Source: Anaerolineae bacterium (GTDB lineage Bacteria; Chloroflexota; Anaerolineae; Promineifilales; Promineifilaceae). From it: a stretch of DNA of 64,000 bases. Numbering within the stretch: position 1 is the first letter of the stretch; each line of letters opens with the position of its first letter. The position numbers and the translations under genes are program-made. The notes under the pieces were generated by a model. The model was not told the DNA's origin and did no database searches. It worked only from the letters and a program-made list of their open reading frames with translations. The stretch covers positions 1-64,000 of the forward strand of contig JAUIAP010000006.1 in the NCBI GenBank assembly GCA_030425205.1, in the 5' to 3' direction. Below, piece after piece: positions 1 through 64,000 of this stretch.

Positions 1-1
1 T

Positions 2-3000
2 GCGCGCTCAATGATCTACACCGACCCCACCACAGGCGCAGTCTTTGGCATCGTCGGCGCAACGACATTCGAGTTAGAGAACATTTCCAGCCCCGGTGAT
101 GTGACCGTGACGGACAACTTAGCGGACACTGTCGCGGCGGTTCAAGCTGAAATCGACATGCTTGAAGGGATGGGGGTCAACAAGATTATCCTCGTCAGCC
201 ATATGCAGGCAATCAGCACCGACAAAGAGATGATCGCCCTCCTGAGTGGCGTAGATATCGCTGTGGGTGGTGGCGGGGATGAAATCCTCGTCAACAACAG
301 CAGTTCTGTGCCAGTCGAAGATCAGTTGCTACCCGGTGAAGATACACCCGTTGGCGAATATCCGACCCCCGTTACAGATGTCGATGGCAACACCGTCTAT
401 CTTGTCACGGCGCGCGGCAACTACCGTTATGTCGGCCGACTAGACGTACAATTTGACGATAACGGCGACGTAACAGCCATCGATAATGATGAGAGTTACC
501 CACGTCGCGTCATCCCCAATACCAATGATCCTGACGTGTTGATTGACTTGGGCGTCAATGATGCGGTCACGCCTGACCCAGCCATTGTCTCAAGCGTGAT
601 TGAACCTGTCGAAGCAGGTGTCAACGATTTCGCCAATGAGATCATTGCCAATCTCGAAGTGACGCTCATTGCGACACGCTCAACGATACGTGCGAAAGAG
701 TCCAACTTGGGGAACTTGATCGCGGATGGATTTATCTGGACATTCAACGCCTTCGATAGCAGTAGCACCAACCCCGTTGTTGCTATCCAAAACGGTGGCG
801 GCATTCGTCAAAACGCTGGCGACGAAATCAGCGATCCGCTGTCCCGCGAAGACACGCTCAACATCCTGCCATTTGCCAATCAATTGGCGGTCATTCGTGA
901 CATGACACCAGCTGACTTTAAGGCGGTCATGGAACAATCGGTTGCCGACCCGCTGCCAGATGGTGGCTTCCTGCAAATCGGTGGCTTCCGAGTCAACTAT
1001 GATCTGTCACGACCTGCGGGCAGTCGCGTTCTCAGCATCGTTCTCGATGACGAGGTTCGTGGCACTATCCCAATTGTGGTCGATGGCGCAGTTGTGGCAG
1101 GTGCACCGAACGTCAATGTCGTCACCAACAACTTCACGGCTAGCGGCGGTGACGGATATGCCGTATTGGAAACGTACACCGAGGAGATTCTCCCCTTCAC
1201 CTATGAAGGTGCGTTGCTCAAATATCTAGCAGAGGACAGCACCAGCTTCCCTGTTCTGGATCAAGGCAATGGTGCGGTACCAACGGTGCGCGACGATGAT
1301 CCACGTTATCAAATCGACGGCAATCGCCGCATCACCTTTGTTGCGCCTGTGACACTCACCCTGTTGCACAACAACGACGGCGAGTCGGCGCTCTTGACGA
1401 CGGACAATACGGTTGGAGACGACAGTTTGGCAGTCGGCGGTGTGGCAGCGTTCAAGACGGTCTTTGACCGTGAAGTGGCTGAGGCGCAAGGGGCGGGCAA
1501 TGCATTGCTCAACGTCTATGCTGGTGACAGTTTCTTAGCCAGCTCCGTGTTGGCGTGCACGCTCCCGCCAGCCAATGGGCCATTCTATGATGCGATTGCA
1601 CAACGTCAAATCGACTACACAGCCCATATCATCGGTAACCATGAGTTTGACTATAGCCCATCGTTCTTAGAGCAGTTTATCCGCGCATTTGACGATGGCG
1701 GCGGTCTCGATCAGCCGTTCTTGAGTTCCAACTTGGACTTCACCGGGCAGACGGGATTCGCAGACTTGATCGATGCAGATGGTTTGATCGATGGTGTGGT
1801 TGCAGATGATCGGCCGATTGCCCGCTCCATGATCTACACAGATCCACAAACTGGCGCAGTCTTTGGTATCGTCGGCGCGACGACGTTTGAGTTGGAGAAC
1901 ATCTCCAGCCCCGGCGATGTCATCGTCACCGAAACCCTTGAAGATACGGCAGCAGCCGTCCAGATTGAGATTGACCGACTGGAAGGTTTAGGTGTCAACA
2001 AGATCATCCTCGTGAGCCACATGCAAAGCGTCAACACCGACAAGGCGATGTTGGCACTGCTGAGCGGCGTAGACATTGCTGTTGGTGGCGGTGGAGATGA
2101 AATCCTCGTCAATAACAACAGTTCAGTACCCGTATCTGATCAATTGCTGCCCGGCGAGGACGTTGCGGTAGGTGATTATCCAACGCAGGTCAGCGATGCG
2201 GACGGCGAAACGGTCTATCTCGTTACGGCGAAGGGCAACTACAAGTATGTCGGCCGACTTGACATCATGTTTGACACAGACGGCAACGTGACTGCCATCG
2301 ATAACGATGAGAGCTACCCACGTCGCGTCATTCCAGACACAAATGATGCTGGACTCTTGGCGGGTCTTGGTGTTACCGACGCCGTCACGCCAGATGCTGG
2401 GCTTATCACCACAGTGGTTGAGCCAGTCGAAAGCTGCTTGGCGGACTTCTCAAACGATATCATCGCCAACCTTGAAGTGACGCTCGATGCGGCGCGTACT
2501 TCTGTGCGTGCAAAAGAGTCGAACTTGGGCAACCTTGTCGCCGATGCATTTATCTGGACGTATGAAGCGTACGATAACAACATCAGCAACCCAGTTATTG
2601 CCGTGCAGAATGGTGGTGGTATTCGTCAGAACGCTGGCGACGAAATTACCAACCCGCTGACCCGTGAAGACACGCTCAACATTTTGCCGTTTGCCAACCA
2701 GTTAGCCGTCATGCACGATGTGACACCAACTGACCTGAAAGCGGCAATGGAAATTGCAATTGGTAGTTCACTGCCTTCGGGTGGCTTCCTGCAAATCGGC
2801 GGTTTCCGCGTTTTGTATGACATCGATGAGCCAGTCGGCAGCCGCGTCATCAGCATCACACTCGACACGGACGTGCGCGTTCAAACGCCAATCGTTGTCG
2901 ATGGGGCCGTTGTTGCGGGTGCGCCAAATGTAGACATCGTGACCAACCACTTCACCGCAGGTGGCGGGGATGGCTATGACGTGTTTGCCACGTACACCGC

Positions 3001-3292
3001 TGAAATCTTGCCGTTCACCTACGAGGGCGCGTTGGTCAAGTATCTCGAAGAAGATGCCGCCAGCTTCCCACGTCTGGATCAGGGCAATGGTACAGAGCCA
3101 ACAGTCCTTGCGACAGATGAACGCTACCAACGCGGTGGCAACGACCGCATCATCATGCAGTTCGGTCCCCCAACCGACGTATCGTTGAGCAGCTTCACTG
3201 GCAACTCAGCAGCACCGACGCTGACCCTATCACTTGTCCTGCTCATCGTGGCTGGACTGGGTGTTGTGGTATTGCGTCGTCGAACGCAGTAA
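2..3292 (+). CDS. Surface 5'-nucleotidase / UshA-like metallophosphatase, internally duplicated, 5' end missing
   Basis: The frame is open to the left window edge; the codons before the first ATG (Ala-Arg-Ser) match the same place in the next repeat, so the gene starts outside. Two copies of a unit of about 606 residues are visible; the second begins with the same MIYTDP motif at 1829. Each unit has the calcineurin-like phosphoesterase part and the 5'-nucleotidase C-terminal domain (RAKESNLGNL, VAIQNGGGIRQNAG, DTLNILPFANQL, GGDGY). The second copy shows AGDSF and GNHEFDY metal-site motifs. Where UshA-type enzymes have GHSH, both copies read GGGGDE, so metal binding may differ. The protein ends in one hydrophobic helix plus an Arg-rich tail (RRR), a C-terminal membrane anchor. 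The likely role is extracellular nucleotide or phosphate-ester hydrolysis for phosphorus scavenging; the exact substrate is unknown. Confidence 0.88.
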   Translation, partial: ARSMIYTDPTTGAVFGIVGATTFELENISSPGDVTVTDNLADTVAAVQAEIDMLEGMGVNKIILVSHMQAISTDKEMIALLSGVDIAVGGGGDEILVNNSSSVPVEDQLLPGEDTPVGEYPTPVTDVDGNTVYLVTARGNYRYVGRLDVQFDDNGDVTAIDNDESYPRRVIPNTNDPDVLIDLGVNDAVTPDPAIVSSVIEPVEAGVNDFANEIIANLEVTLIATRSTIRAKESNLGNLIADGFIWTFNAFDSSSTNPVVAIQNGGGIRQNAGDEISDPLSREDTLNILPFANQLAVIRDMTPADFKAVMEQSVADPLPDGGFLQIGGFRVNYDLSRPAGSRVLSIVLDDEVRGTIPIVVDGAVVAGAPNVNVVTNNFTASGGDGYAVLETYTEEILPFTYEGALLKYLAEDSTSFPVLDQGNGAVPTVRDDDPRYQIDGNRRITFVAPVTLTLLHNNDGESALLTTDNTVGDDSLAVGGVAAFKTVFDREVAEAQGAGNALLNVYAGDSFLASSVLACTLPPANGPFYDAIAQRQIDYTAHIIGNHEFDYSPSFLEQFIRAFDDGGGLDQPFLSSNLDFTGQTGFADLIDADGLIDGVVADDRPIARSMIYTDPQTGAVFGIVGATTFELENISSPGDVIVTETLEDTAAAVQIEIDRLEGLGVNKIILVSHMQSVNTDKAMLALLSGVDIAVGGGGDEILVNNNSSVPVSDQLLPGEDVAVGDYPTQVSDADGETVYLVTAKGNYKYVGRLDIMFDTDGNVTAIDNDESYPRRVIPDTNDAGLLAGLGVTDAVTPDAGLITTVVEPVESCLADFSNDIIANLEVTLDAARTSVRAKESNLGNLVADAFIWTYEAYDNNISNPVIAVQNGGGIRQNAGDEITNPLTREDTLNILPFANQLAVMHDVTPTDLKAAMEIAIGSSLPSGGFLQIGGFRVLYDIDEPVGSRVISITLDTDVRVQTPIVVDGAVVAGAPNVDIVTNHFTAGGGDGYDVFATYTAEILPFTYEGALVKYLEEDAASFPRLDQGNGTEPTVLATDERYQRGGNDRIIMQFGPPTDVSLSSFTGNSAAPTLTLSLVLLIVAGLGVVVLRRRTQ

Positions 3293-3410
3293 TTTACTGT
3301 CGCCTAAAGACGCTACGCAGTGCAAACAGCCTGTTGCATCTTTGGGCGATGCGCTAGCCTCTAAGTTTCTAACTAGAACTTAGTACAGCGTAAAGTAAAT
3401 TGTACGGCAC

Positions 3411-3480
3411 TGTCATTCTCGTCTTCGCGGGAATCCAGTCCCAGAAAAAGAATGGATACCTGCCTTCGCAGGTATGACGG
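3411..3480. repeat. REP-like imperfect inverted repeat
   Basis: Two arms of about 28 bases (around 3412-3439 and 3452-3480) form an imperfect inverted repeat with the words TTCGCGGGAATCCAG and CTGCCTTCGCAGGTATGACGG. Read as protein on the minus strand it gives VIPAKAGIH, the hallmark translation of a very widespread palindromic intergenic repeat. It is a non-coding repeat in the 410-base gap between the nucleotidase and the ABC transporter genes; the rest of this gap shows only a terminator hairpin. Confidence 0.75.
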
Positions 3481-3516
3481 GACTAGCTTTACGGTCGTAC
3501 TTAGGGCAGCACACAT

Positions 3517-3547
3517 AAAAAGCACCGCGTTTCAACGCGGTGTTTTT
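3517..3547. terminator. Hairpin flanked by A and T tracts
   Basis: CACCGCGT and ACGCGGTG form an 8-bp stem with a TTCA loop, preceded by AAAAAG and followed by TTTTT. The symmetric A and T tracts allow it to work in both directions. It separates the nucleotidase gene from the downstream ABC transporter genes. Confidence 0.7.
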
Positions 3548-3703
3548 GATCCCTGATTTACGTGTCCCTCTCGCAAGAGACCTGCAGATAATGATTTGGA
3601 GCAAAGAGTCTGTTAGGGATAGAGCGAGAAGAATTGTAGAGTTGCCAACTACCGTGACAGGGGCAACTTTGGTTTTGAGATGCTCAGTGTTACACTTGCC
3701 GCT

Positions 3704-4717
3704 ATGCAAAATGCGGTCATTCAATTGCACGATTTGACAAAGACTTACATGATTCACGAGCGCGAGGCAGGGACATTTTCTGCGATCCGCAGTCTCTTTC
3801 AGCGCAAGACCCGAGCGGTTCATGCGGTTAGCGAGGTTTCATTTACCATTGCGGAGGGTGAGATCGTTGGATTTTTGGGGCCAAATGGCGCAGGAAAAAC
3901 GACGACCTTGAAAATGTTGGCGGGCTTGCTGCACCCGACGAGCGGATCGGCCGATGTTCTCGGCTTCCAACCATACGGACGTGACCACGCCTATCTCAAA
4001 CAAATGGCACTCGTCATGGGGCAGCGCAACCAGCTCGTCTGGGACATTCCTGCTATCGACACCTATGAGGTCAATCGTGTCATCTATGGCATTCCCAAGC
4101 CGCAATTTCAGGAGACGCTCGATGAACTTGTCGAGCTACTTGATCTAGCAGAGTTGATCAAAAAGCCCGTGCGGAATCTTTCGCTCGGGGAACGCATGAA
4201 GTGTGAAATTGCGGGGGTGCTGTTACATCGGCCGAAAATCGTCTTTCTCGATGAACCAACAATCGGACTCGATGTTTCTGCACAACGCATCATCCGCGAC
4301 TTTATTCGCGTCTACAACGAACGTCACAAAGCGACCATCATGCTGACCAGCCACTACATGGCTGATGTTGAAGCGCTGTGCGAACGGGTCATAGTCATCC
4401 ATCAAGGCAAACTGCTGTTTGACGGCGCACTTTCCGCGCTCATCGGTCAATTTGCCGCGACGAAAACGATTGCCGTTGATTTTGCCCAACCTGTGCGCGA
4501 ATCGTTGACCCAATACGGCGAAGTGGTGCAACAAAGTGAATTACAGGCGACCGTTCGCATCAGCAAACAAGACGCACCGCGTATTGCCAGCCAGCTACTA
4601 AACGCATTTCCAGTCAGCGACCTCACGATTCAAGACCCACCGATTGAAGAAGTGATCGAGCGGGTTTTCAACAAAGAAGACGAAAGCAAAAAGCTATCAT
4701 TGAACGGTAAACAGTAA
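3704..4717 (+). CDS. ABC-2 type exporter, ATP-binding protein
   Basis: This is the ATPase subunit of an ABC-2 exporter, powering export of an unknown substrate (drug, lipid or polysaccharide). Walker A reads GPNGAGKT, the signature is LSLGERMK and Walker B is IVFLDEPTIGLD; a C-terminal region of about 90 residues follows the ABC domain. The chosen start (MQNAVIQLHDLTKTY) fits the family better than an in-frame ATG 24 bases upstream, although no clear ribosome binding site precedes either. The sequence resembles the NatA-like group that pairs with 6-helix permeases. The partner permease gene begins 39 bases downstream. In related loci two permease genes often follow; only one is present here. 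Confidence 0.9.
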   Translation: MQNAVIQLHDLTKTYMIHEREAGTFSAIRSLFQRKTRAVHAVSEVSFTIAEGEIVGFLGPNGAGKTTTLKMLAGLLHPTSGSADVLGFQPYGRDHAYLKQMALVMGQRNQLVWDIPAIDTYEVNRVIYGIPKPQFQETLDELVELLDLAELIKKPVRNLSLGERMKCEIAGVLLHRPKIVFLDEPTIGLDVSAQRIIRDFIRVYNERHKATIMLTSHYMADVEALCERVIVIHQGKLLFDGALSALIGQFAATKTIAVDFAQPVRESLTQYGEVVQQSELQATVRISKQDAPRIASQLLNAFPVSDLTIQDPPIEEVIERVFNKEDESKKLSLNGKQ

Positions 4718-4756
4718 AAGCGTGACACTTCAACGGCTCTCTGTACACAATCGCCT

Positions 4757-5560
4757 ATGTCTAACCTAGCTCATCTCTATGCCGCTCAGTTTCGTAAAAA
4801 TATGGCGGTACAACTGCAATATCGCGTTGCGGCTGCCATCTGGTTGGTCGGGTCAGTCGTGCAGCCAACCGTTTATCTCGTCGTTTGGACAACGGTCGCC
4901 CAGACTCAGGGTGGCGCGGTTGGCGGATTGACCGTAAACGACTTTGCCGCCTACTACATCATTTTGATGTTTGTTGAACATTTGACATTTACGTGGATTA
5001 TGTGGGAGTTTGACTGGCAGATTCGGGATGGCTCATTTTCACGAGTTCTTCTGCTACCCGTCCATCCGATTCACGATTCGATTACGGACAATATCGCCTA
5101 TAAGCTTATGGGCTTGGTGATGCTGATTCCAGCAGGCGTGTTGTTGAGCTGGACTTTTCGGCCGAATTTCGACTTCCAACTCAACAACGTGCTGATTTTT
5201 ATTCCAGTGTTTGTGATTGCCTTCCTGATGCGCTTTCTATTTGGCTACACACTCGGCCTTGCTGCCTTCTGGATCAATCGCGTACAGGCACTCAACACCA
5301 CCTACTTTGTCCTGCAACTATTCTTTTCAGGTCGCTTGACCCCACTCGAACTGCTACCTGCCCCGCTCCGAACCATTGCCGATATTCTGCCATTCCAATG
5401 GTTCACGGCGTTTCCAGTTGACCTGCTGCTTGGGCGGATCGATTCGGCCGATTTCCCCCGCGCCCTCCTGACGCAACTGGCATGGCTAATCGCAACCTTC
5501 TTGCTCTTCCGCATCGTCTGGCATCGTGGGATTCGCAAATACTCAGCGTTTGGCAGTTAA
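4757..5560 (+). CDS. ABC-2 type exporter, permease
   Basis: A 267-residue integral membrane protein with about six hydrophobic helices, including VAAAIWLVGSVVQPTVYLVVW near the N-terminus and FIPVFVIAFLMRFLFGY in the middle. It ends with a short basic tail. It directly follows the ATPase gene and is its natural membrane partner. The layout (long hydrophobic helices, amphipathic stretch DGSFSRVLLLPVHP between helices 2 and 3) is typical of the ABC-2 permeases that work as homo- or heterodimers. With no second permease gene next door, a homodimer is likely. The substrate cannot be told from sequence. Confidence 0.88.
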   Translation: MSNLAHLYAAQFRKNMAVQLQYRVAAAIWLVGSVVQPTVYLVVWTTVAQTQGGAVGGLTVNDFAAYYIILMFVEHLTFTWIMWEFDWQIRDGSFSRVLLLPVHPIHDSITDNIAYKLMGLVMLIPAGVLLSWTFRPNFDFQLNNVLIFIPVFVIAFLMRFLFGYTLGLAAFWINRVQALNTTYFVLQLFFSGRLTPLELLPAPLRTIADILPFQWFTAFPVDLLLGRIDSADFPRALLTQLAWLIATFLLFRIVWHRGIRKYSAFGS

Positions 5561-5595
5561 CGGCAACAACGCTCACGGCGTTCTACCGTACAAAA

Positions 5596-6285
5596 CTAGA
5601 CTGTATAAGTGCCTTCAACTGCCAGCACAACGGGTTTGGTATCTGTTTCTGACGAGACACGGCTTGCCCACGCCTCGGCATCCTGCTCAATGGGTGGCCA
5701 TGTGTTGTAATGGCAGGGGATGGCGACCGCTGGCTTAAGATATTTAAGTGCTTCCAGCGAATCTTCAATTCCCATTGTGAAATTATCGCCGATAGGCAGA
5801 ATGACAACATCAAGCCCGCCGCGTCCGATCAACGCCATGTCGGAGAAAAGCGCGGTGTCGCCTGTAAAGTAGATTTTCCGGTCGCCAATCGTCAGCAGAT
5901 AGCCGCCGGGCATACCACCATAGCTGCCATCTGGCAGCCCACTGCCATGTAGGGCAACCGTCATTTTGACATGGGCAAATTCATGTTGAAATCCGCCGCC
6001 GAGATGTTGTTGATGGACATTTTCCACCCCTTTTTCCATGAGCCAGTTGCCAATCTCAAAGTTGCAAATCACTTTTGCCCCCGTGCGTTTGGCTAGTGGG
6101 ATGAGGTCGGCGACGTGATCGCCATGTCCGTGCGTGACGAGGATATAATCGGCCGAAATCTCCTCTTGCGTCACTTGTGCCGTCGGGCTGTTTGGGGCAA
6201 AAAATGGATCAACGACCACCTTTGTGCCGTCAATATCGAGAGAGTAGGTTGCGTGTCCATGCCATGTGAGTGTAATGTTTGCCAT
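5596..6285 (-). CDS. Metal-dependent hydrolase, beta-lactamase fold (UPF0173 type)
   Basis: This is a metallo-beta-lactamase-fold hydrolase of about 229 residues, the usual size of the UPF0173/YtkL family. Motifs: TWHGHATYSLDIDG at the N-terminus, the metal-binding THGHGDHVAD, and later FTGDTALFSDM and IPCHYNTWPP. The start at MANITLTW is preferred because GGAG lies about 10 bases upstream and the N-terminus then matches the family; a longer frame to 6339 is open but unlikely. The physiological substrate of the family is not established. It is the last gene of a minus-strand run and is separated from the transglycosylase by about 125 bases. Confidence 0.88.
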   Translation of the reverse strand: MANITLTWHGHATYSLDIDGTKVVVDPFFAPNSPTAQVTQEEISADYILVTHGHGDHVADLIPLAKRTGAKVICNFEIGNWLMEKGVENVHQQHLGGGFQHEFAHVKMTVALHGSGLPDGSYGGMPGGYLLTIGDRKIYFTGDTALFSDMALIGRGGLDVVILPIGDNFTMGIEDSLEALKYLKPAVAIPCHYNTWPPIEQDAEAWASRVSSETDTKPVVLAVEGTYTV

Positions 6286-6409
6286 GTGTAAGTTCTCCAG
6301 TGCTAAATTTAGATCAAAAAGAGCGTCTTGATGTGACACTCTTTTCTAACGGTTTGAATGATTTTATGTTATGGGTTTCGGCCGATTTGTAACCAATTCT
6401 TATACCAAG

Positions 6410-7270
6410 TTAAGGCATCAGACCAATCCGTGCGGCGGCTTGATTACATAAACTCGCCCCACCCGCGCGCATCCACTCGTCAAGGCGTTCACTGTACGCT
6501 TTGCCTGCTTTGGCGTCTGCGTAGATCCCCGATCCCCAATAGTAGTAGCGTTGCATTTCGTTCGGCCAGGAACTCATCGCGCGTTGCGCTGTACCGTGTC
6601 CGCCGTTATAGCCTGCGAGGGTTAAGTTGACATTTCCAGCGGTCATCGCCAGCCCTTCCGCAAGATATTTGGCACCGCGAAACGCATTGGTCTGTGGATC
6701 TTTCATCACCTCACCCGCGCCAAAGTGGAACGGCATCACCTGAAACAATCCCTGTGCGCCCGCGTGTGATTCTGCATCTTGAAAACCGCATGACTCAATC
6801 TGCATCACCGTTGCGACGATATCAGGATCAAGCCCAAATTCGTCCGCAATTTGCTCAATGAGCGGTGACCAATGTTGCACTTCTGGAGAGAAAATTGGCG
6901 AAATGCGCGACGCTGACGCGGCAAACGCTTGGCGTCCCACCTCCGCGACATCAGCTGCTGTATCTTGCCCAACGATTGTTTCAAGAACACTTGAGTTTGC
7001 GTCATCCCCGTTTAATACGGTGAGCCCAGCCCCGTTGCTGATGCGACTGATTAACGCAACCGCCAGCAAGGCCATAATGACCACCCACACAACGATAAAC
7101 GTCATGCGTCGCTGAATGTCCGACTCGCTTGTAGAGTACTCCACGTCATATCCTTGTTCCATAAGTAATATCTGTTTCCGAACCAGACGAGCTTGATTCA
7201 GTAATACTTCTTCCGTAATGTCTTGATTGCCATCCAAATATATTGTATGCGATGAAGGTGAAATTGACAT
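6410..7270 (-). CDS. Membrane-anchored lytic transglycosylase (SLT domain)
   Basis: A murein hydrolase of about 286 residues. An N-terminal cytoplasmic tail (1-55) leads to one membrane helix (about 57-75, FIVVWVVIMALLAVALI), then a linker and a C-terminal SLT domain (about 135-265). The catalytic glutamate is E159 in VMQIESCG, followed by the family motif GAQGLFQVMPFHF and the later AGYNGG. It would cleave peptidoglycan glycan strands outside the membrane. The start MSISPSSH was chosen because upstream residues are not protein-like. It lies about 95 bases downstream of the LexA-box-controlled membrane protein gene on the same strand with no obvious terminator between, so co-induction by DNA damage is possible but not shown. 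Confidence 0.87.
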   Translation of the reverse strand: MSISPSSHTIYLDGNQDITEEVLLNQARLVRKQILLMEQGYDVEYSTSESDIQRRMTFIVVWVVIMALLAVALISRISNGAGLTVLNGDDANSSVLETIVGQDTAADVAEVGRQAFAASASRISPIFSPEVQHWSPLIEQIADEFGLDPDIVATVMQIESCGFQDAESHAGAQGLFQVMPFHFGAGEVMKDPQTNAFRGAKYLAEGLAMTAGNVNLTLAGYNGGHGTAQRAMSSWPNEMQRYYYWGSGIYADAKAGKAYSERLDEWMRAGGASLCNQAAARIGLMP

Positions 7271-7365
7271 GAGTTTATGGGAAGTTGCTAGGTGCAAGTC
7301 GCATGTAATTGGAAAGAAACAGTCGTTGTTGCCAGCCAATCCTACGCCATTCGCTACTAACGCAC

Positions 7366-8229
7366 TTAATTATTGTTACTTCTTGCCTGGCGATTGCCAT
7401 TCGGCCGACGCATGCCGTTGTTTGATTTCGGCCGAATTGGGCGGTTTGTCCGCGGCGTTGGCGTCGGTCGGTCGTCCATTGGTTCAAAATCGCGATCGTC
7501 AAAGAATTGGGTTGCATCGTCGTCCACAACCGTCGTACTTGCACGTGGCGCACGCTGCGCCGATTGGCGACGTTGGCGCGCATACTCTCCCTGCTTTTCT
7601 TTGAGGCGCACAGGTCGCGCGTCCGATTCGTCAACAACCAGCACGGGCATTTCGATCAACCGTCCCCCATCTGGAGTGCGACGCATCGCCACAAATTGCT
7701 CGCCTGAATAGTTGAGCGCACCGATAAATAGCACACGAGTCAGCCAAACCAGTACCGCGACAAAGATCGGGACGACCTTCAACAAGACATCGGCACTCAA
7801 CACTGAATTGCCGTATGGATTCTCAATCAATGTCAATGAAACAGCCCACCAAGTCATGATGGCGTTCATCGTTGCACCGAGCAACCATGCACCCATCAAC
7901 ATTGCCACATATTTGCTTTCGATGTCGCTCGACTCCGGCGTAAAGATACGAAAGAGGCCGGCAAAGTCAATTGCGCAAAACGCAATGGCGAGAATGGTTG
8001 CCCATGTGACCCCGATAAAGCGCACATTTCCAATTAGGCTATCGAGCGCGTAGCGGGTCGTGTCATAGTTAAAGATTTCAAATGCAAACAAGGCGACGGT
8101 CATGATGAGTGTGAGGACAAAGTGGCGCATCAGCCGCCCATCATCGCGTAAATCGCCCACCAACGATTGCACCTGAACCGCAATGGGCGGTGGATCAAAT
8201 GCAGAATTCAAACGGACTTGATCGTTCAT
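7366..8229 (-). CDS. Four-helix membrane protein with disordered tail, SOS-type promoter
   Basis: I do not recognise a named family. The 287-residue protein has four predicted helices (about 37-56, 71-93, 106-131 and 148-172) and a C-terminal tail of about 100 residues rich in Arg, Asn, Pro, Asp and Gln that looks disordered (PTPTPRTNRPIRP, then an Asn-rich end). A ribosome binding site AGGAGAG lies 7 bases upstream of the ATG. Its promoter region holds two GAAC-N4-GTTC boxes, the LexA operator of Gram-positive bacteria and Dehalococcoides. SOS-induced small membrane proteins in other phyla often block division, so a checkpoint role together with the downstream murein hydrolase is a reasonable guess. 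The function is otherwise unknown. Confidence 0.8.
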   Translation of the reverse strand: MNDQVRLNSAFDPPPIAVQVQSLVGDLRDDGRLMRHFVLTLIMTVALFAFEIFNYDTTRYALDSLIGNVRFIGVTWATILAIAFCAIDFAGLFRIFTPESSDIESKYVAMLMGAWLLGATMNAIMTWWAVSLTLIENPYGNSVLSADVLLKVVPIFVAVLVWLTRVLFIGALNYSGEQFVAMRRTPDGGRLIEMPVLVVDESDARPVRLKEKQGEYARQRRQSAQRAPRASTTVVDDDATQFFDDRDFEPMDDRPTPTPRTNRPIRPKSNNGMRRPNGNRQARSNNN

Positions 8230-8274
8230 GTTTTTCTCTCCTAAAACATTATTCTACGATTCGCCCCGCGATTG

Positions 8275-8316
8275 GAACGATTGTTCTATTGTATAGAACA
8301 ATCGTTCTCACGTCAA
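8275..8316 (-). promoter_or_regulatory. Sigma-70 promoter with two LexA-type boxes
   Basis: On the minus strand, TTGACG (8316-8311) and TACAAT (8293-8288) are 17 bases apart, a near-consensus promoter. Two GAAC-N4-GTTC sites overlap it: 8296-8307 inside the spacer and 8275-8286 just after the -10. Their starts are 21 bp apart, two helical turns. Together they make a perfect 15-bp inverted repeat with a 3-base centre. GAAC-N4-GTTC is the established LexA/DinR operator core in Firmicutes and was reported for Dehalococcoides in this phylum. The expected start of transcription is near 8281, about 50 bases before the membrane protein gene. Confidence 0.82.
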
Positions 8317-8462
8317 CCCACTTTTGAATAGCTGTTCAATTTTCGCATTTTGCTTAAAACCAGAGGTAGCGGCACTATCAGCGGGTTACTTTGGAGTGGA
8401 GTGAATTAAGCGTGAAGGGGTATTTAGAACATTGGTGGGGATTGGGGGGACGTATTGCGCAT

Positions 8463-8501
8463 TGCGTGGTGCGTAATTGGATACGCACTACGCACCACGC
8501 A
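8463..8501. repeat. Short inverted repeat of the GTGGTGCGTA family
   Basis: TGCGTGGTGCGTA (8463-8475) and TACGCACCACGCA (8489-8501) are perfect inverted arms of 13 bases. The sequence after it (ACTTGAGTGGCGAAAATCTAA) is recognisably related to ACCTGAGTAACGAAAACCCAA at 17867-17887, so this is a shorter relative of the element at 17773-17942. It lies in the 488-base gap between two minus-strand genes. Confidence 0.8.
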
Positions 8502-8564
8502 CTTGAGTGGCGAAAATCTAAAGTGATTAGCACTACAGCGAGACTTCAATGGACTGATTGAAGA

Positions 8565-8669
8565 GCCTGTGGTTAAAACCAAAGGCTGTTACACAAAGTG
8601 CGTTGAAACGCACTGCAAACAACGCGCTTGAGCGCGTTTCGCGTATCAGCCTTTGGCTTTAGCCGTAGG
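8565..8669. repeat. Multi-hairpin structured element
   Basis: An outer inverted repeat (8565-8587 with 8648-8669, about 18 of 22 bases pairing) encloses two further perfect hairpins: AGTGCGT-TGAA-ACGCACT at 8597-8614 and AACGCGC-TTGA-GCGCGTT at 8621-8638. The whole is about 105 bases and folds as a closed multi-branch junction on either strand. It carries no protein-like reading frame. It could be a dispersed palindromic repeat or a structured RNA; from one copy in this window I cannot say which. It lies just downstream of the aldo/keto reductase gene. Confidence 0.72.
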
Positions 8670-8717
8670 ATTTTGGCAAAGTCTCGTTGTAGTATTAGGT
8701 GTGATGCGAATATTGAA

Positions 8718-9683
8718 CTACGGAACCCCCGCTCCACGTGTAGCCGCAAGCAGCTTATACCACTCTATACGCGACAGTTCGACATTGTCAGCCGCAACTG
8801 CACGAACAATGCGTTCGGCGTTCAGCGTCCCGATAATGGGCTGAATTCCCATCGGGTGGCGTAGCAGCCATGCAAAGGCGATTGCGTCGGGCGTCGTGCC
8901 GTGCGTATGCGCAATCTGTTGCAACAAGTGTGCTGTATTTCGCATATTCTCAGGCGAATTTTCATCGGCCGTAAATAACTGGCCGCCTGCAATTGGTGAC
9001 CACGCCTGAATCATGATGTTCTGCAATCGACAATACTCAAGCGTGCTGTGCGTGGCCGTATAGGTCGCGTCACTTTGATTGGTTAGGATGCCGTCCGTGA
9101 TGAGATTGTTGTGCAGAAGATTGAGTTCGAGCTGATTGAGGACAATCGGCCGATCCAAATGCTTTTGCAATAATGCCATCTGTGCCACGTTGTGATTGCT
9201 CACGCCAAAGTGCAGCACTTTACCGCTGCTGTGCAGATGATCGACGGCGCGGGCAATCTCATCGTACTCAACCAGCGGATCTGGGCGATGAAAGGCGAGT
9301 AGTTCGACATGATCGGTGCCGAGTCGTTCGAGTGTCCCCTCCACTGCGCTGACAAGATGCTCATAGCTGAAGTCATAGCGACCGGGATCGCCATTTTCGC
9401 CGATGATGATCCCCGCCTTAGCCTGCAAGACGAGCTTGTCGCGCAGACCCGGATTTTGCGCCAGCGCATAGCCAACGACGGCATCTGACTTACCAAAGGT
9501 GTAGATGTCGGCCAGGTCGATATGTGTAATGCCGTTTTCAGCGGCTGTCCGAATCAATCGCTCTGCGCGATTTTTCAATTCATCCGTCACAGGGCTGTGA
9601 TCCCAACTTCCGCCCATGTGCCACGTTCCATAGGCAAGACGAGAAACGACGAGATCGCTATGTGGTATTGAGTACGTATTCAT
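8718..9683 (-). CDS. Aldo/keto reductase (YdhF-like)
   Basis: An NAD(P)H-dependent oxidoreductase of about 321 residues with the aldo/keto reductase barrel. The catalytic tetrad is visible as Asp and Tyr in HIDLADIYTFG, Lys in LVLQAKAG and His in LLAFHRPDPLVEYDE, the last being typical of the YdhF subgroup. VLHFGVSNHNVAQM, LNQLELNLLH and QAWSPIAGG follow in family order, and IQPIIGTLNAERI near the end marks the cofactor site. The start MNTYSIPHSDL was chosen because it fits the family N-terminus; the upstream 29 residues of open frame lie in the promoter region. It is transcribed away from the sensor kinase gene. The substrate is unknown. Confidence 0.88.
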   Translation of the reverse strand: MNTYSIPHSDLVVSRLAYGTWHMGGSWDHSPVTDELKNRAERLIRTAAENGITHIDLADIYTFGKSDAVVGYALAQNPGLRDKLVLQAKAGIIIGENGDPGRYDFSYEHLVSAVEGTLERLGTDHVELLAFHRPDPLVEYDEIARAVDHLHSSGKVLHFGVSNHNVAQMALLQKHLDRPIVLNQLELNLLHNNLITDGILTNQSDATYTATHSTLEYCRLQNIMIQAWSPIAGGQLFTADENSPENMRNTAHLLQQIAHTHGTTPDAIAFAWLLRHPMGIQPIIGTLNAERIVRAVAADNVELSRIEWYKLLAATRGAGVP

Positions 9684-9749
9684 AGTTTTATTGAACAATT
9701 CACCATATTTTGATGGGTTTATGCTTGTATTTGCCACTCTATACACCAA

Positions 9750-9763
9750 TGGTCTATTGACCA
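9750..9763. promoter_or_regulatory. Candidate operator in divergent intergenic region
   Basis: TGGTC-TATT-GACCA is a perfect 5-bp inverted repeat with a 4-base centre. It overlaps TTGACC, a possible -35 for the rightward sensor kinase gene, with TTATCA as a weak -10 further on. It sits between the divergent aldo/keto reductase and kinase genes. No family of regulator can be named from it. Confidence 0.3.
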
Positions 9764-9817
9764 ACGGCATATACGCTATGTTATCATCAAGCCTTTCATC
9801 GTGAAACGTAGGCTCGT

Positions 9818-12055
9818 ATGTTCAACCCACAGATCTTTATTCTCTCGATCTCTTTAAATATCGTAGGGGCAGCATTATTTACTGCCGTCTTATTTGTCGT
9901 ACTCTGGTCATCGTGGAAGGAACGCGTGAATCAACTGTTGGCAATCTATGTCAGCATTTGCCTGCTGTGGAGCCTCAGTGCGCTCACGGTGCGTATCATC
10001 ACGACGACAGCTAATTGGACAGGTCAAGCCGACTCTCCGCCATTCTTTCTAATCTACCTCATTGTGATGTCACTTGCGGGCAACAGTCCTTTTCTGTTTG
10101 CATTTGTTATTGAATATGTAGGAATGTGGGGCAGCAAAATTCTCAGAATTGCGTGTGGGATCGCCTTTGCCATCAACGTGGGCGTTGCACTGCTATTATG
10201 GAAAATGCCAACAGTGCTGTTGCAAGAATACGATGTTACACAAAACGGTATGCTGATGCTTGAGCCAGCAGAGCTTGCATTACCGATCATCGGTGTTGGT
10301 TATTTTTTCTGGTATGGATTTTCCCTCTACCTGCTTTATCGATATGCGTGGCCGCGTGGAAAGTGGGTGGCCTTTGGTGCAGTCATCATTGCGGCAGGAC
10401 TTGCGGTTGAAATCGCGACCGATATTGCCGACATACTTCCAACGGCAATTGTGTTGTCAGGCATTGGCTCGGTCGCCTACGCCTACGCAATTGTGCAAGA
10501 TAAGGTTTTTAATCCGCTGCGACAAAAGAATGAGCAATTGGTGCGGTCACAACGTTATTTAGAGCAGACGTTGAGCGCGATTCCAGGGGCTGTTCTCATC
10601 ACGCGATTAAACGGGGAAATCATCTGGGCAAATAATGAGTCAACTGAAATTCTAAACGATTCGGCCGAAAATATTCTCGGGGCCAACATCGACGAGGTCT
10701 ATCGCAATGATGAAGAGTTGAGGCGTATCGTGCGCGCGCTTAGACATGATGGCAACATTCGTGACCGTGAAATTCGCTATCGGCCGCAAGGTCACGAGCC
10801 GCGTTGGGGGCGGCTTGATGTTGTGCGAACCGAGTTTGCCGATGAGCCAGCCCATCTTAGCATTTTGCAGGATATTCATGAGCAACGACAGGCACAAGAA
10901 GCGTTACAGGCGATGCAAAAGTGGGAGAGCTTGGCCCTGCTGGCGGGCGGTATCGCGCATGATTTTAACAATCTGCTCGTTGCGATGTTAGGGCAATCCA
11001 CACTCGCCAAATATAAAATGACAGAGGATAGTCCGGGCTATCGGCACATTGAGAAGGTCGAAATCGCCGCTCAACGCGCATCAAAGCTGACAAATCAGAT
11101 GCTGGCCTACTCAGGTCGCGGCCAATTTGAAGTTCGCCTGATCGATTTCAATGCGCTCATTGCGGACAATTTGCATCTCTGTGCAACTTCGGTTTCTAAA
11201 AATATTGTTCTGCGCACCAAATACCACGCGAAGCTTCCCTGTGTGGAGGCGGATACGGCACAGATGCAGCAGGTCATCATGAATTTGATTCTCAACGCGG
11301 CGCAAGCGATGGATGATGAAGACGGCGGTGTTATCGAAATTTCGACGAATGTGCGCACGCTTTTGCAGGATCAAGCGGAGGGCTGGCACCTAACGGGCGA
11401 ACCACTGACGGCAGGTAACTACGTTTCCGTTACCGTCAAAGACAATGGCTGTGGCATTGAAAAAGACGCCCTCAGCTCGATCTTTGACCCATTTTTCTCA
11501 ACCAAGATCACTGGCTCTGGATTGGGTCTCGCCGCTGTCTTGGGCATCATCAAGGGTCATCATGGCGGTATTCAGGTGCAAAGTCAGGTGGGGGTAGGAA
11601 CACAGTTTAGCTTGCTGCTACCAGCGAGCGACAAGCAAATTGCAAAAACACCTGTTGAAACAGTCGTTGATCTCACAATGAATACTGACATTCAGAAGAT
11701 TCTCGTGATCGACGATGAGCCGTCTGTGACTGACGTATTGAAAGACATTTTATCGGCCGAAAATATCCCCGCCGTAGTCACAAACAGTGGTGCAGAAGGG
11801 GTAGATATTTACCTTCAGCAGCAAGCGTCAATTGGTCTCGTCTTGCTCGATCTGACGATGCCCGGCATGAACGGCGAACAAGTCTTCAACGCGCTGCGTG
11901 AATTGAATCCGCACGTCAAAGTGATATTATCCTCTGGCTACAGTCAGCTAGAGGCAACCCGTCAATTTATCGGTCGCGGCTTGGCTGGTTTTATGCAAAA
12001 ACCTTATGACCTTAATACCTTTTTGAAGACGATTCGACCCTATTTCCCTGAGTAA
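9818..12055 (+). CDS. Hybrid sensor histidine kinase (7TM-PAS-HisKA-HATPase-REC)
   Basis: A membrane sensor of 745 residues. About seven hydrophobic helices fill residues 5-225, then a PAS domain (about 245-360), HisKA with the phosphorylated His at about 381 in AGGIAHDFNNLL, HATPase with DNGCGIEKDAL and GSGLGLAAVLGI, and a C-terminal receiver with the phospho-acceptor Asp at about 678 in LLDLTMPGMNG and Lys in MQKPYD. The AHDFNNLL form of the H-box is the type found in hybrid kinases with terminal receivers. No separate DNA-binding response regulator is nearby, so its output partner is elsewhere. The 7-helix sensor suggests detection of a membrane or extracellular cue; the ligand is unknown. 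Confidence 0.9.
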   Translation: MFNPQIFILSISLNIVGAALFTAVLFVVLWSSWKERVNQLLAIYVSICLLWSLSALTVRIITTTANWTGQADSPPFFLIYLIVMSLAGNSPFLFAFVIEYVGMWGSKILRIACGIAFAINVGVALLLWKMPTVLLQEYDVTQNGMLMLEPAELALPIIGVGYFFWYGFSLYLLYRYAWPRGKWVAFGAVIIAAGLAVEIATDIADILPTAIVLSGIGSVAYAYAIVQDKVFNPLRQKNEQLVRSQRYLEQTLSAIPGAVLITRLNGEIIWANNESTEILNDSAENILGANIDEVYRNDEELRRIVRALRHDGNIRDREIRYRPQGHEPRWGRLDVVRTEFADEPAHLSILQDIHEQRQAQEALQAMQKWESLALLAGGIAHDFNNLLVAMLGQSTLAKYKMTEDSPGYRHIEKVEIAAQRASKLTNQMLAYSGRGQFEVRLIDFNALIADNLHLCATSVSKNIVLRTKYHAKLPCVEADTAQMQQVIMNLILNAAQAMDDEDGGVIEISTNVRTLLQDQAEGWHLTGEPLTAGNYVSVTVKDNGCGIEKDALSSIFDPFFSTKITGSGLGLAAVLGIIKGHHGGIQVQSQVGVGTQFSLLLPASDKQIAKTPVETVVDLTMNTDIQKILVIDDEPSVTDVLKDILSAENIPAVVTNSGAEGVDIYLQQQASIGLVLLDLTMPGMNGEQVFNALRELNPHVKVILSSGYSQLEATRQFIGRGLAGFMQKPYDLNTFLKTIRPYFPE

Positions 12056-12070
12056 CACAAGCGTGCAACG

Positions 12071-13285
12071 CTATAGCATCAGCCCCATCTGCTCAAGATA
12101 GTCGTTGATGACAATCGGCGCACCAGTCGCTATCGACGCTTGTGCAGCGGCCCCGACAACAATGGCCCAGAACCCCTCTTCGGCCGATGCGGCCCGCGAA
12201 GGTTTTCCCGCAATCTGATCGACAAACTCGACATGCTCGACATAGGTGCCGCCTTGGTGACCTGAATGTTGGATCAAGGCAGGATACATCGGCTGGGTCA
12301 TGCGTGACGGGCGATCATCGACGGTCGCAATTTCCATCTGCGTGACGGGTCGATTGTGTGGCAAAAAGTCTTCATGCTCCGTTGTCTTAATACGACCCAA
12401 ATCACCACAGACGACTAGCTCTTCGTAGAACATCGGCGCAAACATACATAAATTAAAGTTTGCAGTCACACCGTTTTCATAAGTGATGATCACCATTCCG
12501 TTGTCGAGAATGTCTGACCTGCGGCCCTCGCGTTCAAAGTCGGCAAAGTTGACGGCCGCGCTGCCGACTGCATAGACGGTTTTCGGCCGATTTTGCGCAA
12601 TACGATTGATCAAATCAAAGTAGTGGCAACATTTCTCAACCAACGTGTCGCCCGAATAGTCGGCAAACTTGTTCCACTGTCCAACCTTGTCGAGAAATGG
12701 CATTCTGTGTTCAGCCATGCCAATCGTCTTGACCTGCCCTATCGTTTTGCGCTCCAGAATTTCGTAAAGTGCTTCACTGTACTGTGGTTTGAAACGGTAT
12801 TGCAAACCGACTTGGAAAACTGCACGATGCTGCATTGCGAGCTGCATAATCGTGAATGCATCTTGCACCGTTGTTGCAATTGGCTTCTCAAGCAGAATAT
12901 GTTTACCCGCTGCCGCGACGGTGTGGATCACGTCGATATGTGTCGAATTGGGCGTACAAACGATCAAACCATCGACGGCAGGATCATTGCACACTGCATC
13001 GAGTGAATCGTAAATTACCAAATTGAGATCTGGGTCGTATTTTTGAGCCTCACGCTGCGCGGCAATGATGCTGCGTGGATTTGGATCGTAGACGCCATGA
13101 ATGGTGGCTCGACCCTCCAGCAGCGTGACGCGGATATGCTCCTGTCCAATGATGCCTGCCCCAATGAGATTGAAGCGATATTTCGGCCGATTTCGCCGTG
13201 ACAAATAGCGATCCTCTTCCTCTAAATATTGAAAGACAGGGTTCAGGATTAACCCTGCACGATTGAATCTTCGTTGTTCTGTCAT
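12071..13285 (-). CDS. Gfo/Idh/MocA family oxidoreductase
   Basis: A 404-residue NAD(P)-dependent dehydrogenase. The Rossmann nucleotide site NLIGAGIIGQEHIR begins near residue 41, followed by VDGLIVCTPNSTH and the family signature HILLEKPIATT with the conserved Lys. The C-terminal alpha/beta domain contains DTLVEKCCHYFDLINRI, where His and Asp are typical of sugar or inositol dehydrogenases of this family. About 40 extra N-terminal residues precede the Rossmann fold. It is transcribed toward the end of the sensor kinase gene; the two 3' ends are 15 bases apart. Substrates in this family are usually sugars or cyclitols; which one is not visible here. Confidence 0.88.
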   Translation of the reverse strand: MTEQRRFNRAGLILNPVFQYLEEEDRYLSRRNRPKYRFNLIGAGIIGQEHIRVTLLEGRATIHGVYDPNPRSIIAAQREAQKYDPDLNLVIYDSLDAVCNDPAVDGLIVCTPNSTHIDVIHTVAAAGKHILLEKPIATTVQDAFTIMQLAMQHRAVFQVGLQYRFKPQYSEALYEILERKTIGQVKTIGMAEHRMPFLDKVGQWNKFADYSGDTLVEKCCHYFDLINRIAQNRPKTVYAVGSAAVNFADFEREGRRSDILDNGMVIITYENGVTANFNLCMFAPMFYEELVVCGDLGRIKTTEHEDFLPHNRPVTQMEIATVDDRPSRMTQPMYPALIQHSGHQGGTYVEHVEFVDQIAGKPSRAASAEEGFWAIVVGAAAQASIATGAPIVINDYLEQMGLML

Positions 13286-13496
13286 CTTTGCTCTGGCAAT
13301 GGTGTATTTTTGGCTAGTACTTTAGTCGCAGTTTGCTGCGCGTTAGACATGCTGTAAGCGATTTTTGCTAGGATAGTATCATCATTAGTTGGATTTGTCG
13401 GTCTTCACGCTTCTTTTGGCAAATCTTTACGCTGAATTTTTGAGAGTAGTACATAACGCCCACAATTTGGCGATTGTATGACGTATCCTAATCGCT

Positions 13497-15857
13497 ATGT
13501 CACCACAAACTGAGAAAATGAAACAACCTTATACAAGCCTGCGCAAGCGGTTAATGTTTGTGTTCTTGATGGCTACAGTGGCACTGATCATCTTGCTGAC
13601 ATTCGCCGTATTTGGGCTATTACAACAAATTGAGCGTACAGTTTGGCAAAGTCGGCAGACGGATGCGATCAGGTCGGCGACCATTGCCGTTGAAACATTT
13701 AATGATCAAACACTCGGCTCGCTCAACATAATGGGTGCAGTTGGTACGACAGATATTGCAGAACGCCATCCAGAGTTGCTAGGCGAGTGGCTCAACAGCG
13801 ATGACAGCTTACTTGAAGTCGTGATGCTCGACAGCGCAGGGGAGATTATCTCGGCCGCCTACCAGCAAAATGCGCTTTTGACGGATGACCTGCGTCTACG
13901 TCGCACAAATTGGACAGATGCGGTGCAAAACAATCAGACATCGACATTGGCAGTATTCCTATCCGAGGACAATGTTCCCTACTACACAGTCGCCCAATCA
14001 ACGAGCGATGGGGGTGCCGTCGTTGCGCGAATCGCCCTCACGCAGCTTTGGGAGTTGTTGGCTGATATCCAATTTGGTGAAACGGGAATCGCCTATATTG
14101 TCGATCAAGCGGGTAATGTCATTGCCCATCCCGACACGTCGGTGACGAGTCAACAATCGCTCACAGTCAACTGGCCCGAATTTGTTGACACACCAAGTCA
14201 AGTGCAACACAGCTACACAAATTTTGCTGGGGAGCAAGTATGGGGACAGATTCAGCCCATCCCCGCGACAAACTGGATCATCGTCACCGAGGTCGCACAG
14301 AATGAAGCCACCTATTTTAGGCAATTCGGAACAATTGGTGTTGCAATTGGTGCGCTCCTCTTCGGGCTCGCCACCCAGTTCGGCATCTCTCGCCTACTCT
14401 ATAGTAGGATTTTCCAGCGGCTTAATGCGCTGCAAGCGGGTGCGGATCGGATGGCAAAAGGGAACTTTAGCGAGCCAATTCCGCTGGATGGCGATGATGA
14501 AATCGGTCTGCTGGCCGCCTCATACAATGAATTGAGCGCCACGTTGCGTGTGCGAGATTCAAGAATTGCCGCTCAAAACAAGGCGTTGGCAGAGGAGGTC
14601 AAAGATCGCAAACGGGCGCAAGAAAATTTGCAGAAGGTAAACAATGAATTGATCTATGCGTCACGCTATAAGGATCAATTTTTGGCAACGATGAGCCATG
14701 AGCTACGAACGCCGCTGAATGCTGTCTTGGGGATGTCGGAGGCGTTGCTTGTTCCCGTTTATGGTGAACTCAATCAGCGGCAACAGAAGGCGGTGACACA
14801 GGTTCGTGAGAGTGGGCAACATCTGCTCTCAATTATCGACGACATTCTCGACCTCTCAAAAATTGCGGCGGGACGCTCTCCATTGGAGATTTCCCCCACA
14901 TCTATTAAGCAGGTGGCAGAGTCAAGTATTCGCATGGTTCGGCCGATTGCGACCGATAAAGAGCTGACCGTCAGCGTAAAAATCGATCCGCAGGTGACAA
15001 ATATCATGGCGGATGAGCGACGGCTCAAACAAATTCTGGTCAACTTGCTCAACAACGCCGTCAAATTCACCCATATGGGTGGCGAAGTGGGATTGGAAAT
15101 AAACGGTATTGCAGATGAACGCACAATTGAGTTCGTCGTTTTTGATACGGGAATTGGCATTCCAGAGAGCGCGATCCGCCAGCTATTTGAACCATTTATG
15201 CAGGTTGACGGCAGTCTTTCACGCCAGTACGGCGGAACAGGTTTAGGGTTAACGCTGGTGAGCCGGCTTGTGGAGATGCATGAGGGCGTGGTTGAGGTGG
15301 AGAGCACGGAGGGGCAAGGGAGTCGCTTTACCGTCTCGCTACCTTGGCGCGAACCGCAGGGTGGTGACGCGACCGACACCTATTTCAGCAGTTTCATCGA
15401 TCAATCTATCCCGTCAGAAGCACGTGGCGCGAAAATTCTGCTTGCAGAGGATCGTGAGGCAAACGTCCTCACGCTGCTTGACTATCTCAACATCAAGGGA
15501 TTTGAGGTACTTGTTGCCCGCAACGGTCTCGAAGCAGTCAAGATGGCGGGTGATTTCATGCCCGATATTATTCTGATGGACATTCAAATGCCTGAGATGA
15601 ACGGTCTTGAGGCAATTCAACATATCCGCAACAACCGCCTCGTGCGCGATATCCCAATTATTGCCTTGACCGCCCTTGCGATGCCTGGTGATCGGGAGCG
15701 TTGTATCGCCGCTGGTGCAAACGACTATGTCAGCAAGCCCGTTAGCTTACGACAGCTTGTCCAAACAATTGAGAAACATCTCGGTAATGAGGACGAGCTC
15801 GATGAAGCGACGTACGTCGAACCTGATCAACTACCATTTTTGGTGCACGGAATGTAA
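13497..15857 (+). CDS. Hybrid sensor histidine kinase (extracellular sensor-HAMP-HisKA-HATPase-REC)
   Basis: A 786-residue sensor with a membrane helix at about 20-42, an extracytoplasmic domain of the Cache type (about 45-270, with GETGIAYIVDQAGNVIAHPD), a second helix at about 278-298, HAMP (about 300-352), coiled coil, HisKA with His at about 401 in MSHELRTPLN, HATPase with NAVKFT, DTGIGIP and GGTGLGL, and a receiver with Asp at about 695 in IILMDIQMPEMNG. The Cache fold usually binds small molecules outside the cell. It stands alone on the plus strand with about 210 bases upstream. It is a different architecture from the kinase at 9818 despite sharing the hybrid output. Confidence 0.9.
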   Translation: MSPQTEKMKQPYTSLRKRLMFVFLMATVALIILLTFAVFGLLQQIERTVWQSRQTDAIRSATIAVETFNDQTLGSLNIMGAVGTTDIAERHPELLGEWLNSDDSLLEVVMLDSAGEIISAAYQQNALLTDDLRLRRTNWTDAVQNNQTSTLAVFLSEDNVPYYTVAQSTSDGGAVVARIALTQLWELLADIQFGETGIAYIVDQAGNVIAHPDTSVTSQQSLTVNWPEFVDTPSQVQHSYTNFAGEQVWGQIQPIPATNWIIVTEVAQNEATYFRQFGTIGVAIGALLFGLATQFGISRLLYSRIFQRLNALQAGADRMAKGNFSEPIPLDGDDEIGLLAASYNELSATLRVRDSRIAAQNKALAEEVKDRKRAQENLQKVNNELIYASRYKDQFLATMSHELRTPLNAVLGMSEALLVPVYGELNQRQQKAVTQVRESGQHLLSIIDDILDLSKIAAGRSPLEISPTSIKQVAESSIRMVRPIATDKELTVSVKIDPQVTNIMADERRLKQILVNLLNNAVKFTHMGGEVGLEINGIADERTIEFVVFDTGIGIPESAIRQLFEPFMQVDGSLSRQYGGTGLGLTLVSRLVEMHEGVVEVESTEGQGSRFTVSLPWREPQGGDATDTYFSSFIDQSIPSEARGAKILLAEDREANVLTLLDYLNIKGFEVLVARNGLEAVKMAGDFMPDIILMDIQMPEMNGLEAIQHIRNNRLVRDIPIIALTALAMPGDRERCIAAGANDYVSKPVSLRQLVQTIEKHLGNEDELDEATYVEPDQLPFLVHGM

Positions 15858-15912
15858 TTTAGGTGGAGCTGGTTCTCAGTTGTCAGCGCAAAGCGGATTC
15901 GGCCGATAATTG

Positions 15913-17067
15913 CTACATAGCCAGCGCAGCCCGTCCAATCAACTCTAGCGCGGTATCACCCGATGGCGGCTGCATCGACCCCGCGCGCACATCACGGAAG
16001 TAACGTTCAAGCGGTAAGGCAGCCGTCAGACTAATGCCACCCGCCACCTGCAATGCACGATCTGTCACGCTTCGTGCCGTATTGGTCGCCATCACTTTCG
16101 CCGCCGCAACACGCGCCATAAACGCCTTACGCGAAGCCAATGACTCATCACCACGCCAACTGCCCGCCACCTCAAACAACAACGCACGCGCCGCCTGTAG
16201 CTGCACGTCGATTTCGCCAATTTGCCGTTGAATCTTCGGTAAGGTAGCAATCGGCCGACCCAGCGCAGTCGGCACGCGTTCCAATGCGTATTGGATGACC
16301 ACGTTGCGTGCGCCAATGGCAGCACCGAGATAGATGCTTGTCATCACCATTGGGAACCAGACGTTAGGCGGCGGTTTGGTCGCTTGTTCCAGCAGAGCAT
16401 CGGCCGAAACCCAACAATCTTCAAAATAGACATCATGGCTATCGCTTGCTCGAAATGCCAACACATCGCGCCACGTATAATCCCAACGTATGCCTGCTGC
16501 CGTCTGTGGAACGAGCAGCGTTCCCGTCTCATCGCCAATGTTCAATTTGACGAGCAGGTGGGTGAGTAGCTCACCGCCCGTCGCCCATGTTTTGTGCCCG
16601 TTGATGCGGTAGCCATCATCGGTCGCGACGGCCGTCGTCTTGAAGAACTGACCGCGTGATGGGCTCCCTAGCGCGGGCTCGGTTGCAACCGAATTGATCA
16701 ATCCCTGATTGTGAACAATTTCATGACAAATCTGCGCATACTTGCCCTCGATCCAGCTATGTGTTTCGCGCTGATTGCCAGAAACCTGCATATTCATCCC
16801 GGCAACGAGCGCGGTAGATGGATTGGCTTGCGCCAGTTCAATTTGCGCCGCAAGGCAATCGGCCATGGACGCGCCATAACCGCCGTACTCTTTTGGAACG
16901 GCGAGCGATGTATAGCCACTCTTCGTCAACGTTTTGATATCAGCGGCGGACAGTTCGCCATCGTGGTTGGCTTGGTCTGTGCGGGGGGCAATTTCGGCCG
17001 AAACCCCCCTTGCGATCTCTTGAAAGGTATCCATCTCCCAATCGTAACCCAATGCTGTTAGTGCCAT
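15913..17067 (-). CDS. Acyl-CoA dehydrogenase family protein
   Basis: About 384 residues with the acyl-CoA dehydrogenase fold: an N-terminal helical domain (GYTSLAVPKEYGGYGASMAD), a middle beta domain (INSVATEPALGSPSRG, then INGHKTWATGG and ASDSHDVYFEDCWV) and a C-terminal helical domain ending RYFRDVRAGSMQPPSGD. A flavoprotein role in oxidising an acyl or acyl-like substrate is expected. The usual catalytic Glu region is not obvious, and the middle domain also recalls related flavin enzymes acting on other substrates. The start MALTALGYDW was chosen because a longer frame would run across the divergent hydrolase start at 17105; MDTFQEIARG 11 codons later is also possible. Confidence 0.85.
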   Translation of the reverse strand: MALTALGYDWEMDTFQEIARGVSAEIAPRTDQANHDGELSAADIKTLTKSGYTSLAVPKEYGGYGASMADCLAAQIELAQANPSTALVAGMNMQVSGNQRETHSWIEGKYAQICHEIVHNQGLINSVATEPALGSPSRGQFFKTTAVATDDGYRINGHKTWATGGELLTHLLVKLNIGDETGTLLVPQTAAGIRWDYTWRDVLAFRASDSHDVYFEDCWVSADALLEQATKPPPNVWFPMVMTSIYLGAAIGARNVVIQYALERVPTALGRPIATLPKIQRQIGEIDVQLQAARALLFEVAGSWRGDESLASRKAFMARVAAAKVMATNTARSVTDRALQVAGGISLTAALPLERYFRDVRAGSMQPPSGDTALELIGRAALAM

Positions 17068-17104
17068 ATAGATTTTCGCCAAATGCGCTAAAATCAAACA
17101 CACC

Positions 17105-17731
17105 ATGAAAAAACTAGAACTCCGCACAAAACAAGTCGGCCCATGGGGAATGAACACCTATGCGCTAATCGATCCAGCCACCAATCAAAGCATTCTCTTT
17201 GATCCCGGCGCAGACCCTGACAAACTTTCGGATATGTTAGGCGACAGCACGCCCATCGCCATCGCCCTAACCCACACGCATATCGACCACGTGATGGCGC
17301 TCGACGAGATGCGCCAACGGCTCAACGTCCCCGTGATTGGTCATACGGGCAACATCGATAATGGCGAGGCGGTCGATTTTGACCAATCGCTCGAACATGG
17401 TGACACCGTTGCAATAGGGGGTCACACGCTGCATGTCGAATACGCGCCGGGACATATCAGCAATCAAATCTGTTTTCGCATCGACAATGACAATCGCATC
17501 ATTGTCGGGGACACAATTTTTGCGGGTGGGCCGGGAAAAACATGGACGGTCAATGGCTTCAAACAGACGTTGGACACGCTGCGCACCATCGTTCTCAATT
17601 GGCCCGACGACACGCATTGCTATCCGGGACATGGCCCCACCTTTCGGCTAGGTGACATCCGCGCCGATGTAACCGCGTTCACCGCAAAAGATCATGGCGA
17701 TTTCTTTGGTGATGCCACGTGGGATCAATAG
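17105..17731 (+). CDS. MBL-fold hydrolase (glyoxalase II-like)
   Basis: A 208-residue metallo-beta-lactamase-fold enzyme with the two-metal motif THTHIDHV, the second metal ligands in APGHISNQICF, the bridging Asp in IIVGDTIFAGGPGKT and the final His in CYPGHGPT. The short length and lack of a C-terminal glutathione-binding domain argue against a true glyoxalase II and fit the small hydrolases annotated as MBL-fold metallohydrolases. It is divergent from the acyl-CoA dehydrogenase-like gene with only about 37 bases between the chosen starts, so one promoter must overlap coding sequence. The substrate is unknown. Confidence 0.87.
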   Translation: MKKLELRTKQVGPWGMNTYALIDPATNQSILFDPGADPDKLSDMLGDSTPIAIALTHTHIDHVMALDEMRQRLNVPVIGHTGNIDNGEAVDFDQSLEHGDTVAIGGHTLHVEYAPGHISNQICFRIDNDNRIIVGDTIFAGGPGKTWTVNGFKQTLDTLRTIVLNWPDDTHCYPGHGPTFRLGDIRADVTAFTAKDHGDFFGDATWDQ

Positions 17732-17772
17732 AAGATTCTGGGTTTTCTGGGGTGTAGGGGTTGGGAAACGTA

Positions 17773-17942
17773 TTGCGTGGTGCGTATTGCGTATTGGTTT
17801 ATGTCGCGAGTTTTCGCTACTTGATCGGTCATGGTGCGTGGTGCGTAAGCTGGACCCCACACCACGTACCTGAGTAACGAAAACCCAAAGACACTAATCG
17901 TGGTGCGTATCCAGCGGTCAATACGCAATACGCACCACGCAA
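17773..17942. repeat. MITE-like element with 24-bp perfect terminal inverted repeats
   Basis: Positions 17773-17796 and 17919-17942 are perfect inverted copies of a 24-base sequence built from the words TTGCGTGGTGCGTATTGCG. Inside lie further copies of GGTGCGTGGTGCGT and CACCACGTACC, so the element is also internally palindromic. It is about 170 bases with no coding frame. A shorter related copy is at 8463-8501. It fills the 224-base gap between the MBL hydrolase and the Trm112-like gene. Non-autonomous mobility is an inference from the inverted ends. Confidence 0.82.
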
Positions 17943-17955
17943 ACCTAAAGATCCG

Positions 17956-18354
17956 CTATTTCTTCCGACGCAACAACACCACTGCAATCAGTGCAACGAG
18001 GATTCCAAGCAGTAGCTCACGCTTGATCGTGATCACCTTCTTGCCTTCATGTGAAACGGCGCTGTCACTTGACGTTGAGGCTGGGGCAGCAGCGGCGTTG
18101 GGGGGTGGAACGGGTAGATCCTCCGCAGCCGTATCCTTCCACTTCATTCCTTCATCGATCAACATGACTGGAATGCCGTCACGAATCGGGTATTTCAGGC
18201 CAGAATCTTTGGAGACGAGCCATGAATTTTTGACCAGTTCAAGACGGCCGGGATCATCACCGTATTTTGTTTTTTCTTGTACTGCTTGTGGGCAGCGTAA
18301 AATATCGAGCAATTCTTTGCTGATGGGAAGTTCGGCCGATCCGTTTGTACTCAT
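17956..18354 (-). CDS. Trm112-like protein with C-terminal membrane anchor
   Basis: About 132 residues. The N-terminal 60 follow the Trm112/UPF0434 pattern (ISKELLDILRCPQA, then LVSKDSGLKYPIRDGIPVMLIDE). In typical members two CxxC pairs bind zinc; here only one cysteine remains in the first position (RCPQAVQEK), so zinc binding is probably lost. A Pro/Ala/Ser-rich linker leads to a terminal helix (about 111-128, LLLGILVALIAVVLL) and the basic tail RRKK, making it a tail-anchored membrane protein. The start MSTNGSAELP is supported by AGGAG 8 bases upstream. Trm112 proteins are partners of methyltransferases; whether this one has a partner is unknown. Confidence 0.8.
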   Translation of the reverse strand: MSTNGSAELPISKELLDILRCPQAVQEKTKYGDDPGRLELVKNSWLVSKDSGLKYPIRDGIPVMLIDEGMKWKDTAAEDLPVPPPNAAAAPASTSSDSAVSHEGKKVITIKRELLLGILVALIAVVLLRRKK

Positions 18355-18590
18355 ATTTAACTCCTGAAGTTGCATGTTGGATAGCGTTGGTCGCTTATAT
18401 AGGCAGACCATCTTATCGCAATTCGCAACGAAATATTGATTTTAGACCCATATCGTAAATCACGCGCAAATCTGTTGCAACAAACAATGGCGATTTCTGA
18501 GCGACAAATGGATAATTGAACCAAAATGTAACGCAGACATTCTGTTTGTACGATTCACAGACACAATGCCTGTGGCACGAAGGAGTTATT

Positions 18591-20225
18591 ATGGCCTTGC
18601 ATCCACTTGCGGGAAAAATCGCACCCGCTTCCCTTTTAACGAACATTCCTCGTCTCGTCGCGTCCTACTATGCGGAAATTCCCGATCCAGCGGAACAGGT
18701 CGAGCGCGTCGCCTTTGGCACGTCGGGGCATCGTGGTTCATCTCTTGACAAACGTTTTAACGAAAACCACATCGCCGCCATCACGCAGGCAACGGCTGAA
18801 TATCGGCACGTCAATGGCATCGACGGCCCGCTTTTCATTGGCATGGACACACACGCCTTGTCTGAGGCTGCGCTGATGACCGCGCTCGAAGTGCTGGCAG
18901 GAAACGGCGTGACGGTGATGGTCGATGAACAAAACGGCTACACGCCCACCCCTGTCATCTCGCACGCCATATTGACTCATAATCGAACAGGTAAGCATGG
19001 CAAGGCGGATGGCATTGTCATCACGCCATCACACAATCCCCCACGCGACGGTGGTTTTAAGTACAACCCACCATCTGGTGGACCAGCGGACACAGAAACA
19101 ACTCAGTGGATTGAAAACCGTGCCAATGAGATTTTGGAAGCTGACATGGCTGGGGTCAAACGCATCCCCTACGCAAAGGCATTAACTGCAAGCACAACCC
19201 ATCGCCACAACTACATCACACCCTATGTGCAAGACCTCGCCAACGTGGTCGATCTTGATGCAATTGCCAACGCGGGATTAAAAATCGGCGTTGATCCGAT
19301 GGGCGGCGCGGGCATCGCTTATTGGGAACCGATCGCCGAGATGTACGGTCTCGATATGGAAATTGTCAATGATCGGGTCGATCCCGCATTCGCGTTTATG
19401 ACCGTCGATAAAGACGGCTTGATTCGCATGGACTGCTCCTCGCCGTATGCGATGGCGAGCTTGATCGGGCTGAAAGATCGCTTTGACATCGCGTTTGGTA
19501 ATGATCCTGACTATGACCGCCATGGCATCGTGACAAAAAGCGGGCTGATGAACCCAAATCACTATTTGGCCGTCGCGATTGGCTATCTGTTTGAAAATCG
19601 GCCGAATTGGAAACCATCCGTCGCCATTGGCAAGACATTGGTCTCTAGTTCGATGATCGATCGCGTGGCGGGCAAGATCGGCCGAAAACTGATCGAAGTC
19701 CCAGTGGGCTTTAAATGGTTTGTGACAGGCTTGCTGACGGGCGAGATGGGGTTTGGTGGCGAAGAGAGCGCAGGCGCGAGCTTCTTGCGCCATGATGGCA
19801 CAGTCTGGTCAACTGACAAAGATGGTATCATCATGGACTTGCTAGCGGCCGAAATCACGGCACGTACAGGCAAAGACCCGAGCGAACACTATGCAGCACT
19901 TGCGGCCGAATTTGGCAGTCCCATCTACGCGCGGACAAGTGCGCCAGCATCGCTTGCCGAAAAAGCCGCGCTCAAACAGCTCGCGCCCGACGACATCAAG
20001 GCTGACACTCTTGCTGGAGAACCGATAACGGCGAAGATGAGCCACGCACCTGGCAATAATGCTGCGATTGGTGGGCTCAAGGTCACGACCGAAAATGGCT
20101 GGTTCGCTGCACGACCCTCTGGCACGGAGGATATTTATAAGATTTACGCTGAAAGTTTCAAAGGTGAAGATCATTTAAAAGCAATCCAAGAAGAGGCGCA
20201 GGCGATTGTAAAAGCTGCGCTTTAA
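18591..20225 (+). CDS. pgm: Phosphoglucomutase, alpha-D-glucose specific
   Basis: Interconverts glucose 1-phosphate and glucose 6-phosphate, linking glycogen and cell-wall sugar synthesis to central metabolism. The 544-residue length fits the Pgm of the E. coli type. N-terminal [11 protein letters not shown], the phosphoserine loop [20 protein letters not shown] with the catalytic Ser, the metal site [11 protein letters not shown], the sugar-binding GFGGEESAG and the phosphate-binding [16 protein letters not shown] are all present in order. The start MALHPLAG follows GGAG by 7 bases; an open frame upstream to 18516 has no support. Transcribed alone; a palindromic hairpin follows the stop. Confidence 0.95.
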
Positions 20226-20234
20226 TATGCAATT

Positions 20235-20263
20235 TGGTAGTTGGCAGATGCTGCCAACTACCA
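20235..20263. repeat. 13-bp perfect hairpin between pgm and the amidohydrolase gene
   Basis: TGGTAGTTGGCAG and CTGCCAACTACCA pair perfectly around the loop ATG. There is no T tract, so it is not a canonical terminator. It belongs with other short intergenic palindromes of simple words in this window, and may stop or pause transcription after pgm. Confidence 0.75.
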
Positions 20264-20300
20264 ATCGCCAATTACAAATTTCCAACTAGAGTAATCCCCC

Positions 20301-21488
20301 ATGAACATTTTAGACAATGCATATAACATCGCCGACGAACTCGTTCGTATTCGGCGCGACATACATGCCCATCCAGAACTTGGTTTCCAAGAGTTTCGCA
20401 CATCCGCGCTCGTTGCTGACACGCTACGCGAGATCGGTGGCATTGATGTGGTTGAAAACGTCGGCCGCACAGGTGTCGTTGGCACAATCGGTAAGGGAGA
20501 TGGCATCACAATTGGCATTCGTGCCGATATGGATGCGCTTCCGATTACCCAAAACTCTGAAGAGTCCTATAAATCAACCAACGATGGGGTCATGCACGCC
20601 TGCGGACATGACGCTCACACAGCCATTTTGCTGGGCGTGGCACATCTACTGAAACAAAGTTCGGCCGAAGATAATTGGAATGGCAAGATAAAGTTACTGT
20701 TTCAGCCATCTGAGGAGTCTGAAGACGAAAACGGCATCAGTGGCGCAATGGCGATGATCGCGGATGGTGCGCTCGACGATGTTGATGTAACACTCGCCTT
20801 GCACGTTAACTCGACCGCCAAAGCGGGCGAGATTGCCCTTTCTGATGGCTACAGCATGGCTGCTGTTGATGTGTATGAAGGCTGGGTTTATGGCTCTGGC
20901 GGTCACGGCGCGTATCCACACACGGGAACCGATCCCATTTTCATGGCATCCCACATTCTCAATGCGCTTTACGCCATTCCGTCACGCTTTATCAATCCGC
21001 TAGAACCATGCATCGTCTCGGTTGGACAAATTCATGCGGGAACAACGAGCAACGTCATTCCAAACGCGCTCTACATTCACGGGACGATTCGTTCGTTTGA
21101 TCCAAACGTGCGTAAACAGCTATGGGAAGAGGTCGAACGGGCATTTAAGGTCGCTGAGGTCTTTGGCGGCAGCTATGAATTTACGCTGCACAAGAGCTAT
21201 CCGGCGACGTTCCATTCGGCCGAAATTAACCGCAAGATTCAGGCCGTTGCGGAAGATTTCTTTGGCAAAGAGGTCATTAGCATTAAAGAAAAGGCATTTG
21301 GCATGGGGGGAGAAGATTTCGCCTTCATGACTGAAAAAGCACCGGGCGCCATGTTTATGCTGGGTGCAGCAACCGCTGATGACCTCAACCGCGCTCACCA
21401 CACCGATATATTCGACATTGACGAAAGTGTTCTACCTATCGGTGCGGCCGTTCTCGCAGAAACAGCACGGCGGATGTTAATTGCATAA
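20301..21488 (+). CDS. M20 family amidohydrolase (hippurate/N-acyl amino acid hydrolase type)
   Basis: A 395-residue metallo-amidase that removes an acyl group from an N-acylated amino acid or related amide. Motifs: HPELGFQEF, the metal site MHACGHDAHTA with Cys, His and Asp, IRADMDALPI before it, the acid pair in FQPSEESEDENG, and FGMGGEDFAFM near the C-terminus with the last metal His in LNRAHHTD. A dimerisation domain interrupts the catalytic domain (about residues 190-300). The predicted start MNILDNAYNI has AGAGTAATCCCCC upstream, without a strong ribosome binding site. It lies 75 bases after pgm, with the hairpin between. Confidence 0.9.
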   Translation: MNILDNAYNIADELVRIRRDIHAHPELGFQEFRTSALVADTLREIGGIDVVENVGRTGVVGTIGKGDGITIGIRADMDALPITQNSEESYKSTNDGVMHACGHDAHTAILLGVAHLLKQSSAEDNWNGKIKLLFQPSEESEDENGISGAMAMIADGALDDVDVTLALHVNSTAKAGEIALSDGYSMAAVDVYEGWVYGSGGHGAYPHTGTDPIFMASHILNALYAIPSRFINPLEPCIVSVGQIHAGTTSNVIPNALYIHGTIRSFDPNVRKQLWEEVERAFKVAEVFGGSYEFTLHKSYPATFHSAEINRKIQAVAEDFFGKEVISIKEKAFGMGGEDFAFMTEKAPGAMFMLGAATADDLNRAHHTDIFDIDESVLPIGAAVLAETARRMLIA

Positions 21489-21512
21489 CTGATCGCTCTG
21501 ATTGCCGCTGTC

Positions 21513-22742
21513 TCAGGTTCGATAATCGGCGTTCACGCTGATGTATTCGTGGGTCAGATCACATGTCCAAACGGTTGCGATTCCGTCGCCACCACCAATC
21601 GAGAGGCGCACCCAAATCTCATCAGCAGCAAAAATCGCGTCCGCAGCAACCTCAGCGTAATCCGTTGGGGTTGCCTGCGCTAAAACGTGTAGCCAACTCT
21701 CCCCGTCACCGCTAAACCACAAGTCAGTCACATTCTGGTCGAATGTGACGCCTGCACGCCCCGCCGCCGCCAAAATACGTCCCCAATTCGCATCACTGCC
21801 AGCGAACGCTGTCTTAACAAGCGGAGATGTTGCGATGGTATTGGCAACTTGGTGCGCATCAGAATCTGAGTCCGCACCCTTGACCTGAATCTCAACGAAT
21901 TTCGTTGCCCCTTCACCATCCCGCACAATCATCTGTGCCAACTGCGTACATACGTCGTTTAGGGCCGTTGCAAAATGGGGGGCGATTTCCGGCGTGACAT
22001 TGATGCCACTAGCACCATTGGCTAAGAGTAAGACAGTGTCGTTTGTACTTGAATCACCATCGACGGAGATACGATTGAAGCTGACGTTGACGGCACTGTT
22101 GAGGTGGGTCTGCAAGGCTGTTGGATCAATGGCGGCATCCGTTGTAATGACAGCGAGCATCGTTGCCATATTGGGGTGGATCATGCCCGCCCCCTTCGCC
22201 ATCCCCCCAATGGTGAAGTCGCCGATTTCAGTAGAAACGCGCACAGCGACATGCTTTGGCCGCGTGTCGGTGGTCATGATCGCTTTGGCTGCGTCGATCC
22301 CGTGATCAGCACTTAGATTGAGGGCAGCGATTTCGATCCCCTGTCCGATTTTATCAAGCGGCATCTGTTGCCCAATCACGCCTGTCGAAAGGACAAAAAG
22401 CTGGTTTGGTTCACAGTCGAGCAGGGCGGCTGCCTGTTTCTGTGTTAAGTATGCGGCTTGCAGACCTTGTTCACCCGTACAGGCGTTGGCGAATTTTGCG
22501 TTGCCAATCACACCACGTATACGCGCCGCATTTTGCGCCAGCACAGCCTTGTCAACCAACACAGGCGCAGCTTGCACCTGATTTTTTGTAAAGACGGCCG
22601 CAGCCGAACACTCGATTTCAGAAACGATCAGGGTAACATCAAACGCGCCCCCCTTTTTCATGCCAGTTGCCGCTGCGCCAGCAATAAATCCTTGCGGAGC
22701 GGTGACAGAGCCACCGTCAATCGGATCAAATTTAGTCGTCAC
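21513..22742 (-). CDS. argJ: Bifunctional glutamate N-acetyltransferase / amino-acid N-acetyltransferase ArgJ
   Basis: Transfers the acetyl group from N-acetylornithine to glutamate, and may also acetylate glutamate from acetyl-CoA, in arginine synthesis. The 409 residues carry the self-cleavage site in [20 protein letters not shown], with the nucleophile Thr at about 194, plus [16 protein letters not shown] and the late [17 protein letters not shown]. The frame opens with GTG at 22742, supported by AAGGTG 7 bases upstream. No other arginine gene lies next to it, so the pathway is scattered in this genome. It converges with the amidohydrolase gene, 24 bases apart. Confidence 0.95.
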
Positions 22743-22875
22743 AATGCACCTTTCGATTCAATTTACTGTTCTGAAAATTGCAGAACGGGGCAATTGTAGC
22801 GTAATGCAGGCAATACGACTGCCGCACTTCAACAGCGCGGTCGTCAGAGATATGCGTTTGTCGTTGCTGAGTTGA

Positions 22876-23271
22876 TTAGTCGAACGATTGGAGATAGGCG
22901 AGCACTTCGGCCGATTCTTCCCCACCCGCCTTTGCATGAATGATCAGCGGAATGTTATGTGCGCCTTTTGAAAAACGGGTGGCTGGATGTGCCTCAATTA
23001 TGGCTTTGACAATCTCTAATTCACCGAGCATGACAGCGGCCGGCAGATCCATGCGTGCGCCATTTTCCAGCAGAAAAAGTGCAATATCGCGTCGTCCCAT
23101 GTGAGAGGCACTGTTGAGCGGCGTTTCAAAATCGCCTCCGCCCCAATCCCACGCTGCATTGACCAGCGCAGGTTCTTGCTCGATCAGGGCTTGCACAGCC
23201 GTCAAATCACTGTGTGCCTTTGAGACAATTTCATTAACAAGTTCAGGTGGGAGTGCAGGTGGTCGTTCCAT
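22876..23271 (-). CDS. Small ankyrin-repeat protein
   Basis: A 131-residue protein with about three ankyrin repeats: LTAVQALIEQEPALVNAAWDWGG, then ETPLNSASHMGRRDIALFLLENG and VMLGELEIVKAIIEAHP, the second matching the TPLHxAAxxGxxxxVxxLLxxG consensus well. It probably mediates protein contacts in the cytoplasm. No signal peptide or membrane helix is visible. It is followed by a gap of about 130 bases before argJ, and starts about 30 bases after the end of the lectin-fold gene on the same strand. No partner can be named. Confidence 0.82.
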   Translation of the reverse strand: MERPPALPPELVNEIVSKAHSDLTAVQALIEQEPALVNAAWDWGGGDFETPLNSASHMGRRDIALFLLENGARMDLPAAVMLGELEIVKAIIEAHPATRFSKGAHNIPLIIHAKAGGEESAEVLAYLQSFD

Positions 23272-23302
23272 AGCACAAGTGTACTACAAGATTCATAAGA
23301 TG

Positions 23303-24016
23303 TCACGAATGAAAAAGAACGTCTCGCAGATGGAGTGCTTGGGGAAACTCTGTCGCGACTGTGCCTGCGCCGAAACGTCCTTTCGGGGTCGCGATGAGGT
23401 ATTGGTTGTCGATCCATGCAACAAATCCGAGCGGCGATTTTGGCGAGACTTCAGTAGCAAGCAGCAGTCGTCCATCAACTGAGAAGGTCGTTTGTCGCGG
23501 GACCCATTTCAGCTGATAGTAATGCCAAGTTGTGGCGTCAGCGGGAACCCGTGCCATGCGAATGCCGAGTAATCGTGTCAAACGTGGCCACAAGTGCGGC
23601 TGGATCTTGGGCAGCCAATTGAACAGCGCAATGGGGGCAAGCAAGGTTTGCCAACCACTGACATCTATCGTCGCGGCAAACCAACCCGTCTGACCATGCA
23701 GAAATGGCAAATGATTTGGTGATGCAGCGTAGAAAAACCAGACAGCTTTGGGAAATGTGGGGAACCGGTGGGTTGGATCACCGTATGGTGCATTCCAGAA
23801 GCCAAAACCTGCTGTTCCTACAATGTCACCAGACGAAAACTTTGCCTGCAAGCTGAGGACAATCGGTTGGCGGTGCGGGTAGTGACTGCGTCGTGTTCCT
23901 GCATAGTCATCAATTTGGGCGTTGGCATAGCCATGCTGTATCACGGGCAGTTGCAGTTGATATTCATTTGCCCGTGCGTCGACAAGACCGCCGCCGATAG
24001 ATTGAATGTTGAACAT
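23303..24016 (-). CDS. Uncharacterised protein, probable concanavalin A-like lectin/glucanase fold
   Basis: I do not recognise a named family. The 237 residues are rich in beta-strand patterns and aromatics; GTAGFGFWNAPYGD, VWFFYAASPN, WHYYQLKWVPRQTTFSVDGRLL and FVAWIDNQY recall the jelly-roll of GH16-like/LamG domains, where a Trp-rich strand precedes an F-x-VDG turn. No catalytic ExDxE motif of GH16 is visible, so an enzymatic role is not supported. No signal peptide is apparent. The start MFNIQSIGGG was chosen over a start 9 codons upstream because it leaves room for the divergent Nudix gene. Followed on the same strand by the ankyrin gene. Confidence 0.6.
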   Translation of the reverse strand: MFNIQSIGGGLVDARANEYQLQLPVIQHGYANAQIDDYAGTRRSHYPHRQPIVLSLQAKFSSGDIVGTAGFGFWNAPYGDPTHRFPTFPKAVWFFYAASPNHLPFLHGQTGWFAATIDVSGWQTLLAPIALFNWLPKIQPHLWPRLTRLLGIRMARVPADATTWHYYQLKWVPRQTTFSVDGRLLLATEVSPKSPLGFVAWIDNQYLIATPKGRFGAGTVATEFPQALHLRDVLFHS

Positions 24017-24109
24017 TATCTTCTCCCACACATGAGCAAACACAAAACCGCCCCACCATTACCCACTACCCCTATGCTAAAATCACACGTTGGAATGGGA
24101 ATTGTAACG

Positions 24110-24619
24110 ATGTTAGCGAACCGCCGCACACAAAAATTATTTGCAGCACTCACCAGTTGGCGCATTGTCCAAGCGATGATGCGTATTGCCATACGCGCAA
24201 TCGTGCCGGCCTTTCGGATCGGCGCAGCGGTTGTCGTGTTCAACGAACAGGATGAGATATTGCTGCTTAAACATGCCTATCATGGACGGTATCCATGGGC
24301 GTTGCCGGGTGGCTGGGTTAACCGACGCGAAACGCCAGATGTGGCAGTCGTGCGCGAGTTGCGTGAAGAGACTGGTTTAGCCGCAACGGTCGGGCCAGCC
24401 GTGCTGTTTCTGCGCACGCCACCGGGATTTAGTTTGAACATCTTCTTCGTTGCCACGCAGCCAGAAGGCGAGATTGAACTGAGCTATGAGGCGACAGATT
24501 ATGGCTGGTTTTCGGCCGATTCTCTTCCCACTGCCCAAATGTATCGCAACACGCGCCTTGCCGTTCAAAAGGCGGTCAAGCGTCATCATCAATTGACCAC
24601 GACAGGAGTATTCACATGA
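24110..24619 (+). CDS. Nudix hydrolase
   Basis: A Nudix-fold pyrophosphohydrolase. The 23-residue Nudix box is complete: GWVNRRE at its start, then RELREETGL with the metal-binding glutamates. It is preceded by the strand RIGAAVVVFNEQDEILLLKH and by a basic N-terminus (MLANRRTQKLF). The start is uncertain: in-frame ATGs lie at 24032, 24074, 24095 and 24110; the last has GGGA 9 bases upstream and gives 169 residues. The substrate (nucleoside diphosphate derivative) is not predictable. The stop overlaps the next start as ATGA, so it is translationally coupled to the beta-lactamase-fold gene. Confidence 0.82.
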   Translation: MLANRRTQKLFAALTSWRIVQAMMRIAIRAIVPAFRIGAAVVVFNEQDEILLLKHAYHGRYPWALPGGWVNRRETPDVAVVRELREETGLAATVGPAVLFLRTPPGFSLNIFFVATQPEGEIELSYEATDYGWFSADSLPTAQMYRNTRLAVQKAVKRHHQLTTTGVFT

Positions 24620-26094
24620 GCCACCGGCGATCATCGCCCGGATTCGGTCAGTGGTTACTCGTTACACTGCTGATCACGGGTGTTCTTTTCTTACTTTACC
24701 AACTGTATCAATACAGCTCGGTGCGTGCGAACTTCCCCGAAGGGTTGGAGATTGCCAGCGTTGATGTGGGTGGCATGACCCGTGCTGAGGCGGAGCAAAT
24801 TCTGACCGACCGCTATCTACTCGCCTCTCTGATTCTCTATCATCGTGACGTTCCCATCGAAATACAGCCGACGCAGGCAGAATTTACGCTCGACTTTGCC
24901 AAAATGATGTCAGACGCGGAACAGGAACGACAAGAGCAGGACTTTTGGGCGGGTTTCTGGGGTTATTTGTGGAATCGGCCGATTGACGTAGATCCCGTTC
25001 CCATCGAGTATGATCTCAACCCGGATGCACTGCGCGCGACGATTGGCGTTGTCGCGCAGGAGTTCGACTCACCGGCTGAACCACCAAAACCAAACACGGC
25101 CAATATGACGTTTGAGTATGGTCGGCGTGGCGTTGAGACCAATATCGAGGCAAGCATGGACGACGTGATGGCCGCCTTGTTGCGTCCACGTGACCGCGTC
25201 GCGCATCTTGTGCTTGAGGTGACAGAATCGGCCGATCCTGAAATCGCGCTGCTCAATAGTCTCCTGATTAACAGCGTCCAAGAGTTTGAAATTAGCTCTG
25301 GTGGGGTTGCCAGCCTGTTTGTGGTCGAGCTAAATAGCGGGCGCGAGGTCGTCTATAAACCAAACGTCCCGATGAGTGGAATGGATGTTTTGCGAATTCC
25401 ATTGCTCGTGCAGGCGGTGCGCGTTTTGGGCGAAGATATCCCGTTTGATCAGCAAACGCTGTTGCGCCAAGCGGCAACGGGCATCGATCCCAGCAGCAGC
25501 AATCAACTTTTAACTGTTTTGATTGGCGAAGACACGCCGCTGGCAGCATCACGCATCTTTAATGCAGAGATGCAAAAACTAGGTCTGCGAAACACCTTCA
25601 TCAGTTGCCCCTTTGACCCCGAAACTGAGGTTGGCTGTGAACGCATAGACACGGATGCGAATCTCAACAATGCAAGTCAGGTGACTCCCGACATCTATCG
25701 CCAAACAACGGCCGAAGATATGGGGTTGTTGATGACGATGCTTTATGATTGTGCAGAATCAAATGGGGGCGCATTGCGATTGGTCTATAAAGATCAATTG
25801 TCGCAAGCACAATGCGAGTATGTGCTCGATTTGCTGGCGGAAAATAACATTGACAGCTTGATCGAAGAGGGTGTGCCGAGCGATTTACGCGTCGCCCATC
25901 GGCACGGTTGGCAAACGGATACATACGGTGATGCGGGTATCATCTACACGCCGGGCGGTGACTATGTGATGGTGCAGTTTATGCATAAATCGGGCTGGCT
26001 AGCGTGGGAGATTAGCTCACCACTCATGGCAGATTTGTCACTCGCAACCTATAACTATTTCAATTTTGATGAACCCTATCTATCACAAAGATAA
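24616..26094 (+). CDS. Beta-lactamase-fold membrane protein lacking catalytic residues (pseudoenzyme)
   Basis: A 492-residue protein: membrane helix at 13-30, a YoaR/PG_binding_4-like module (about 40-210, starting IASVDVGGMTRAEAEQIL) and a class A beta-lactamase/serine-hydrolase domain (about 220-490). Aligned with its downstream paralogue, the SxxK nucleophile motif is replaced: Asp257 stands for Ser and Arg260 for Lys in SGMDVLRIP. The KTG-type motif is RHG (429-431), again Lys to Arg. SSN (294-296) is kept. It therefore cannot be a standard serine hydrolase and may bind peptidoglycan or regulate its active neighbour. It overlaps the Nudix stop by 4 bases. Confidence 0.85.
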   Translation: MSHRRSSPGFGQWLLVTLLITGVLFLLYQLYQYSSVRANFPEGLEIASVDVGGMTRAEAEQILTDRYLLASLILYHRDVPIEIQPTQAEFTLDFAKMMSDAEQERQEQDFWAGFWGYLWNRPIDVDPVPIEYDLNPDALRATIGVVAQEFDSPAEPPKPNTANMTFEYGRRGVETNIEASMDDVMAALLRPRDRVAHLVLEVTESADPEIALLNSLLINSVQEFEISSGGVASLFVVELNSGREVVYKPNVPMSGMDVLRIPLLVQAVRVLGEDIPFDQQTLLRQAATGIDPSSSNQLLTVLIGEDTPLAASRIFNAEMQKLGLRNTFISCPFDPETEVGCERIDTDANLNNASQVTPDIYRQTTAEDMGLLMTMLYDCAESNGGALRLVYKDQLSQAQCEYVLDLLAENNIDSLIEEGVPSDLRVAHRHGWQTDTYGDAGIIYTPGGDYVMVQFMHKSGWLAWEISSPLMADLSLATYNYFNFDEPYLSQR

Positions 26095-26102
26095 CCAGCA
26101 GA

Positions 26103-26151
26103 CAGTTTGCAGAAAACGGGACGCATGCCGTTTGTTGCGAACTGCAAACTG
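26103..26151. repeat. Nested inverted repeat before the second beta-lactamase-fold gene
   Basis: CAGTTTGCAG (26103-26112) pairs with CTGCAAACTG (26142-26151), and inside it AAACGG pairs with CCGTTT. The structure ends 5 bases before the next start codon, where a ribosome binding site would be expected and none is seen. It may limit translation of the downstream gene, or be one of the simple-word palindromes common in this genome. Confidence 0.7.
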
Positions 26152-26156
26152 ACAAG

Positions 26157-27749
26157 ATGGCAAAAAAACTATTTCTGCTCCTTCTAATTATCTGCACAGG
26201 CTATGCCGTGCGAGAGGGTTGGTACTTCTTCCTCGAACGGCAGAAGCTGCCCGTTGGGACAACAATAGCGGCGGTCGATGTCGGATTACTGACATTGGAA
26301 GAGGCGGGGCAGCGCGTTGCAGAAACCTATGGACAGCTTGTGACGGTGCATGATCCGATTTCTGACCAATCTGTACAGCTTGCACCAACAGAGCTGGGAT
26401 TTGAGCTCGACCTCGAAAACATGCTGCTTGAAACGGAGCAAAAACAGCTTGAACAAGAGTGGTGGGTTTCATATATTGGCTATCTTTTTCAGCGTCCGTT
26501 TGCGCCGATCACGACACCGCTAAAGGCGCGCCATAATCAGCAACAGGTGCTCGCAGTGACGCACCTATTGGCTGAGAACTTGACGGAGCCAGCGTTGCCG
26601 CCGCGCTTGGAACCAGATACGCTGCGGTTTTTGGATGGGGTGGCGGGATATTCGGCCGAAATCACCCCCACCGCCAAACTAATCAGCGACACGCTCTATT
26701 CACCCGTCAATCGCACGCTCGACTTGGTCATTGTCGAAGAGGATGCGCCTCCCCTTGACTTCGCTCTACTTGAATCCGTGATCCGCGACCAACTATCGCT
26801 CATTCCGGGACTCGCCAGCGTTGTCTTTATTCAAGATTTACAGACAGGGCAAGAGATTGCGATCAACGCCGATGCAGCCGTGAGTGGATTGAGTATCATG
26901 AAGATCCCCATTATTTTAGAGGTATATCGGACGCTCGATGCCGCGCCGGGATTTGAGACACAAAAATTGCTCAACCAGACAATCGTGGAATCGAGCAACT
27001 ATGGAGCGAATCTCCTGCTTGATGTCGTTGCTGGGCAAGATAACGCCTATTTGGGGAGTGATATTTTGACGGAGTCAATGAACCGCTTGGGGTTAGAAAA
27101 TACGTTTATCGTTACACCCTATGAGGAAATTGCACGTCCCACCATTTCAACAAAGTTAACGCCGGCCAACATGCGCGATGATATCTTGATGGATCCCGAC
27201 GTTTCAATGCAGACAACGGCTGAAGAGGTCGGCTCACTGCTTCTGATGCTGCATGATTGCACGCAAGGGGGTGGCGGTTTGCTGCTTGTCTATCCCGACA
27301 CAATCACGCCAGAAGAGTGTCAGGCGATGCTCGACTTGCTGAAGCTCAATCCCGGCGGTGCAGATATGTTGATTGCGGGAATGCCAGAACAACAAGTCAC
27401 ATTTGCGCATAAGCATGGCTATGGCTTTGATATTCATGGTGACGCCGGCATCGTGTATTCGGAGGGTGGCAACTATATTTTTGTCATGTATTTGTCCGAT
27501 CCCGGTGTCGATTGGTTGGTGGCTGATTTAACGTTCCCGGTCATGCAGGAAATTTCACGAATCACCTATAACTATTTCAACGCAGATAACCCCTACTTAG
27601 CAAGGCTGCCGTATGTTGTTTGGAATGAGCAGCAGGCTGCACTCGCGGCTCAAGCAGCAGTTAGCGCGACGCTGACGACGACGCTCGATGCCACCACCGT
27701 CATTACAGATACCGTTCCAGTTGAAGCAGATGCTTCGAATAATCAATAG
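26157..27749 (+). CDS. Beta-lactamase-fold serine hydrolase, catalytic motifs intact
   Basis: Paralogue of the preceding gene, 530 residues: hydrophobic N-terminus (4-18), PG_binding_4-like module (about 30-195) and class A beta-lactamase-type domain (about 205-480). The nucleophile motif SIMK is at 246-249, the SxN motif at 279-281 (SSNYGANLLL) and KHG at 419-421. About 50 C-terminal residues rich in Ala, Thr and Val are extra and look disordered. It likely acts outside the membrane on peptidoglycan peptides or beta-lactams; class A enzymes and low-molecular-mass penicillin-binding proteins both use this fold, and the two cannot be separated here. Followed after 5 bases by the PPDK-like gene, so probably one operon. 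Confidence 0.87.
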   Translation: MAKKLFLLLLIICTGYAVREGWYFFLERQKLPVGTTIAAVDVGLLTLEEAGQRVAETYGQLVTVHDPISDQSVQLAPTELGFELDLENMLLETEQKQLEQEWWVSYIGYLFQRPFAPITTPLKARHNQQQVLAVTHLLAENLTEPALPPRLEPDTLRFLDGVAGYSAEITPTAKLISDTLYSPVNRTLDLVIVEEDAPPLDFALLESVIRDQLSLIPGLASVVFIQDLQTGQEIAINADAAVSGLSIMKIPIILEVYRTLDAAPGFETQKLLNQTIVESSNYGANLLLDVVAGQDNAYLGSDILTESMNRLGLENTFIVTPYEEIARPTISTKLTPANMRDDILMDPDVSMQTTAEEVGSLLLMLHDCTQGGGGLLLVYPDTITPEECQAMLDLLKLNPGGADMLIAGMPEQQVTFAHKHGYGFDIHGDAGIVYSEGGNYIFVMYLSDPGVDWLVADLTFPVMQEISRITYNYFNADNPYLARLPYVVWNEQQAALAAQAAVSATLTTTLDATTVITDTVPVEADASNNQ

Positions 27750-27754
27750 ACCTG

Positions 27755-28429
27755 ATGAAAGCATCAAAGCTAAATTTTCTGCGGATTGGTTCACGCAGCA
27801 GCACGTTCAAAAAGTTAGGTGTCGGCGAGAAGGCCCGCCTGTTGAACGAGGCAATTAAGGCAGGTCTGCCCGTTCCAGCGTCGATATTGCTGCTAGATGC
27901 GGCATGGGAAGGGATGATCGGGGACGGGATCATTGAAGTCAATGGGGCTGACGTGATCGTGCAAAGTGCCGATGAATTTGTGGCGCGGCTTGCGCTGAAC
28001 GGGGTGCGGCGCGCGGTGGCGGTGCGGTCGGTCTTTGCAACGGAGGGTGCGACAAAGCTCAATGTTCCGCCTGATACAAACGCGCTCATTGAAGCGGTCG
28101 TTGCTGTCTGGCAGTCGGGACGCACGCATGACACAAGGCGCGATATTCTGATCATGGAAATGGTCGCTGCACAGCAAAGTGGAACAGTTGTCTCGCTTGC
28201 AGACACAACGTTTGACACCGTTTCTAATAATCTCCAACTACCAAAATTGACCCGCTGGCAACGATCTGATCAGCCGCACGGCTGGCAACGCCGCTTGCAT
28301 CTGCTTCTGCGCGGTGTGCGGCGCACACTCAGCCTAGAAGAGGTTCAGGATTGGGAGATCACGTGGGCAGATGATGGGAAGGTTTGCTGGGTGCTACAGA
28401 TTCGGCCGATTACATCCCCAACAAACTAA
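27755..28429 (+). CDS. Short PPDK/PEP-synthase N-domain-like protein
   Basis: A 224-residue protein resembling the ATP-grasp N-terminal domain of pyruvate phosphate dikinase and PEP synthase. Matches: LGVGEKARLLNEAIKAGLPVP at the N-terminus (family GGKAxxLxxLxxAGLPVP), RRAVAVRSVFATEG (family AVRSSAxxED) and the C-terminal WVLQIRPIT (family LLQxRPIT). The family domain is about 320 residues and continues into phosphohistidine and PEP-binding domains, absent here. About 100 residues of the ATP-binding core are missing, so catalysis is doubtful. It follows the serine-hydrolase gene by 5 bases. It may be a decayed fragment or a reused binding domain. Confidence 0.72.
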   Translation: MKASKLNFLRIGSRSSTFKKLGVGEKARLLNEAIKAGLPVPASILLLDAAWEGMIGDGIIEVNGADVIVQSADEFVARLALNGVRRAVAVRSVFATEGATKLNVPPDTNALIEAVVAVWQSGRTHDTRRDILIMEMVAAQQSGTVVSLADTTFDTVSNNLQLPKLTRWQRSDQPHGWQRRLHLLLRGVRRTLSLEEVQDWEITWADDGKVCWVLQIRPITSPTN

Positions 28430-28545
28430 ATCGCAAATTCTGCAAACTTATCCAAGTCGCGCTATACTTATTGGTTCGCCCCGCAAAAACAGCATAGATA
28501 GACAGCAAACTGTTCACTGCGAACTGTTTACTGTTCCCAAAAACC

Positions 28546-30879
28546 ATGTGGCTAGGAATCGACTTTGGCACAACCAACTCCGCCATCTCATTTTCCGATG
28601 GTAATCGTGTCCACACTTTTAAGGTTGACGCGCAACTCCCTAATCTACTGCCATCACTCATCTACGTCTCGAAAAATTTCGAGGATTATGTCGGCACAGC
28701 AGCACGCGATGTCTATTTAGAAAAGAATACAGATCGCCCCTCCTTGTTCAAACCGATCACCGTTGGAACCATTCGCCTCGATGTTGGCGATGCAGGAGGT
28801 TATGCTGAAATTGAGCAGAACGTGATCGTCATGATCGACGTGTTGTCGCCGGGACGGTTGATTCGTTCGATCAAGACGGGCTTACGAACGATGGAGTACA
28901 ACGGTAGTACGATTTTCGGCCGATATTATCGCGTCGAAGAGCTAATCGCGATCCTGCTCAAGCAGCTTGTTACCGTTGTCGAACCGTTAATTGGGGAACC
29001 CGTGACCCAAATTGTCATGGGACGCCCCGTTAAATTTTCTGATAGCGCGATTGTCGATCAGGCGGCCGAAGATCGCATTGTGAAGGCGGCAAAACTGGTC
29101 GGGATTGAGGAAGTCACCTTCTTGCCCGAACCGATTGCTGCGGCGTATGCGTATCATCGGGACTTTGATCGGCCGACTAACACTTTCATTTTCGACTTTG
29201 GGGGCGGGACGCTCGATCTCACGGTGGCCCGGCTTGGTGGCGAAGAACCCGAAATTCTTGCCACTGAGGGCGTGCTGATCGGCGGCGATGATTTTGACAA
29301 ACGACTTTTTGAGTCGCTGCTTCCCCACTTTGGCAAGGGCGCACTCTTGACGATTGAACGGATGGATGGCAGCGTGAGCCAACGGCCGCTCCCAGCACAC
29401 ATCTGGGGCTCACTGCTCGACTGGCAGACAGTTGAGGAGATGAAGCAAACCGACACGCTCGACTTGATCGAAGAGGCGGCGCAAACGGGCAACAGCACCG
29501 ACCCACGCGGCATGCGTGCGCTCTATGAACTTGTCCACCGCAATCTCTACTATAAGCTGCTGCGTCGTGTTGAGGAGGCGAAAGTCGACCTATCGCGTCA
29601 TCCAGAGACGCGACTGCATTTTGACGAGCAGAGTATCCAGATTGATGAAACGATCACGCGGGAACAGTTCGACAGAATGATCAATATGGAGGTTGCCACA
29701 ATTGCCAAGTCGATTGCGCGTGTGCTGGACAACTCGGGATTATCGGCCGATCAGATAGAACAGGTCGTGCCAACTGGCGGCTCATCGCAAATTCCCATAT
29801 TCCAACGCATGTTGCGTGAGACATTTCCAACGGCAACGTTTGCCTCAAAGTCTGACCGCGAAATGACGGGCGTGGTGCAGGGGCTAGGGGTCTATGGCTA
29901 TGATCTCGATGCGAAGACGCAGGACCTTATGCCCCTTATTCGCACGCGCATCTTCGATGAGGCAACCACTGCAACGGTCAAGCTCCCACTGCAAGGGGGC
30001 CAGCGCGAGGAGACAGACGCCTTTTCCCACGCCGTTGCGGGCATCAATACACAAGGTGATGTTGCGCTGATTCCATATAAAGGAGGGAAACAATTGGGTG
30101 AAGATCCACTGGTGCGCGTGCGAAACGCAGTCTTCTCATCGACGGCCGGCAAGGTAATTCTTGGCACGACGCTCTCAAAATTTGTGGTGACAGAGTTGGT
30201 CGACTTACGTGCGATGTCGCAAGATGCAAACCAAACGCCACACCAGCTAAAGCTCAATCGTGAGCGAGCGGAAGAGTTTATCTTTGTCGATAAATGGAAT
30301 CGCGCCGAAACGAAGCGGCTGACGATTTTGGTGACGCGCTACGGCAACGTGCGCGCATTTCAAACACGCTTGGTCGATAAACCGCTACGTGAAGAAGGTG
30401 TCTGGCAGCTTGACATGCGGAATTGGAAGCCCGATCCCCCTGCCGCGTTAATCGGGGCGATGCGCGCCAGCCAGCTCTTGCTGGTCACGGAGGATGGCAA
30501 GGTGACAAAATTGCGCGTCAAAGAAATTTCAGCGCGGGGCAGTAAAGGGCTGAAGCTAACCCATGCGGCTGGGATTCAGGCTATCACGCTCGACCATGGG
30601 ACGCAGGTCATCGTCGTATTTGCCGACGGATCGGCCGAACGTCTTGTGACAACGGATATCCCATTTGCACCAAAATCGGGCAGCGCGGGTCGCCAAAAGT
30701 TTCGTCGCGACGTGCCAATCATTGGGTTACTCCCTGTTGTGGAAAGTGAACACGCACGTGCGATTAGTGATAAGGGTCAAATTGTCGAACTGTTTTTGGG
30801 GGATGTGAAACGATATGGTGGGCAGCATCAGCTTGGCGACATAGATCGAGGCGCAGCGTTAGTGCGTTGCTGGATGTAG
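28546..30879 (+). CDS. Hsp70-family protein with GyrA-CTD-like C-terminal repeats
   Basis: A 777-residue protein. Residues 1-455 are an Hsp70 nucleotide-binding domain of the YegD type: phosphate loop LGIDFGTTNSAIS at 3-15, NTFIFDFGGGTLDLTVARL at 212-230, and VVPTGGSSQIPIFQRML at 407-423, with an insert of about 70 residues near 270-340. The usual substrate-binding domain and lid are absent. Instead residues 480-777 hold about six similar strand-turn-strand units, such as LLLVTEDGKVTKLRVKEI then RGSKGLKL, VIVVFADGSAERL and ARAISDKGQIVELF. These resemble the GyrA C-terminal beta-pinwheel that wraps DNA. The fusion suggests an ATP-dependent protein with nucleic acid or protein-binding propeller; the role is unknown. 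Confidence 0.82.
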   Translation: MWLGIDFGTTNSAISFSDGNRVHTFKVDAQLPNLLPSLIYVSKNFEDYVGTAARDVYLEKNTDRPSLFKPITVGTIRLDVGDAGGYAEIEQNVIVMIDVLSPGRLIRSIKTGLRTMEYNGSTIFGRYYRVEELIAILLKQLVTVVEPLIGEPVTQIVMGRPVKFSDSAIVDQAAEDRIVKAAKLVGIEEVTFLPEPIAAAYAYHRDFDRPTNTFIFDFGGGTLDLTVARLGGEEPEILATEGVLIGGDDFDKRLFESLLPHFGKGALLTIERMDGSVSQRPLPAHIWGSLLDWQTVEEMKQTDTLDLIEEAAQTGNSTDPRGMRALYELVHRNLYYKLLRRVEEAKVDLSRHPETRLHFDEQSIQIDETITREQFDRMINMEVATIAKSIARVLDNSGLSADQIEQVVPTGGSSQIPIFQRMLRETFPTATFASKSDREMTGVVQGLGVYGYDLDAKTQDLMPLIRTRIFDEATTATVKLPLQGGQREETDAFSHAVAGINTQGDVALIPYKGGKQLGEDPLVRVRNAVFSSTAGKVILGTTLSKFVVTELVDLRAMSQDANQTPHQLKLNRERAEEFIFVDKWNRAETKRLTILVTRYGNVRAFQTRLVDKPLREEGVWQLDMRNWKPDPPAALIGAMRASQLLLVTEDGKVTKLRVKEISARGSKGLKLTHAAGIQAITLDHGTQVIVVFADGSAERLVTTDIPFAPKSGSAGRQKFRRDVPIIGLLPVVESEHARAISDKGQIVELFLGDVKRYGGQHQLGDIDRGAALVRCWM

Positions 30880-30956
30880 CTGGTCTGTGCTGCTTCTTTA
30901 AAGGATGTTCCGCAAAGAAACGGAATTAGTGATAGCGATTCGACTGGCACACAACG

Positions 30957-31817
30957 TTATGAGAATGAGCCTGCAAAAGTAGTCTTTGAGAGTGCGCTAG
31001 ACATCGCCTGAAAATCTGCTGAGTTACAACTTTCATCGCCAGCAATAATACGTGCACCCTGCACACTCGCTTGATACGCAAAGCGTTCCCACAATTCAGA
31101 AACCGTCATTGACATCCCACATTCAGTTGTTAAGGCGTTGAGATTCCCTTTAATGGCAAGCGGCTTTTTGGAATTGATGGCGGCCAATGCGTGACTATAG
31201 TTTGTCAGACCGTTTCCCGTGTCGATCCCGAGCGAGACAACCTGTTGAGAGCTATCGAGCAGACGCAGCATGGTGATAAATGTGGGCTGTCTCGTCAGAA
31301 CGATGGTGGCGATGATGGGAAGATCGGCCGAACCTATCGCACAGCCTGCTAATGCGGCCTCTAGCTCCTCATGTGTACGAAAACCTTCTAGCCAGAGACA
31401 GTCTACGCCCCCACTTGCCAACGCTTCTGCCTGTTCAGCATATGCATTCACCATTTCAGCATAGGGCACTCGTGCATTGGCTGCCCCGATGTTGCCAGCA
31501 ATCAGCATCTGCTCGGCCATGCTACCCAACGCTTGGCGCGTCATCTGCACCGCCCTTGTGTTTAGCTCAGCACAGCGTTCGGCACAATCAAGCCATGCCA
31601 GCTTAAAGCGCGTCATGTCATAGGTGTTGGTCAAAACGACCTGCACCCCCGCCGCACTCAACGCTTCCTGCATAGCGTGCAGCGTCGCTTCCTGCACCAA
31701 TGCACGCGCGTGTGGTGGTGATTTTTGTAGATCGGAGGTGGAATAAATATGCGGAGAGAAACTACTATCGACCAATAGATGTGAATAGGATGCGAATAAT
31801 GAGTTCAATATTGCCAT
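30957..31817 (-). CDS. Homocysteine S-methyltransferase-like protein, zinc site degenerate
   Basis: A 286-residue barrel protein of the homocysteine S-methyltransferase family: VQVVLTNTYDMTRFKL, CAELNTRAVQMTRQAL, IAGNIGAANARVPYAEM and VDCLWLEGFRTHEELEAAL follow family order. In active members zinc is held by a Cys in the middle and by a C-terminal GGCCG. Here the last motif reads IIAGDESCNSADF with a single Cys, and the N-terminal glycine-rich strand is LLVDSSFSPHI instead of the usual LDGGxGT. Homocysteine activation is therefore unlikely; it may methylate something else or be non-catalytic. It converges with the Hsp70 gene, with 77 bases between. Confidence 0.78.
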   Translation of the reverse strand: MAILNSLFASYSHLLVDSSFSPHIYSTSDLQKSPPHARALVQEATLHAMQEALSAAGVQVVLTNTYDMTRFKLAWLDCAERCAELNTRAVQMTRQALGSMAEQMLIAGNIGAANARVPYAEMVNAYAEQAEALASGGVDCLWLEGFRTHEELEAALAGCAIGSADLPIIATIVLTRQPTFITMLRLLDSSQQVVSLGIDTGNGLTNYSHALAAINSKKPLAIKGNLNALTTECGMSMTVSELWERFAYQASVQGARIIAGDESCNSADFQAMSSALSKTTFAGSFS

Positions 31818-32195
31818 GATACTACCTGCTACAAATACAGCGAAAGAGAATTGGATAGGGATTATGTATGATATATACCGTTACGAAGAAGACCCAGATA
31901 ACAAACGAACCAACGCTACCGTAACCGGCAGCAGATATAAATGCTACAATGTTTCTGATTGCTCTTCAACGTTACCACAACCCAATCATCTTGCCGTGAA
32001 CGACCCTTCAAGTTTGGCTGTAAAAATTCTTGTAGTCAAGCAGATTTTGTGAACGATGTGTGAATACATCCTGCTTGAAAGCCATCCTGTAAGGTTCTAA
32101 TTAGTTAGCAAAGGTAGGTGACTGGTTATCTATCGACAAGTGGAGAATTCTATGTTTCCACCGTCCATAACCTTTCACCTTGCTGACAACTTAGA
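31818..32195. other. Non-coding gap
   Basis: The 378 bases upstream of the methyltransferase-like gene and downstream of the rhomboid gene hold no convincing gene. A 78-codon frame (31816-32052) has no protein-like pattern and no ribosome binding site. The region is richer in A and T than its neighbours and probably carries the promoter of the minus-strand gene at 31817. No hairpin of note was seen. Confidence 0.55.
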
Positions 32196-32798
32196 CTACA
32201 AAATTTCAATTTGGTCACTAATATCGTCTATTGGAGGGGAAAGAACAGGAGTTAGCCAGCGGGCGGCAAGTCCGCCAGCAATAAAGCCGCTAAGATGGCC
32301 TTCCCATGAGATGCCACGCGCCCAAATTGGGAATACACCCCAAATAAGCGAGCCATAAAGCAGAATGACAACAAGCATCAGTCCAATCGCTTGCGGGCTG
32401 CGCTCGAAAAGGCCGCTAAAGAGAAGATAGCCAAAATAGCCGAAGATGAGGATGCTAGCACCGAGATGGTTGCCGGGGTTACCAATTAGCCACGTCCCAA
32501 GACCTCCGATGAGAACCGTTGTGAGTGTGACAATGGCGAAGTTGCGCGTTCCGCGCAGCATGACGAAAAAGCCCAATACGAGAAACGGGATGCTGTTGGC
32601 GATTAGATGGCCAAATCCAAAGTGGAGGAAGGGGGCAAACAGAACGCCTCGTAAGCCAACTGAAGTACGTGGGCGGATGCCGAAGCTGTCGAGCAATCCT
32701 CCAGTCATCCAATCAAAAATTTCGAGTCCCCACATGATTGCAAGGATGATAAGGACGATTTTAGCTTGTTCAACGAGTATCTGTCTTTTATTTTTCAT
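32196..32798 (-). CDS. Rhomboid family intramembrane serine protease
   Basis: A 200-residue membrane protease with about six helices. The catalytic Ser lies in GASILIFGYFGYLL (family GxSxxxxG) and the catalytic His in WEGHLSGFIAGG; the helix-2 motif HFGFGHLIANSIPFLVLG with its conserved His and Asn is also present. It would cut membrane proteins within the bilayer. The start MKNKRQILVEQ follows AGGAG by 8 bases, a good ribosome binding site, so upstream open frame overlapping crtB is not used. It lies 53 bases after crtB on the same strand, possibly co-transcribed. Substrate unknown. Confidence 0.88.
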   Translation of the reverse strand: MKNKRQILVEQAKIVLIILAIMWGLEIFDWMTGGLLDSFGIRPRTSVGLRGVLFAPFLHFGFGHLIANSIPFLVLGFFVMLRGTRNFAIVTLTTVLIGGLGTWLIGNPGNHLGASILIFGYFGYLLFSGLFERSPQAIGLMLVVILLYGSLIWGVFPIWARGISWEGHLSGFIAGGLAARWLTPVLSPPIDDISDQIEIL

Positions 32799-32851
32799 AG
32801 CTGCGCTCCTGAAGGCTCTACGCTTGAATCGGCCGAAAGTTGCACAGCAGT

Positions 32852-33793
32852 TTAGCGGCTTTTCCACCACAATGCGGGCAAGCGTCGTAGCTTTCCAAAA
32901 TTACTCACAAATGCCCGGCGGTTAAAAACGTCATAATCTGCCTGTTCGATATTGTTCAAAATGGCGCGATAAAGATCGGCCGCAGCCGCGATGGCAAAGC
33001 GTCCATCTTTGTGTAGCATTTCGATTCCCGGCCATGCCTCTGCATAGAGTCGGCGGGTGCGGTCAATTTGGAAGCGCATAAATGATCGCCAACGTTGATC
33101 GACAAGGCCATGCACAAAATGATCTTCACCAATGTCAAAGGCAGCCAGCTCATCTTGGGGTAAATAAACACGGCCCATGCGCCAATCTTGCCCCACATCG
33201 CGCAAAATATTGGTCAATTGCAGCGCCACACCCAACTTGATGGCGTAGGGCAGCGCAACTTCCTCATTATTAAACCCGATGATGTGCATACTCATCAATC
33301 CAACGGTGGAGGCAACGCCATAGGAATAATCGGCCAAATCCGCAAAGGTTGCATACTGCGTTTGGGAAAGATCGCGAGCAACGCCATCGATTAGTTGAGT
33401 GATATAACGCGGGGGAATGTTGTAATTGAAGCGAGCATCAGTCCAAGCCAATGGCACAAGATCATCGGGCGCAAACACACCCTGCTCTGACTTACGCCGC
33501 CAGTTCGCCAAATTCATTGAAACATTTCCACTGGGATCATCGACAATGTCATCTGTCACACGGCAAAAAGCGTAGAGCGCACGAGTTGCCTGTCGCTTTT
33601 TTTGTGGCAGCAACGCGGAGGCGAGATGAAATGAGCGACTGTGCTGCGCTGTCAATTGCTCACAATAAGCATACGCCTTTTCCAATAGCGCAGGATCACG
33701 ATCTGCAAATGCGCGAAAATCGAGCATCGACTCTATCGCCTCGCCTGCGCGGCCTAGTAAAATTTGCTCCCACGATGAGAGTTGTAGCGCCAT
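32852..33793 (-). CDS. crtB: Phytoene synthase (squalene/phytoene synthase family)
   Basis: Condenses two prenyl diphosphates into the first committed carotenoid (or squalene) precursor. The 313 residues carry the first Asp-rich motif AFCRVTDDIVDD, the second in LTNILRDVGQDWRMGRVYLPQDEL, and SFHLASALLP and RALYAFCR before them, all in the expected order. The DVGQDWRMGRVYLP form is typical of phytoene synthases, although squalene synthases of the HpnD type are similar. No other carotenoid gene lies in this window. It is divergent from a CarH-like B12 photoreceptor gene across a 727-base gap, which suggests light control of this gene. Confidence 0.88.
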   Translation of the reverse strand: MALQLSSWEQILLGRAGEAIESMLDFRAFADRDPALLEKAYAYCEQLTAQHSRSFHLASALLPQKKRQATRALYAFCRVTDDIVDDPSGNVSMNLANWRRKSEQGVFAPDDLVPLAWTDARFNYNIPPRYITQLIDGVARDLSQTQYATFADLADYSYGVASTVGLMSMHIIGFNNEEVALPYAIKLGVALQLTNILRDVGQDWRMGRVYLPQDELAAFDIGEDHFVHGLVDQRWRSFMRFQIDRTRRLYAEAWPGIEMLHKDGRFAIAAAADLYRAILNNIEQADYDVFNRRAFVSNFGKLRRLPALWWKSR

Positions 33794-34520
33794 CTATTAA
33801 CCGCTCCTTTTGCGTTTGATGGTACTCAACCATCTGTGCGCGATATGGATCGAACAGTTGTGTCGCAAGGTAGACGACAAAACTGTTGAAAAACCCCTCA
33901 AATTGTGGTTCTTCACCTACACTTTAATTGCACAATCGTCTGCGCAATTCCATACCCTACCGCTTAGTAGGTAATTCAATCTGCATAGTATAACGGTGAC
34001 GCTAGTAGACAGTCAATAAATTGTCCATATTTTTTCCATCGTCTGAATAGATTGAGCATGAGTAGTTCATCTTGTGCAACTTTGTAGAGAATTTACGTTA
34101 TTAAATGTACTAAAAGTATCGCAATACCTTTACAATTCATTGACGGCTAAGTAGCGCATTGTTATTATCAACTTGTGAGCCTTATCAATCATAGCGTCAA
34201 AAACTTACTGAGAAATACGCGAACGTTTCCTCGGTGCATGGCACAATGATGCGTTTCCTATTGATGTGGCAAGCCTTAAATAGAAATGGTTATTCCTCTA
34301 ATGAAACATTTTTGGGCATACGTACATGAGAATCCATTTCTACGCATTATAAAGACGAAGTTGACTTTTGCAATTCGGGAGAGCCTTTCCCAAACGTATC
34401 AATCAATGCGTAATTTCGACCCAACAAGAGCTTTCGCAATCATTCCGCAAAGTGCAGGGATGGGAGTGCGTTTTTGAGAGAGACTTTCTCTAGCGAAAAT
34501 GCGTAACTTCCACACAAAAT
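33794..34520. other. Long divergent intergenic region between crtB and the CarH-like gene
   Basis: The 727 bases hold no gene I can support; a 63-codon frame at 34286-34477 has no ribosome binding site or recognisable pattern. Base composition is clearly more A/T-rich than the flanking genes. It must carry the promoters of crtB (leftward) and the regulator (rightward). Several near-palindromes are present, for example around GTATCGCAATAC at 34116-34127 and GAGAGACTTTCTC near 34478-34490, but no CarH operator can be assigned by eye. No copy of TCGGCCGA lies here. Confidence 0.6.
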
Positions 34521-35879
34521 ATGGCTGTTTTACATGAACACGCAAACGACGCGACTCGGGCAACGGCAACTTTTAACTTAAAGGCGGTTGTACAAGAGAC
34601 GGGATTAAAGCCAGACACGTTACGCGCTTGGGAACGTCGCTATGGCATCCCAAACCCTGATCGCACAGCTGGCGGGCATCGTTTATATTCACAAGATGAT
34701 ATCCATCTCTTGAAGTGGCTTGTTGCGCGTCAGGAAGAGGGTTTGAGCATCAGCCGCGCCGTTGACTTATGGCAGCGACTTTTAGATGACAGCAAAAATC
34801 CGTTCAAAGAATTGCCTGTTGAAAGTGCAGAAGAGGGCCCGATTGTAAGAAATGTGGTCCCAGTCGGTGCCACTTTGATCCAAATGCGCGAGGCATGGAT
34901 TGAGGCGTGCATGGCATTTCAGGAACAATCGGCCGAAAATATCCTCAACCAGGCGTTCTCGATGTATTCACCCGAACTGGTCTGCTTTGAACTGTTGCAA
35001 CACGCTCTTTCAGATATCGGTCACAATTGGTACGAGGGCAAGGTCACGGTACAACAAGAGCATTTTGCCTCCGGACTTGCACGACGACGCATTGAAGCAT
35101 TGCTCGTAGGTGCAGCTCCCCCCACCCGTGTCGGTCGCATCCTCATCAGTTGTGCACCAGAGGAAGAACATACTTACTCTTCAATGTTGCTAACCTTATT
35201 GTTGCGGCGACGAGGTTGGGAAGCAACCTATCTCGGCGCAAATGTACCAATGAGTCGTTTAGAAGCAACGATCGCCGCAATTGAGCCAAAGATCGTCATC
35301 TTAACCGCGCAAACGTTGCCGACTGCGGCAACGCTACTCTCGATGGCAGAGCTATTTCGCAAGCAGGGGTTAATGGTTGCGTTTGGCGGACTCGTTTTTA
35401 CACGGCTGCCATTGCTCATTCAGCGCATACCCGGTCACTATCTTGGTGACACATTGCAAGGCTCGCCACAAACGATCGAACAACTCTTGAACACGCCTCG
35501 TCCAATAGGTCACGTTGTGCTGGCAAATGCAACATATCGTGATGCGACGCGCCACTTCACAGAGCGACGGGCAAAGCTCGAGGCGACAGTTGTTGATTTG
35601 TTGAGGGATGAGGAGATCCGGCCAAGTATTCTAAATGCGATCAATTATGATCTAAGCCGTCATATCAGTGCGGCTCTTTCGTTAGGTGATTTGACCTTCT
35701 TGGGGACGAAAATTGCTGAAATTGAAGAGCTTTTGGTTGGACAGTATCAACGGGTGACGCGGGATATTTTCCCACGTTTTTTTGCTTCCTATGCTGCGGC
35801 GACGGCACGAACGCTTGATGATCGAGGCAAGATCATTGTTAATTGGTTCACGACCATTCTGGACAATGCCACTGATTGA
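34521..35879 (+). CDS. CarH/LitR-like B12-dependent light-sensing regulator with extra C-terminal domain
   Basis: A 452-residue transcription factor. An N-terminal MerR helix-turn-helix (about 18-85, LKPDTLRAWERRYGIPNPDRTAGGHRLY) is followed by a B12-binding helical bundle with W170, E180 and H181, matching the W-x9-EH motif that caps adenosylcobalamin in CarH. The B12-binding Rossmann domain has E215-E-H217, where His is the lower axial ligand in CarH. Known CarH proteins repress carotenoid genes in the dark and fall apart in light. About 150 extra C-terminal residues (300-452) are not part of typical CarH and have no recognised family; helical patterns dominate. It is divergent from crtB, the expected target. 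Confidence 0.87.
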   Translation: MAVLHEHANDATRATATFNLKAVVQETGLKPDTLRAWERRYGIPNPDRTAGGHRLYSQDDIHLLKWLVARQEEGLSISRAVDLWQRLLDDSKNPFKELPVESAEEGPIVRNVVPVGATLIQMREAWIEACMAFQEQSAENILNQAFSMYSPELVCFELLQHALSDIGHNWYEGKVTVQQEHFASGLARRRIEALLVGAAPPTRVGRILISCAPEEEHTYSSMLLTLLLRRRGWEATYLGANVPMSRLEATIAAIEPKIVILTAQTLPTAATLLSMAELFRKQGLMVAFGGLVFTRLPLLIQRIPGHYLGDTLQGSPQTIEQLLNTPRPIGHVVLANATYRDATRHFTERRAKLEATVVDLLRDEEIRPSILNAINYDLSRHISAALSLGDLTFLGTKIAEIEELLVGQYQRVTRDIFPRFFASYAAATARTLDDRGKIIVNWFTTILDNATD

Positions 35880-35959
35880 TCATAGCATTCAAATATTAAA
35901 GAGATAATCGCGAGTTTCGATAAATGGCGGGACTCATTTTTTAGGATAGAGGAGTTTAC

Positions 35960-36862
35960 ATGCGCGTTGTAATCACGGGCGGAACAGGTTTAATTGGAAA
36001 GGCGTTGGCTGAAAATTTGGCGGACGGCTACGACGTTGTCGTGCTTAGCCGCAATCCGCAGGCATATAGCAGCGAGATGCCAAAAGGTGTCAAGTTGGTT
36101 GAATATGATGCGGAATCGGCCGAAACATTTGCCGATCAAGTTGATGGCGCATTTGCCGTTGTCAATTTAGCAGGGGCTGGCGTGGCCGATAAACGGTGGA
36201 CGAAAGAGCGGAAAGAGTTGATCCTCAACAGCCGCGTCAATGTGGGCAATGCTGTCGCGGAGGCGATTCGGCAAGCCACTACAAAACCACAGGTTCTTGT
36301 GCAGGCATCGGCGGTCGGCTTTTATGGAGACCGCGACGATGAGATATTGACCGAACGATCAGTTGGCGGTTCGGGATTCCTGGCCGATGTGGTGCGACAG
36401 TGGGAAGCGTCAACGGCGGCCGTTGATGTGCGACGCGTTGTATTGCGGACAGGGGTTGTGTTATCGGCCGATGATGGCGCACTCCCCCAACTGATGCTTC
36501 CATTCAAATTTGGCGTGGGCGGCAATCTTGGTGATGGTGAACAGTGGCTGCCGTGGATTCACATTGAAGATACGGTTCGCGCAATACGCTGGCTAATTGA
36601 AAATCCAAAAGCCAATGGTGTTTATAATTTGAGCGCACCCGCTCCCATGAAAAACACAACGGTCACACAAAAATTAGGCACGATCTTAAATCGGCCGACG
36701 TTTGTTCCCGGTGTCCCTGTCTTCGTCCTTAATCTAGTGCTGGGTGAAATGAAAGAGGCTGTCCTCAGCAGCAATCGCGTGATCCCCGAGCGTATTCGCA
36801 AAGAAGGGTTTGTCTTCAAATATGCAGACCTTGAAACAGCTTTGCGCAACTTACTCAAGTAA
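35960..36862 (+). CDS. NAD-dependent epimerase/SDR, TIGR01777 family (YfcH-like)
   Basis: A 300-residue extended short-chain dehydrogenase. The N-terminal nucleotide site is VVITGGTGLIGKALAENL; VVNLAGAGVADKRWTKERKE, VQASAVGFYGDR and the Tyr-containing GFYG region mark the family, and WLPWIHIEDTVRAIRWLIE and GVYNLSAPAP follow in order. About 50 C-terminal residues form the DUF1731 tail (ETALRNLL at the end). The biochemical substrate of YfcH is not established; plant homologues affect cell division. GAGGAG lies 9 bases before the ATG. It stands 80 bases after the CarH-like gene, possibly with its own promoter. Confidence 0.9.
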   Translation: MRVVITGGTGLIGKALAENLADGYDVVVLSRNPQAYSSEMPKGVKLVEYDAESAETFADQVDGAFAVVNLAGAGVADKRWTKERKELILNSRVNVGNAVAEAIRQATTKPQVLVQASAVGFYGDRDDEILTERSVGGSGFLADVVRQWEASTAAVDVRRVVLRTGVVLSADDGALPQLMLPFKFGVGGNLGDGEQWLPWIHIEDTVRAIRWLIENPKANGVYNLSAPAPMKNTTVTQKLGTILNRPTFVPGVPVFVLNLVLGEMKEAVLSSNRVIPERIRKEGFVFKYADLETALRNLLK

Positions 36863-36914
36863 CAGCAACGGTTAGGTGTGGCATGTGCACCGTAAATGAC
36901 CAAGAATCATTACA

Positions 36915-36957
36915 TGGGTGTCGCCTAGCATTCGACACCCATCACGAGCTTTTTCGC
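36915..36957 (+). terminator. Hairpin followed by T-rich stretch after the epimerase gene
   Basis: TGGGTGTCG and CGACACCCA form a perfect 9-bp stem around a 9-base loop; a run of five T follows after 11 bases. It lies 53 bases after the stop and probably terminates the SDR transcript, though the distance to the T run is longer than canonical. Confidence 0.5.
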
Positions 36958-37126
36958 ACAAATCGCTCCCGCAACAAAAGCTGCATTCATTTTTCGTAAA
37001 ATTGATTGTGAAAAATGGAACATTCTAAGCAAACGGTTAGAGCAATCCCTAGTTTACAAATAGATAACAAATTTAACGTAATTCTATTTATAATAGGAAC
37101 ATCAATTATTTATTTGAGGTCTTATC

Positions 37127-37339
37127 GTGAACGAACTAGCAGTGTGGCTTCCCCCCCAATTTTCTATAGAGCAGAGTAAGCGTATTGTCGGCTCGATGGT
37201 ACGTGGTGAATTTGTTGAATATGTGGCTGACTTTTGCCGCAGCTTTCGTGATGGCGGCAACGCACTACCAAATGTGCCAGTAGAGCCATTGCGTTTATGC
37301 GGCGATGATGAGCATGTTTGGATTGGTCTTGTTCCATAA
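37127..37339 (+). CDS. Possible small protein, 70 residues, unknown
   Basis: A GTG-initiated frame of 70 residues with a plausible ribosome binding site (GAGG, 8 bases upstream) and a near-perfect -10 hexamer TATAAT at 37090-37095. The protein (VWLPPQFSIEQSKRIVGSM, then VEYVADFCRSF and DEHVWIGLVP) has a natural composition with no signal peptide or membrane helix. I recognise no family. It sits alone in the 646-base gap before IcmF; the rest of that gap carries two further -10-like words (TATAAT at 37434 and 37451) close to the IcmF start. Confidence 0.45.
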   Translation: MNELAVWLPPQFSIEQSKRIVGSMVRGEFVEYVADFCRSFRDGGNALPNVPVEPLRLCGDDEHVWIGLVP

Positions 37340-37508
37340 CGCATCGTTAGCTTAACCTGCGCATTCATCCCCCTGTTTGCGTAAATTTCGATAAACACCC
37401 CTTTATCCCCCTTCGCGCCTATAAAAATATCTCGTATAATCCCGATTAGCTTATAATCTGGCGTTTTCGCGCGCCAACCGTCAATATCCCACACAGGAAT
37501 CGTTACAA

Positions 37509-40500
37509 ATGGAAAAACCGTACAACCCTAAGAACAATATCCGCATTGTCACTGCTGCCAGCCTTTTTGACGGTCATGATGCCGCAATTAACGTTATGCG
37601 CCGCATTTTGCAAAGCAGCGGAGCCGAAGTGATCCATTTAGGGCATGATCGCTCTGTCCAGCAAATCGTCAATACCGCAATTCAAGAAGATGCACAGGCG
37701 ATTGCAATCACATCGTATCAAGGTGGACATAACGAGTTTTTCAAGTATGCCTATGACCTGTTGCGCGAAAATGGTGCACCACAAATCAAGCTTTTTGGCG
37801 GTGGCGGGGGAACGATTTTGCCAGAAGAGCTGGATGAGCTCCATTCCTACGGAATTGATCGGCTTTACTCCCCTGATGATGGACGTTCGATGGGATTACA
37901 AGGGATGATCAACGATCTTCTCGAACAAGCTGATTTTCGTGCGGGTGAACTTGGCGATGATACTGACATGTGGATCAGTCGTGCGGTCGGAAGCAATGTT
38001 GAACCTAGCAAAGGCGCAACGGCCGTCCGTTCAAAAACGATCGACGCACTCGCACTTGGCAAAGTTATCTCGGCCATCGAAAACGGCGATATCACAAAAC
38101 TACCCACAACACTTCCCACTACACGAAATACGCCAGTTCTTGGCATTACAGGCACAGGGGGTGCGGGGAAATCCTCCTTGGTCGATGAGCTTGTGCGCCG
38201 CTTTCTGCTCGATTTTAAGGACAAGCACATCGCCATCGTTAGTGTTGATCCGACTAAACGACGCACGGGGGGCGCCCTACTCGGTGATCGAATCCGCATG
38301 AATAGTGTGTACAACGAGCGCGTTTACATGCGATCAGTTGCAACACGCCAGAGCAATCTCGCGGTCAGCCAAAGTTTGCCAACCGTGATCGAACTGCTTA
38401 AAGCGGCTCCGCTTGACCTAATTATTCTTGAAACATCGGGGATTGGGCAATCTGATACCGCCATCGTCGATCTCTCTGATGTGTCACTCTACGTGATGAC
38501 TCCTGAGTTTGGGGCGGCGTCACAACTTGAGAAGATCGATATGCTCGACTTTGCGGATGTCGTGGCGATCAACAAGTTTGACAAACGTGGCGCACAGGAT
38601 GCATTGCGCGATGTCAAGAAGCAGATTCGACGTAATCGCGGGCTTTGGGATGCCGATGATGATGACATCAAGGCATTTGGGACGATTGCCAGCCAGTTTA
38701 ACGATCCGGGTACAAATCAGCTATATCGTGCGGTGATGGACGCGATTACCGAAATGACAAATGTGGACTTGCGGCCTGATTTGGATTTGGTGAGCGGAGA
38801 ATCCGAAAAAATTCACATTATTCCGCCGCGACGGGTACGTTATCTTTCGGAAATTGCGGAGACGATTCGCGCCTATGATGAACGTGTGATGGCACAGGCG
38901 AAGATCGCCAATGAGCGACAGAGCTTATTGCAAGTAGCGAGCCTGGTTGAAGACAATGAAGCATTAATTTTGTTGGCAAATAGCAAACAGGAAGAACTCG
39001 ACAAGGCGAGTCTTGACGTGTTGCGGAGCTGGGACGAGTTACAACAACGCTATCGAGAGGAGACATTTACCTACCAAGTGCGCGGGCGCGATATCAAGGT
39101 TGAGACACACACAACATCGCTCTCTGGCAACAAAATTCCACGCATTGGCGTGCCAAGATATAACGCGGATGGAGATAAGCTGCGCTGGGCGATGCAGGAG
39201 AACTATCCAGGATATTTTCCATTTACGGCTGGCGTGTTTCCGTTCAAGAGATCGGCCGAAGATCCCACCCGCATGTTTGCAGGGGAAGGCAGTCCTGAAC
39301 GCACCAATCATCGCTTTCACTACGTCTCACTTGGCATGCCCGCTAAACGACTGTCGACCGCATTCGACTCGGTTACGCTTTACGGCAATGATCCTGCACC
39401 ACGCCCTGACATCTACGGCAAGGTGGGCAACTCTGGCGTCAGTGTGCCAACGTTAGATGATGCGAAAAAGCTCTACAGCGGCTTCAATCTATGCGACCGC
39501 ACCACGAGCGTCAGCATGACTATCAACGGCCCAGCGGCGACTATTCTCGCCTTTTTCCTCAATGCAGCAATTGACCAACAGTGCGAACTTTACATCCGCG
39601 CAAATGGGCTTGAAGCACAGGTTGAAAAAGTACTGCGTGAAAAATATGACAACAATGGCACGGAACGACCACGCTATCATGGTGAGTTGCCAGAGGGTAA
39701 TGATGGACTAGGACTCTTGTTATTGGGTGTGACAGGGGATGAGGTACTTTCGGCCGATGTGTACGCACAAATTAAGGCAGAGACACTCTCTAAAGTGCGC
39801 GGTACAGTGCAAGCCGACATCTTAAAGGAAGACCAAGCACAGAATACGTGTATCTTTTCGACTGAGTTTTCGCTGCGGCTGATGGGAGACGTACAGCAAT
39901 ACTTTATCGACCAAAATGTGCGGAACTTCTACTCTGTCTCGATCTCAGGCTACCATATGGCGGAAGCAGGGGCGAATCCAATTTCACAACTCGCGTTCAC
40001 ACTGGCAAATGGGTTCACATTTCTTGAATACTACGCCTCGCGCGGTATGGATATTGATAAATTTGCGCCTAATTTCTCGTTCTTCTTCTCGAATGGCTTA
40101 GATGCAGAGTATGCAGTGATCGGCCGAGTTGCGCGGCGCATTTGGGCGAAGGCGTTGAAGCTCAAATATGGCGCGAGCGAACGCGCTCAAAAACTCAAAT
40201 ACCACATTCAAACATCGGGCCGCTCGCTACACGCGCAGGAGATTGGCTTTAATGACATTCGCACCACGCTACAAGCCCTCTACGCCATTTACGACAACAC
40301 AAACTCGCTGCATACCAACGCCTATGATGAGGCAATCACCACGCCGACGGAGGAATCAGTGCGCCGCGCGATGGCGATTCAGCTGATTATCAACCGTGAA
40401 CTCGGGTTGGCAAAGAACGAGAATCCGATGCAAGGCGCATTCATTATTGAAGAGCTGACCGATTTAGTCGAAGAGGCGGTTCTCGCTGAGTTTGACCGCT

Positions 40501-40898
40501 TGACAGAGCGTGGTGGTGTGCTGGGCGCAATGGAAACGATGTATCAGCGCAGTAAAATTCAGGAAGAGTCACTCTATTACGAGCGTTTGAAACATAGCGG
40601 CGACATGCCAATTATTGGTGTCAACACATTTCTTTCTGATGACGGTTCGCCCACAGTCACGCCGAACGAGGTGATTCGGGCAACTGAGACGGAAAAGCAG
40701 CGACAAATCGACACGTTGCAGCGGTTCCAAACAGTGAATGAGGCAGCAACGCAGAGTCAGTTGGAAAATTTGCAAACGCTGGCTGTGCAGAATGAAAACG
40801 TGTTTACTGGATTGATGGAAGCGGTCAAGGTGAGCTCGTTGGGACAGATTACGAATGCACTTTTTGAGGTTGGGGGTCAATACCGGCGCAATATGTAA
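37509..40898 (+). CDS. icmF: Fused isobutyryl-CoA mutase IcmF
   Basis: A 1129-residue B12 enzyme that interconverts isobutyryl-CoA and n-butyryl-CoA (and possibly pivalyl/isovaleryl-CoA) by carbon-skeleton rearrangement. Order: B12-binding domain with the DxHxxA motif DGHDAAIN at 21-28, a G-protein chaperone of the MeaI type with Walker [11 protein letters not shown] at about 213-222 and INKFDKRG, then the mutase barrel with [27 protein letters not shown] and [14 protein letters not shown]. This is the classical IcmF order and length. AGGAATCG lies 9 bases before the ATG. Both this enzyme and the CarH-like regulator need adenosylcobalamin. Followed by recD2 after about 57 bases. Confidence 0.93.
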
Positions 40899-40955
40899 TG
40901 GTGTCAACCAGCTTATGGCAACAGTTGGCAACTTGATTGTAGTACAATTGTGCCA

Positions 40956-43202
40956 ATGGCGATTGAAGACAGCAAGTTAAGCGGCTCCGTTGAGCGCATC
41001 ACTTATTACAACACAGAAAATGGCTATTCGGTAATTCGGTTGAAGCCCGATTCGCGCAAGATGCTGCCATACTCACACAGTGTCCAACGCGATCAGTTGG
41101 CGACTGTCGTGGGAAATTTGCCAGAATTACAGCCCGGTGAGTGGGTTGAGATGGATGGGAAGTGGTCGCGGCATACGAAGCACGGTTGGCAATTTTCGGC
41201 CGAAACCTGTAACCAATCGCGCCCCGCATCTGTGCAAGGCATCAAACGTTATCTTGGGAGTGGACTGGTGCGCGGCGTTGGACCCAAAATGGCGGAGCGC
41301 ATCGTCGATCTGTTTGGCGAGGATACGCTCGACATCATTGACAACGATCCCGATCAGCTATTGCGCGTCTTGGGCATGGGGAAAAAGCGCGTTAAGGGAA
41401 TTAAAAAGGCATGGAATGAGCAGCGGGCGATTCAGGAGGTGATGTTGTTCTTGCAGACGCACGGGGTTTCGACTGCGCTCGCCATCAAAATTTATAAAGA
41501 GTATGGGGATGGGTCGCTGGAGATCGTGCAGAATACGCCCTACAAAATGGTCAACGATATACGTGGGATTGGGTTTAAGACGGCCGACAAAATTGCGCGT
41601 CAGTTGGGTCTTGCACACGATGATCCGGGACGGATTGAGGCGGGGATCGCGTATACGCTCAATCGGATGGCGGGTGAAGGGCATGTTTATGTGCCGCAGG
41701 AGGAGTTAGAGCCAGTTTCGGCCGAAATTCTCACCGTCCCTTTGGAAAGCGTCAAAGCGGTTATTGATCAACTCGAAAATAGCGAGATGATCAAGCGTGA
41801 GACAATTACTTACGAAGAGACCACCGTCAACAGTCAGCAGTTGACAGTAAGAGAAGAAGAGGCTGTCTATCTGACCGGGATGTATTACTCTGAGATTGGG
41901 GTGACACAGCGGGTGACTAAGTTGGTCGAGCATCGGTTTAGCCGTGTGCGTTCAGGGCTAACGCAGGGCGGCGTTGCGCGGATGTTGCAGGAGATAACGG
42001 GGCAGTCTGGCATGCAGCTGGCGGAGAAACAGATGGAGGCAGTGCTGGCGGCCTTGAAGAATAAAGTGGCGATTGTGACCGGCGGGCCAGGCACAGGAAA
42101 AACCACATCGCTGCGCACGCTATTAGACATGCTTGACCGTTTCGGCCGATCTTATCGACTCGCCTCCCCCACCGGCCGCGCCGCCAAACGGCTGACCGAA
42201 GCGACCGGACGGCAAGGACAGACGATTCACCGCTTGCTTGACTTTCAACCCGGAACGGGCTTTGGTAAAAACGAATACAATCCAATCGACGCCGATATGG
42301 TGATTGTCGATGAAGCGTCGATGCTCGACTTGGTGCTGGCAAATAATTTGCTCAAAGCGATTGGCAAAGATTCGCATCTGTTGCTGGTTGGGGATGTCGA
42401 TCAACTTCCATCCGTCGGACCGGGCGATGTGCTGCGTGATTTGATCGCATCAGGTGTTCCAGCGGTCGTTACGTTGGAGGTGGTGTTTCGACAATCGGCC
42501 GAATCGCTGATTATTCAAAATGCCCACCGCATTAATCATGGTGAGATGCCGATCACGTCCCAATCGGCAAGAGATTTCTTTATCTTCGTCAAAGATGATC
42601 CGATGCAGGCGGCCGATCTGCTTGTCGATGTCATCAAAACACGCATTCCACAAAAGTTTGGGCTAAATCCATTTGACGATGTGCAGGTGTTGGCACCCAT
42701 GTACAACGGTCACATGGGCGTGACCAATCTCAACGCCAAAATTCAAGCCGCGCTCAATCCACCACAGCGCAAGCCAGAGCGGCGGCAGGGCGGGCGTGTT
42801 TTTCGCGTGGGTGACAAGGTGATGCAGGTGGTCAACAACTACGATAAGGGGGTGTTTAATGGCGATATCGGCCGAATTGTCGCCCTAGATTCAGTGCAGC
42901 AGACGCTCACCCTCAATGTCGATGGCATGCCTGTCCTCTACGAATTTCTAGAGCTAGATGAACTCGTTCACGCCTATGCCATTTCGGTACATAAGTCGCA
43001 AGGCAGCGAATATCCCTGTGTTATCATCCCAATGACGACGCAACACTACCTGATGCTACAACGCAATCTGCTTTATACCGCTGTCACTCGCGCCAAGAAA
43101 ATCTGCATTCTGATCGGCACGCGCAAAGCGATCCGCATTGCTATCCAGAATCAAAAAACCCGCGACCGCCACACCGCGCTCGACTGGCGATTGACCAACT
43201 AA
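40956..43202 (+). CDS. recD2: RecD-like DNA helicase RecD2
   Basis: A 5'-to-3' superfamily 1B helicase, here about 748 residues, not part of RecBCD as no recB or recC is nearby. The N-terminal OB-like part (SGSVERITYYNTENGYSVIRL) and helix-hairpin-helix region (GVGPKMAERIVDLFG, IRGIGFKTADKIA) precede the helicase core: Walker A GGPGTGKTTSLRTLL, DEASMLD, LVGDVDQLPSVGPGDVL and the C-terminal HAYAISVHKSQGSEYP. A short segment at about residues 288-302 (VNSQQLTV) is encoded by a simple-word inverted repeat at 41826-41850 and looks like an in-frame insertion. GTG at 40950 is an alternative start. It probably acts in replication-fork or recombination repair. Confidence 0.92.
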   Translation: MAIEDSKLSGSVERITYYNTENGYSVIRLKPDSRKMLPYSHSVQRDQLATVVGNLPELQPGEWVEMDGKWSRHTKHGWQFSAETCNQSRPASVQGIKRYLGSGLVRGVGPKMAERIVDLFGEDTLDIIDNDPDQLLRVLGMGKKRVKGIKKAWNEQRAIQEVMLFLQTHGVSTALAIKIYKEYGDGSLEIVQNTPYKMVNDIRGIGFKTADKIARQLGLAHDDPGRIEAGIAYTLNRMAGEGHVYVPQEELEPVSAEILTVPLESVKAVIDQLENSEMIKRETITYEETTVNSQQLTVREEEAVYLTGMYYSEIGVTQRVTKLVEHRFSRVRSGLTQGGVARMLQEITGQSGMQLAEKQMEAVLAALKNKVAIVTGGPGTGKTTSLRTLLDMLDRFGRSYRLASPTGRAAKRLTEATGRQGQTIHRLLDFQPGTGFGKNEYNPIDADMVIVDEASMLDLVLANNLLKAIGKDSHLLLVGDVDQLPSVGPGDVLRDLIASGVPAVVTLEVVFRQSAESLIIQNAHRINHGEMPITSQSARDFFIFVKDDPMQAADLLVDVIKTRIPQKFGLNPFDDVQVLAPMYNGHMGVTNLNAKIQAALNPPQRKPERRQGGRVFRVGDKVMQVVNNYDKGVFNGDIGRIVALDSVQQTLTLNVDGMPVLYEFLELDELVHAYAISVHKSQGSEYPCVIIPMTTQHYLMLQRNLLYTAVTRAKKICILIGTRKAIRIAIQNQKTRDRHTALDWRLTN

Positions 43203-43211
43203 ATATCACTT

Positions 43212-43820
43212 ATGAGTCATGCTATCAAATCCCACACAGAATACATTGGTGAATCGTTCAAAGAGGTCACGCTTGATGCGGAGCAAGTTGTCGATACGCA
43301 TTTTTCGGAGTGTCTCTTTATCGGGTGTTCGCTGCGCGAGATAAACTTTTCGGAATGTCGGTTCAATGATTGCATGTTTGAACAATGTGATTTGAGTCTT
43401 ATTAGTGTGCGACGCTGCGAATTTCGCCAAACGGACTTCCGCAAAACGCGCATTTCTGGCGTTGATTGGACGGCCGCCATCTGGTCACAACTTGCCTTTC
43501 ATTCGCCCTTGAGTTTCCATGATTGCGACATTAGCTATTCAACATTTATCGGTTTAAAGTTGCCGGGAATCGAGTTAGTTAACTGTGTTGCGAAAGATGT
43601 GGAATTTTCTGAAGCTGATTTAACGGGGGCTGACTTTCAAGGCACTGTACTAACCCAAAGTCATTTTAGGAACGCCGACCTAACGCGTGCCAATTTTACC
43701 AATGCACGTGAATACCAGATTGATCTGTTGAAAACTAAAGTGAGCAAGGCCAAATTCTCGCTGCCTGAAGCGTATACGCTTTTGCATAGCATGAGCGATA
43801 TCATTCTCGTCGAAATGTAG
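43212..43820 (+). CDS. Pentapeptide-repeat protein (Qnr-like)
   Basis: A 202-residue right-handed beta-helix protein made of A(D/N)LxF-type pentapeptides: SECLFIGCSLREINFSECRF in the first half and ADLTGADFQGTVLTQ and ADLTRANFTNA in the second. A non-repeat stretch near the middle (IWSQLAFHSP) resembles a loop or break. The C-terminal KAKFSLPEAYTLLHSM matches the dimerisation tail of Qnr/AlbG-type proteins, DNA mimics that protect gyrase. Length is close to that group (about 215). It begins 9 bases after recD2, so both may be one operon connected with DNA topology or repair; gyrase protection is inferred only. Confidence 0.85.
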   Translation: MSHAIKSHTEYIGESFKEVTLDAEQVVDTHFSECLFIGCSLREINFSECRFNDCMFEQCDLSLISVRRCEFRQTDFRKTRISGVDWTAAIWSQLAFHSPLSFHDCDISYSTFIGLKLPGIELVNCVAKDVEFSEADLTGADFQGTVLTQSHFRNADLTRANFTNAREYQIDLLKTKVSKAKFSLPEAYTLLHSMSDIILVEM

Positions 43821-43833
43821 GCTGCGTCCAATT

Positions 43834-44913
43834 CTACATCGAATGGGTTGCGGTAGAGATTTGTTCTTCGGGAAATCCAATACCCAACGCCGTCCCCAGT
43901 GTAATGACAACGCCATTAAGGTCAGCGTGCGCGGCAGCGGCGGCTGTTCCATCATGACACAACGTGATCGGGACATCTATCGCAAGGCGTTCACGCAGCT
44001 GGTCGCGCATGAAGGTCGGGAGATGTTCGGTCAATTGCTGAAGTGAGCCATAACAGCCATTGTCGCTGGCGACTGGCTGACCGTTCTCTAAATAAGCAGC
44101 CAGCGCAATTCCAATTGCCGCAACAGGATGCCAACTTTCACGAATAATATTCAACATCCATTCCCAACGCGCTTGTGGTTGCAGTCGATTTGCACCCCTT
44201 TCATAACACTCAGCGCGTACAGGGGGAAGGTGCTGCATTGCGTTTATACCGTGCTCACCAAGTTCAACGACGGCGCGTTTGACATTTGTCTGTCCGAAGT
44301 CAAACAGCAGTGCAGAATCGGCCGATTCCCCCCGCAAGGTATCACCCTCCCGCACCAAATACGCCAAGCCAACCAGCCCAATATCCCCTCCGTATGGTGA
44401 AGCCTGTAGATTCATGCGCGGAAAACCATGCGCGGCAAGGACATTTGTTGCAGCGACGAGGGCTTTTCGGCCGAACTTTCCCGCCATCAGCCCACCGCCA
44501 AACATGACGTTGCGAACATGCGCCCAATATACCCAATGTGCCTCTGTCCAATCGGGTCGCGCCGCTCGATTTTCCGCGTCGCCACGCTTTAGCATGAGCA
44601 GCAGATAGCCGAGCTGAATGCCATAATCTTGAGCGATTTCGCTCGCTTGCCAGCCAACGACGGGATCAGAAAATGCGCTTTCGAGATCGCGTATGAGGGT
44701 CAACGAATTGGGATTGAGATTCAAGTTTGAGGCTTGAGCGCGAATTTTTTGCTGGAGAGATTCGGCCGATAATCCCGGATAGCCGCGCATGCCGATAATG
44801 CCATCGGGTGGGTTCAATCCGCTCAACGCGACAATTTTTGCCCGATTGAGCGACCGTGCGGACGGATCATACTGTAAGAACGGATTAGGCAACGCGGCCC
44901 TCGGCAACCTCAA
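43834..44913 (-). CDS. ROK-like sugar kinase fold with lobes in swapped order
   Basis: A 359-residue protein of the actin/hexokinase (ASKHA) superfamily. Residues 200-347 look like a ROK N-lobe: LLFDFGQTNVK (phosphate 1), VAAIGIALAAYLENGQPV, CHDGTAAAAAH with the catalytic-type Asp at about 321, and VITLGTALGIGF. But the ROK C-lobe that should follow is absent; the protein ends 12 residues later. A C-lobe-like stretch is found before it instead (about 130-187: VRNVMFGGGLMAG, then ASPYGGDIGLVGLAYLV). This is what a circular permutation would look like. No zinc-binding CxCGxxGC motif is seen. It overlaps the upstream nucleotidyltransferase gene by 29 bases. Substrate unknown. Confidence 0.72.
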   Translation of the reverse strand: MRLPRAALPNPFLQYDPSARSLNRAKIVALSGLNPPDGIIGMRGYPGLSAESLQQKIRAQASNLNLNPNSLTLIRDLESAFSDPVVGWQASEIAQDYGIQLGYLLLMLKRGDAENRAARPDWTEAHWVYWAHVRNVMFGGGLMAGKFGRKALVAATNVLAAHGFPRMNLQASPYGGDIGLVGLAYLVREGDTLRGESADSALLFDFGQTNVKRAVVELGEHGINAMQHLPPVRAECYERGANRLQPQARWEWMLNIIRESWHPVAAIGIALAAYLENGQPVASDNGCYGSLQQLTEHLPTFMRDQLRERLAIDVPITLCHDGTAAAAAHADLNGVVITLGTALGIGFPEEQISTATHSM

Positions 44914-45670
44914 TCAGCGCAGCACGAAAGAGCTGATCCAGTGGTGCAATATCGTTGCGCGCCATCCTATCCTGAAAACGCTGATCCTCTAACCGCTCGA
45001 TTTCACTATCCAAAAAGTTGCTAATCGAATCGATCCGCTTGCCACGTTTGAGTTCGTTACCTGCCCGCTTCTCTACCAACAACGCAGCAATGTCGGCTCG
45101 CATCTGCTGATCGCTGACAACGGCATCGACCAGTTTTTGAAATTCCATTGGCACAACACCCATGTCGCGCTCCAGCCAGTTAATGGCGAGAATCGGCCGA
45201 AGTGTATAAAAATATTTCTTTAACCACACTTCCTCTCCACGCAGATATTCCCGGTAGTTACCGCGTGCCATGTGCAGATAATGATACATACTGGCTTTTG
45301 GCGAATAATAGGTCGTTGCCAAGTTGTGCATTTTTGCCGCCGTCGTGCCATACGTCATGTAGACAATTGGTGAGCCGAGCCACTCCAGCAGCGGGGGATT
45401 CGATTTGTAAAACAGTTGCAACGCCTTGCGAATATCCCAGCCGCTGATGTCAAGTTCATCGTTAATTGGTCGCTCGATCACATCGCGCTTCTGTTCCAAG
45501 TTAACCGCCAAATACCAATCTCGCGGGTGGGCATAGATGAAACGCACATCGTAGTCAGAATCGGCCGATGGGAACCCCCATGCTCGACTACCCGACTCAC
45601 AAGCATACAAAATACGCACATCCTCGTCGCGTTCGATCTCTCGCAATCGTTCAATAATTATTTCACGCAT
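44885..45670 (-). CDS. Nucleotidyltransferase (DNA polymerase beta superfamily, COG3541/YcgL type)
   Basis: About 261 residues. The nucleotidyltransferase signature is complete: ACESGSRAWGF followed by SADSDYDVRFIY, giving GS and the two metal-binding Asp. The third acidic residue lies further on in DELDISGWDIRKAL. The rest (FYKSNPPLLEWLGSPIVY, ARGNYREYL, KKYFYTLRPILAINWLE) matches the COG3541 group of uncharacterised nucleotidyltransferases. The ATG at 45670 was preferred over a TTG start at 45700. It lies 42 bases after ligA and overlaps the ROK-like gene by 29 bases, so the products may act together. The target of nucleotide transfer is unknown. Confidence 0.88.
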   Translation of the reverse strand: MREIIIERLREIERDEDVRILYACESGSRAWGFPSADSDYDVRFIYAHPRDWYLAVNLEQKRDVIERPINDELDISGWDIRKALQLFYKSNPPLLEWLGSPIVYMTYGTTAAKMHNLATTYYSPKASMYHYLHMARGNYREYLRGEEVWLKKYFYTLRPILAINWLERDMGVVPMEFQKLVDAVVSDQQMRADIAALLVEKRAGNELKRGKRIDSISNFLDSEIERLEDQRFQDRMARNDIAPLDQLFRAALIEVAEGRVA

Positions 45671-45711
45671 CACGTTGTCTGTATGATTTACTTTTTGCAA
45701 TGGCCCAACGC

Positions 45712-48251
<2,540 letters not shown>

Positions 48252-48419
48252 GTTGTTCCTGAAACTCGCCCTTCCCTGCGAGAAAAGGTTAAGGACGAGC
48301 GTTGTTCTTACATTTATGCCATAAATTCCATCCAGATTAGATGGGTAATGGGTTGTGAATCGGGTAGGATTATACGACAATGAAATTGGCAGTTAAAACC
48401 CTTAGATAAGGAGTATTAG

Positions 48420-49511
48420 ATGAATCCTCTAGTTGAACTGCATCAACATGGACAGAGCTTTTGGTATGACAACATGCGTCGTCAATTTCTATTTGATGGA
48501 ACGCTTTATAATTTAATCACGAATGATGGCTTACGCGGTGTGACCTCCAATCCATCTATCTTTGAGAAGGCGATTGGGGATAGCGACGACTATGATGGTC
48601 ATATTGCCCAACTTGTTGCCGATGGCAAGAGCACTGACGAGGTTTACGAGGCATTGGTCATTCGGGATATTCAGATTGCGTGCGATATGTTCGCCAACTT
48701 GTATGAAGAGTCTGACGGTGGCGATGGATATGTTAGCCTTGAGGTATCACCCCATTTGGCTCGTGATACAGACGGCACGTTGCAGGATGCACGGCGACTG
48801 TTTGCGGCGGTAGATCGGCCGAATCTCATGATTAAAATCCCAGCAACGTCTGCCGGCATCCCAGCCATCGAGCAGGCGATCAGCGATGGGATTAACGTCA
48901 ATGTCACATTGATGTTCAACATGGATCATTACGAAGCGGTCGCACAAGCCTATGTTGCGGGCTTGAAAACACGCCATGCAAATGGGGAAGATATTTCACA
49001 CGTCGCATCGGTTGCCTCGTTTTTCATAAGCCGAGTTGATTCTAAGATCGACAAAATGCTCGATGATGCAGGCAATCAATCGCTCAAGGGCAAGATCGCA
49101 ATTGCCAATGGTAAGGTAGTCTACCAACGCTATCAAGAGATTTTTGAGGGCGAAGATTTTGCAGAACTGGCTGCTGCCGGTGCCGCGCCACAGCGTGTTC
49201 TCTGGGCATCAACTAGCACAAAAGACCCCTCCTATCCCGACACACTCTACATAGACGAATTGATCGGTTCTGAAACGGTCAATACAATGCCGCCGAACAC
49301 CATCGATGCATTTCGCGATCATGGCACCGTCGCAGTCACCTTGACACAAGAGATTGCTGAGGCGCACGCACAGATCGAGCAGCTAGAAGAAGTTGGCATC
49401 TCGCTAAAAGAGGCGACCGAAGCGTTGCAGGATGAAGGCGTTGATAAGTTTGCCGCGTCGTTTGACGAGTTGATGAAGACGCTAGAGAAGAAAATCAGCA
49501 GCTACAAATAG
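48420..49511 (+). CDS. tal: Transaldolase
   Basis: Transfers a dihydroxyacetone unit between sugar phosphates in the pentose phosphate pathway. The 363 residues are of the longer transaldolase type. GVTSNPSIFEKAI is the N-terminal signature, YVSLEVSPHLARDT follows, and the Schiff-base Lys is K139 in LMIKIPATSAGI. GINVNVTLMFNMDHYEAVAQAY and the late DPSYPDTLYIDELIGSETVNTMP are also diagnostic. AAGGAG lies 8 bases before the ATG. Divergent from rpiB across about 168 bases; rpe follows on the same strand after a repeat-containing gap of 81 bases. Confidence 0.95.
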   Translation: MNPLVELHQHGQSFWYDNMRRQFLFDGTLYNLITNDGLRGVTSNPSIFEKAIGDSDDYDGHIAQLVADGKSTDEVYEALVIRDIQIACDMFANLYEESDGGDGYVSLEVSPHLARDTDGTLQDARRLFAAVDRPNLMIKIPATSAGIPAIEQAISDGINVNVTLMFNMDHYEAVAQAYVAGLKTRHANGEDISHVASVASFFISRVDSKIDKMLDDAGNQSLKGKIAIANGKVVYQRYQEIFEGEDFAELAAAGAAPQRVLWASTSTKDPSYPDTLYIDELIGSETVNTMPPNTIDAFRDHGTVAVTLTQEIAEAHAQIEQLEEVGISLKEATEALQDEGVDKFAASFDELMKTLEKKISSYK

Positions 49512-49592
49512 TCAGTGATCAGCAACAGAAGGCAGTGGGCAGTGTGATGACTGTTTACTGCTGACTGCTTGCTGCAACGCGGCTCTCACCCT
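49512..49592. repeat. Simple-word repeat between tal and rpe
   Basis: The gap consists of permuted words of the type CAGTGATCAGCAACAG, GGCAGTGGGCAGTG and CTGTTTACTGCTGACTG, forming a loose inverted repeat. Similar stretches lie before other starts in this window and inside recD2. No promoter or ribosome binding site for rpe is clear within it. Confidence 0.6.
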
Positions 49593-50261
49593 ATGTCAAT
49601 TCTCGCTCCATCGGTCTTATCGGCCGATTTTGCAAACCTCGCAGTCGATCTGCACGCCGCGCTCGATGCTGGGGTAACGCGACTCCATATCGATGTGATG
49701 GATGGTCGGTTTGTTCCCAATATCTCGTTCGGGTTTCCCATTTTAGAGGCAATTCGGCCGATTGCCGCCCAGTACAATGCGACCTGTGATGTCCATCTGA
49801 TGATCGTTGAACCAGAGAAGTACATCGCACAATTTGCAGAATCAGGTGCAGACTATATCTCAGTCCATGTCGAAGCTTGCCCACATCTACATCGCACAAT
49901 TCAGCAAATCCACGAGACAGGTGCAAAGGCGGGGGTCGCCATCAACCCACATACGCCTCTTGTGATGCTCGAAGAAGTGTTACCGATGGTCGATCAAATT
50001 TTGATTATGTCGGTGAATCCCGGCTTTGGTGGGCAGTCGTTCATTCCTGCCACCTTTGACAAACTACAGCGATTACGTGCCAACCTAGCCTTGCTAGATA
50101 ACGATCCCTATGTTGTGGTGGATGGGGGTGTCAAGTTGGACAACGCTCAGCAGGTACTGGCCGCGGGCGGCAATGTGCTTGTCGCGGGGAGCGCCATCTT
50201 TGACCGCAAAAATGTCAGCGAAAACGTCAAGGCATTTCTTGAAATCATAGACGGCGATTAA
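49593..50261 (+). CDS. rpe: Ribulose-phosphate 3-epimerase
   Basis: Interconverts ribulose 5-phosphate and xylulose 5-phosphate. The 222-residue TIM barrel carries SILAPSVLSADFANL, the metal-binding LHIDVMDGRFVPNISFG, CDVHLMIVEPEKYI, DQILIMSVNPGFGGQSFIP and VVDGGVKLDNAQQVLAAG, all diagnostic. The start MSILAPSV was chosen over an upstream in-frame codon because it matches the family N-terminus. With tal upstream and divergent rpiB it completes a small pentose phosphate group. Its last 17 bases overlap the 3' end of the opposite membrane protein gene. Confidence 0.95.
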   Translation: MSILAPSVLSADFANLAVDLHAALDAGVTRLHIDVMDGRFVPNISFGFPILEAIRPIAAQYNATCDVHLMIVEPEKYIAQFAESGADYISVHVEACPHLHRTIQQIHETGAKAGVAINPHTPLVMLEEVLPMVDQILIMSVNPGFGGQSFIPATFDKLQRLRANLALLDNDPYVVVDGGVKLDNAQQVLAAGGNVLVAGSAIFDRKNVSENVKAFLEIIDGD

Positions 50262-50553
50262 ATGGATCGCGTTTAGGTGCTGGCGCTTGGTAGCCAAGAA
50301 AAATTAAAATTCCCGCTACACCAAGCGCCACGCCAGCAAGAATTGGGGGAACAAAGAGCGGGTTGATGATTGGTTCAGGCTCTTCCCCTTCTGGCAACGC
50401 CTCCCCCCCTATCCCTAATCTTTGCAAAATTGACGTAACAAAACCTGTTTCTTCTTCAATCTCGTCCTGCGCATGGACAGGTGCAGTTACGCAGAGCAAT
50501 AGAGTAAGAAGGATGAGGATTTTTCGGCCGAAATTGAAGGTCGTGCGCCACAT
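50245..50553 (-). CDS. Small secreted or membrane protein, unknown
   Basis: About 102 residues with an N-terminal signal peptide or helix (WRTTFNFGRKILILLTLLLCVTAPVHAQ, cleavage likely after AHA/VHA-Q), an acidic linker and a second helix near the C-terminus (about 70-90, PPILAGVALGVAGILIFLGY) followed by a basic tail. I recognise no family. The start is one of two adjacent ATGs preceded directly by GGAGG. The layout suggests a small envelope protein anchored by its C-terminus. Its end overlaps rpe on the other strand. Confidence 0.65.
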   Translation of the reverse strand: MWRTTFNFGRKILILLTLLLCVTAPVHAQDEIEEETGFVTSILQRLGIGGEALPEGEEPEPIINPLFVPPILAGVALGVAGILIFLGYQAPAPKRDPFNRRL

Positions 50554-50808
50554 CATCCCTCCACCATACCCGCAAAGCACAAAATAATCATTCATCTTTC
50601 GTAACACACAGTCAATGTCTAAGGTTTTCACTTGAACTTCGCGTACAGTCATCCTGCGCAGTGCCCGTCACGATGACGTGACCCCGCCTGAATCTAACTT
50701 GCAAATTTCATATAAGCTTCCATGCAACTTTCCCAATCAGTCAGCGTAATGTAAATAGATTTCAAAAATGACTAACAAGGCGGAACTAACCGCCGGAGGA
50801 AAATAAAG

Positions 50809-51054
50809 ATGGCTTCTAAACAACTCGTTCGCCCTAAGGAAAATCGTCAGGTTGCCGGTGTTGCGGCTGGCTTGGCTAACTATTTTGGTATTGACACCAC
50901 GCTTGTGCGTCTCATCTTCGTCGTGTCGCTGTTGACTTCATTTCCCGGTGTTTTGGCTTACATTATCTTATGGATTGTAATGCCAGAAGAGGACTTTGTG
51001 GCAACCCCAAGCGCATTTGACCCAGATGAAATTATTGTCGAGAAAGCTGGGTAG
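50809..51054 (+). CDS. PspC domain protein
   Basis: An 81-residue single PspC domain: RPKENRQVAGVAAGLANYFGIDTTLVRLIFVV with a helix pair ending ILWIVMPEED. PspC proteins sit in the membrane and in proteobacteria help sense envelope stress; in other phyla short stand-alone members are common and their role is unknown. GGAGGAA precedes the ATG by 7 bases, a strong ribosome binding site. It is transcribed alone and ends in a good terminator. Confidence 0.9.
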   Translation: MASKQLVRPKENRQVAGVAAGLANYFGIDTTLVRLIFVVSLLTSFPGVLAYIILWIVMPEEDFVATPSAFDPDEIIVEKAG

Positions 51055-51077
51055 CCAAGCGCTCACCATAACTCAAG

Positions 51078-51101
51078 AAGCCCGCAGTTGCGGGCTTTTT
51101 T
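51078..51101 (+). terminator. Rho-independent terminator after the PspC gene
   Basis: AGCCCGCA and TGCGGGCT pair over 8 bp with a 2-base loop, followed by TTTTTT. It lies about 24 bases after the stop. Confidence 0.9.
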
Positions 51102-51114
51102 GTTGGTAGCGAGA

Positions 51115-51534
51115 TCAAAATGAGCCTTCGTATTGTTTCAAATGGCGATGTTCAACCAGCATACAACTATTTTGAACGAAGTGCAGCCCTGCCTCTTGAG
51201 CGAGCTTACGTGCCTCGTCATTGATAATGTCAAGCTGCAACCAAATCGCCTTCGCTCCAATCTCAATCGCTTCTTCAACAAACGGCACAACATATTGTGG
51301 TCTACGAAATATCTGAACAACCTCAACTTTTTGTGGGATGTCGCGCAATGTAGGATAGGCAGGTTCACCCAACGCCGATTCCAAATAGGGGTTGACGGGG
51401 ATAATTTTGTAACCATGTCGCTGCATATAATCGGGAACGTAGTAACCCGCTTTGGAAAGCTGAGATGAAAAGCCGACGACGGCAATTGTATGATAGCTTT
51501 TTAGAATGTGCTGGATGGTCTTATGGCGGTTCAT
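51115..51534 (-). CDS. CoA-binding domain protein (YccU-like)
   Basis: About 139 residues with the Rossmann-like CoA-binding fold found as a free-standing domain in YccU: HTIAVVGFSSQLSKAGYYVPDYMQRHGYKIIPVNP, then EVVQIFRRPQYVVPFVEEAIEIGAKAIWLQLDI and a C-terminal VQNSCMLVEHRH. CoA or nucleotide binding is expected; the biological role is not established. The start MNRHKTIQHI fits the family; the longer frame to 51693 would run into the tRNA gene and is rejected. Downstream of tRNA-His and a terminator on the same strand. Confidence 0.88.
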   Translation of the reverse strand: MNRHKTIQHILKSYHTIAVVGFSSQLSKAGYYVPDYMQRHGYKIIPVNPYLESALGEPAYPTLRDIPQKVEVVQIFRRPQYVVPFVEEAIEIGAKAIWLQLDIINDEARKLAQEAGLHFVQNSCMLVEHRHLKQYEGSF

Positions 51535-51618
51535 AGACGTGATCTTATCGGTGGAATCGGTGAGATGCAATAAAGTTGGGATTCTCGCATCACATAAATA
51601 GTGGGTCAAAATTGGATC

Positions 51619-51649
51619 AAAAAAGCCGTCACAATGTGACAGCTTTTTT
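51619..51649 (-). terminator. Terminator hairpin after tRNA-His
   Basis: AAAAAGCCGTCACA and TGTGACAGCTTTTT pair with one mismatch; on the minus strand the hairpin is followed by T residues. It starts directly after the tRNA 3' end and separates it from the CoA-binding gene. Confidence 0.85.
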
Positions 51650-51651
51650 AG

Positions 51652-51725
51652 GGCGAGCGGTGGGATTTGAACCCACGATCTCCTGGGCCACAACCAGGCG
51701 TGTTAACCCCTACACCACGCCCGCC
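51652..51725 (-). tRNA. tRNA-His (anticodon GTG)
   Basis: Read on the minus strand, GCGGGCG and CGCTCGC form the 7-bp acceptor stem (one G-U pair). The anticodon arm is CCTGG-TTGTGGC-CCAGG with anticodon GTG, and the T arm is GTGGG-TTCAAAT-CCCAC. An extra G before position 1 pairs with the discriminator C, the G-1:C73 identity pair specific to tRNA-His. CCA is not encoded. Confidence 0.96.
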
Positions 51726-51770
51726 ATAGGGCAGCGAGAATCATAGCAGAATGGCGTATCGGATGCAAGC

Positions 51771-54700
51771 TCATTTTTCAACGATAAGCACATTTTCGCC
51801 GCTAGCAAGGTTGAGGCGTTGCAATGTCTCCACATCGTAGAGACCAATTGCGAACTGTTCGCCGTTTTCCATCTGCGGCAATGTGTGCGTGTCGATAATG
51901 TATTCACCCGTTAGCCAGCTTGTTGTCGGCCGATACCACTGCGCGGGAACCTGATCGCTCCCTGCAAGATAGGCTCCATCTTGATCTAAGAGTTGCACAA
52001 ATGATTTATAACCTTGCCCTGTGGTGCTACGCGCACGCCACACCAGGTCAACTTGAAGCAAACCTGCTTCCTCGCGCAGCGTATATCCGACCAATTCTGC
52101 AAAATCACCAAAAATCGCGGCCGTTCTCCTTGCAACGTCTGGTGCGACAAAGGAACGTGCGGGTACAGTTAGGTCAATCGTACCCAGCTCAATGTGATCA
52201 ACGTGAACACGATAGCGACCTGCGGCCAAATCCGCTGGCAACAGAATGGCGTGTCGGCCGCGCCACTGCTCGCCGACCCGCCACTGACTCGTCAGATAGC
52301 TTGGCACAGGCGCAATTTGGGCAATTGTCTGCGACTCAGTTTCTGAATTAATAAGGTTGAGCGACACTGTGATATTAGAAAGATCCGCATTGAGGGCTTG
52401 CCACTGCAACGCTAAGTTGAGCGGGTTGCCAACTTGGATGGGAGATTGGGGTATTTCGGCCGAAATTAACCCAATCCCTGCAATCTCACCGATCGGTTCG
52501 ACGGCATCACTCTGTAGGCCGCGGCGCGGCGGCACAACTGTCACGCTACCCAGCTCAATCGTCTCCCCACGTGGATTTCCGGCCTCGTCTAACGAGCTGA
52601 TCTGTGCCGATGGATTGTCATAACGATACACCGTCACTTCAACAGAATACTCGCCCGGCGGTGTGCCGCTTTCCAACGCGAACGCATGGTGATCTAGGGC
52701 ATACTTTCCCGCTTGCCAACGTCGCGTCGGAAAATCACCAATATGCAACTTACTGCTTTCTCCCACAACAAATCCAAGCCCATCACGCAATGTGACAAGC
52801 ACGCTTAAATCTTCGTCGGCGGGGGTAAGGGGTCGCCAATAGAGATCGAGTTCGATGGCGGCATCGGTGGAAAATTTGGGTGTGTCTGCCACACCGATGA
52901 GCTGCACCTGATTGCCAAAGTTGATATTTTGCGGCGCGATTATGGCAGAAACATCTGTGCCATCAAACTGCGTCGTTTGTGCCCAAACTGGTTCAATGAC
53001 CGCGATGCGAATGAGTGCAAACAGGGCAAGCGGAGCAAGCAAATAGATCGCATTAGCGTTTTGTCTTCCGAGACTCGTTGATCCTGACGCTTGCAACAGA
53101 TGCTTTTTGCCAGCCAATGCCAACGCAATCAACCCAACCAGCGAGATGCCAGATAGAATTGCGCCAATTCGACGCGGGGGAGTCGAGCCCCAACTCAGTT
53201 CGACAGTGTGCTCTCCTGCGGGGAGGTCGAGCGCGATCAAACCGTGTGGGGGTTGAGGATAAATAGGGGCGTCATCACCGTCGATCGTGGCTTGCCAGCC
53301 GGGAAAGTAAAAGATGTTGAAGGTGAGTTTTTCGGCCGATTCGCAAGGCGATGCACTACAACTCTGTACTACGTGACGCAATGGCTCTGATTCAACAACC
53401 ATTACATCATCATTTGTCAATTGCCACTCCCCTAGCGGCGGGAGTTCCCCCACGTCAAGTGGCAGGTACTCACTCGCACTTGACAAACCCAATAATCCGC
53501 TATCCAACTCGAATGCAACACTGTCAGCCAGCGTCGGCTCCGCAATCTGTTCATATTCGTCAAAAGACCATGGTGCAGAGTAGAGCAATAGCAATAGCCA
53601 AATCAATGCATACAACCAATTTTTCCGGGGTAACGCGGCAATGCCATAGCCAGCCAACAAAGCCAGCAATAGGGTCGTAATCCCCCAAAAGCGGAATGGA
53701 AATTGCAAAAAGTGGATCAGCGGGAGCCTCTGCCAAACCCATGCAGACGCTGGCAGCATCATCCAAATGCCGAAAATGACCGCCCCCGTTGCAGCAATAA
53801 CTCGCAACCTATGTTGCCAACTTTGCCGCCACATTCCCAGCCACGCAATGCCCGCTAACAAAATCGTGCCCAGATGAAGCGCACGTGGCGGATCAACATT
53901 TAGTTGCAGCGCATCATAAAATGTCGGCAGGGCGAATAGGGTTTGCAACGATTGAAAATTGTCTGCATAACTCATAATCCCGGTCTGCGTCACACGCTCT
54001 ACCTGAATCAAGTCCGTTTCGAGCAAGGCAGGCAGCCAATACCAAGCGGACATTCCTAGGCCGAGCAAGACTCCCAAGACGACTGTCAGCAGTGCAGGGC
54101 GGCTCCGAATTCCCGAACCCGATTGTGCCCCCGTCTGACCGTCTCGCTTGATAAAGGCTAGTAGCACAAGATAGACGAGCAGATAGGGAAAAACGACCAA
54201 TGCAGTGACATTATGAGCAGCGATGAGGGCCGCGAGAGTGAGGGCGATACCAACCGGATAGCGTCGTTTTTGCGTTTGCAGGCAGCGTTCAGCCAGCCAA
54301 AAGATGTAGGGTAAGAGAATATGCGCGGAGTATTGGGAGAGACCACCGCGCCAAAAGACCTCGTTGAGTAAAAAAGGGGAGCAAGTGTAGGCAATTGCCA
54401 ACGTCACGGCTGGCGCAAGTCTGTCTGTAGCGTGTTCGAAGAGTGCTTTACCCCACAAAAATGCGCCACCAGCTGCGATGATTAGCCCCCCCGCCCAATA
54501 CAACTTGAAGGCGACAAATTGCGATAACCCTAATAAGTGCAGCAACTCGATTGGATAGTAGCCAAGCGGCGGGTAATAATTGAAGAGCGGATAGCCGTAG
54601 CTACCGACCATCAGTGGATACCAGCGGGAAAAGGGGACGCCACTGCGTAGAAGTGCATCGAGATGCGGCATTCGCAAAAGGTGCAGATAGGTGTCCACAC

Positions 54701-54788
54701 CAACAGGCATCCCACGTTGCAAAAGCGGGATTGCAGCGCATAGTCCAATTAGGATGATAGCAAGTGCGTTGCGAAGTTTATTCGACAT
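51771..54788 (-). CDS. Large polytopic membrane protein, 6-pyruvoyl-tetrahydropterin synthase-related
   Basis: A 1005-residue protein with about ten helices in the first half (glycosyltransferase-like layout: LRSGVPFSRWYPLMVGSYGYPLFNYYPPLGYYP in the first large loop, then a series of long hydrophobic helices) and a large extracytoplasmic beta-rich second half (about 440-1005) with one more helix near 560 and another near 600. The first loop and helix pattern match the PTPS-related membrane family (PF10131), common in Chloroflexota, thought to be related to mannosyl/oligosaccharide transferases. No catalytic motif is proven. The C-terminal half contains repeated Ig-like strands. It is 20 bases after leuD on the same strand. 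Confidence 0.8.
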   Translation of the reverse strand: MSNKLRNALAIILIGLCAAIPLLQRGMPVGVDTYLHLLRMPHLDALLRSGVPFSRWYPLMVGSYGYPLFNYYPPLGYYPIELLHLLGLSQFVAFKLYWAGGLIIAAGGAFLWGKALFEHATDRLAPAVTLAIAYTCSPFLLNEVFWRGGLSQYSAHILLPYIFWLAERCLQTQKRRYPVGIALTLAALIAAHNVTALVVFPYLLVYLVLLAFIKRDGQTGAQSGSGIRSRPALLTVVLGVLLGLGMSAWYWLPALLETDLIQVERVTQTGIMSYADNFQSLQTLFALPTFYDALQLNVDPPRALHLGTILLAGIAWLGMWRQSWQHRLRVIAATGAVIFGIWMMLPASAWVWQRLPLIHFLQFPFRFWGITTLLLALLAGYGIAALPRKNWLYALIWLLLLLYSAPWSFDEYEQIAEPTLADSVAFELDSGLLGLSSASEYLPLDVGELPPLGEWQLTNDDVMVVESEPLRHVVQSCSASPCESAEKLTFNIFYFPGWQATIDGDDAPIYPQPPHGLIALDLPAGEHTVELSWGSTPPRRIGAILSGISLVGLIALALAGKKHLLQASGSTSLGRQNANAIYLLAPLALFALIRIAVIEPVWAQTTQFDGTDVSAIIAPQNINFGNQVQLIGVADTPKFSTDAAIELDLYWRPLTPADEDLSVLVTLRDGLGFVVGESSKLHIGDFPTRRWQAGKYALDHHAFALESGTPPGEYSVEVTVYRYDNPSAQISSLDEAGNPRGETIELGSVTVVPPRRGLQSDAVEPIGEIAGIGLISAEIPQSPIQVGNPLNLALQWQALNADLSNITVSLNLINSETESQTIAQIAPVPSYLTSQWRVGEQWRGRHAILLPADLAAGRYRVHVDHIELGTIDLTVPARSFVAPDVARRTAAIFGDFAELVGYTLREEAGLLQVDLVWRARSTTGQGYKSFVQLLDQDGAYLAGSDQVPAQWYRPTTSWLTGEYIIDTHTLPQMENGEQFAIGLYDVETLQRLNLASGENVLIVEK

Positions 54789-54808
54789 TTGCGCGTCGCA
54801 TTCAGTTT

Positions 54809-55303
54809 TTAGCCAGTGGGGAACGTGCCATGTTCGCGGACATATTGGGTGATGCCACCAGCGGTGATGATTGCTTGGGCGAAGGCTGGCAATGGTGGGA
54901 GTGCAAAAGTTTGATTTTCAAACGTCAACTGCTGCGTGGTCGTATCAAGAGAAACAATTGCACCTTCGGGAAGCGCGTCCACAACCTCAGGCGCAATATA
55001 AACTGGAATGCCTAAATTGACGGCGTTACGATAGAAAATACGGGCAAAACTCTTGGCAATAATCGCGCCAACTCCGCGCTTTTTGAGCGCAACAGGCGCG
55101 TATTCCCGTGAGGAACCACAACCAAAATTCTCGTCCGCCAGCAAGATGTCACCCGCTTCAGCATGCTGATTAAAGGAGGGGTGTGCGTCTATGAAGGCAT
55201 AGTTTTTTACATCGTCACCTTCCTTAAGCATGAAGGGTGCGTAACGTCCGGGGACAATTTGATCGGTGTCGGTATTTCGGCCGAATTTCCATACTTTTGC
55301 CAT
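54809..55303 (-). CDS. leuD: 3-isopropylmalate dehydratase small subunit
   Basis: The swivel-domain subunit of isopropylmalate isomerase in leucine synthesis, about 164 residues. It starts MAKVWKFGRNTDTDQIVPGRY and contains LLADENFGCGSSREYAPVALKKRGVGAIIAKSFARIFYRNAVNLGIP, the family signature with the catalytic Ser-Arg pair. The short form with early NTDTDQI is shared with homoaconitase and methylmalate dehydratase small subunits, so the exact substrate is not certain. No leuC is in this window; it must lie elsewhere. The gene start is 15 bases before the terminator of the upstream gene. Confidence 0.9.
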   Translation of the reverse strand: MAKVWKFGRNTDTDQIVPGRYAPFMLKEGDDVKNYAFIDAHPSFNQHAEAGDILLADENFGCGSSREYAPVALKKRGVGAIIAKSFARIFYRNAVNLGIPVYIAPEVVDALPEGAIVSLDTTTQQLTFENQTFALPPLPAFAQAIITAGGITQYVREHGTFPTG

Positions 55304-55324
55304 AGTGACCAAGTGTAACAAAAA

Positions 55325-55345
55325 GACCCCGCCAGTGGCAGGGTC
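55325..55345 (-). terminator. Terminator after the CHRD/lamin-tail gene
   Basis: GACCC-c-GCCA and TGGC-a-GGGTC pair around one base; on the minus strand TTTTTG follows. It lies about 40 bases downstream of the stop at 55383 and just upstream of the leuD start. Confidence 0.82.
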
Positions 55346-55382
55346 AGGAGGGCAAACTATCTATGCGAGTTTAACAACCAAC

Positions 55383-56579
55383 CTATTTACGCTTCCAACG
55401 TAGAGAGACTAGCGTCACAAGCGCGAGGAAAACAATTAGGCTTAAAGCTATAACCGGTACAAAAGTTGAAATTCCTGTCTGGAGCACGTTTACAGCAGTG
55501 GGGGTACTATTTGGACCACCTGGAGTATCATCGCCACTAATGATTTCGAATGTACCAATGTTCCAGTCTCCAGTTGGAACTCGGACATTTCCATCAGGGA
55601 ACCGAAAAACGTGTGCTGGCACAAAAGTCCCATCTGGACCAACGTCCGTAAAGCCTAAAGATGCACCGTAATACCAATCGCCTGAATTTGGAACATCTGT
55701 AGTATCTACCAATCCCACTGCATCGACAATAGTAAGCCAAGGTATAACATCTAGAACACCGTCTTCATCTGTATCAAGATCATCATTCAAGCTGCCTGAG
55801 AAGCCCATAACGAGAAGATGCGTCACATTATCACCATTCTCAAAATTTAATGTGGTCGTATAGTTTGCACTTCCTAGTGCGAAACTGTCTTCAGCCATTA
55901 AGAAATAGCCGTTTGATGGAATTGCTTGTCCAGATAGATCTATAACGGCCTCGACTGTGCCACTGCCTCCACTACCATCTCCAAGTACAACATAAGTCAA
56001 TCCATCAAGTGGTGTTGAAGCTTCCCCAAATAGTTCCACGTATTCATCATCATCTCCGCTAGGTTGATCAATTCGGACTTCATTAATAGCTACATCAGGA
56101 ACACATTCAGATCCAAGAACTTGCCCACGAATCTCGCCACCGGGAAATGCAGTCGTATGAACGTTAACATACCAGAGATCATTGATAATCTCTTTTGTTT
56201 GTGTAATCGTCAGGTTAGTAGTGCCACTTGCAGGATTGGCAGTTCCAATGCTGACTTGTACACCAGCATTCGTTCCCGCAGGCGCAGGTCCGTGGAAATG
56301 AGCCGCCGTTACCGTCCCAGATAACACATCTGACTGATAACTTACCGTCCATGTCAATACGTTATTCGTCGTGTCAAGTGAATAGGTACCCGTACCTGTC
56401 GCCAGTGATCCCGTACCATTGCCTTGATTAGCTTGTTCTCCGTCAATTGGAAAAGTGACATCGGTACAGACCGTACCTGCCCGACTGCCAGATGAGGTTG
56501 GCGCTGGGCTATTTGCGAGTGCCGTCAAGGATGACACCAATAGCGCAATGGTCGTTAATAATATTGCAATCCGTTTCAT
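55383..56579 (-). CDS. Surface protein with CHRD and lamin-tail domains, C-terminal anchor
   Basis: A 398-residue secreted protein. A signal peptide (1-22, MKRIAILLTTIALLVSSLTALA) is followed by a CHRD domain (about 38-157: GTYSLDTTNNVLTWTVSY, TAAHFHGPAPAG, WYVNVHTTAFPGGEIRGQ), then a lamin-tail domain (about 160-345: VAINEVRIDQPSGDDDEYVELFG, FLMAEDSF). A C-terminal helix (about 370-393, FVPVIALSLIVFLALVTLVSL) ends in RWKRK. It is exposed outside the cell and anchored by its C-terminus, like the nucleotidase at the left edge. Both domains occur in secreted proteins of unknown role; lamin-tail domains often accompany exported nucleases and phosphatases. Confidence 0.88.
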   Translation of the reverse strand: MKRIAILLTTIALLVSSLTALANSPAPTSSGSRAGTVCTDVTFPIDGEQANQGNGTGSLATGTGTYSLDTTNNVLTWTVSYQSDVLSGTVTAAHFHGPAPAGTNAGVQVSIGTANPASGTTNLTITQTKEIINDLWYVNVHTTAFPGGEIRGQVLGSECVPDVAINEVRIDQPSGDDDEYVELFGEASTPLDGLTYVVLGDGSGGSGTVEAVIDLSGQAIPSNGYFLMAEDSFALGSANYTTTLNFENGDNVTHLLVMGFSGSLNDDLDTDEDGVLDVIPWLTIVDAVGLVDTTDVPNSGDWYYGASLGFTDVGPDGTFVPAHVFRFPDGNVRVPTGDWNIGTFEIISGDDTPGGPNSTPTAVNVLQTGISTFVPVIALSLIVFLALVTLVSLRWKRK

Positions 56580-56876
56580 GATTTTTCTCCTTTAAGATAT
56601 ATTTTGGAACAACGGTAAGTCCAACTATAGCAAGGATCAAGGCTAATGTCGCAAGAAATTGCCAAAGTTGTTTTGTTAACTATTAACGTCGTGTATATCC
56701 TGTGACTTGACGAAATTTACACCATCGTACGGTTGACTTACACTACTAACTGGCTATAATTCTTCTTCGCGGCAAATGCCGTCCTTTTTTGTTAATTCAC
56801 AAACCAACGTCACGCGAAAAACGAACAAGACGTAAGCCACCTAGTCAGCATTTGCTGGCTGGAAGAGGATTTGATC
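56580..56876. other. Intergenic region with rpmF leader
   Basis: About 297 bases between the divergent surface-protein and rpmF genes. A small hairpin CGGCA-AA-TGCCG at 56770-56781 is followed by TCCTTTTTT and resembles a terminator or attenuator. A second, AGTCAGC-ATTT-GCTGGCT at about 56842-56859, precedes the rpmF ribosome binding site. The usual YceD/DUF177 gene upstream of rpmF is not here. The left part carries the promoter of the surface-protein gene. Confidence 0.6.
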
Positions 56877-57065
56877 ATGGGTGCATTACCGAAGCGCAAA
56901 ATTTCTAAGACCCGTCGTGATAAACGACGCACACACCACAATATTTCAGTTCCAACGTTGATCCGTTGCGACAACTGCGGCGATATGAAGCTGCCACACG
57001 TCATGTGCCCAAGCTGCCGCCAATATCGCGGTCGTCAGATTTTGCCCGCGTTTGAAGAAAAATAA
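56877..57065 (+). CDS. rpmF: 50S ribosomal protein L32
   Basis: A 62-residue ribosomal protein beginning MGALPKRKISKTRRDKRRTH, with the zinc-type CDNCG and CPSCR pairs. Length and pattern are standard for L32. The frame is open two codons further upstream but ATG at 56877 with the GAAGAGGATTT leader fits best. It is followed by a strong terminator that runs into the fabD start. Confidence 0.95.
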   Translation: MGALPKRKISKTRRDKRRTHHNISVPTLIRCDNCGDMKLPHVMCPSCRQYRGRQILPAFEEK

Positions 57066-57096
57066 GCCGACAATCATTCGGTTTCGTATATGATGT

Positions 57097-57128
57097 AAAG
57101 TGCCACTCTTTTTGGGTGGCACTTTTTT
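57097..57128 (+). terminator. Rho-independent terminator between rpmF and fabD
   Basis: AAAGTGCCAC and GTGGCACTTT pair perfectly over 10 bp, followed by TTTTTT in total. It ends about 7 bases before the fabD start codon, leaving almost no room for a promoter or leader. Confidence 0.9.
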
Positions 57129-57134
57129 GTGTTT

Positions 57135-58058
57135 ATGGCGGTTGCATATCTCTTTCCCGGTCAGGGATTTCCCAATTTAGATGGTGAACGCGCACTTTAT
57201 GAAGAAAGCGCAGCAGTGCGAAAAGTTTATGATGATGCGGATCGCTTCTTGGGCTATTCGCTGTCGGCTCTATGCTTTGGCGATGATGTATCGGCGTTGG
57301 CAGCGACGGATGTGCAACAGCCTGCGCTCTACGTGGCAGGACTGGCGCGCTGGGCGTATGCGCGAGAACAGGGGTGGCCGCGCGCGGCTTACTTGGCCGG
57401 CCATAGCATGGGGGAAATCACGGCATTAGCAGCCGCTGAAAGCTTAACCTTTTTTGCGGGGCTGCATCTTGTCCGTGAACGTGGAAGATTGATGCATGGA
57501 ATGTCCGATGGGGGCATGATTGCATTGTTGGGATTGGAGTTAGAATCGGCCGAATCTCTCACGCTACAAGCCGCCAACGAATCCAATGCGGTTCTCAATC
57601 TTTCAAACGACAATGCGCCGCTGCAACAGGTCGTTTCTGGTGAGGAGCGCGCGTTGGATCGTGTCACGGAGCTTGCAAAGGCTGCTGGGGCGCGTGTCAT
57701 ACGCCTTCCGATTCCAATGGGGTCGCACTGTGCGTTGATGGCAGATGTTTCGGCCGAATTCAAAACTATCCTCGATGATACACCCGTTAACTCACCCAAA
57801 ATTCCTGTTATCAGTAATCTGACGGCCGAGCCGCTCCCAGCCCCACGCCGCATCCGCGATGAACTATCTCGACAGCTTGTCGAGCGTGTCCGCTGGCGTG
57901 AGTCGATGTTGACGTTGCGCGGTCGCGGGGTCGCTACATTTATCGAGATTGGCCCCGACGATAAGCTCTCAGGTCTCATGAAGCGAATTGATCGCAAGGC
58001 GACGCGGCGCACTTTTGAACAATTTCTCAGCGAACAGCGTGAACGGAACGGCGCATAG
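57135..58058 (+). CDS. fabD: Malonyl-CoA:ACP transacylase
   Basis: Loads malonate onto acyl carrier protein for fatty acid synthesis. The 307 residues start AVAYLFPGQGFPN, with the nucleophile Ser at 91 in LAGHSMGEITALAAAES, the malonate-binding Arg in HLVRERGRLMHG and the catalytic His in IPMGSHCALMADV. The C-terminal IEIGPDDKLSGLMKR is also typical. No other fab gene is nearby. The start is very close to the preceding terminator and has no ribosome binding site, so translation may be leaderless, or some read-through occurs. The S-M-G-E nucleophile elbow matches the family GHSxGE. Confidence 0.92.
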   Translation: MAVAYLFPGQGFPNLDGERALYEESAAVRKVYDDADRFLGYSLSALCFGDDVSALAATDVQQPALYVAGLARWAYAREQGWPRAAYLAGHSMGEITALAAAESLTFFAGLHLVRERGRLMHGMSDGGMIALLGLELESAESLTLQAANESNAVLNLSNDNAPLQQVVSGEERALDRVTELAKAAGARVIRLPIPMGSHCALMADVSAEFKTILDDTPVNSPKIPVISNLTAEPLPAPRRIRDELSRQLVERVRWRESMLTLRGRGVATFIEIGPDDKLSGLMKRIDRKATRRTFEQFLSEQRERNGA

Positions 58059-58101
58059 GATGTTTTTTGCTACTTTTCTGCCGTTGACGACGCATTGAAA
58101 T

Positions 58102-59502
58102 ATGGCCTCTAAGTTAATCCAACCCGAACGTCTACGAGTTCTAAATGACAAGAAACAGCGCAGCGCAAAGTATGTCCTCTATTGGATGCAGTCGGCCGTG
58201 CGCACAATGGATAATCATGCGCTTGAATATGCCATTCAACAGGCAAATGAGCTAGATTTGCCATTGCTCGTTTGCTTTGGTTTGTGGTCAGAATATTCTG
58301 AGGCCAACGCACGACACTTCCATTTTCTGCTGGAGGGGTTGCAGGATGTGCAAGGTAATCTCAAGCGGCGCAACATCAAATTTGTTGTGCAGGAAGGCGA
58401 ACCGTTTGCAGTTGCGGAAAAGTTGTCGCAAGATGCTGCATTAGTCATCGTCGATCGCACCTACTTGCGCCAGCATAAACGTTGGTATCGTCAACTTTCG
58501 GGACTAGATTGCCGTGTTGAACAGATTGAAACAGATGTAGTCGTGCCAGTCGAAACTGTTTCTGATAAGCGCGAGTATGCGGCGCGGACGATTCGGCCGA
58601 AAATTCACAAAAAGCTCGATCAATTCCTCGTCGAACTTAGCACCACTGCCGTCAATAATTCATCGCAAGCGATGAATGTCGATACGCTTGACCTTTCTAA
58701 CATCCCTGCCATTGTCGAAAATTTGAACGTCGATCAAAGTGTACGCCCCGTCGACCATCTTTTCACGGGGGGCGAAAACGCTGCGAAGGCAACATTGCGC
58801 CGCTTTCTTGCCAATCGCTTTAGCGACTATGCGACGCATCGCAATCAGCCCCAAACCGACGACGTCAGCTATATGAGTATGTACCTACACTATGGTCACA
58901 TCTCGCCACTGCATATTGCAGTGCAAATTAAGGAGAGTGGAAGCGGAGGGGAGAATGAGAAGTCCTACATTGAGGAACTGATCGTTCGGCGCGAACTGCC
59001 AATGAACTTCTGCTTCTTTGAGGAAGATTACGACAAATATAGCGCATTACCCAATTGGACCCAGAAGACACTGGGCGAACATCGGGATGATGTACGACCT
59101 GTGCAATACACGCGCGCGGAGATGGAATCGGCCGAAACGCACGACGATTTCTGGAATGCCGCAATGCGTGAAATGATTTACACGGGTTATATGCACAACT
59201 ACATGCGGATGTATTGGGGCAAGAAAATTCTTGAATGGTGCAACACACCCGAATATGCTCATGAGACACTGCTCTACTTCAATAACAAATACTTCCTCGA
59301 CGGACGCGATGCAAACTCGTTCTCAAATGCACTCTGGATTTTCGGTCTGCACGACCAGCCTTGGAAGGAGCGTGAGATTTTTGGCAAAGTGCGCTACATG
59401 TCTTACGCTGGTCTGAAACGCAAGGCAAAAATGCCAGCTTATCTCGAAAAAGTTGACGAGTTGGTTGAGCGTGCAGAAAAGGCTTGGAATTCGGCCGATT
59501 AA
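58102..59502 (+). CDS. Class II CPD photolyase
   Basis: Repairs cyclobutane pyrimidine dimers with light. The 466-residue protein has the class II N-terminal part (AKYVLYWMQSAVRTMDNHALEYAI) for the antenna region and a C-terminal FAD domain: YIEELIVRRELPMNF, TGYMHNYMRMYWGKKILEW and the late KYFLDGRDANSFSNALWIFGLHDQPWKEREIFGKVRYMSYAGLKRK. These distinguish class II from class I enzymes. No LexA-type box is visible upstream. It follows fabD by about 43 bases with a weak start region. Function is well supported. Confidence 0.93.
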   Translation: MASKLIQPERLRVLNDKKQRSAKYVLYWMQSAVRTMDNHALEYAIQQANELDLPLLVCFGLWSEYSEANARHFHFLLEGLQDVQGNLKRRNIKFVVQEGEPFAVAEKLSQDAALVIVDRTYLRQHKRWYRQLSGLDCRVEQIETDVVVPVETVSDKREYAARTIRPKIHKKLDQFLVELSTTAVNNSSQAMNVDTLDLSNIPAIVENLNVDQSVRPVDHLFTGGENAAKATLRRFLANRFSDYATHRNQPQTDDVSYMSMYLHYGHISPLHIAVQIKESGSGGENEKSYIEELIVRRELPMNFCFFEEDYDKYSALPNWTQKTLGEHRDDVRPVQYTRAEMESAETHDDFWNAAMREMIYTGYMHNYMRMYWGKKILEWCNTPEYAHETLLYFNNKYFLDGRDANSFSNALWIFGLHDQPWKEREIFGKVRYMSYAGLKRKAKMPAYLEKVDELVERAEKAWNSAD

Positions 59503-59505
59503 TAC

Positions 59506-59533
59506 AAAAAAGCTAACCACGAGTGATTAGCTT
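59506..59533. terminator. Bidirectional terminator
   Basis: AAAGCTAA-c-CAC and GTG-a-TTAGCTTT pair around GA, with an A-rich flank on the left and a T run on the right. It lies between the convergent photolyase and FHA regulator genes and can serve both. Confidence 0.85.
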
Positions 59534-59572
59534 TCCCATTTATTCAAATCTTACGACGACTGTTGCTATGCA

Positions 59573-60223
59573 CTAAGTCTCATCCTCGTTGTCCAACCTA
59601 AATCCATGACCACGAACTGTGACAATGTAATTGAAGTCGTCAATTTCGGAGAGTCGGTCTCGTAAACGACGAACGAGTGCATCAATCGCTTGTTCGCTCA
59701 CACCGATTCCTTCCGTTCCCGGCCAAACTGCCCCGACAATGCTATCGCGATCGACGACACTGCCTTCTGCATCAAATAGTGTTTTGAGCAGGCGAAATTG
59801 CGCCAGTGAAAGTGGAGGAGAGAGCTCTGTGCCATTGATTACAACGGTACGCTTTGCCTCTTCTAAGACCATTCGCATATCAGGTTCGGGCGGATCAAAC
59901 GAGAGTGGTACAGTTGCGTCTGTCCCGATAAAGACCATTTTGACGGCAAGGGCAACCTGCAACTCATCTCCGTCATTCAAGGGCGCAGTTCCCTGCACTT
60001 GTGTACCATTCACGTGCGTCCCATTTTTACTACCGAGATCACGGACTTCATAGCGACCGTGCGTGTTGCGAATAATCTGGACGTGATGGCGCGACACCTG
60101 TCGTTCAAGAAGTGTTAAATCACAGGTGCTGCCGCGACCAATCAAGAATTCATCGTTATCAATTGTAAAACTTTGACCCGCTTGTTCGCCTTCGCGGATG
60201 TAAAGAACTGGATTTTGCGTCAT
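59573..60223 (-). CDS. FHA domain - winged helix transcriptional regulator
   Basis: A 216-residue fusion. The N-terminal FHA domain (about 5-95: FLIGRGSTCDLTLLERQVSRHHVQI, RDLGSKNGTHVNG) binds phosphothreonine. The C-terminal OmpR-type winged helix (about 125-210: LSPPLSLAQFRLLKTLFDAEG, VDALVRRLRDRLSE, VTVRGHGFRL) binds DNA. This is unlike usual response regulators, which have a receiver domain in place of FHA. It is divergent from a Ser/Thr protein kinase gene, so the kinase is its natural signalling partner: phosphorylation of a protein read by the FHA would control transcription. The regulated genes are unknown. Confidence 0.9.
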   Translation of the reverse strand: MTQNPVLYIREGEQAGQSFTIDNDEFLIGRGSTCDLTLLERQVSRHHVQIIRNTHGRYEVRDLGSKNGTHVNGTQVQGTAPLNDGDELQVALAVKMVFIGTDATVPLSFDPPEPDMRMVLEEAKRTVVINGTELSPPLSLAQFRLLKTLFDAEGSVVDRDSIVGAVWPGTEGIGVSEQAIDALVRRLRDRLSEIDDFNYIVTVRGHGFRLDNEDET

Positions 60224-60366
60224 TGGACTTTCCTACGTTGGTTTTGTGACAGCGTTATGATAAAACTTTCAGCGTAAAATGTAAAATCAAAAGTTGCTAG
60301 TTGCCAGTGTGTAGTTGCTAGTTCTTATGCTAGAAACAAATTACTTGCAGCTAATCACTTCCAGAC

Positions 60367-61347
60367 ATGCTTCGACCACACACTCACAATACTATTCTGC
60401 GTGACCGCTACCAACTTGTCGAGATCGTCGGGCAAGGTGGTATGGGTTGCGTATACAAAGCGGAAGACTTGCGTCTTCCCGGACGACTCTGTGCGATCAA
60501 AGAGGTGCAGCCCGAATTGGGAATATCGGCCGAAGACCGCTCCCAGCTACATGACCAGTTTTTGACCGAAGCGTCCATTCTAGCTCAGCTAGACCATCCT
60601 AATCTACCAAAAGTTTCTGACTTTTTTACTGACGACGAGCGCGAGTATCTGGTAATGGATTTTGTTGCCGGGGAAGATTTGAAGCAAATTATTGATGACA
60701 GCATTCGCCGCGATGAACTGCTTGAGCCACGCATCGTCATGGAGTGGGCGGCACAAATTCTCGACACACTCGACTATCTGCACCATCGGCAACATCCCGT
60801 CGTACACCGCGACATTAAGCCCGCCAATATCAAACTCACACCCGAAGGGCGTATCAAGCTGGTCGATTTTGGCCTCGTCAAGTTGATGGGTGATGATGAG
60901 CGAACACTTACTGTAATGCAGGGTCGCGGCTCTGCGCTCTACACACCGCTCGAACAGTACGGTGGGGATGGCGGTGAAACGGATGCGCGTTCTGATCTAT
61001 ACAGTTTTGGCGCAACTCTTTACCAACTGCTGACGAGCAAGGCACCGCCCGACGCCAAAGCGCGTTTTCTTAATCCGCGCATGTTGTTGCCACCGTCCGA
61101 ACTCAATCCCGATGTGCGGCGCACGGTGTCGGATGCCGTATTATGGGCAATGGAAATGCACCCAGATGATCGTCCGGCCGATGTCGATGCTTTACGACAG
61201 GTCTTATTTGGTCGTGAAAAACGGCCGAAAAAAGAGCCGACGACACCTGTCGCCCCACCGTTTTTTGAGGCATTAGCGGCCAATCAAGGCATGTTAATTC
61301 TCGTGCTTGTACTCTTGCTCCTCGCGTTTTTTATCACGATTCTGTGA
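60367..61347 (+). CDS. Ser/Thr protein kinase with C-terminal membrane anchor
   Basis: A 326-residue Hanks-type kinase. The glycine loop is IVGQGGMGCVYKAED, the ATP-binding Lys lies in CAIKEV, the catalytic loop is VVHRDIKPANIK with Asp at about 149, and the metal site is LVDFGLVKL. The activation segment GRGSALYTPLEQYG and APE-like region follow. A terminal helix (about 305-325, LILVLVLLLLAFFITIL) anchors it in the membrane with nothing beyond. No extracellular sensor domain is present. The start MLRPHTHNTILRDRYQL is the first ATG. Divergent from the FHA regulator gene, about 143 bases apart. Confidence 0.92.
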   Translation: MLRPHTHNTILRDRYQLVEIVGQGGMGCVYKAEDLRLPGRLCAIKEVQPELGISAEDRSQLHDQFLTEASILAQLDHPNLPKVSDFFTDDEREYLVMDFVAGEDLKQIIDDSIRRDELLEPRIVMEWAAQILDTLDYLHHRQHPVVHRDIKPANIKLTPEGRIKLVDFGLVKLMGDDERTLTVMQGRGSALYTPLEQYGGDGGETDARSDLYSFGATLYQLLTSKAPPDAKARFLNPRMLLPPSELNPDVRRTVSDAVLWAMEMHPDDRPADVDALRQVLFGREKRPKKEPTTPVAPPFFEALAANQGMLILVLVLLLLAFFITIL

Positions 61348-61568
61348 ATCAACCCGCCCTCGCAAATAGTGTGCTAAAAAAGCTCTGTAAATCGTCCAAT
61401 CATTTGACGTACACGCCATCTCAAGTTATTCTTGCGCTAGCGAGAAGAATGATAATATGTTGAACGTTAGATTGGTTGCCGTTCTGATTTATAGGCTCTC
61501 CCACACCACTTGCAGTTCGACATGTCCCAAGATAAGTTCATAAAAATCTATGATAAGGAGAGGATACT

Positions 61569-62693
61569 GTGGCAAGCGTAACCTTCGATAATGTACAAAA
61601 AAGTTTTGGTGATGTGGTAGTAATCCGCGATTTTGATTTGGCGGTTAAAGATAAAGAGTTTGTGGTTTTTGTTGGCCCATCTGGTTGTGGAAAGTCAACT
61701 GCTCTGCGGATGTTGGCAGGGCTTGAAGAAGTCACTGAAGGGGAAATTCGTATCGGAGATCGCACCGTTAACGATGTACCACCTAAAGACCGCGACATCG
61801 CAATGGTGTTCCAATCATATGCTCTTTATCCGCATATGACCGTCTATGACAATATGGCATTTGGTCTTAAACTGCGCAAAACGCCAAAGGATGAGATCGA
61901 TCGCCGTGTAAGAGAAGCTGCGGCAAGTCTTGGCCTAGACCCATTGCTCGACCGCAAGCCAAAAGCGCTTTCGGGTGGTCAGCGTCAACGTGTGGCTGTT
62001 GGTCGCGCTATTGTGCGTAATCCTGCTGTCTTCTTGATGGACGAACCGCTGTCCAATCTCGACGCAAAGTTGCGCGTAACGGCACGGGCCTTTATTTCAA
62101 AGCTGCACAAAGATCTACAGACGACATTCATCTATGTGACGCATGACCAAGTTGAAGCGATGACGATGGGTGACCGTATTGCCGTATTGAAACCGCTGGA
62201 AGGTGGCACTGTCCAAACCACTTCTCTGCAGCAGTGTGCAACCCCTCGTGAACTGTATAGTGAGCCAAACAACATTTTTGTTGCTGGATTCATCGGCAGT
62301 CCCAGCATGAACTTCTTTGACGCAACATTGGTCAAAGAGGACGGCGACATTTGGATTGATACAGGTGATTTCCGAGTGCAGGCACCACCAGACCGCACCA
62401 AGGCATATCAACCGTATGTCGGCAAGAGCGTGACGTTTGGGATTCGTCCTGAGCACATCTACGCACCAGACTATGCACCTCCAATCACGACAAAATCTAA
62501 GATTCGTGGTGTGATTGAAGTTGTTGAGCTTTTAGGACATGAGCTGCATATCTATGTCAATTCAGGCGCAAACACGTTTGTGGCAACGATTGATATTCGC
62601 GTGCAGGCACAGGTTGATGACCAGATCGATCTGATTATGGACTCCGACAACATGCATCTGTTTGATAAAGACACCGAACAGCGCATTATATAG
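61569..62693 (+). CDS. ugpC: ABC transporter ATP-binding protein, sugar/UgpC-MalK type
   Basis: A 374-residue ATPase of the carbohydrate-uptake type 1 group. Walker A GPSGCGKST, signature LSGGQRQRVAVGRAIVRNP, Walker B VFLMDEPLSNLDAKLR, then the C-terminal OB-like (TOBE) domain (about 240-374) with FIGSPSMNFFDATL and FGIRPEHI. The frame starts with GTG, supported by AAGGAGAGG 7 bases upstream. No permease or binding-protein genes are beside it, so it probably serves several sugar transporters as MsmX/UgpC-type ATPases do. A clear terminator follows. The gene has none of the TCGGCCGA octamers. Confidence 0.9.
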   Translation: MASVTFDNVQKSFGDVVVIRDFDLAVKDKEFVVFVGPSGCGKSTALRMLAGLEEVTEGEIRIGDRTVNDVPPKDRDIAMVFQSYALYPHMTVYDNMAFGLKLRKTPKDEIDRRVREAAASLGLDPLLDRKPKALSGGQRQRVAVGRAIVRNPAVFLMDEPLSNLDAKLRVTARAFISKLHKDLQTTFIYVTHDQVEAMTMGDRIAVLKPLEGGTVQTTSLQQCATPRELYSEPNNIFVAGFIGSPSMNFFDATLVKEDGDIWIDTGDFRVQAPPDRTKAYQPYVGKSVTFGIRPEHIYAPDYAPPITTKSKIRGVIEVVELLGHELHIYVNSGANTFVATIDIRVQAQVDDQIDLIMDSDNMHLFDKDTEQRII

Positions 62694-62718
62694 TGTTGGT
62701 TTGATTAAGTTTTCTGAG

Positions 62719-62747
62719 AGCCGCTACCAAATGGTAGCGGCTTTTTG
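62719..62747 (+). terminator. Rho-independent terminator after the ABC ATPase gene
   Basis: AGCCGCTACC and GGTAGCGGCT pair perfectly over 10 bp around AAAT, followed by TTTTT. Confidence 0.92.
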
Positions 62748-62758
62748 TTGTAAAGATT

Positions 62759-63145
62759 ATGGATGCAAAACTAACCGTTGGAGAAAGGTTTCAGTTACAG
62801 TTTGTTTGGAAGCTAGAGACAGGAGATTGGCTGAGGGGGGTGTTTTCGGCCGAAATTCTCGCCCTACAACCGCGTGAGGATCGCTACCTCGTTAGCTTAG
62901 TCGAATTCATCGGTGGCTGGCAAGAAGATCCCAGCGGGAAGCAGCGACCAAAGGACGCCATGTCGCGGGACTGGTGGGCGCGAATTGTACAGTTGCAGGG
63001 GCGTAAGGTTCAGTTGGCGTATGAGGCGGCCGATGGACGACCACTTTATATGCGTTTGCCAACGTTGACAGGGGAGCATGTCTTCTTTAGACGCTTTGAA
63101 AACAATGAGATGGAACCAGATTCGACGATGGAATCTGGTTCCTAA
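62759..63145 (+). CDS. Uncharacterised protein, 128 residues
   Basis: I recognise no family. The protein begins MDAKLTVGERFQLQFVWKLETGDW and contains VFSAEILALQPREDRYLVSLVEFIGGWQEDPSG, then a DWWARIVQLQGRKVQLAYEAADGRP stretch. Beta-strand patterns dominate; there is no signal peptide or membrane helix. It starts 11 bases after a terminator and has no strong ribosome binding site. The coding potential is supported by the natural amino acid composition and a TCGGCCGA within the frame. The stop codon lies in a 12-bp hairpin shared with the next gene's end. Cytoplasmic, function unknown. Confidence 0.62.
   Translation: MDAKLTVGERFQLQFVWKLETGDWLRGVFSAEILALQPREDRYLVSLVEFIGGWQEDPSGKQRPKDAMSRDWWARIVQLQGRKVQLAYEAADGRPLYMRLPTLTGEHVFFRRFENNEMEPDSTMESGS
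63112..63142. terminator. 12-bp hairpin at the convergent gene ends
   Basis: GGAACCAGATTC and GAATCTGGTTCC pair perfectly around a 7-base loop. It covers the last ten codons of the 128-residue gene and lies just beyond the stop of the opposite ATP-grasp gene. No T tract follows, so it is either a weak bidirectional terminator or an mRNA 3' stabiliser. Confidence 0.6.
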
Positions 63146-63149
63146 TTAT

Positions 63150-64000
63150 TTAGACAGGGTTCGAGTGAACCCAATGCCCTAACAATCCACGATAGTGGTT
63201 GATAAAGTGGTCGTGTTCATGGGGTGGGAAGAGCGTCTGAACGGTTTCAATGATGATGTGGTCAAACTCATCTGACTGCGCAAAGTGCCACATAATCTCG
63301 TCGAGATCACCCAACACCGTCGTCTTAAACTCTTCAAACTCATCTTTTTGCAAATGGGCATCAGCCAGTTTTTCATAAGCCTCAAGTTTCTCCCAATATG
63401 ATCGATCTGAATCAGCAATTTCAAACCATGGATCGACGTCCATTGTGATGTGCATTTTGCGCTCGCTGACGGCACAGAAGAGACTCCAGGCAACCAAGGC
63501 CTTCATCGCCCATGGGAAGTAATAGTGCAGACTCGTAATTGCTACATCGGGGGTCGCGTTGGCAAAATCGATGGGCGAGAGAATATCATTTTTGAGAATG
63601 GCCTCGCAGGAGTTGAAATCCCAGCGGAAGAAAGCGTTGATCGTTTTGGTGATGATACGTGCTTCACGGCCTTTTTCGGCCGATAAAAACGCATGGTCGA
63701 TCACATAACGCAAATGCTGTGGCTGACCCGGATCATATTTCATCGTCATGATCTGGGGGCCAAAGCCGAGTGAACGGGTGAATACGTCGAAATCTTCGAT
63801 TCCCGCTTGCAAATGCATCAACATCTGACCAGACTCGTCATATGCTTTGATCAAATCTGCCTCATTCCCAATTCGGCTCACACCGCGCCAGCCGCCACCA
63901 TCGAATGGCTTCATATACAAGGGATAGCCAATTTCATCTGCAATCTGCTTCAAATTAAAGAGATCATGGTAGCGTTTGGCCGTTGTCTGGTACTTCTCAA
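63150..64000 (-). CDS. ATP-grasp-like protein, 5' end outside the window
   Basis: At least 283 residues; the frame stays open to the right edge (the residues just upstream read KYQTTAKRYHDLFN), so the start lies outside. IGYPLYMKPFDGGGWRGVSRI matches the ATP-grasp nucleotide-binding segment (Lys followed by a glycine-rich loop). The C-terminal half (WAMKALVAWSLFCAVSERKMHITMD and later LGDLDEIMWHF) contains no clear metal-binding DxN. The substrate is unknown; a carboxylate-amine ligase role is expected for the family. Confidence 0.75.
   Translation of the reverse strand, partial: EKYQTTAKRYHDLFNLKQIADEIGYPLYMKPFDGGGWRGVSRIGNEADLIKAYDESGQMLMHLQAGIEDFDVFTRSLGFGPQIMTMKYDPGQPQHLRYVIDHAFLSAEKGREARIITKTINAFFRWDFNSCEAILKNDILSPIDFANATPDVAITSLHYYFPWAMKALVAWSLFCAVSERKMHITMDVDPWFEIADSDRSYWEKLEAYEKLADAHLQKDEFEEFKTTVLGDLDEIMWHFAQSDEFDHIIIETVQTLFPPHEHDHFINHYRGLLGHWVHSNPV

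Follow-up and report, generated by a model that had tools for sequence, protein, structure and literature searches.

Within the window, by which we mean the whole stretch of 64,000 nucleotides analysed, a single open reading frame encodes a protein that joins a YegD-like Hsp70 nucleotide-binding domain (NBD, residues 1 to ~452) to a six-bladed propeller of the GyrA/ParC C-terminal domain (CTD) type (residues ~495-776). The propeller stands where the substrate-binding domain (SBD) and lid of an Hsp70 would be. This two-domain architecture is conserved, and in Anaerolineae the same two parts are coupled, either within a single polypeptide or as adjacent genes of a compact operon. The reading frame starts with an ATG, spans 28546-30879 on the forward strand and comprises the following features:

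28546..30879, + strand: whole gene, YegD-like Hsp70 NBD plus GyrA/ParC-type propeller, 777 aa (full-length orthologues 51% and 41% identical)
28546..29901, + strand: Hsp70/YegD-like NBD, residues 1-452 (conserved GIDFGTTNS, EPIAAAYAY, DFGGGTLDLTV and TGGSS)
28726..28845, + strand: insert in NBD lobe I, ~residues 61-100, about 40 residues (alignment)
29902..30027, + strand: linker, residues ~453-494 (mostly pLDDT <50 in AlphaFold2; without a DnaK-type VLLLDVTPL linker)
30028..30081, + strand: propeller blade 1, strands 495-501 and 506-512, completed by the C-terminal strand (AlphaFold2 model)
30118..30195, + strand: propeller blade 2, residues 525-550 (AlphaFold2 model)
30277..30363, + strand: propeller blade 3, residues 578-606, with invariant W584, T597, G600 and R603 (AlphaFold2 model and conservation)
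30439..30516, + strand: propeller blade 4, residues 632-657, LLLVTEDGKVTKLRV (AlphaFold2 model; sub-threshold PF03989 match)
30574..30648, + strand: propeller blade 5, residues 677-701 (AlphaFold2 model)
30718..30795, + strand: propeller blade 6, residues 725-750 (AlphaFold2 model)
30859..30873, + strand: C-terminal closing strand, residues 772-776 (AlphaFold2 model)

The two domains of the window protein

Profile searches matched the N-terminal half of the protein to Pfam HSP70 (PF00012; E 1.1e-36, 126.7 bits against a cut-off of 20.6), and the best NCBIfam match was NF008673 (YegD, PRK11678; E 6.5e-37). Since the score of the latter, 127.4 bits, lies well under the equivalog cut-off of 331 bits, the domain is YegD-like but not YegD. 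Alignment with the two DnaKs of the same genome revealed intact phosphate and adenosine motifs (GIDFGTTNS, the E of EPIAAA, DFGGGTLD and TGGSS), together with the K and S of VEEAKVDLS; the nucleotide pocket is thus conserved. These motifs render ATP-driven action plausible. Real ATP turnover is nonetheless uncertain, because the position of DnaK K70, the catalytic lysine required for hydrolysis, is occupied by R in the window protein and by V, I, L or T in most relatives. DnaK R167 and N170, which contact J-proteins, are replaced by T and P. The alignment revealed no VLLLDVTPL interdomain linker, and the propeller was found instead of a substrate β-sandwich and lid. The lobe I insert is common to Chloroflexota YegD-like proteins, whether fused, split or alone, and is missing from proteobacterial YegD-like proteins and DnaK in the same alignment. 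With an Hsp70 NBD as its N-terminal half, the protein has no type IIA topoisomerase A core (winged-helix/tower, active-site Tyr).

The C-terminal part was modelled with AlphaFold2 on residues 456-777 along with 14 homologous C-termini, which yielded six blades, five of them three-stranded and the first completed by the C-terminal closing strand (pLDDT 81.1, pTM 0.80). When this model was compared with the PDB by Foldseek, all 20 matches at E ≤ 1e-3 were GyrA or ParC CTDs (best 4g3n, E 1.3e-13; 1suu, TM 0.65/0.70), with other β-propellers appearing only at E ≥ 0.1. Sequence comparisons pointed the same way: TIGR01063 (gyrA) matched the isolated stretch 29980-30876 across profile positions 539-776 (E 2.2e-7), and the single match of a PDB sequence search was the Aquifex GyrA CTD (0.0045). 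PF03989 remained sub-threshold in the window protein (0.0076, below the gathering score), so Pfam by itself would miss the propeller. In profile-profile alignment (hhalign), the family matched same-order GyrA CTDs at 96.9% (E 1.9e-10) and ParC-type CTDs at 96.2%, as against at most 0.3% for column-shuffled GyrA controls. When 400 genomes of the phylum were searched with a profile built from the fused C-termini, the matches were mostly ORFs of 800-1400 aa, to E 2.9e-21; the best 27 matches outside the family, one excepted, are 43-58% identical to the GyrA of this organism and hence bona fide GyrA/ParC proteins. A single-sequence scan of the genome contigs with the C-terminal domain gave no match, because the domain is too divergent for exact patterns, and the family alignment search succeeded. 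The propeller is thus homologous to GyrA/ParC CTDs.

A sequence-only reading of this DNA had proposed an Hsp70 NBD in the first 455 residues and a GyrA-CTD-like propeller in place of the substrate domain. The former is borne out by the HSP70 and NF008673 matches and the latter by the model, its Foldseek matches and TIGR01063; structure prediction, suggested as the check for a non-propeller fold, returned a propeller. The motif LLLVTEDGKVTKLRV ... RGSKGLKL, quoted there for its resemblance to GyrA/ParC blades, corresponds to blade 4, and the C-terminal location of the propeller was right, with its start shifting from residue 479 to slightly further inside, at ~495.

Two other types of YegD-like Hsp70 came up in these searches. 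The same genome encodes a second, divergent one of 449 aa (G000:C98:10204-11553; loci L002 and L072), with no propeller attached or nearby. A further clade, of 600-636 aa (L114, L118, L119, L125, L126, L128 and L129), carries a different conserved, β-rich C-terminal extension of ~160 residues, which matched no credible Pfam family and gave a sub-threshold tudor match in one of three members tested.

Fused and split forms across Chloroflexota

An ORF of the fused type (680 aa or longer) is present in 37 of the 56 genomes of the order. The closest full-length orthologue, 51% identical, lies in another genus (G025), which identifies the window ORF as a real gene rather than a frame artefact; the second, in G018, is 41% identical. 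A wider family of fused proteins, 770-830 aa long and 26-30% identical to the window protein over their full length, extends throughout the order, and G018 holds both fused types. Across the class (249 genomes), two families, f1 and f129, supplied the best full-length matches of the fused type. G007, 90% complete and the only further genome from the window's genus, lacks a gene of this kind.

Retrieval with the family alignment provided 80 named loci, 14 of them fused and another 14 with a propeller gene that directly precedes the Hsp70 gene in the same orientation; the remaining 52, including every non-Chloroflexota locus, have an Hsp70 without a detected propeller. In other Anaerolineae, the split form consists of two closely spaced genes of the same orientation; the propeller gene comes first, whereas in the fusion the propeller is the second domain. 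Many of these pairs overlap by 4 bp (e.g. L101, L102, L103 and L104), and two further pairs occur within the window's own order, in family f2 (L069 and L070). A class-wide search showed each of the six best stand-alone propellers to have an NBD-encoding ORF near it (directly adjacent in five cases, ~1.2 kb away in one), which the weaker matches of L200-L213 do not have. The split propeller protein, of ~390 aa, is predicted to contain an N-terminal hairpin of two long helices followed by a GyrA-type propeller (pLDDT 79.6), for which Foldseek again retrieved only GyrA/ParC CTDs; split and fused propellers matched each other at 99.3% (E 2.9e-20). Recurrence in both fused and operon form makes an accidental pairing unlikely. 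The survey of the domain pair in Chloroflexota that had been suggested from the sequence finds it across the phylum, in one gene or, as the sequence-only reading had not foreseen, in a two-gene operon. Beyond the pair itself, neighbourhood comparison revealed no gene recurring across loci, and a pathway reading from neighbours was rejected on this ground.

Given this distribution, it is exceedingly improbable that the feature is an assembly artefact, a chance fusion or an over-reading of weak similarity. Such an explanation could appeal to the sub-threshold score of PF03989 by itself, but the fusion is kept in dozens of genomes, including an assembly of three contigs (G032), an operon form exists, and the AlphaFold2 model and Foldseek agree.

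The NBD and propeller trees differ as to the origin of the fusion. In NBD trees, the window protein, L010, L011 and L133 form a clade of their own, outside the main fused clade of 23 members; a single fused clade was disfavoured (AU p 0.029), and union of the four-member subfamily with the fused-plus-split group was not rejected (AU p 0.14). In the propeller tree, all fused propellers group together (SH-aLRT 92). Fusion may accordingly have happened once or twice. An AU test on the fused and split members alone (p 4e-6) was discarded, as three stand-alone rows nest inside that group.

Protein docking versus DNA binding by the propeller

DNA wrapping requires a GyrA box (PMC10342825). This QRRGGKG-like motif was absent from fused and split members alike in three alignments (0/17, 0/15 and 0/15 members), which amount to 47 rows in all, with the window protein and a few loci recurring. 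Other DNA contacts were gauged by the 32 positions at which 80% or more of the same-order GyrA CTDs carry a basic residue. Fused propellers retain 29% and split ones 24% of them, ParC 46% and stand-alone box-bearing CTDs 52%, figures that are indicative only because the underlying alignment is at 12-18% identity. Net charge (+10 in the window propeller, -5 to +10 among fused members, mostly negative in split ones) is uninformative for DNA binding because same-order GyrA CTDs are near neutral themselves. Weak DNA binding is possible, since the basic hairpin positions K545, R603, K655 and R721 are kept and ParC CTDs bind DNA despite having no GyrA box. The ParC CTD also binds the MukB hinge, a precedent for the fold as a protein-docking surface (PMC3950513), and the structure of that complex, 4mn4, is among the Foldseek matches of the window propeller. 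With moderate confidence, the missing box, the few GyrA-basic positions kept and the MukB precedent argue for protein docking over DNA wrapping; the loss of most of those positions and of the box, in fused and split forms, speaks against wrapping as the default function, the sequence-only reading having offered DNA wrapping or protein binding.

A DNA-directed role in another guise would have the propeller bind or bend DNA like the GyrA CTD or Borrelia Gac, its loading being regulated by the Hsp70 ATPase, so that the whole would act as an ATP-controlled nucleoid protein. We consider this unlikely. The homology is indeed to a DNA-wrapping domain, the window propeller has its charge of +10, the four hairpin positions hold a basic residue in 88% or more of the fused members and, for the most part, in GyrA as well, and Borrelia has a free GyrA CTD that binds DNA (PMC10127594). 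However, no member has the GyrA box, retention in both forms falls short of that in ParC, the charge goes down to -5 in fused members and is mostly negative in split ones, and the same organisms already own a separate, GyrA-box-bearing stand-alone CTD.

The gene for the latter in this genome encodes a GyrA-type propeller protein of 372 aa (PF03989, 6.6e-25; G000:C34:127830-128687, L082:4600-5718). It occurs in many Anaerolineae, unlinked to Hsp70, has relatives with a GyrA-box-like QRRGGMG and recalls Borrelia Gac, likewise a free GyrA CTD. Besides this stand-alone CTD, the genome encodes a second GyrA/ParC-type protein. The idea that gyrase had lost its CTD to the window gene was rejected, as the genome has an intact GyrA with its GyrA box.

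A putative ATP switch and its relation to known systems

We propose that an actin-fold, Hsp70/YegD-like ATP-binding switch may be combined here with target recognition by a repurposed type IIA topoisomerase C-terminal propeller. The ATP/ADP state of the NBD would control engagement of the propeller with its target, as the NBD does over the substrate domain in classical Hsp70, and this target would more probably be a protein, docked as the MukB hinge is on the ParC CTD, than wrapped DNA. The switch would likely be slow and J-protein-independent, a notion with which the alignment is consistent, the J-protein contact residues and the DnaK interdomain linker being absent. Among the loci compared, no conserved neighbour names a pathway. 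We infer, with our expectation evenly balanced, that the function is that of an ATP-switched module whose topoisomerase-type propeller docks a protein partner.

Two other readings keep the ATPase and change the partner. In one, the propeller mimics the GyrA/ParC CTD and the Hsp70-like ATPase docks on, assembles or inhibits type IIA topoisomerases or their regulators; homology to both GyrA and ParC CTDs and the membership of the ATPase domain in a chaperone superfamily would suit it, but the neighbourhoods contain no gyrA, gyrB, parC or parE linkage and gyrase CTDs do not mediate subunit assembly, which makes it improbable. A conventional chaperone, with the propeller as an alternative SBD for unfolded clients, seems to us very improbable: the propeller does occupy the SBD position, and Hsp70 NBDs operate together with a substrate part that follows them in the chain, yet split versions carry the propeller on a separate protein, the DnaK linker and J-protein contacts are missing, YegD-like relatives work without an SBD, and no co-chaperone genes lie nearby. 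More broadly than the protein-docking module that we prefer, the pair might, though we hold this doubtful, constitute a hitherto undescribed Chloroflexota ATP-driven machine in which a propeller in cis or trans is cycled by the Hsp70 switch and acts on the chromosome or on topology/segregation proteins. If true, this would be the first chaperone-type ATPase to use a topoisomerase domain as effector.

The propeller shares with the GyrA/ParC CTD (PF03989 β-pinwheel) the six-bladed fold, the blade motif [LIV]xTxxGxxxR and matches in profile and structure, but its partner, on the same chain or a separate one, is an Hsp70 NBD, and it lacks a topoisomerase core, the GyrA box and most DNA-contact basic positions. 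The NBD has YegD-type lobes and motifs, and differs from YegD, treated as a presumed HSP70 chaperone in the accessible part of the literature, in scoring far below the cut-off and in its Chloroflexota insert and C-terminal propeller. With DnaK and classical Hsp70 it shares the ATP-binding actin fold and the phosphate and adenosine motifs, but not the β-sandwich SBD, lid, linker, K70 or J-protein contacts. Like the split form, Borrelia Gac is a GyrA-type propeller made as a free protein; Gac, however, arises from an internal gyrA promoter and binds DNA (PMC10127594), whereas the split propeller has a diverged gene of its own, partnered with an Hsp70 gene, and carries helices at its N-terminus. 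The Hsp70s of GAP1-N2 GTPase systems similarly have an Hsp70 domain without the peptide-binding part, but are linked to GTPase conflict genes (PMC7159879), a context that the loci studied here do not have.

In openly searchable full-text literature, we found no description of an Hsp70 paired with a GyrA/gyrase propeller and no known family with this combination, in line with the new architecture claimed from the sequence; a PF00012 plus PF03989 listing in InterPro may exist. Hsp70 relatives are known by what follows their ATPase domain, which is here exchanged for a domain otherwise from topoisomerases. The fusion and operon pairing offers a handle on the function of SBD-less YegD-like Hsp70s, and the split form, being two separate proteins, is suited to the study of nucleotide-dependent binding.

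Elsewhere in the window, two tandem Beta-lactamase2 genes (PF13354; 492 and 530 aa; 24616-27749) lie upstream of the fused gene on the same strand, and a MerR regulator with B12-binding domains (CarH-like; 34521-35879) is likely a light- or B12-responsive repressor.
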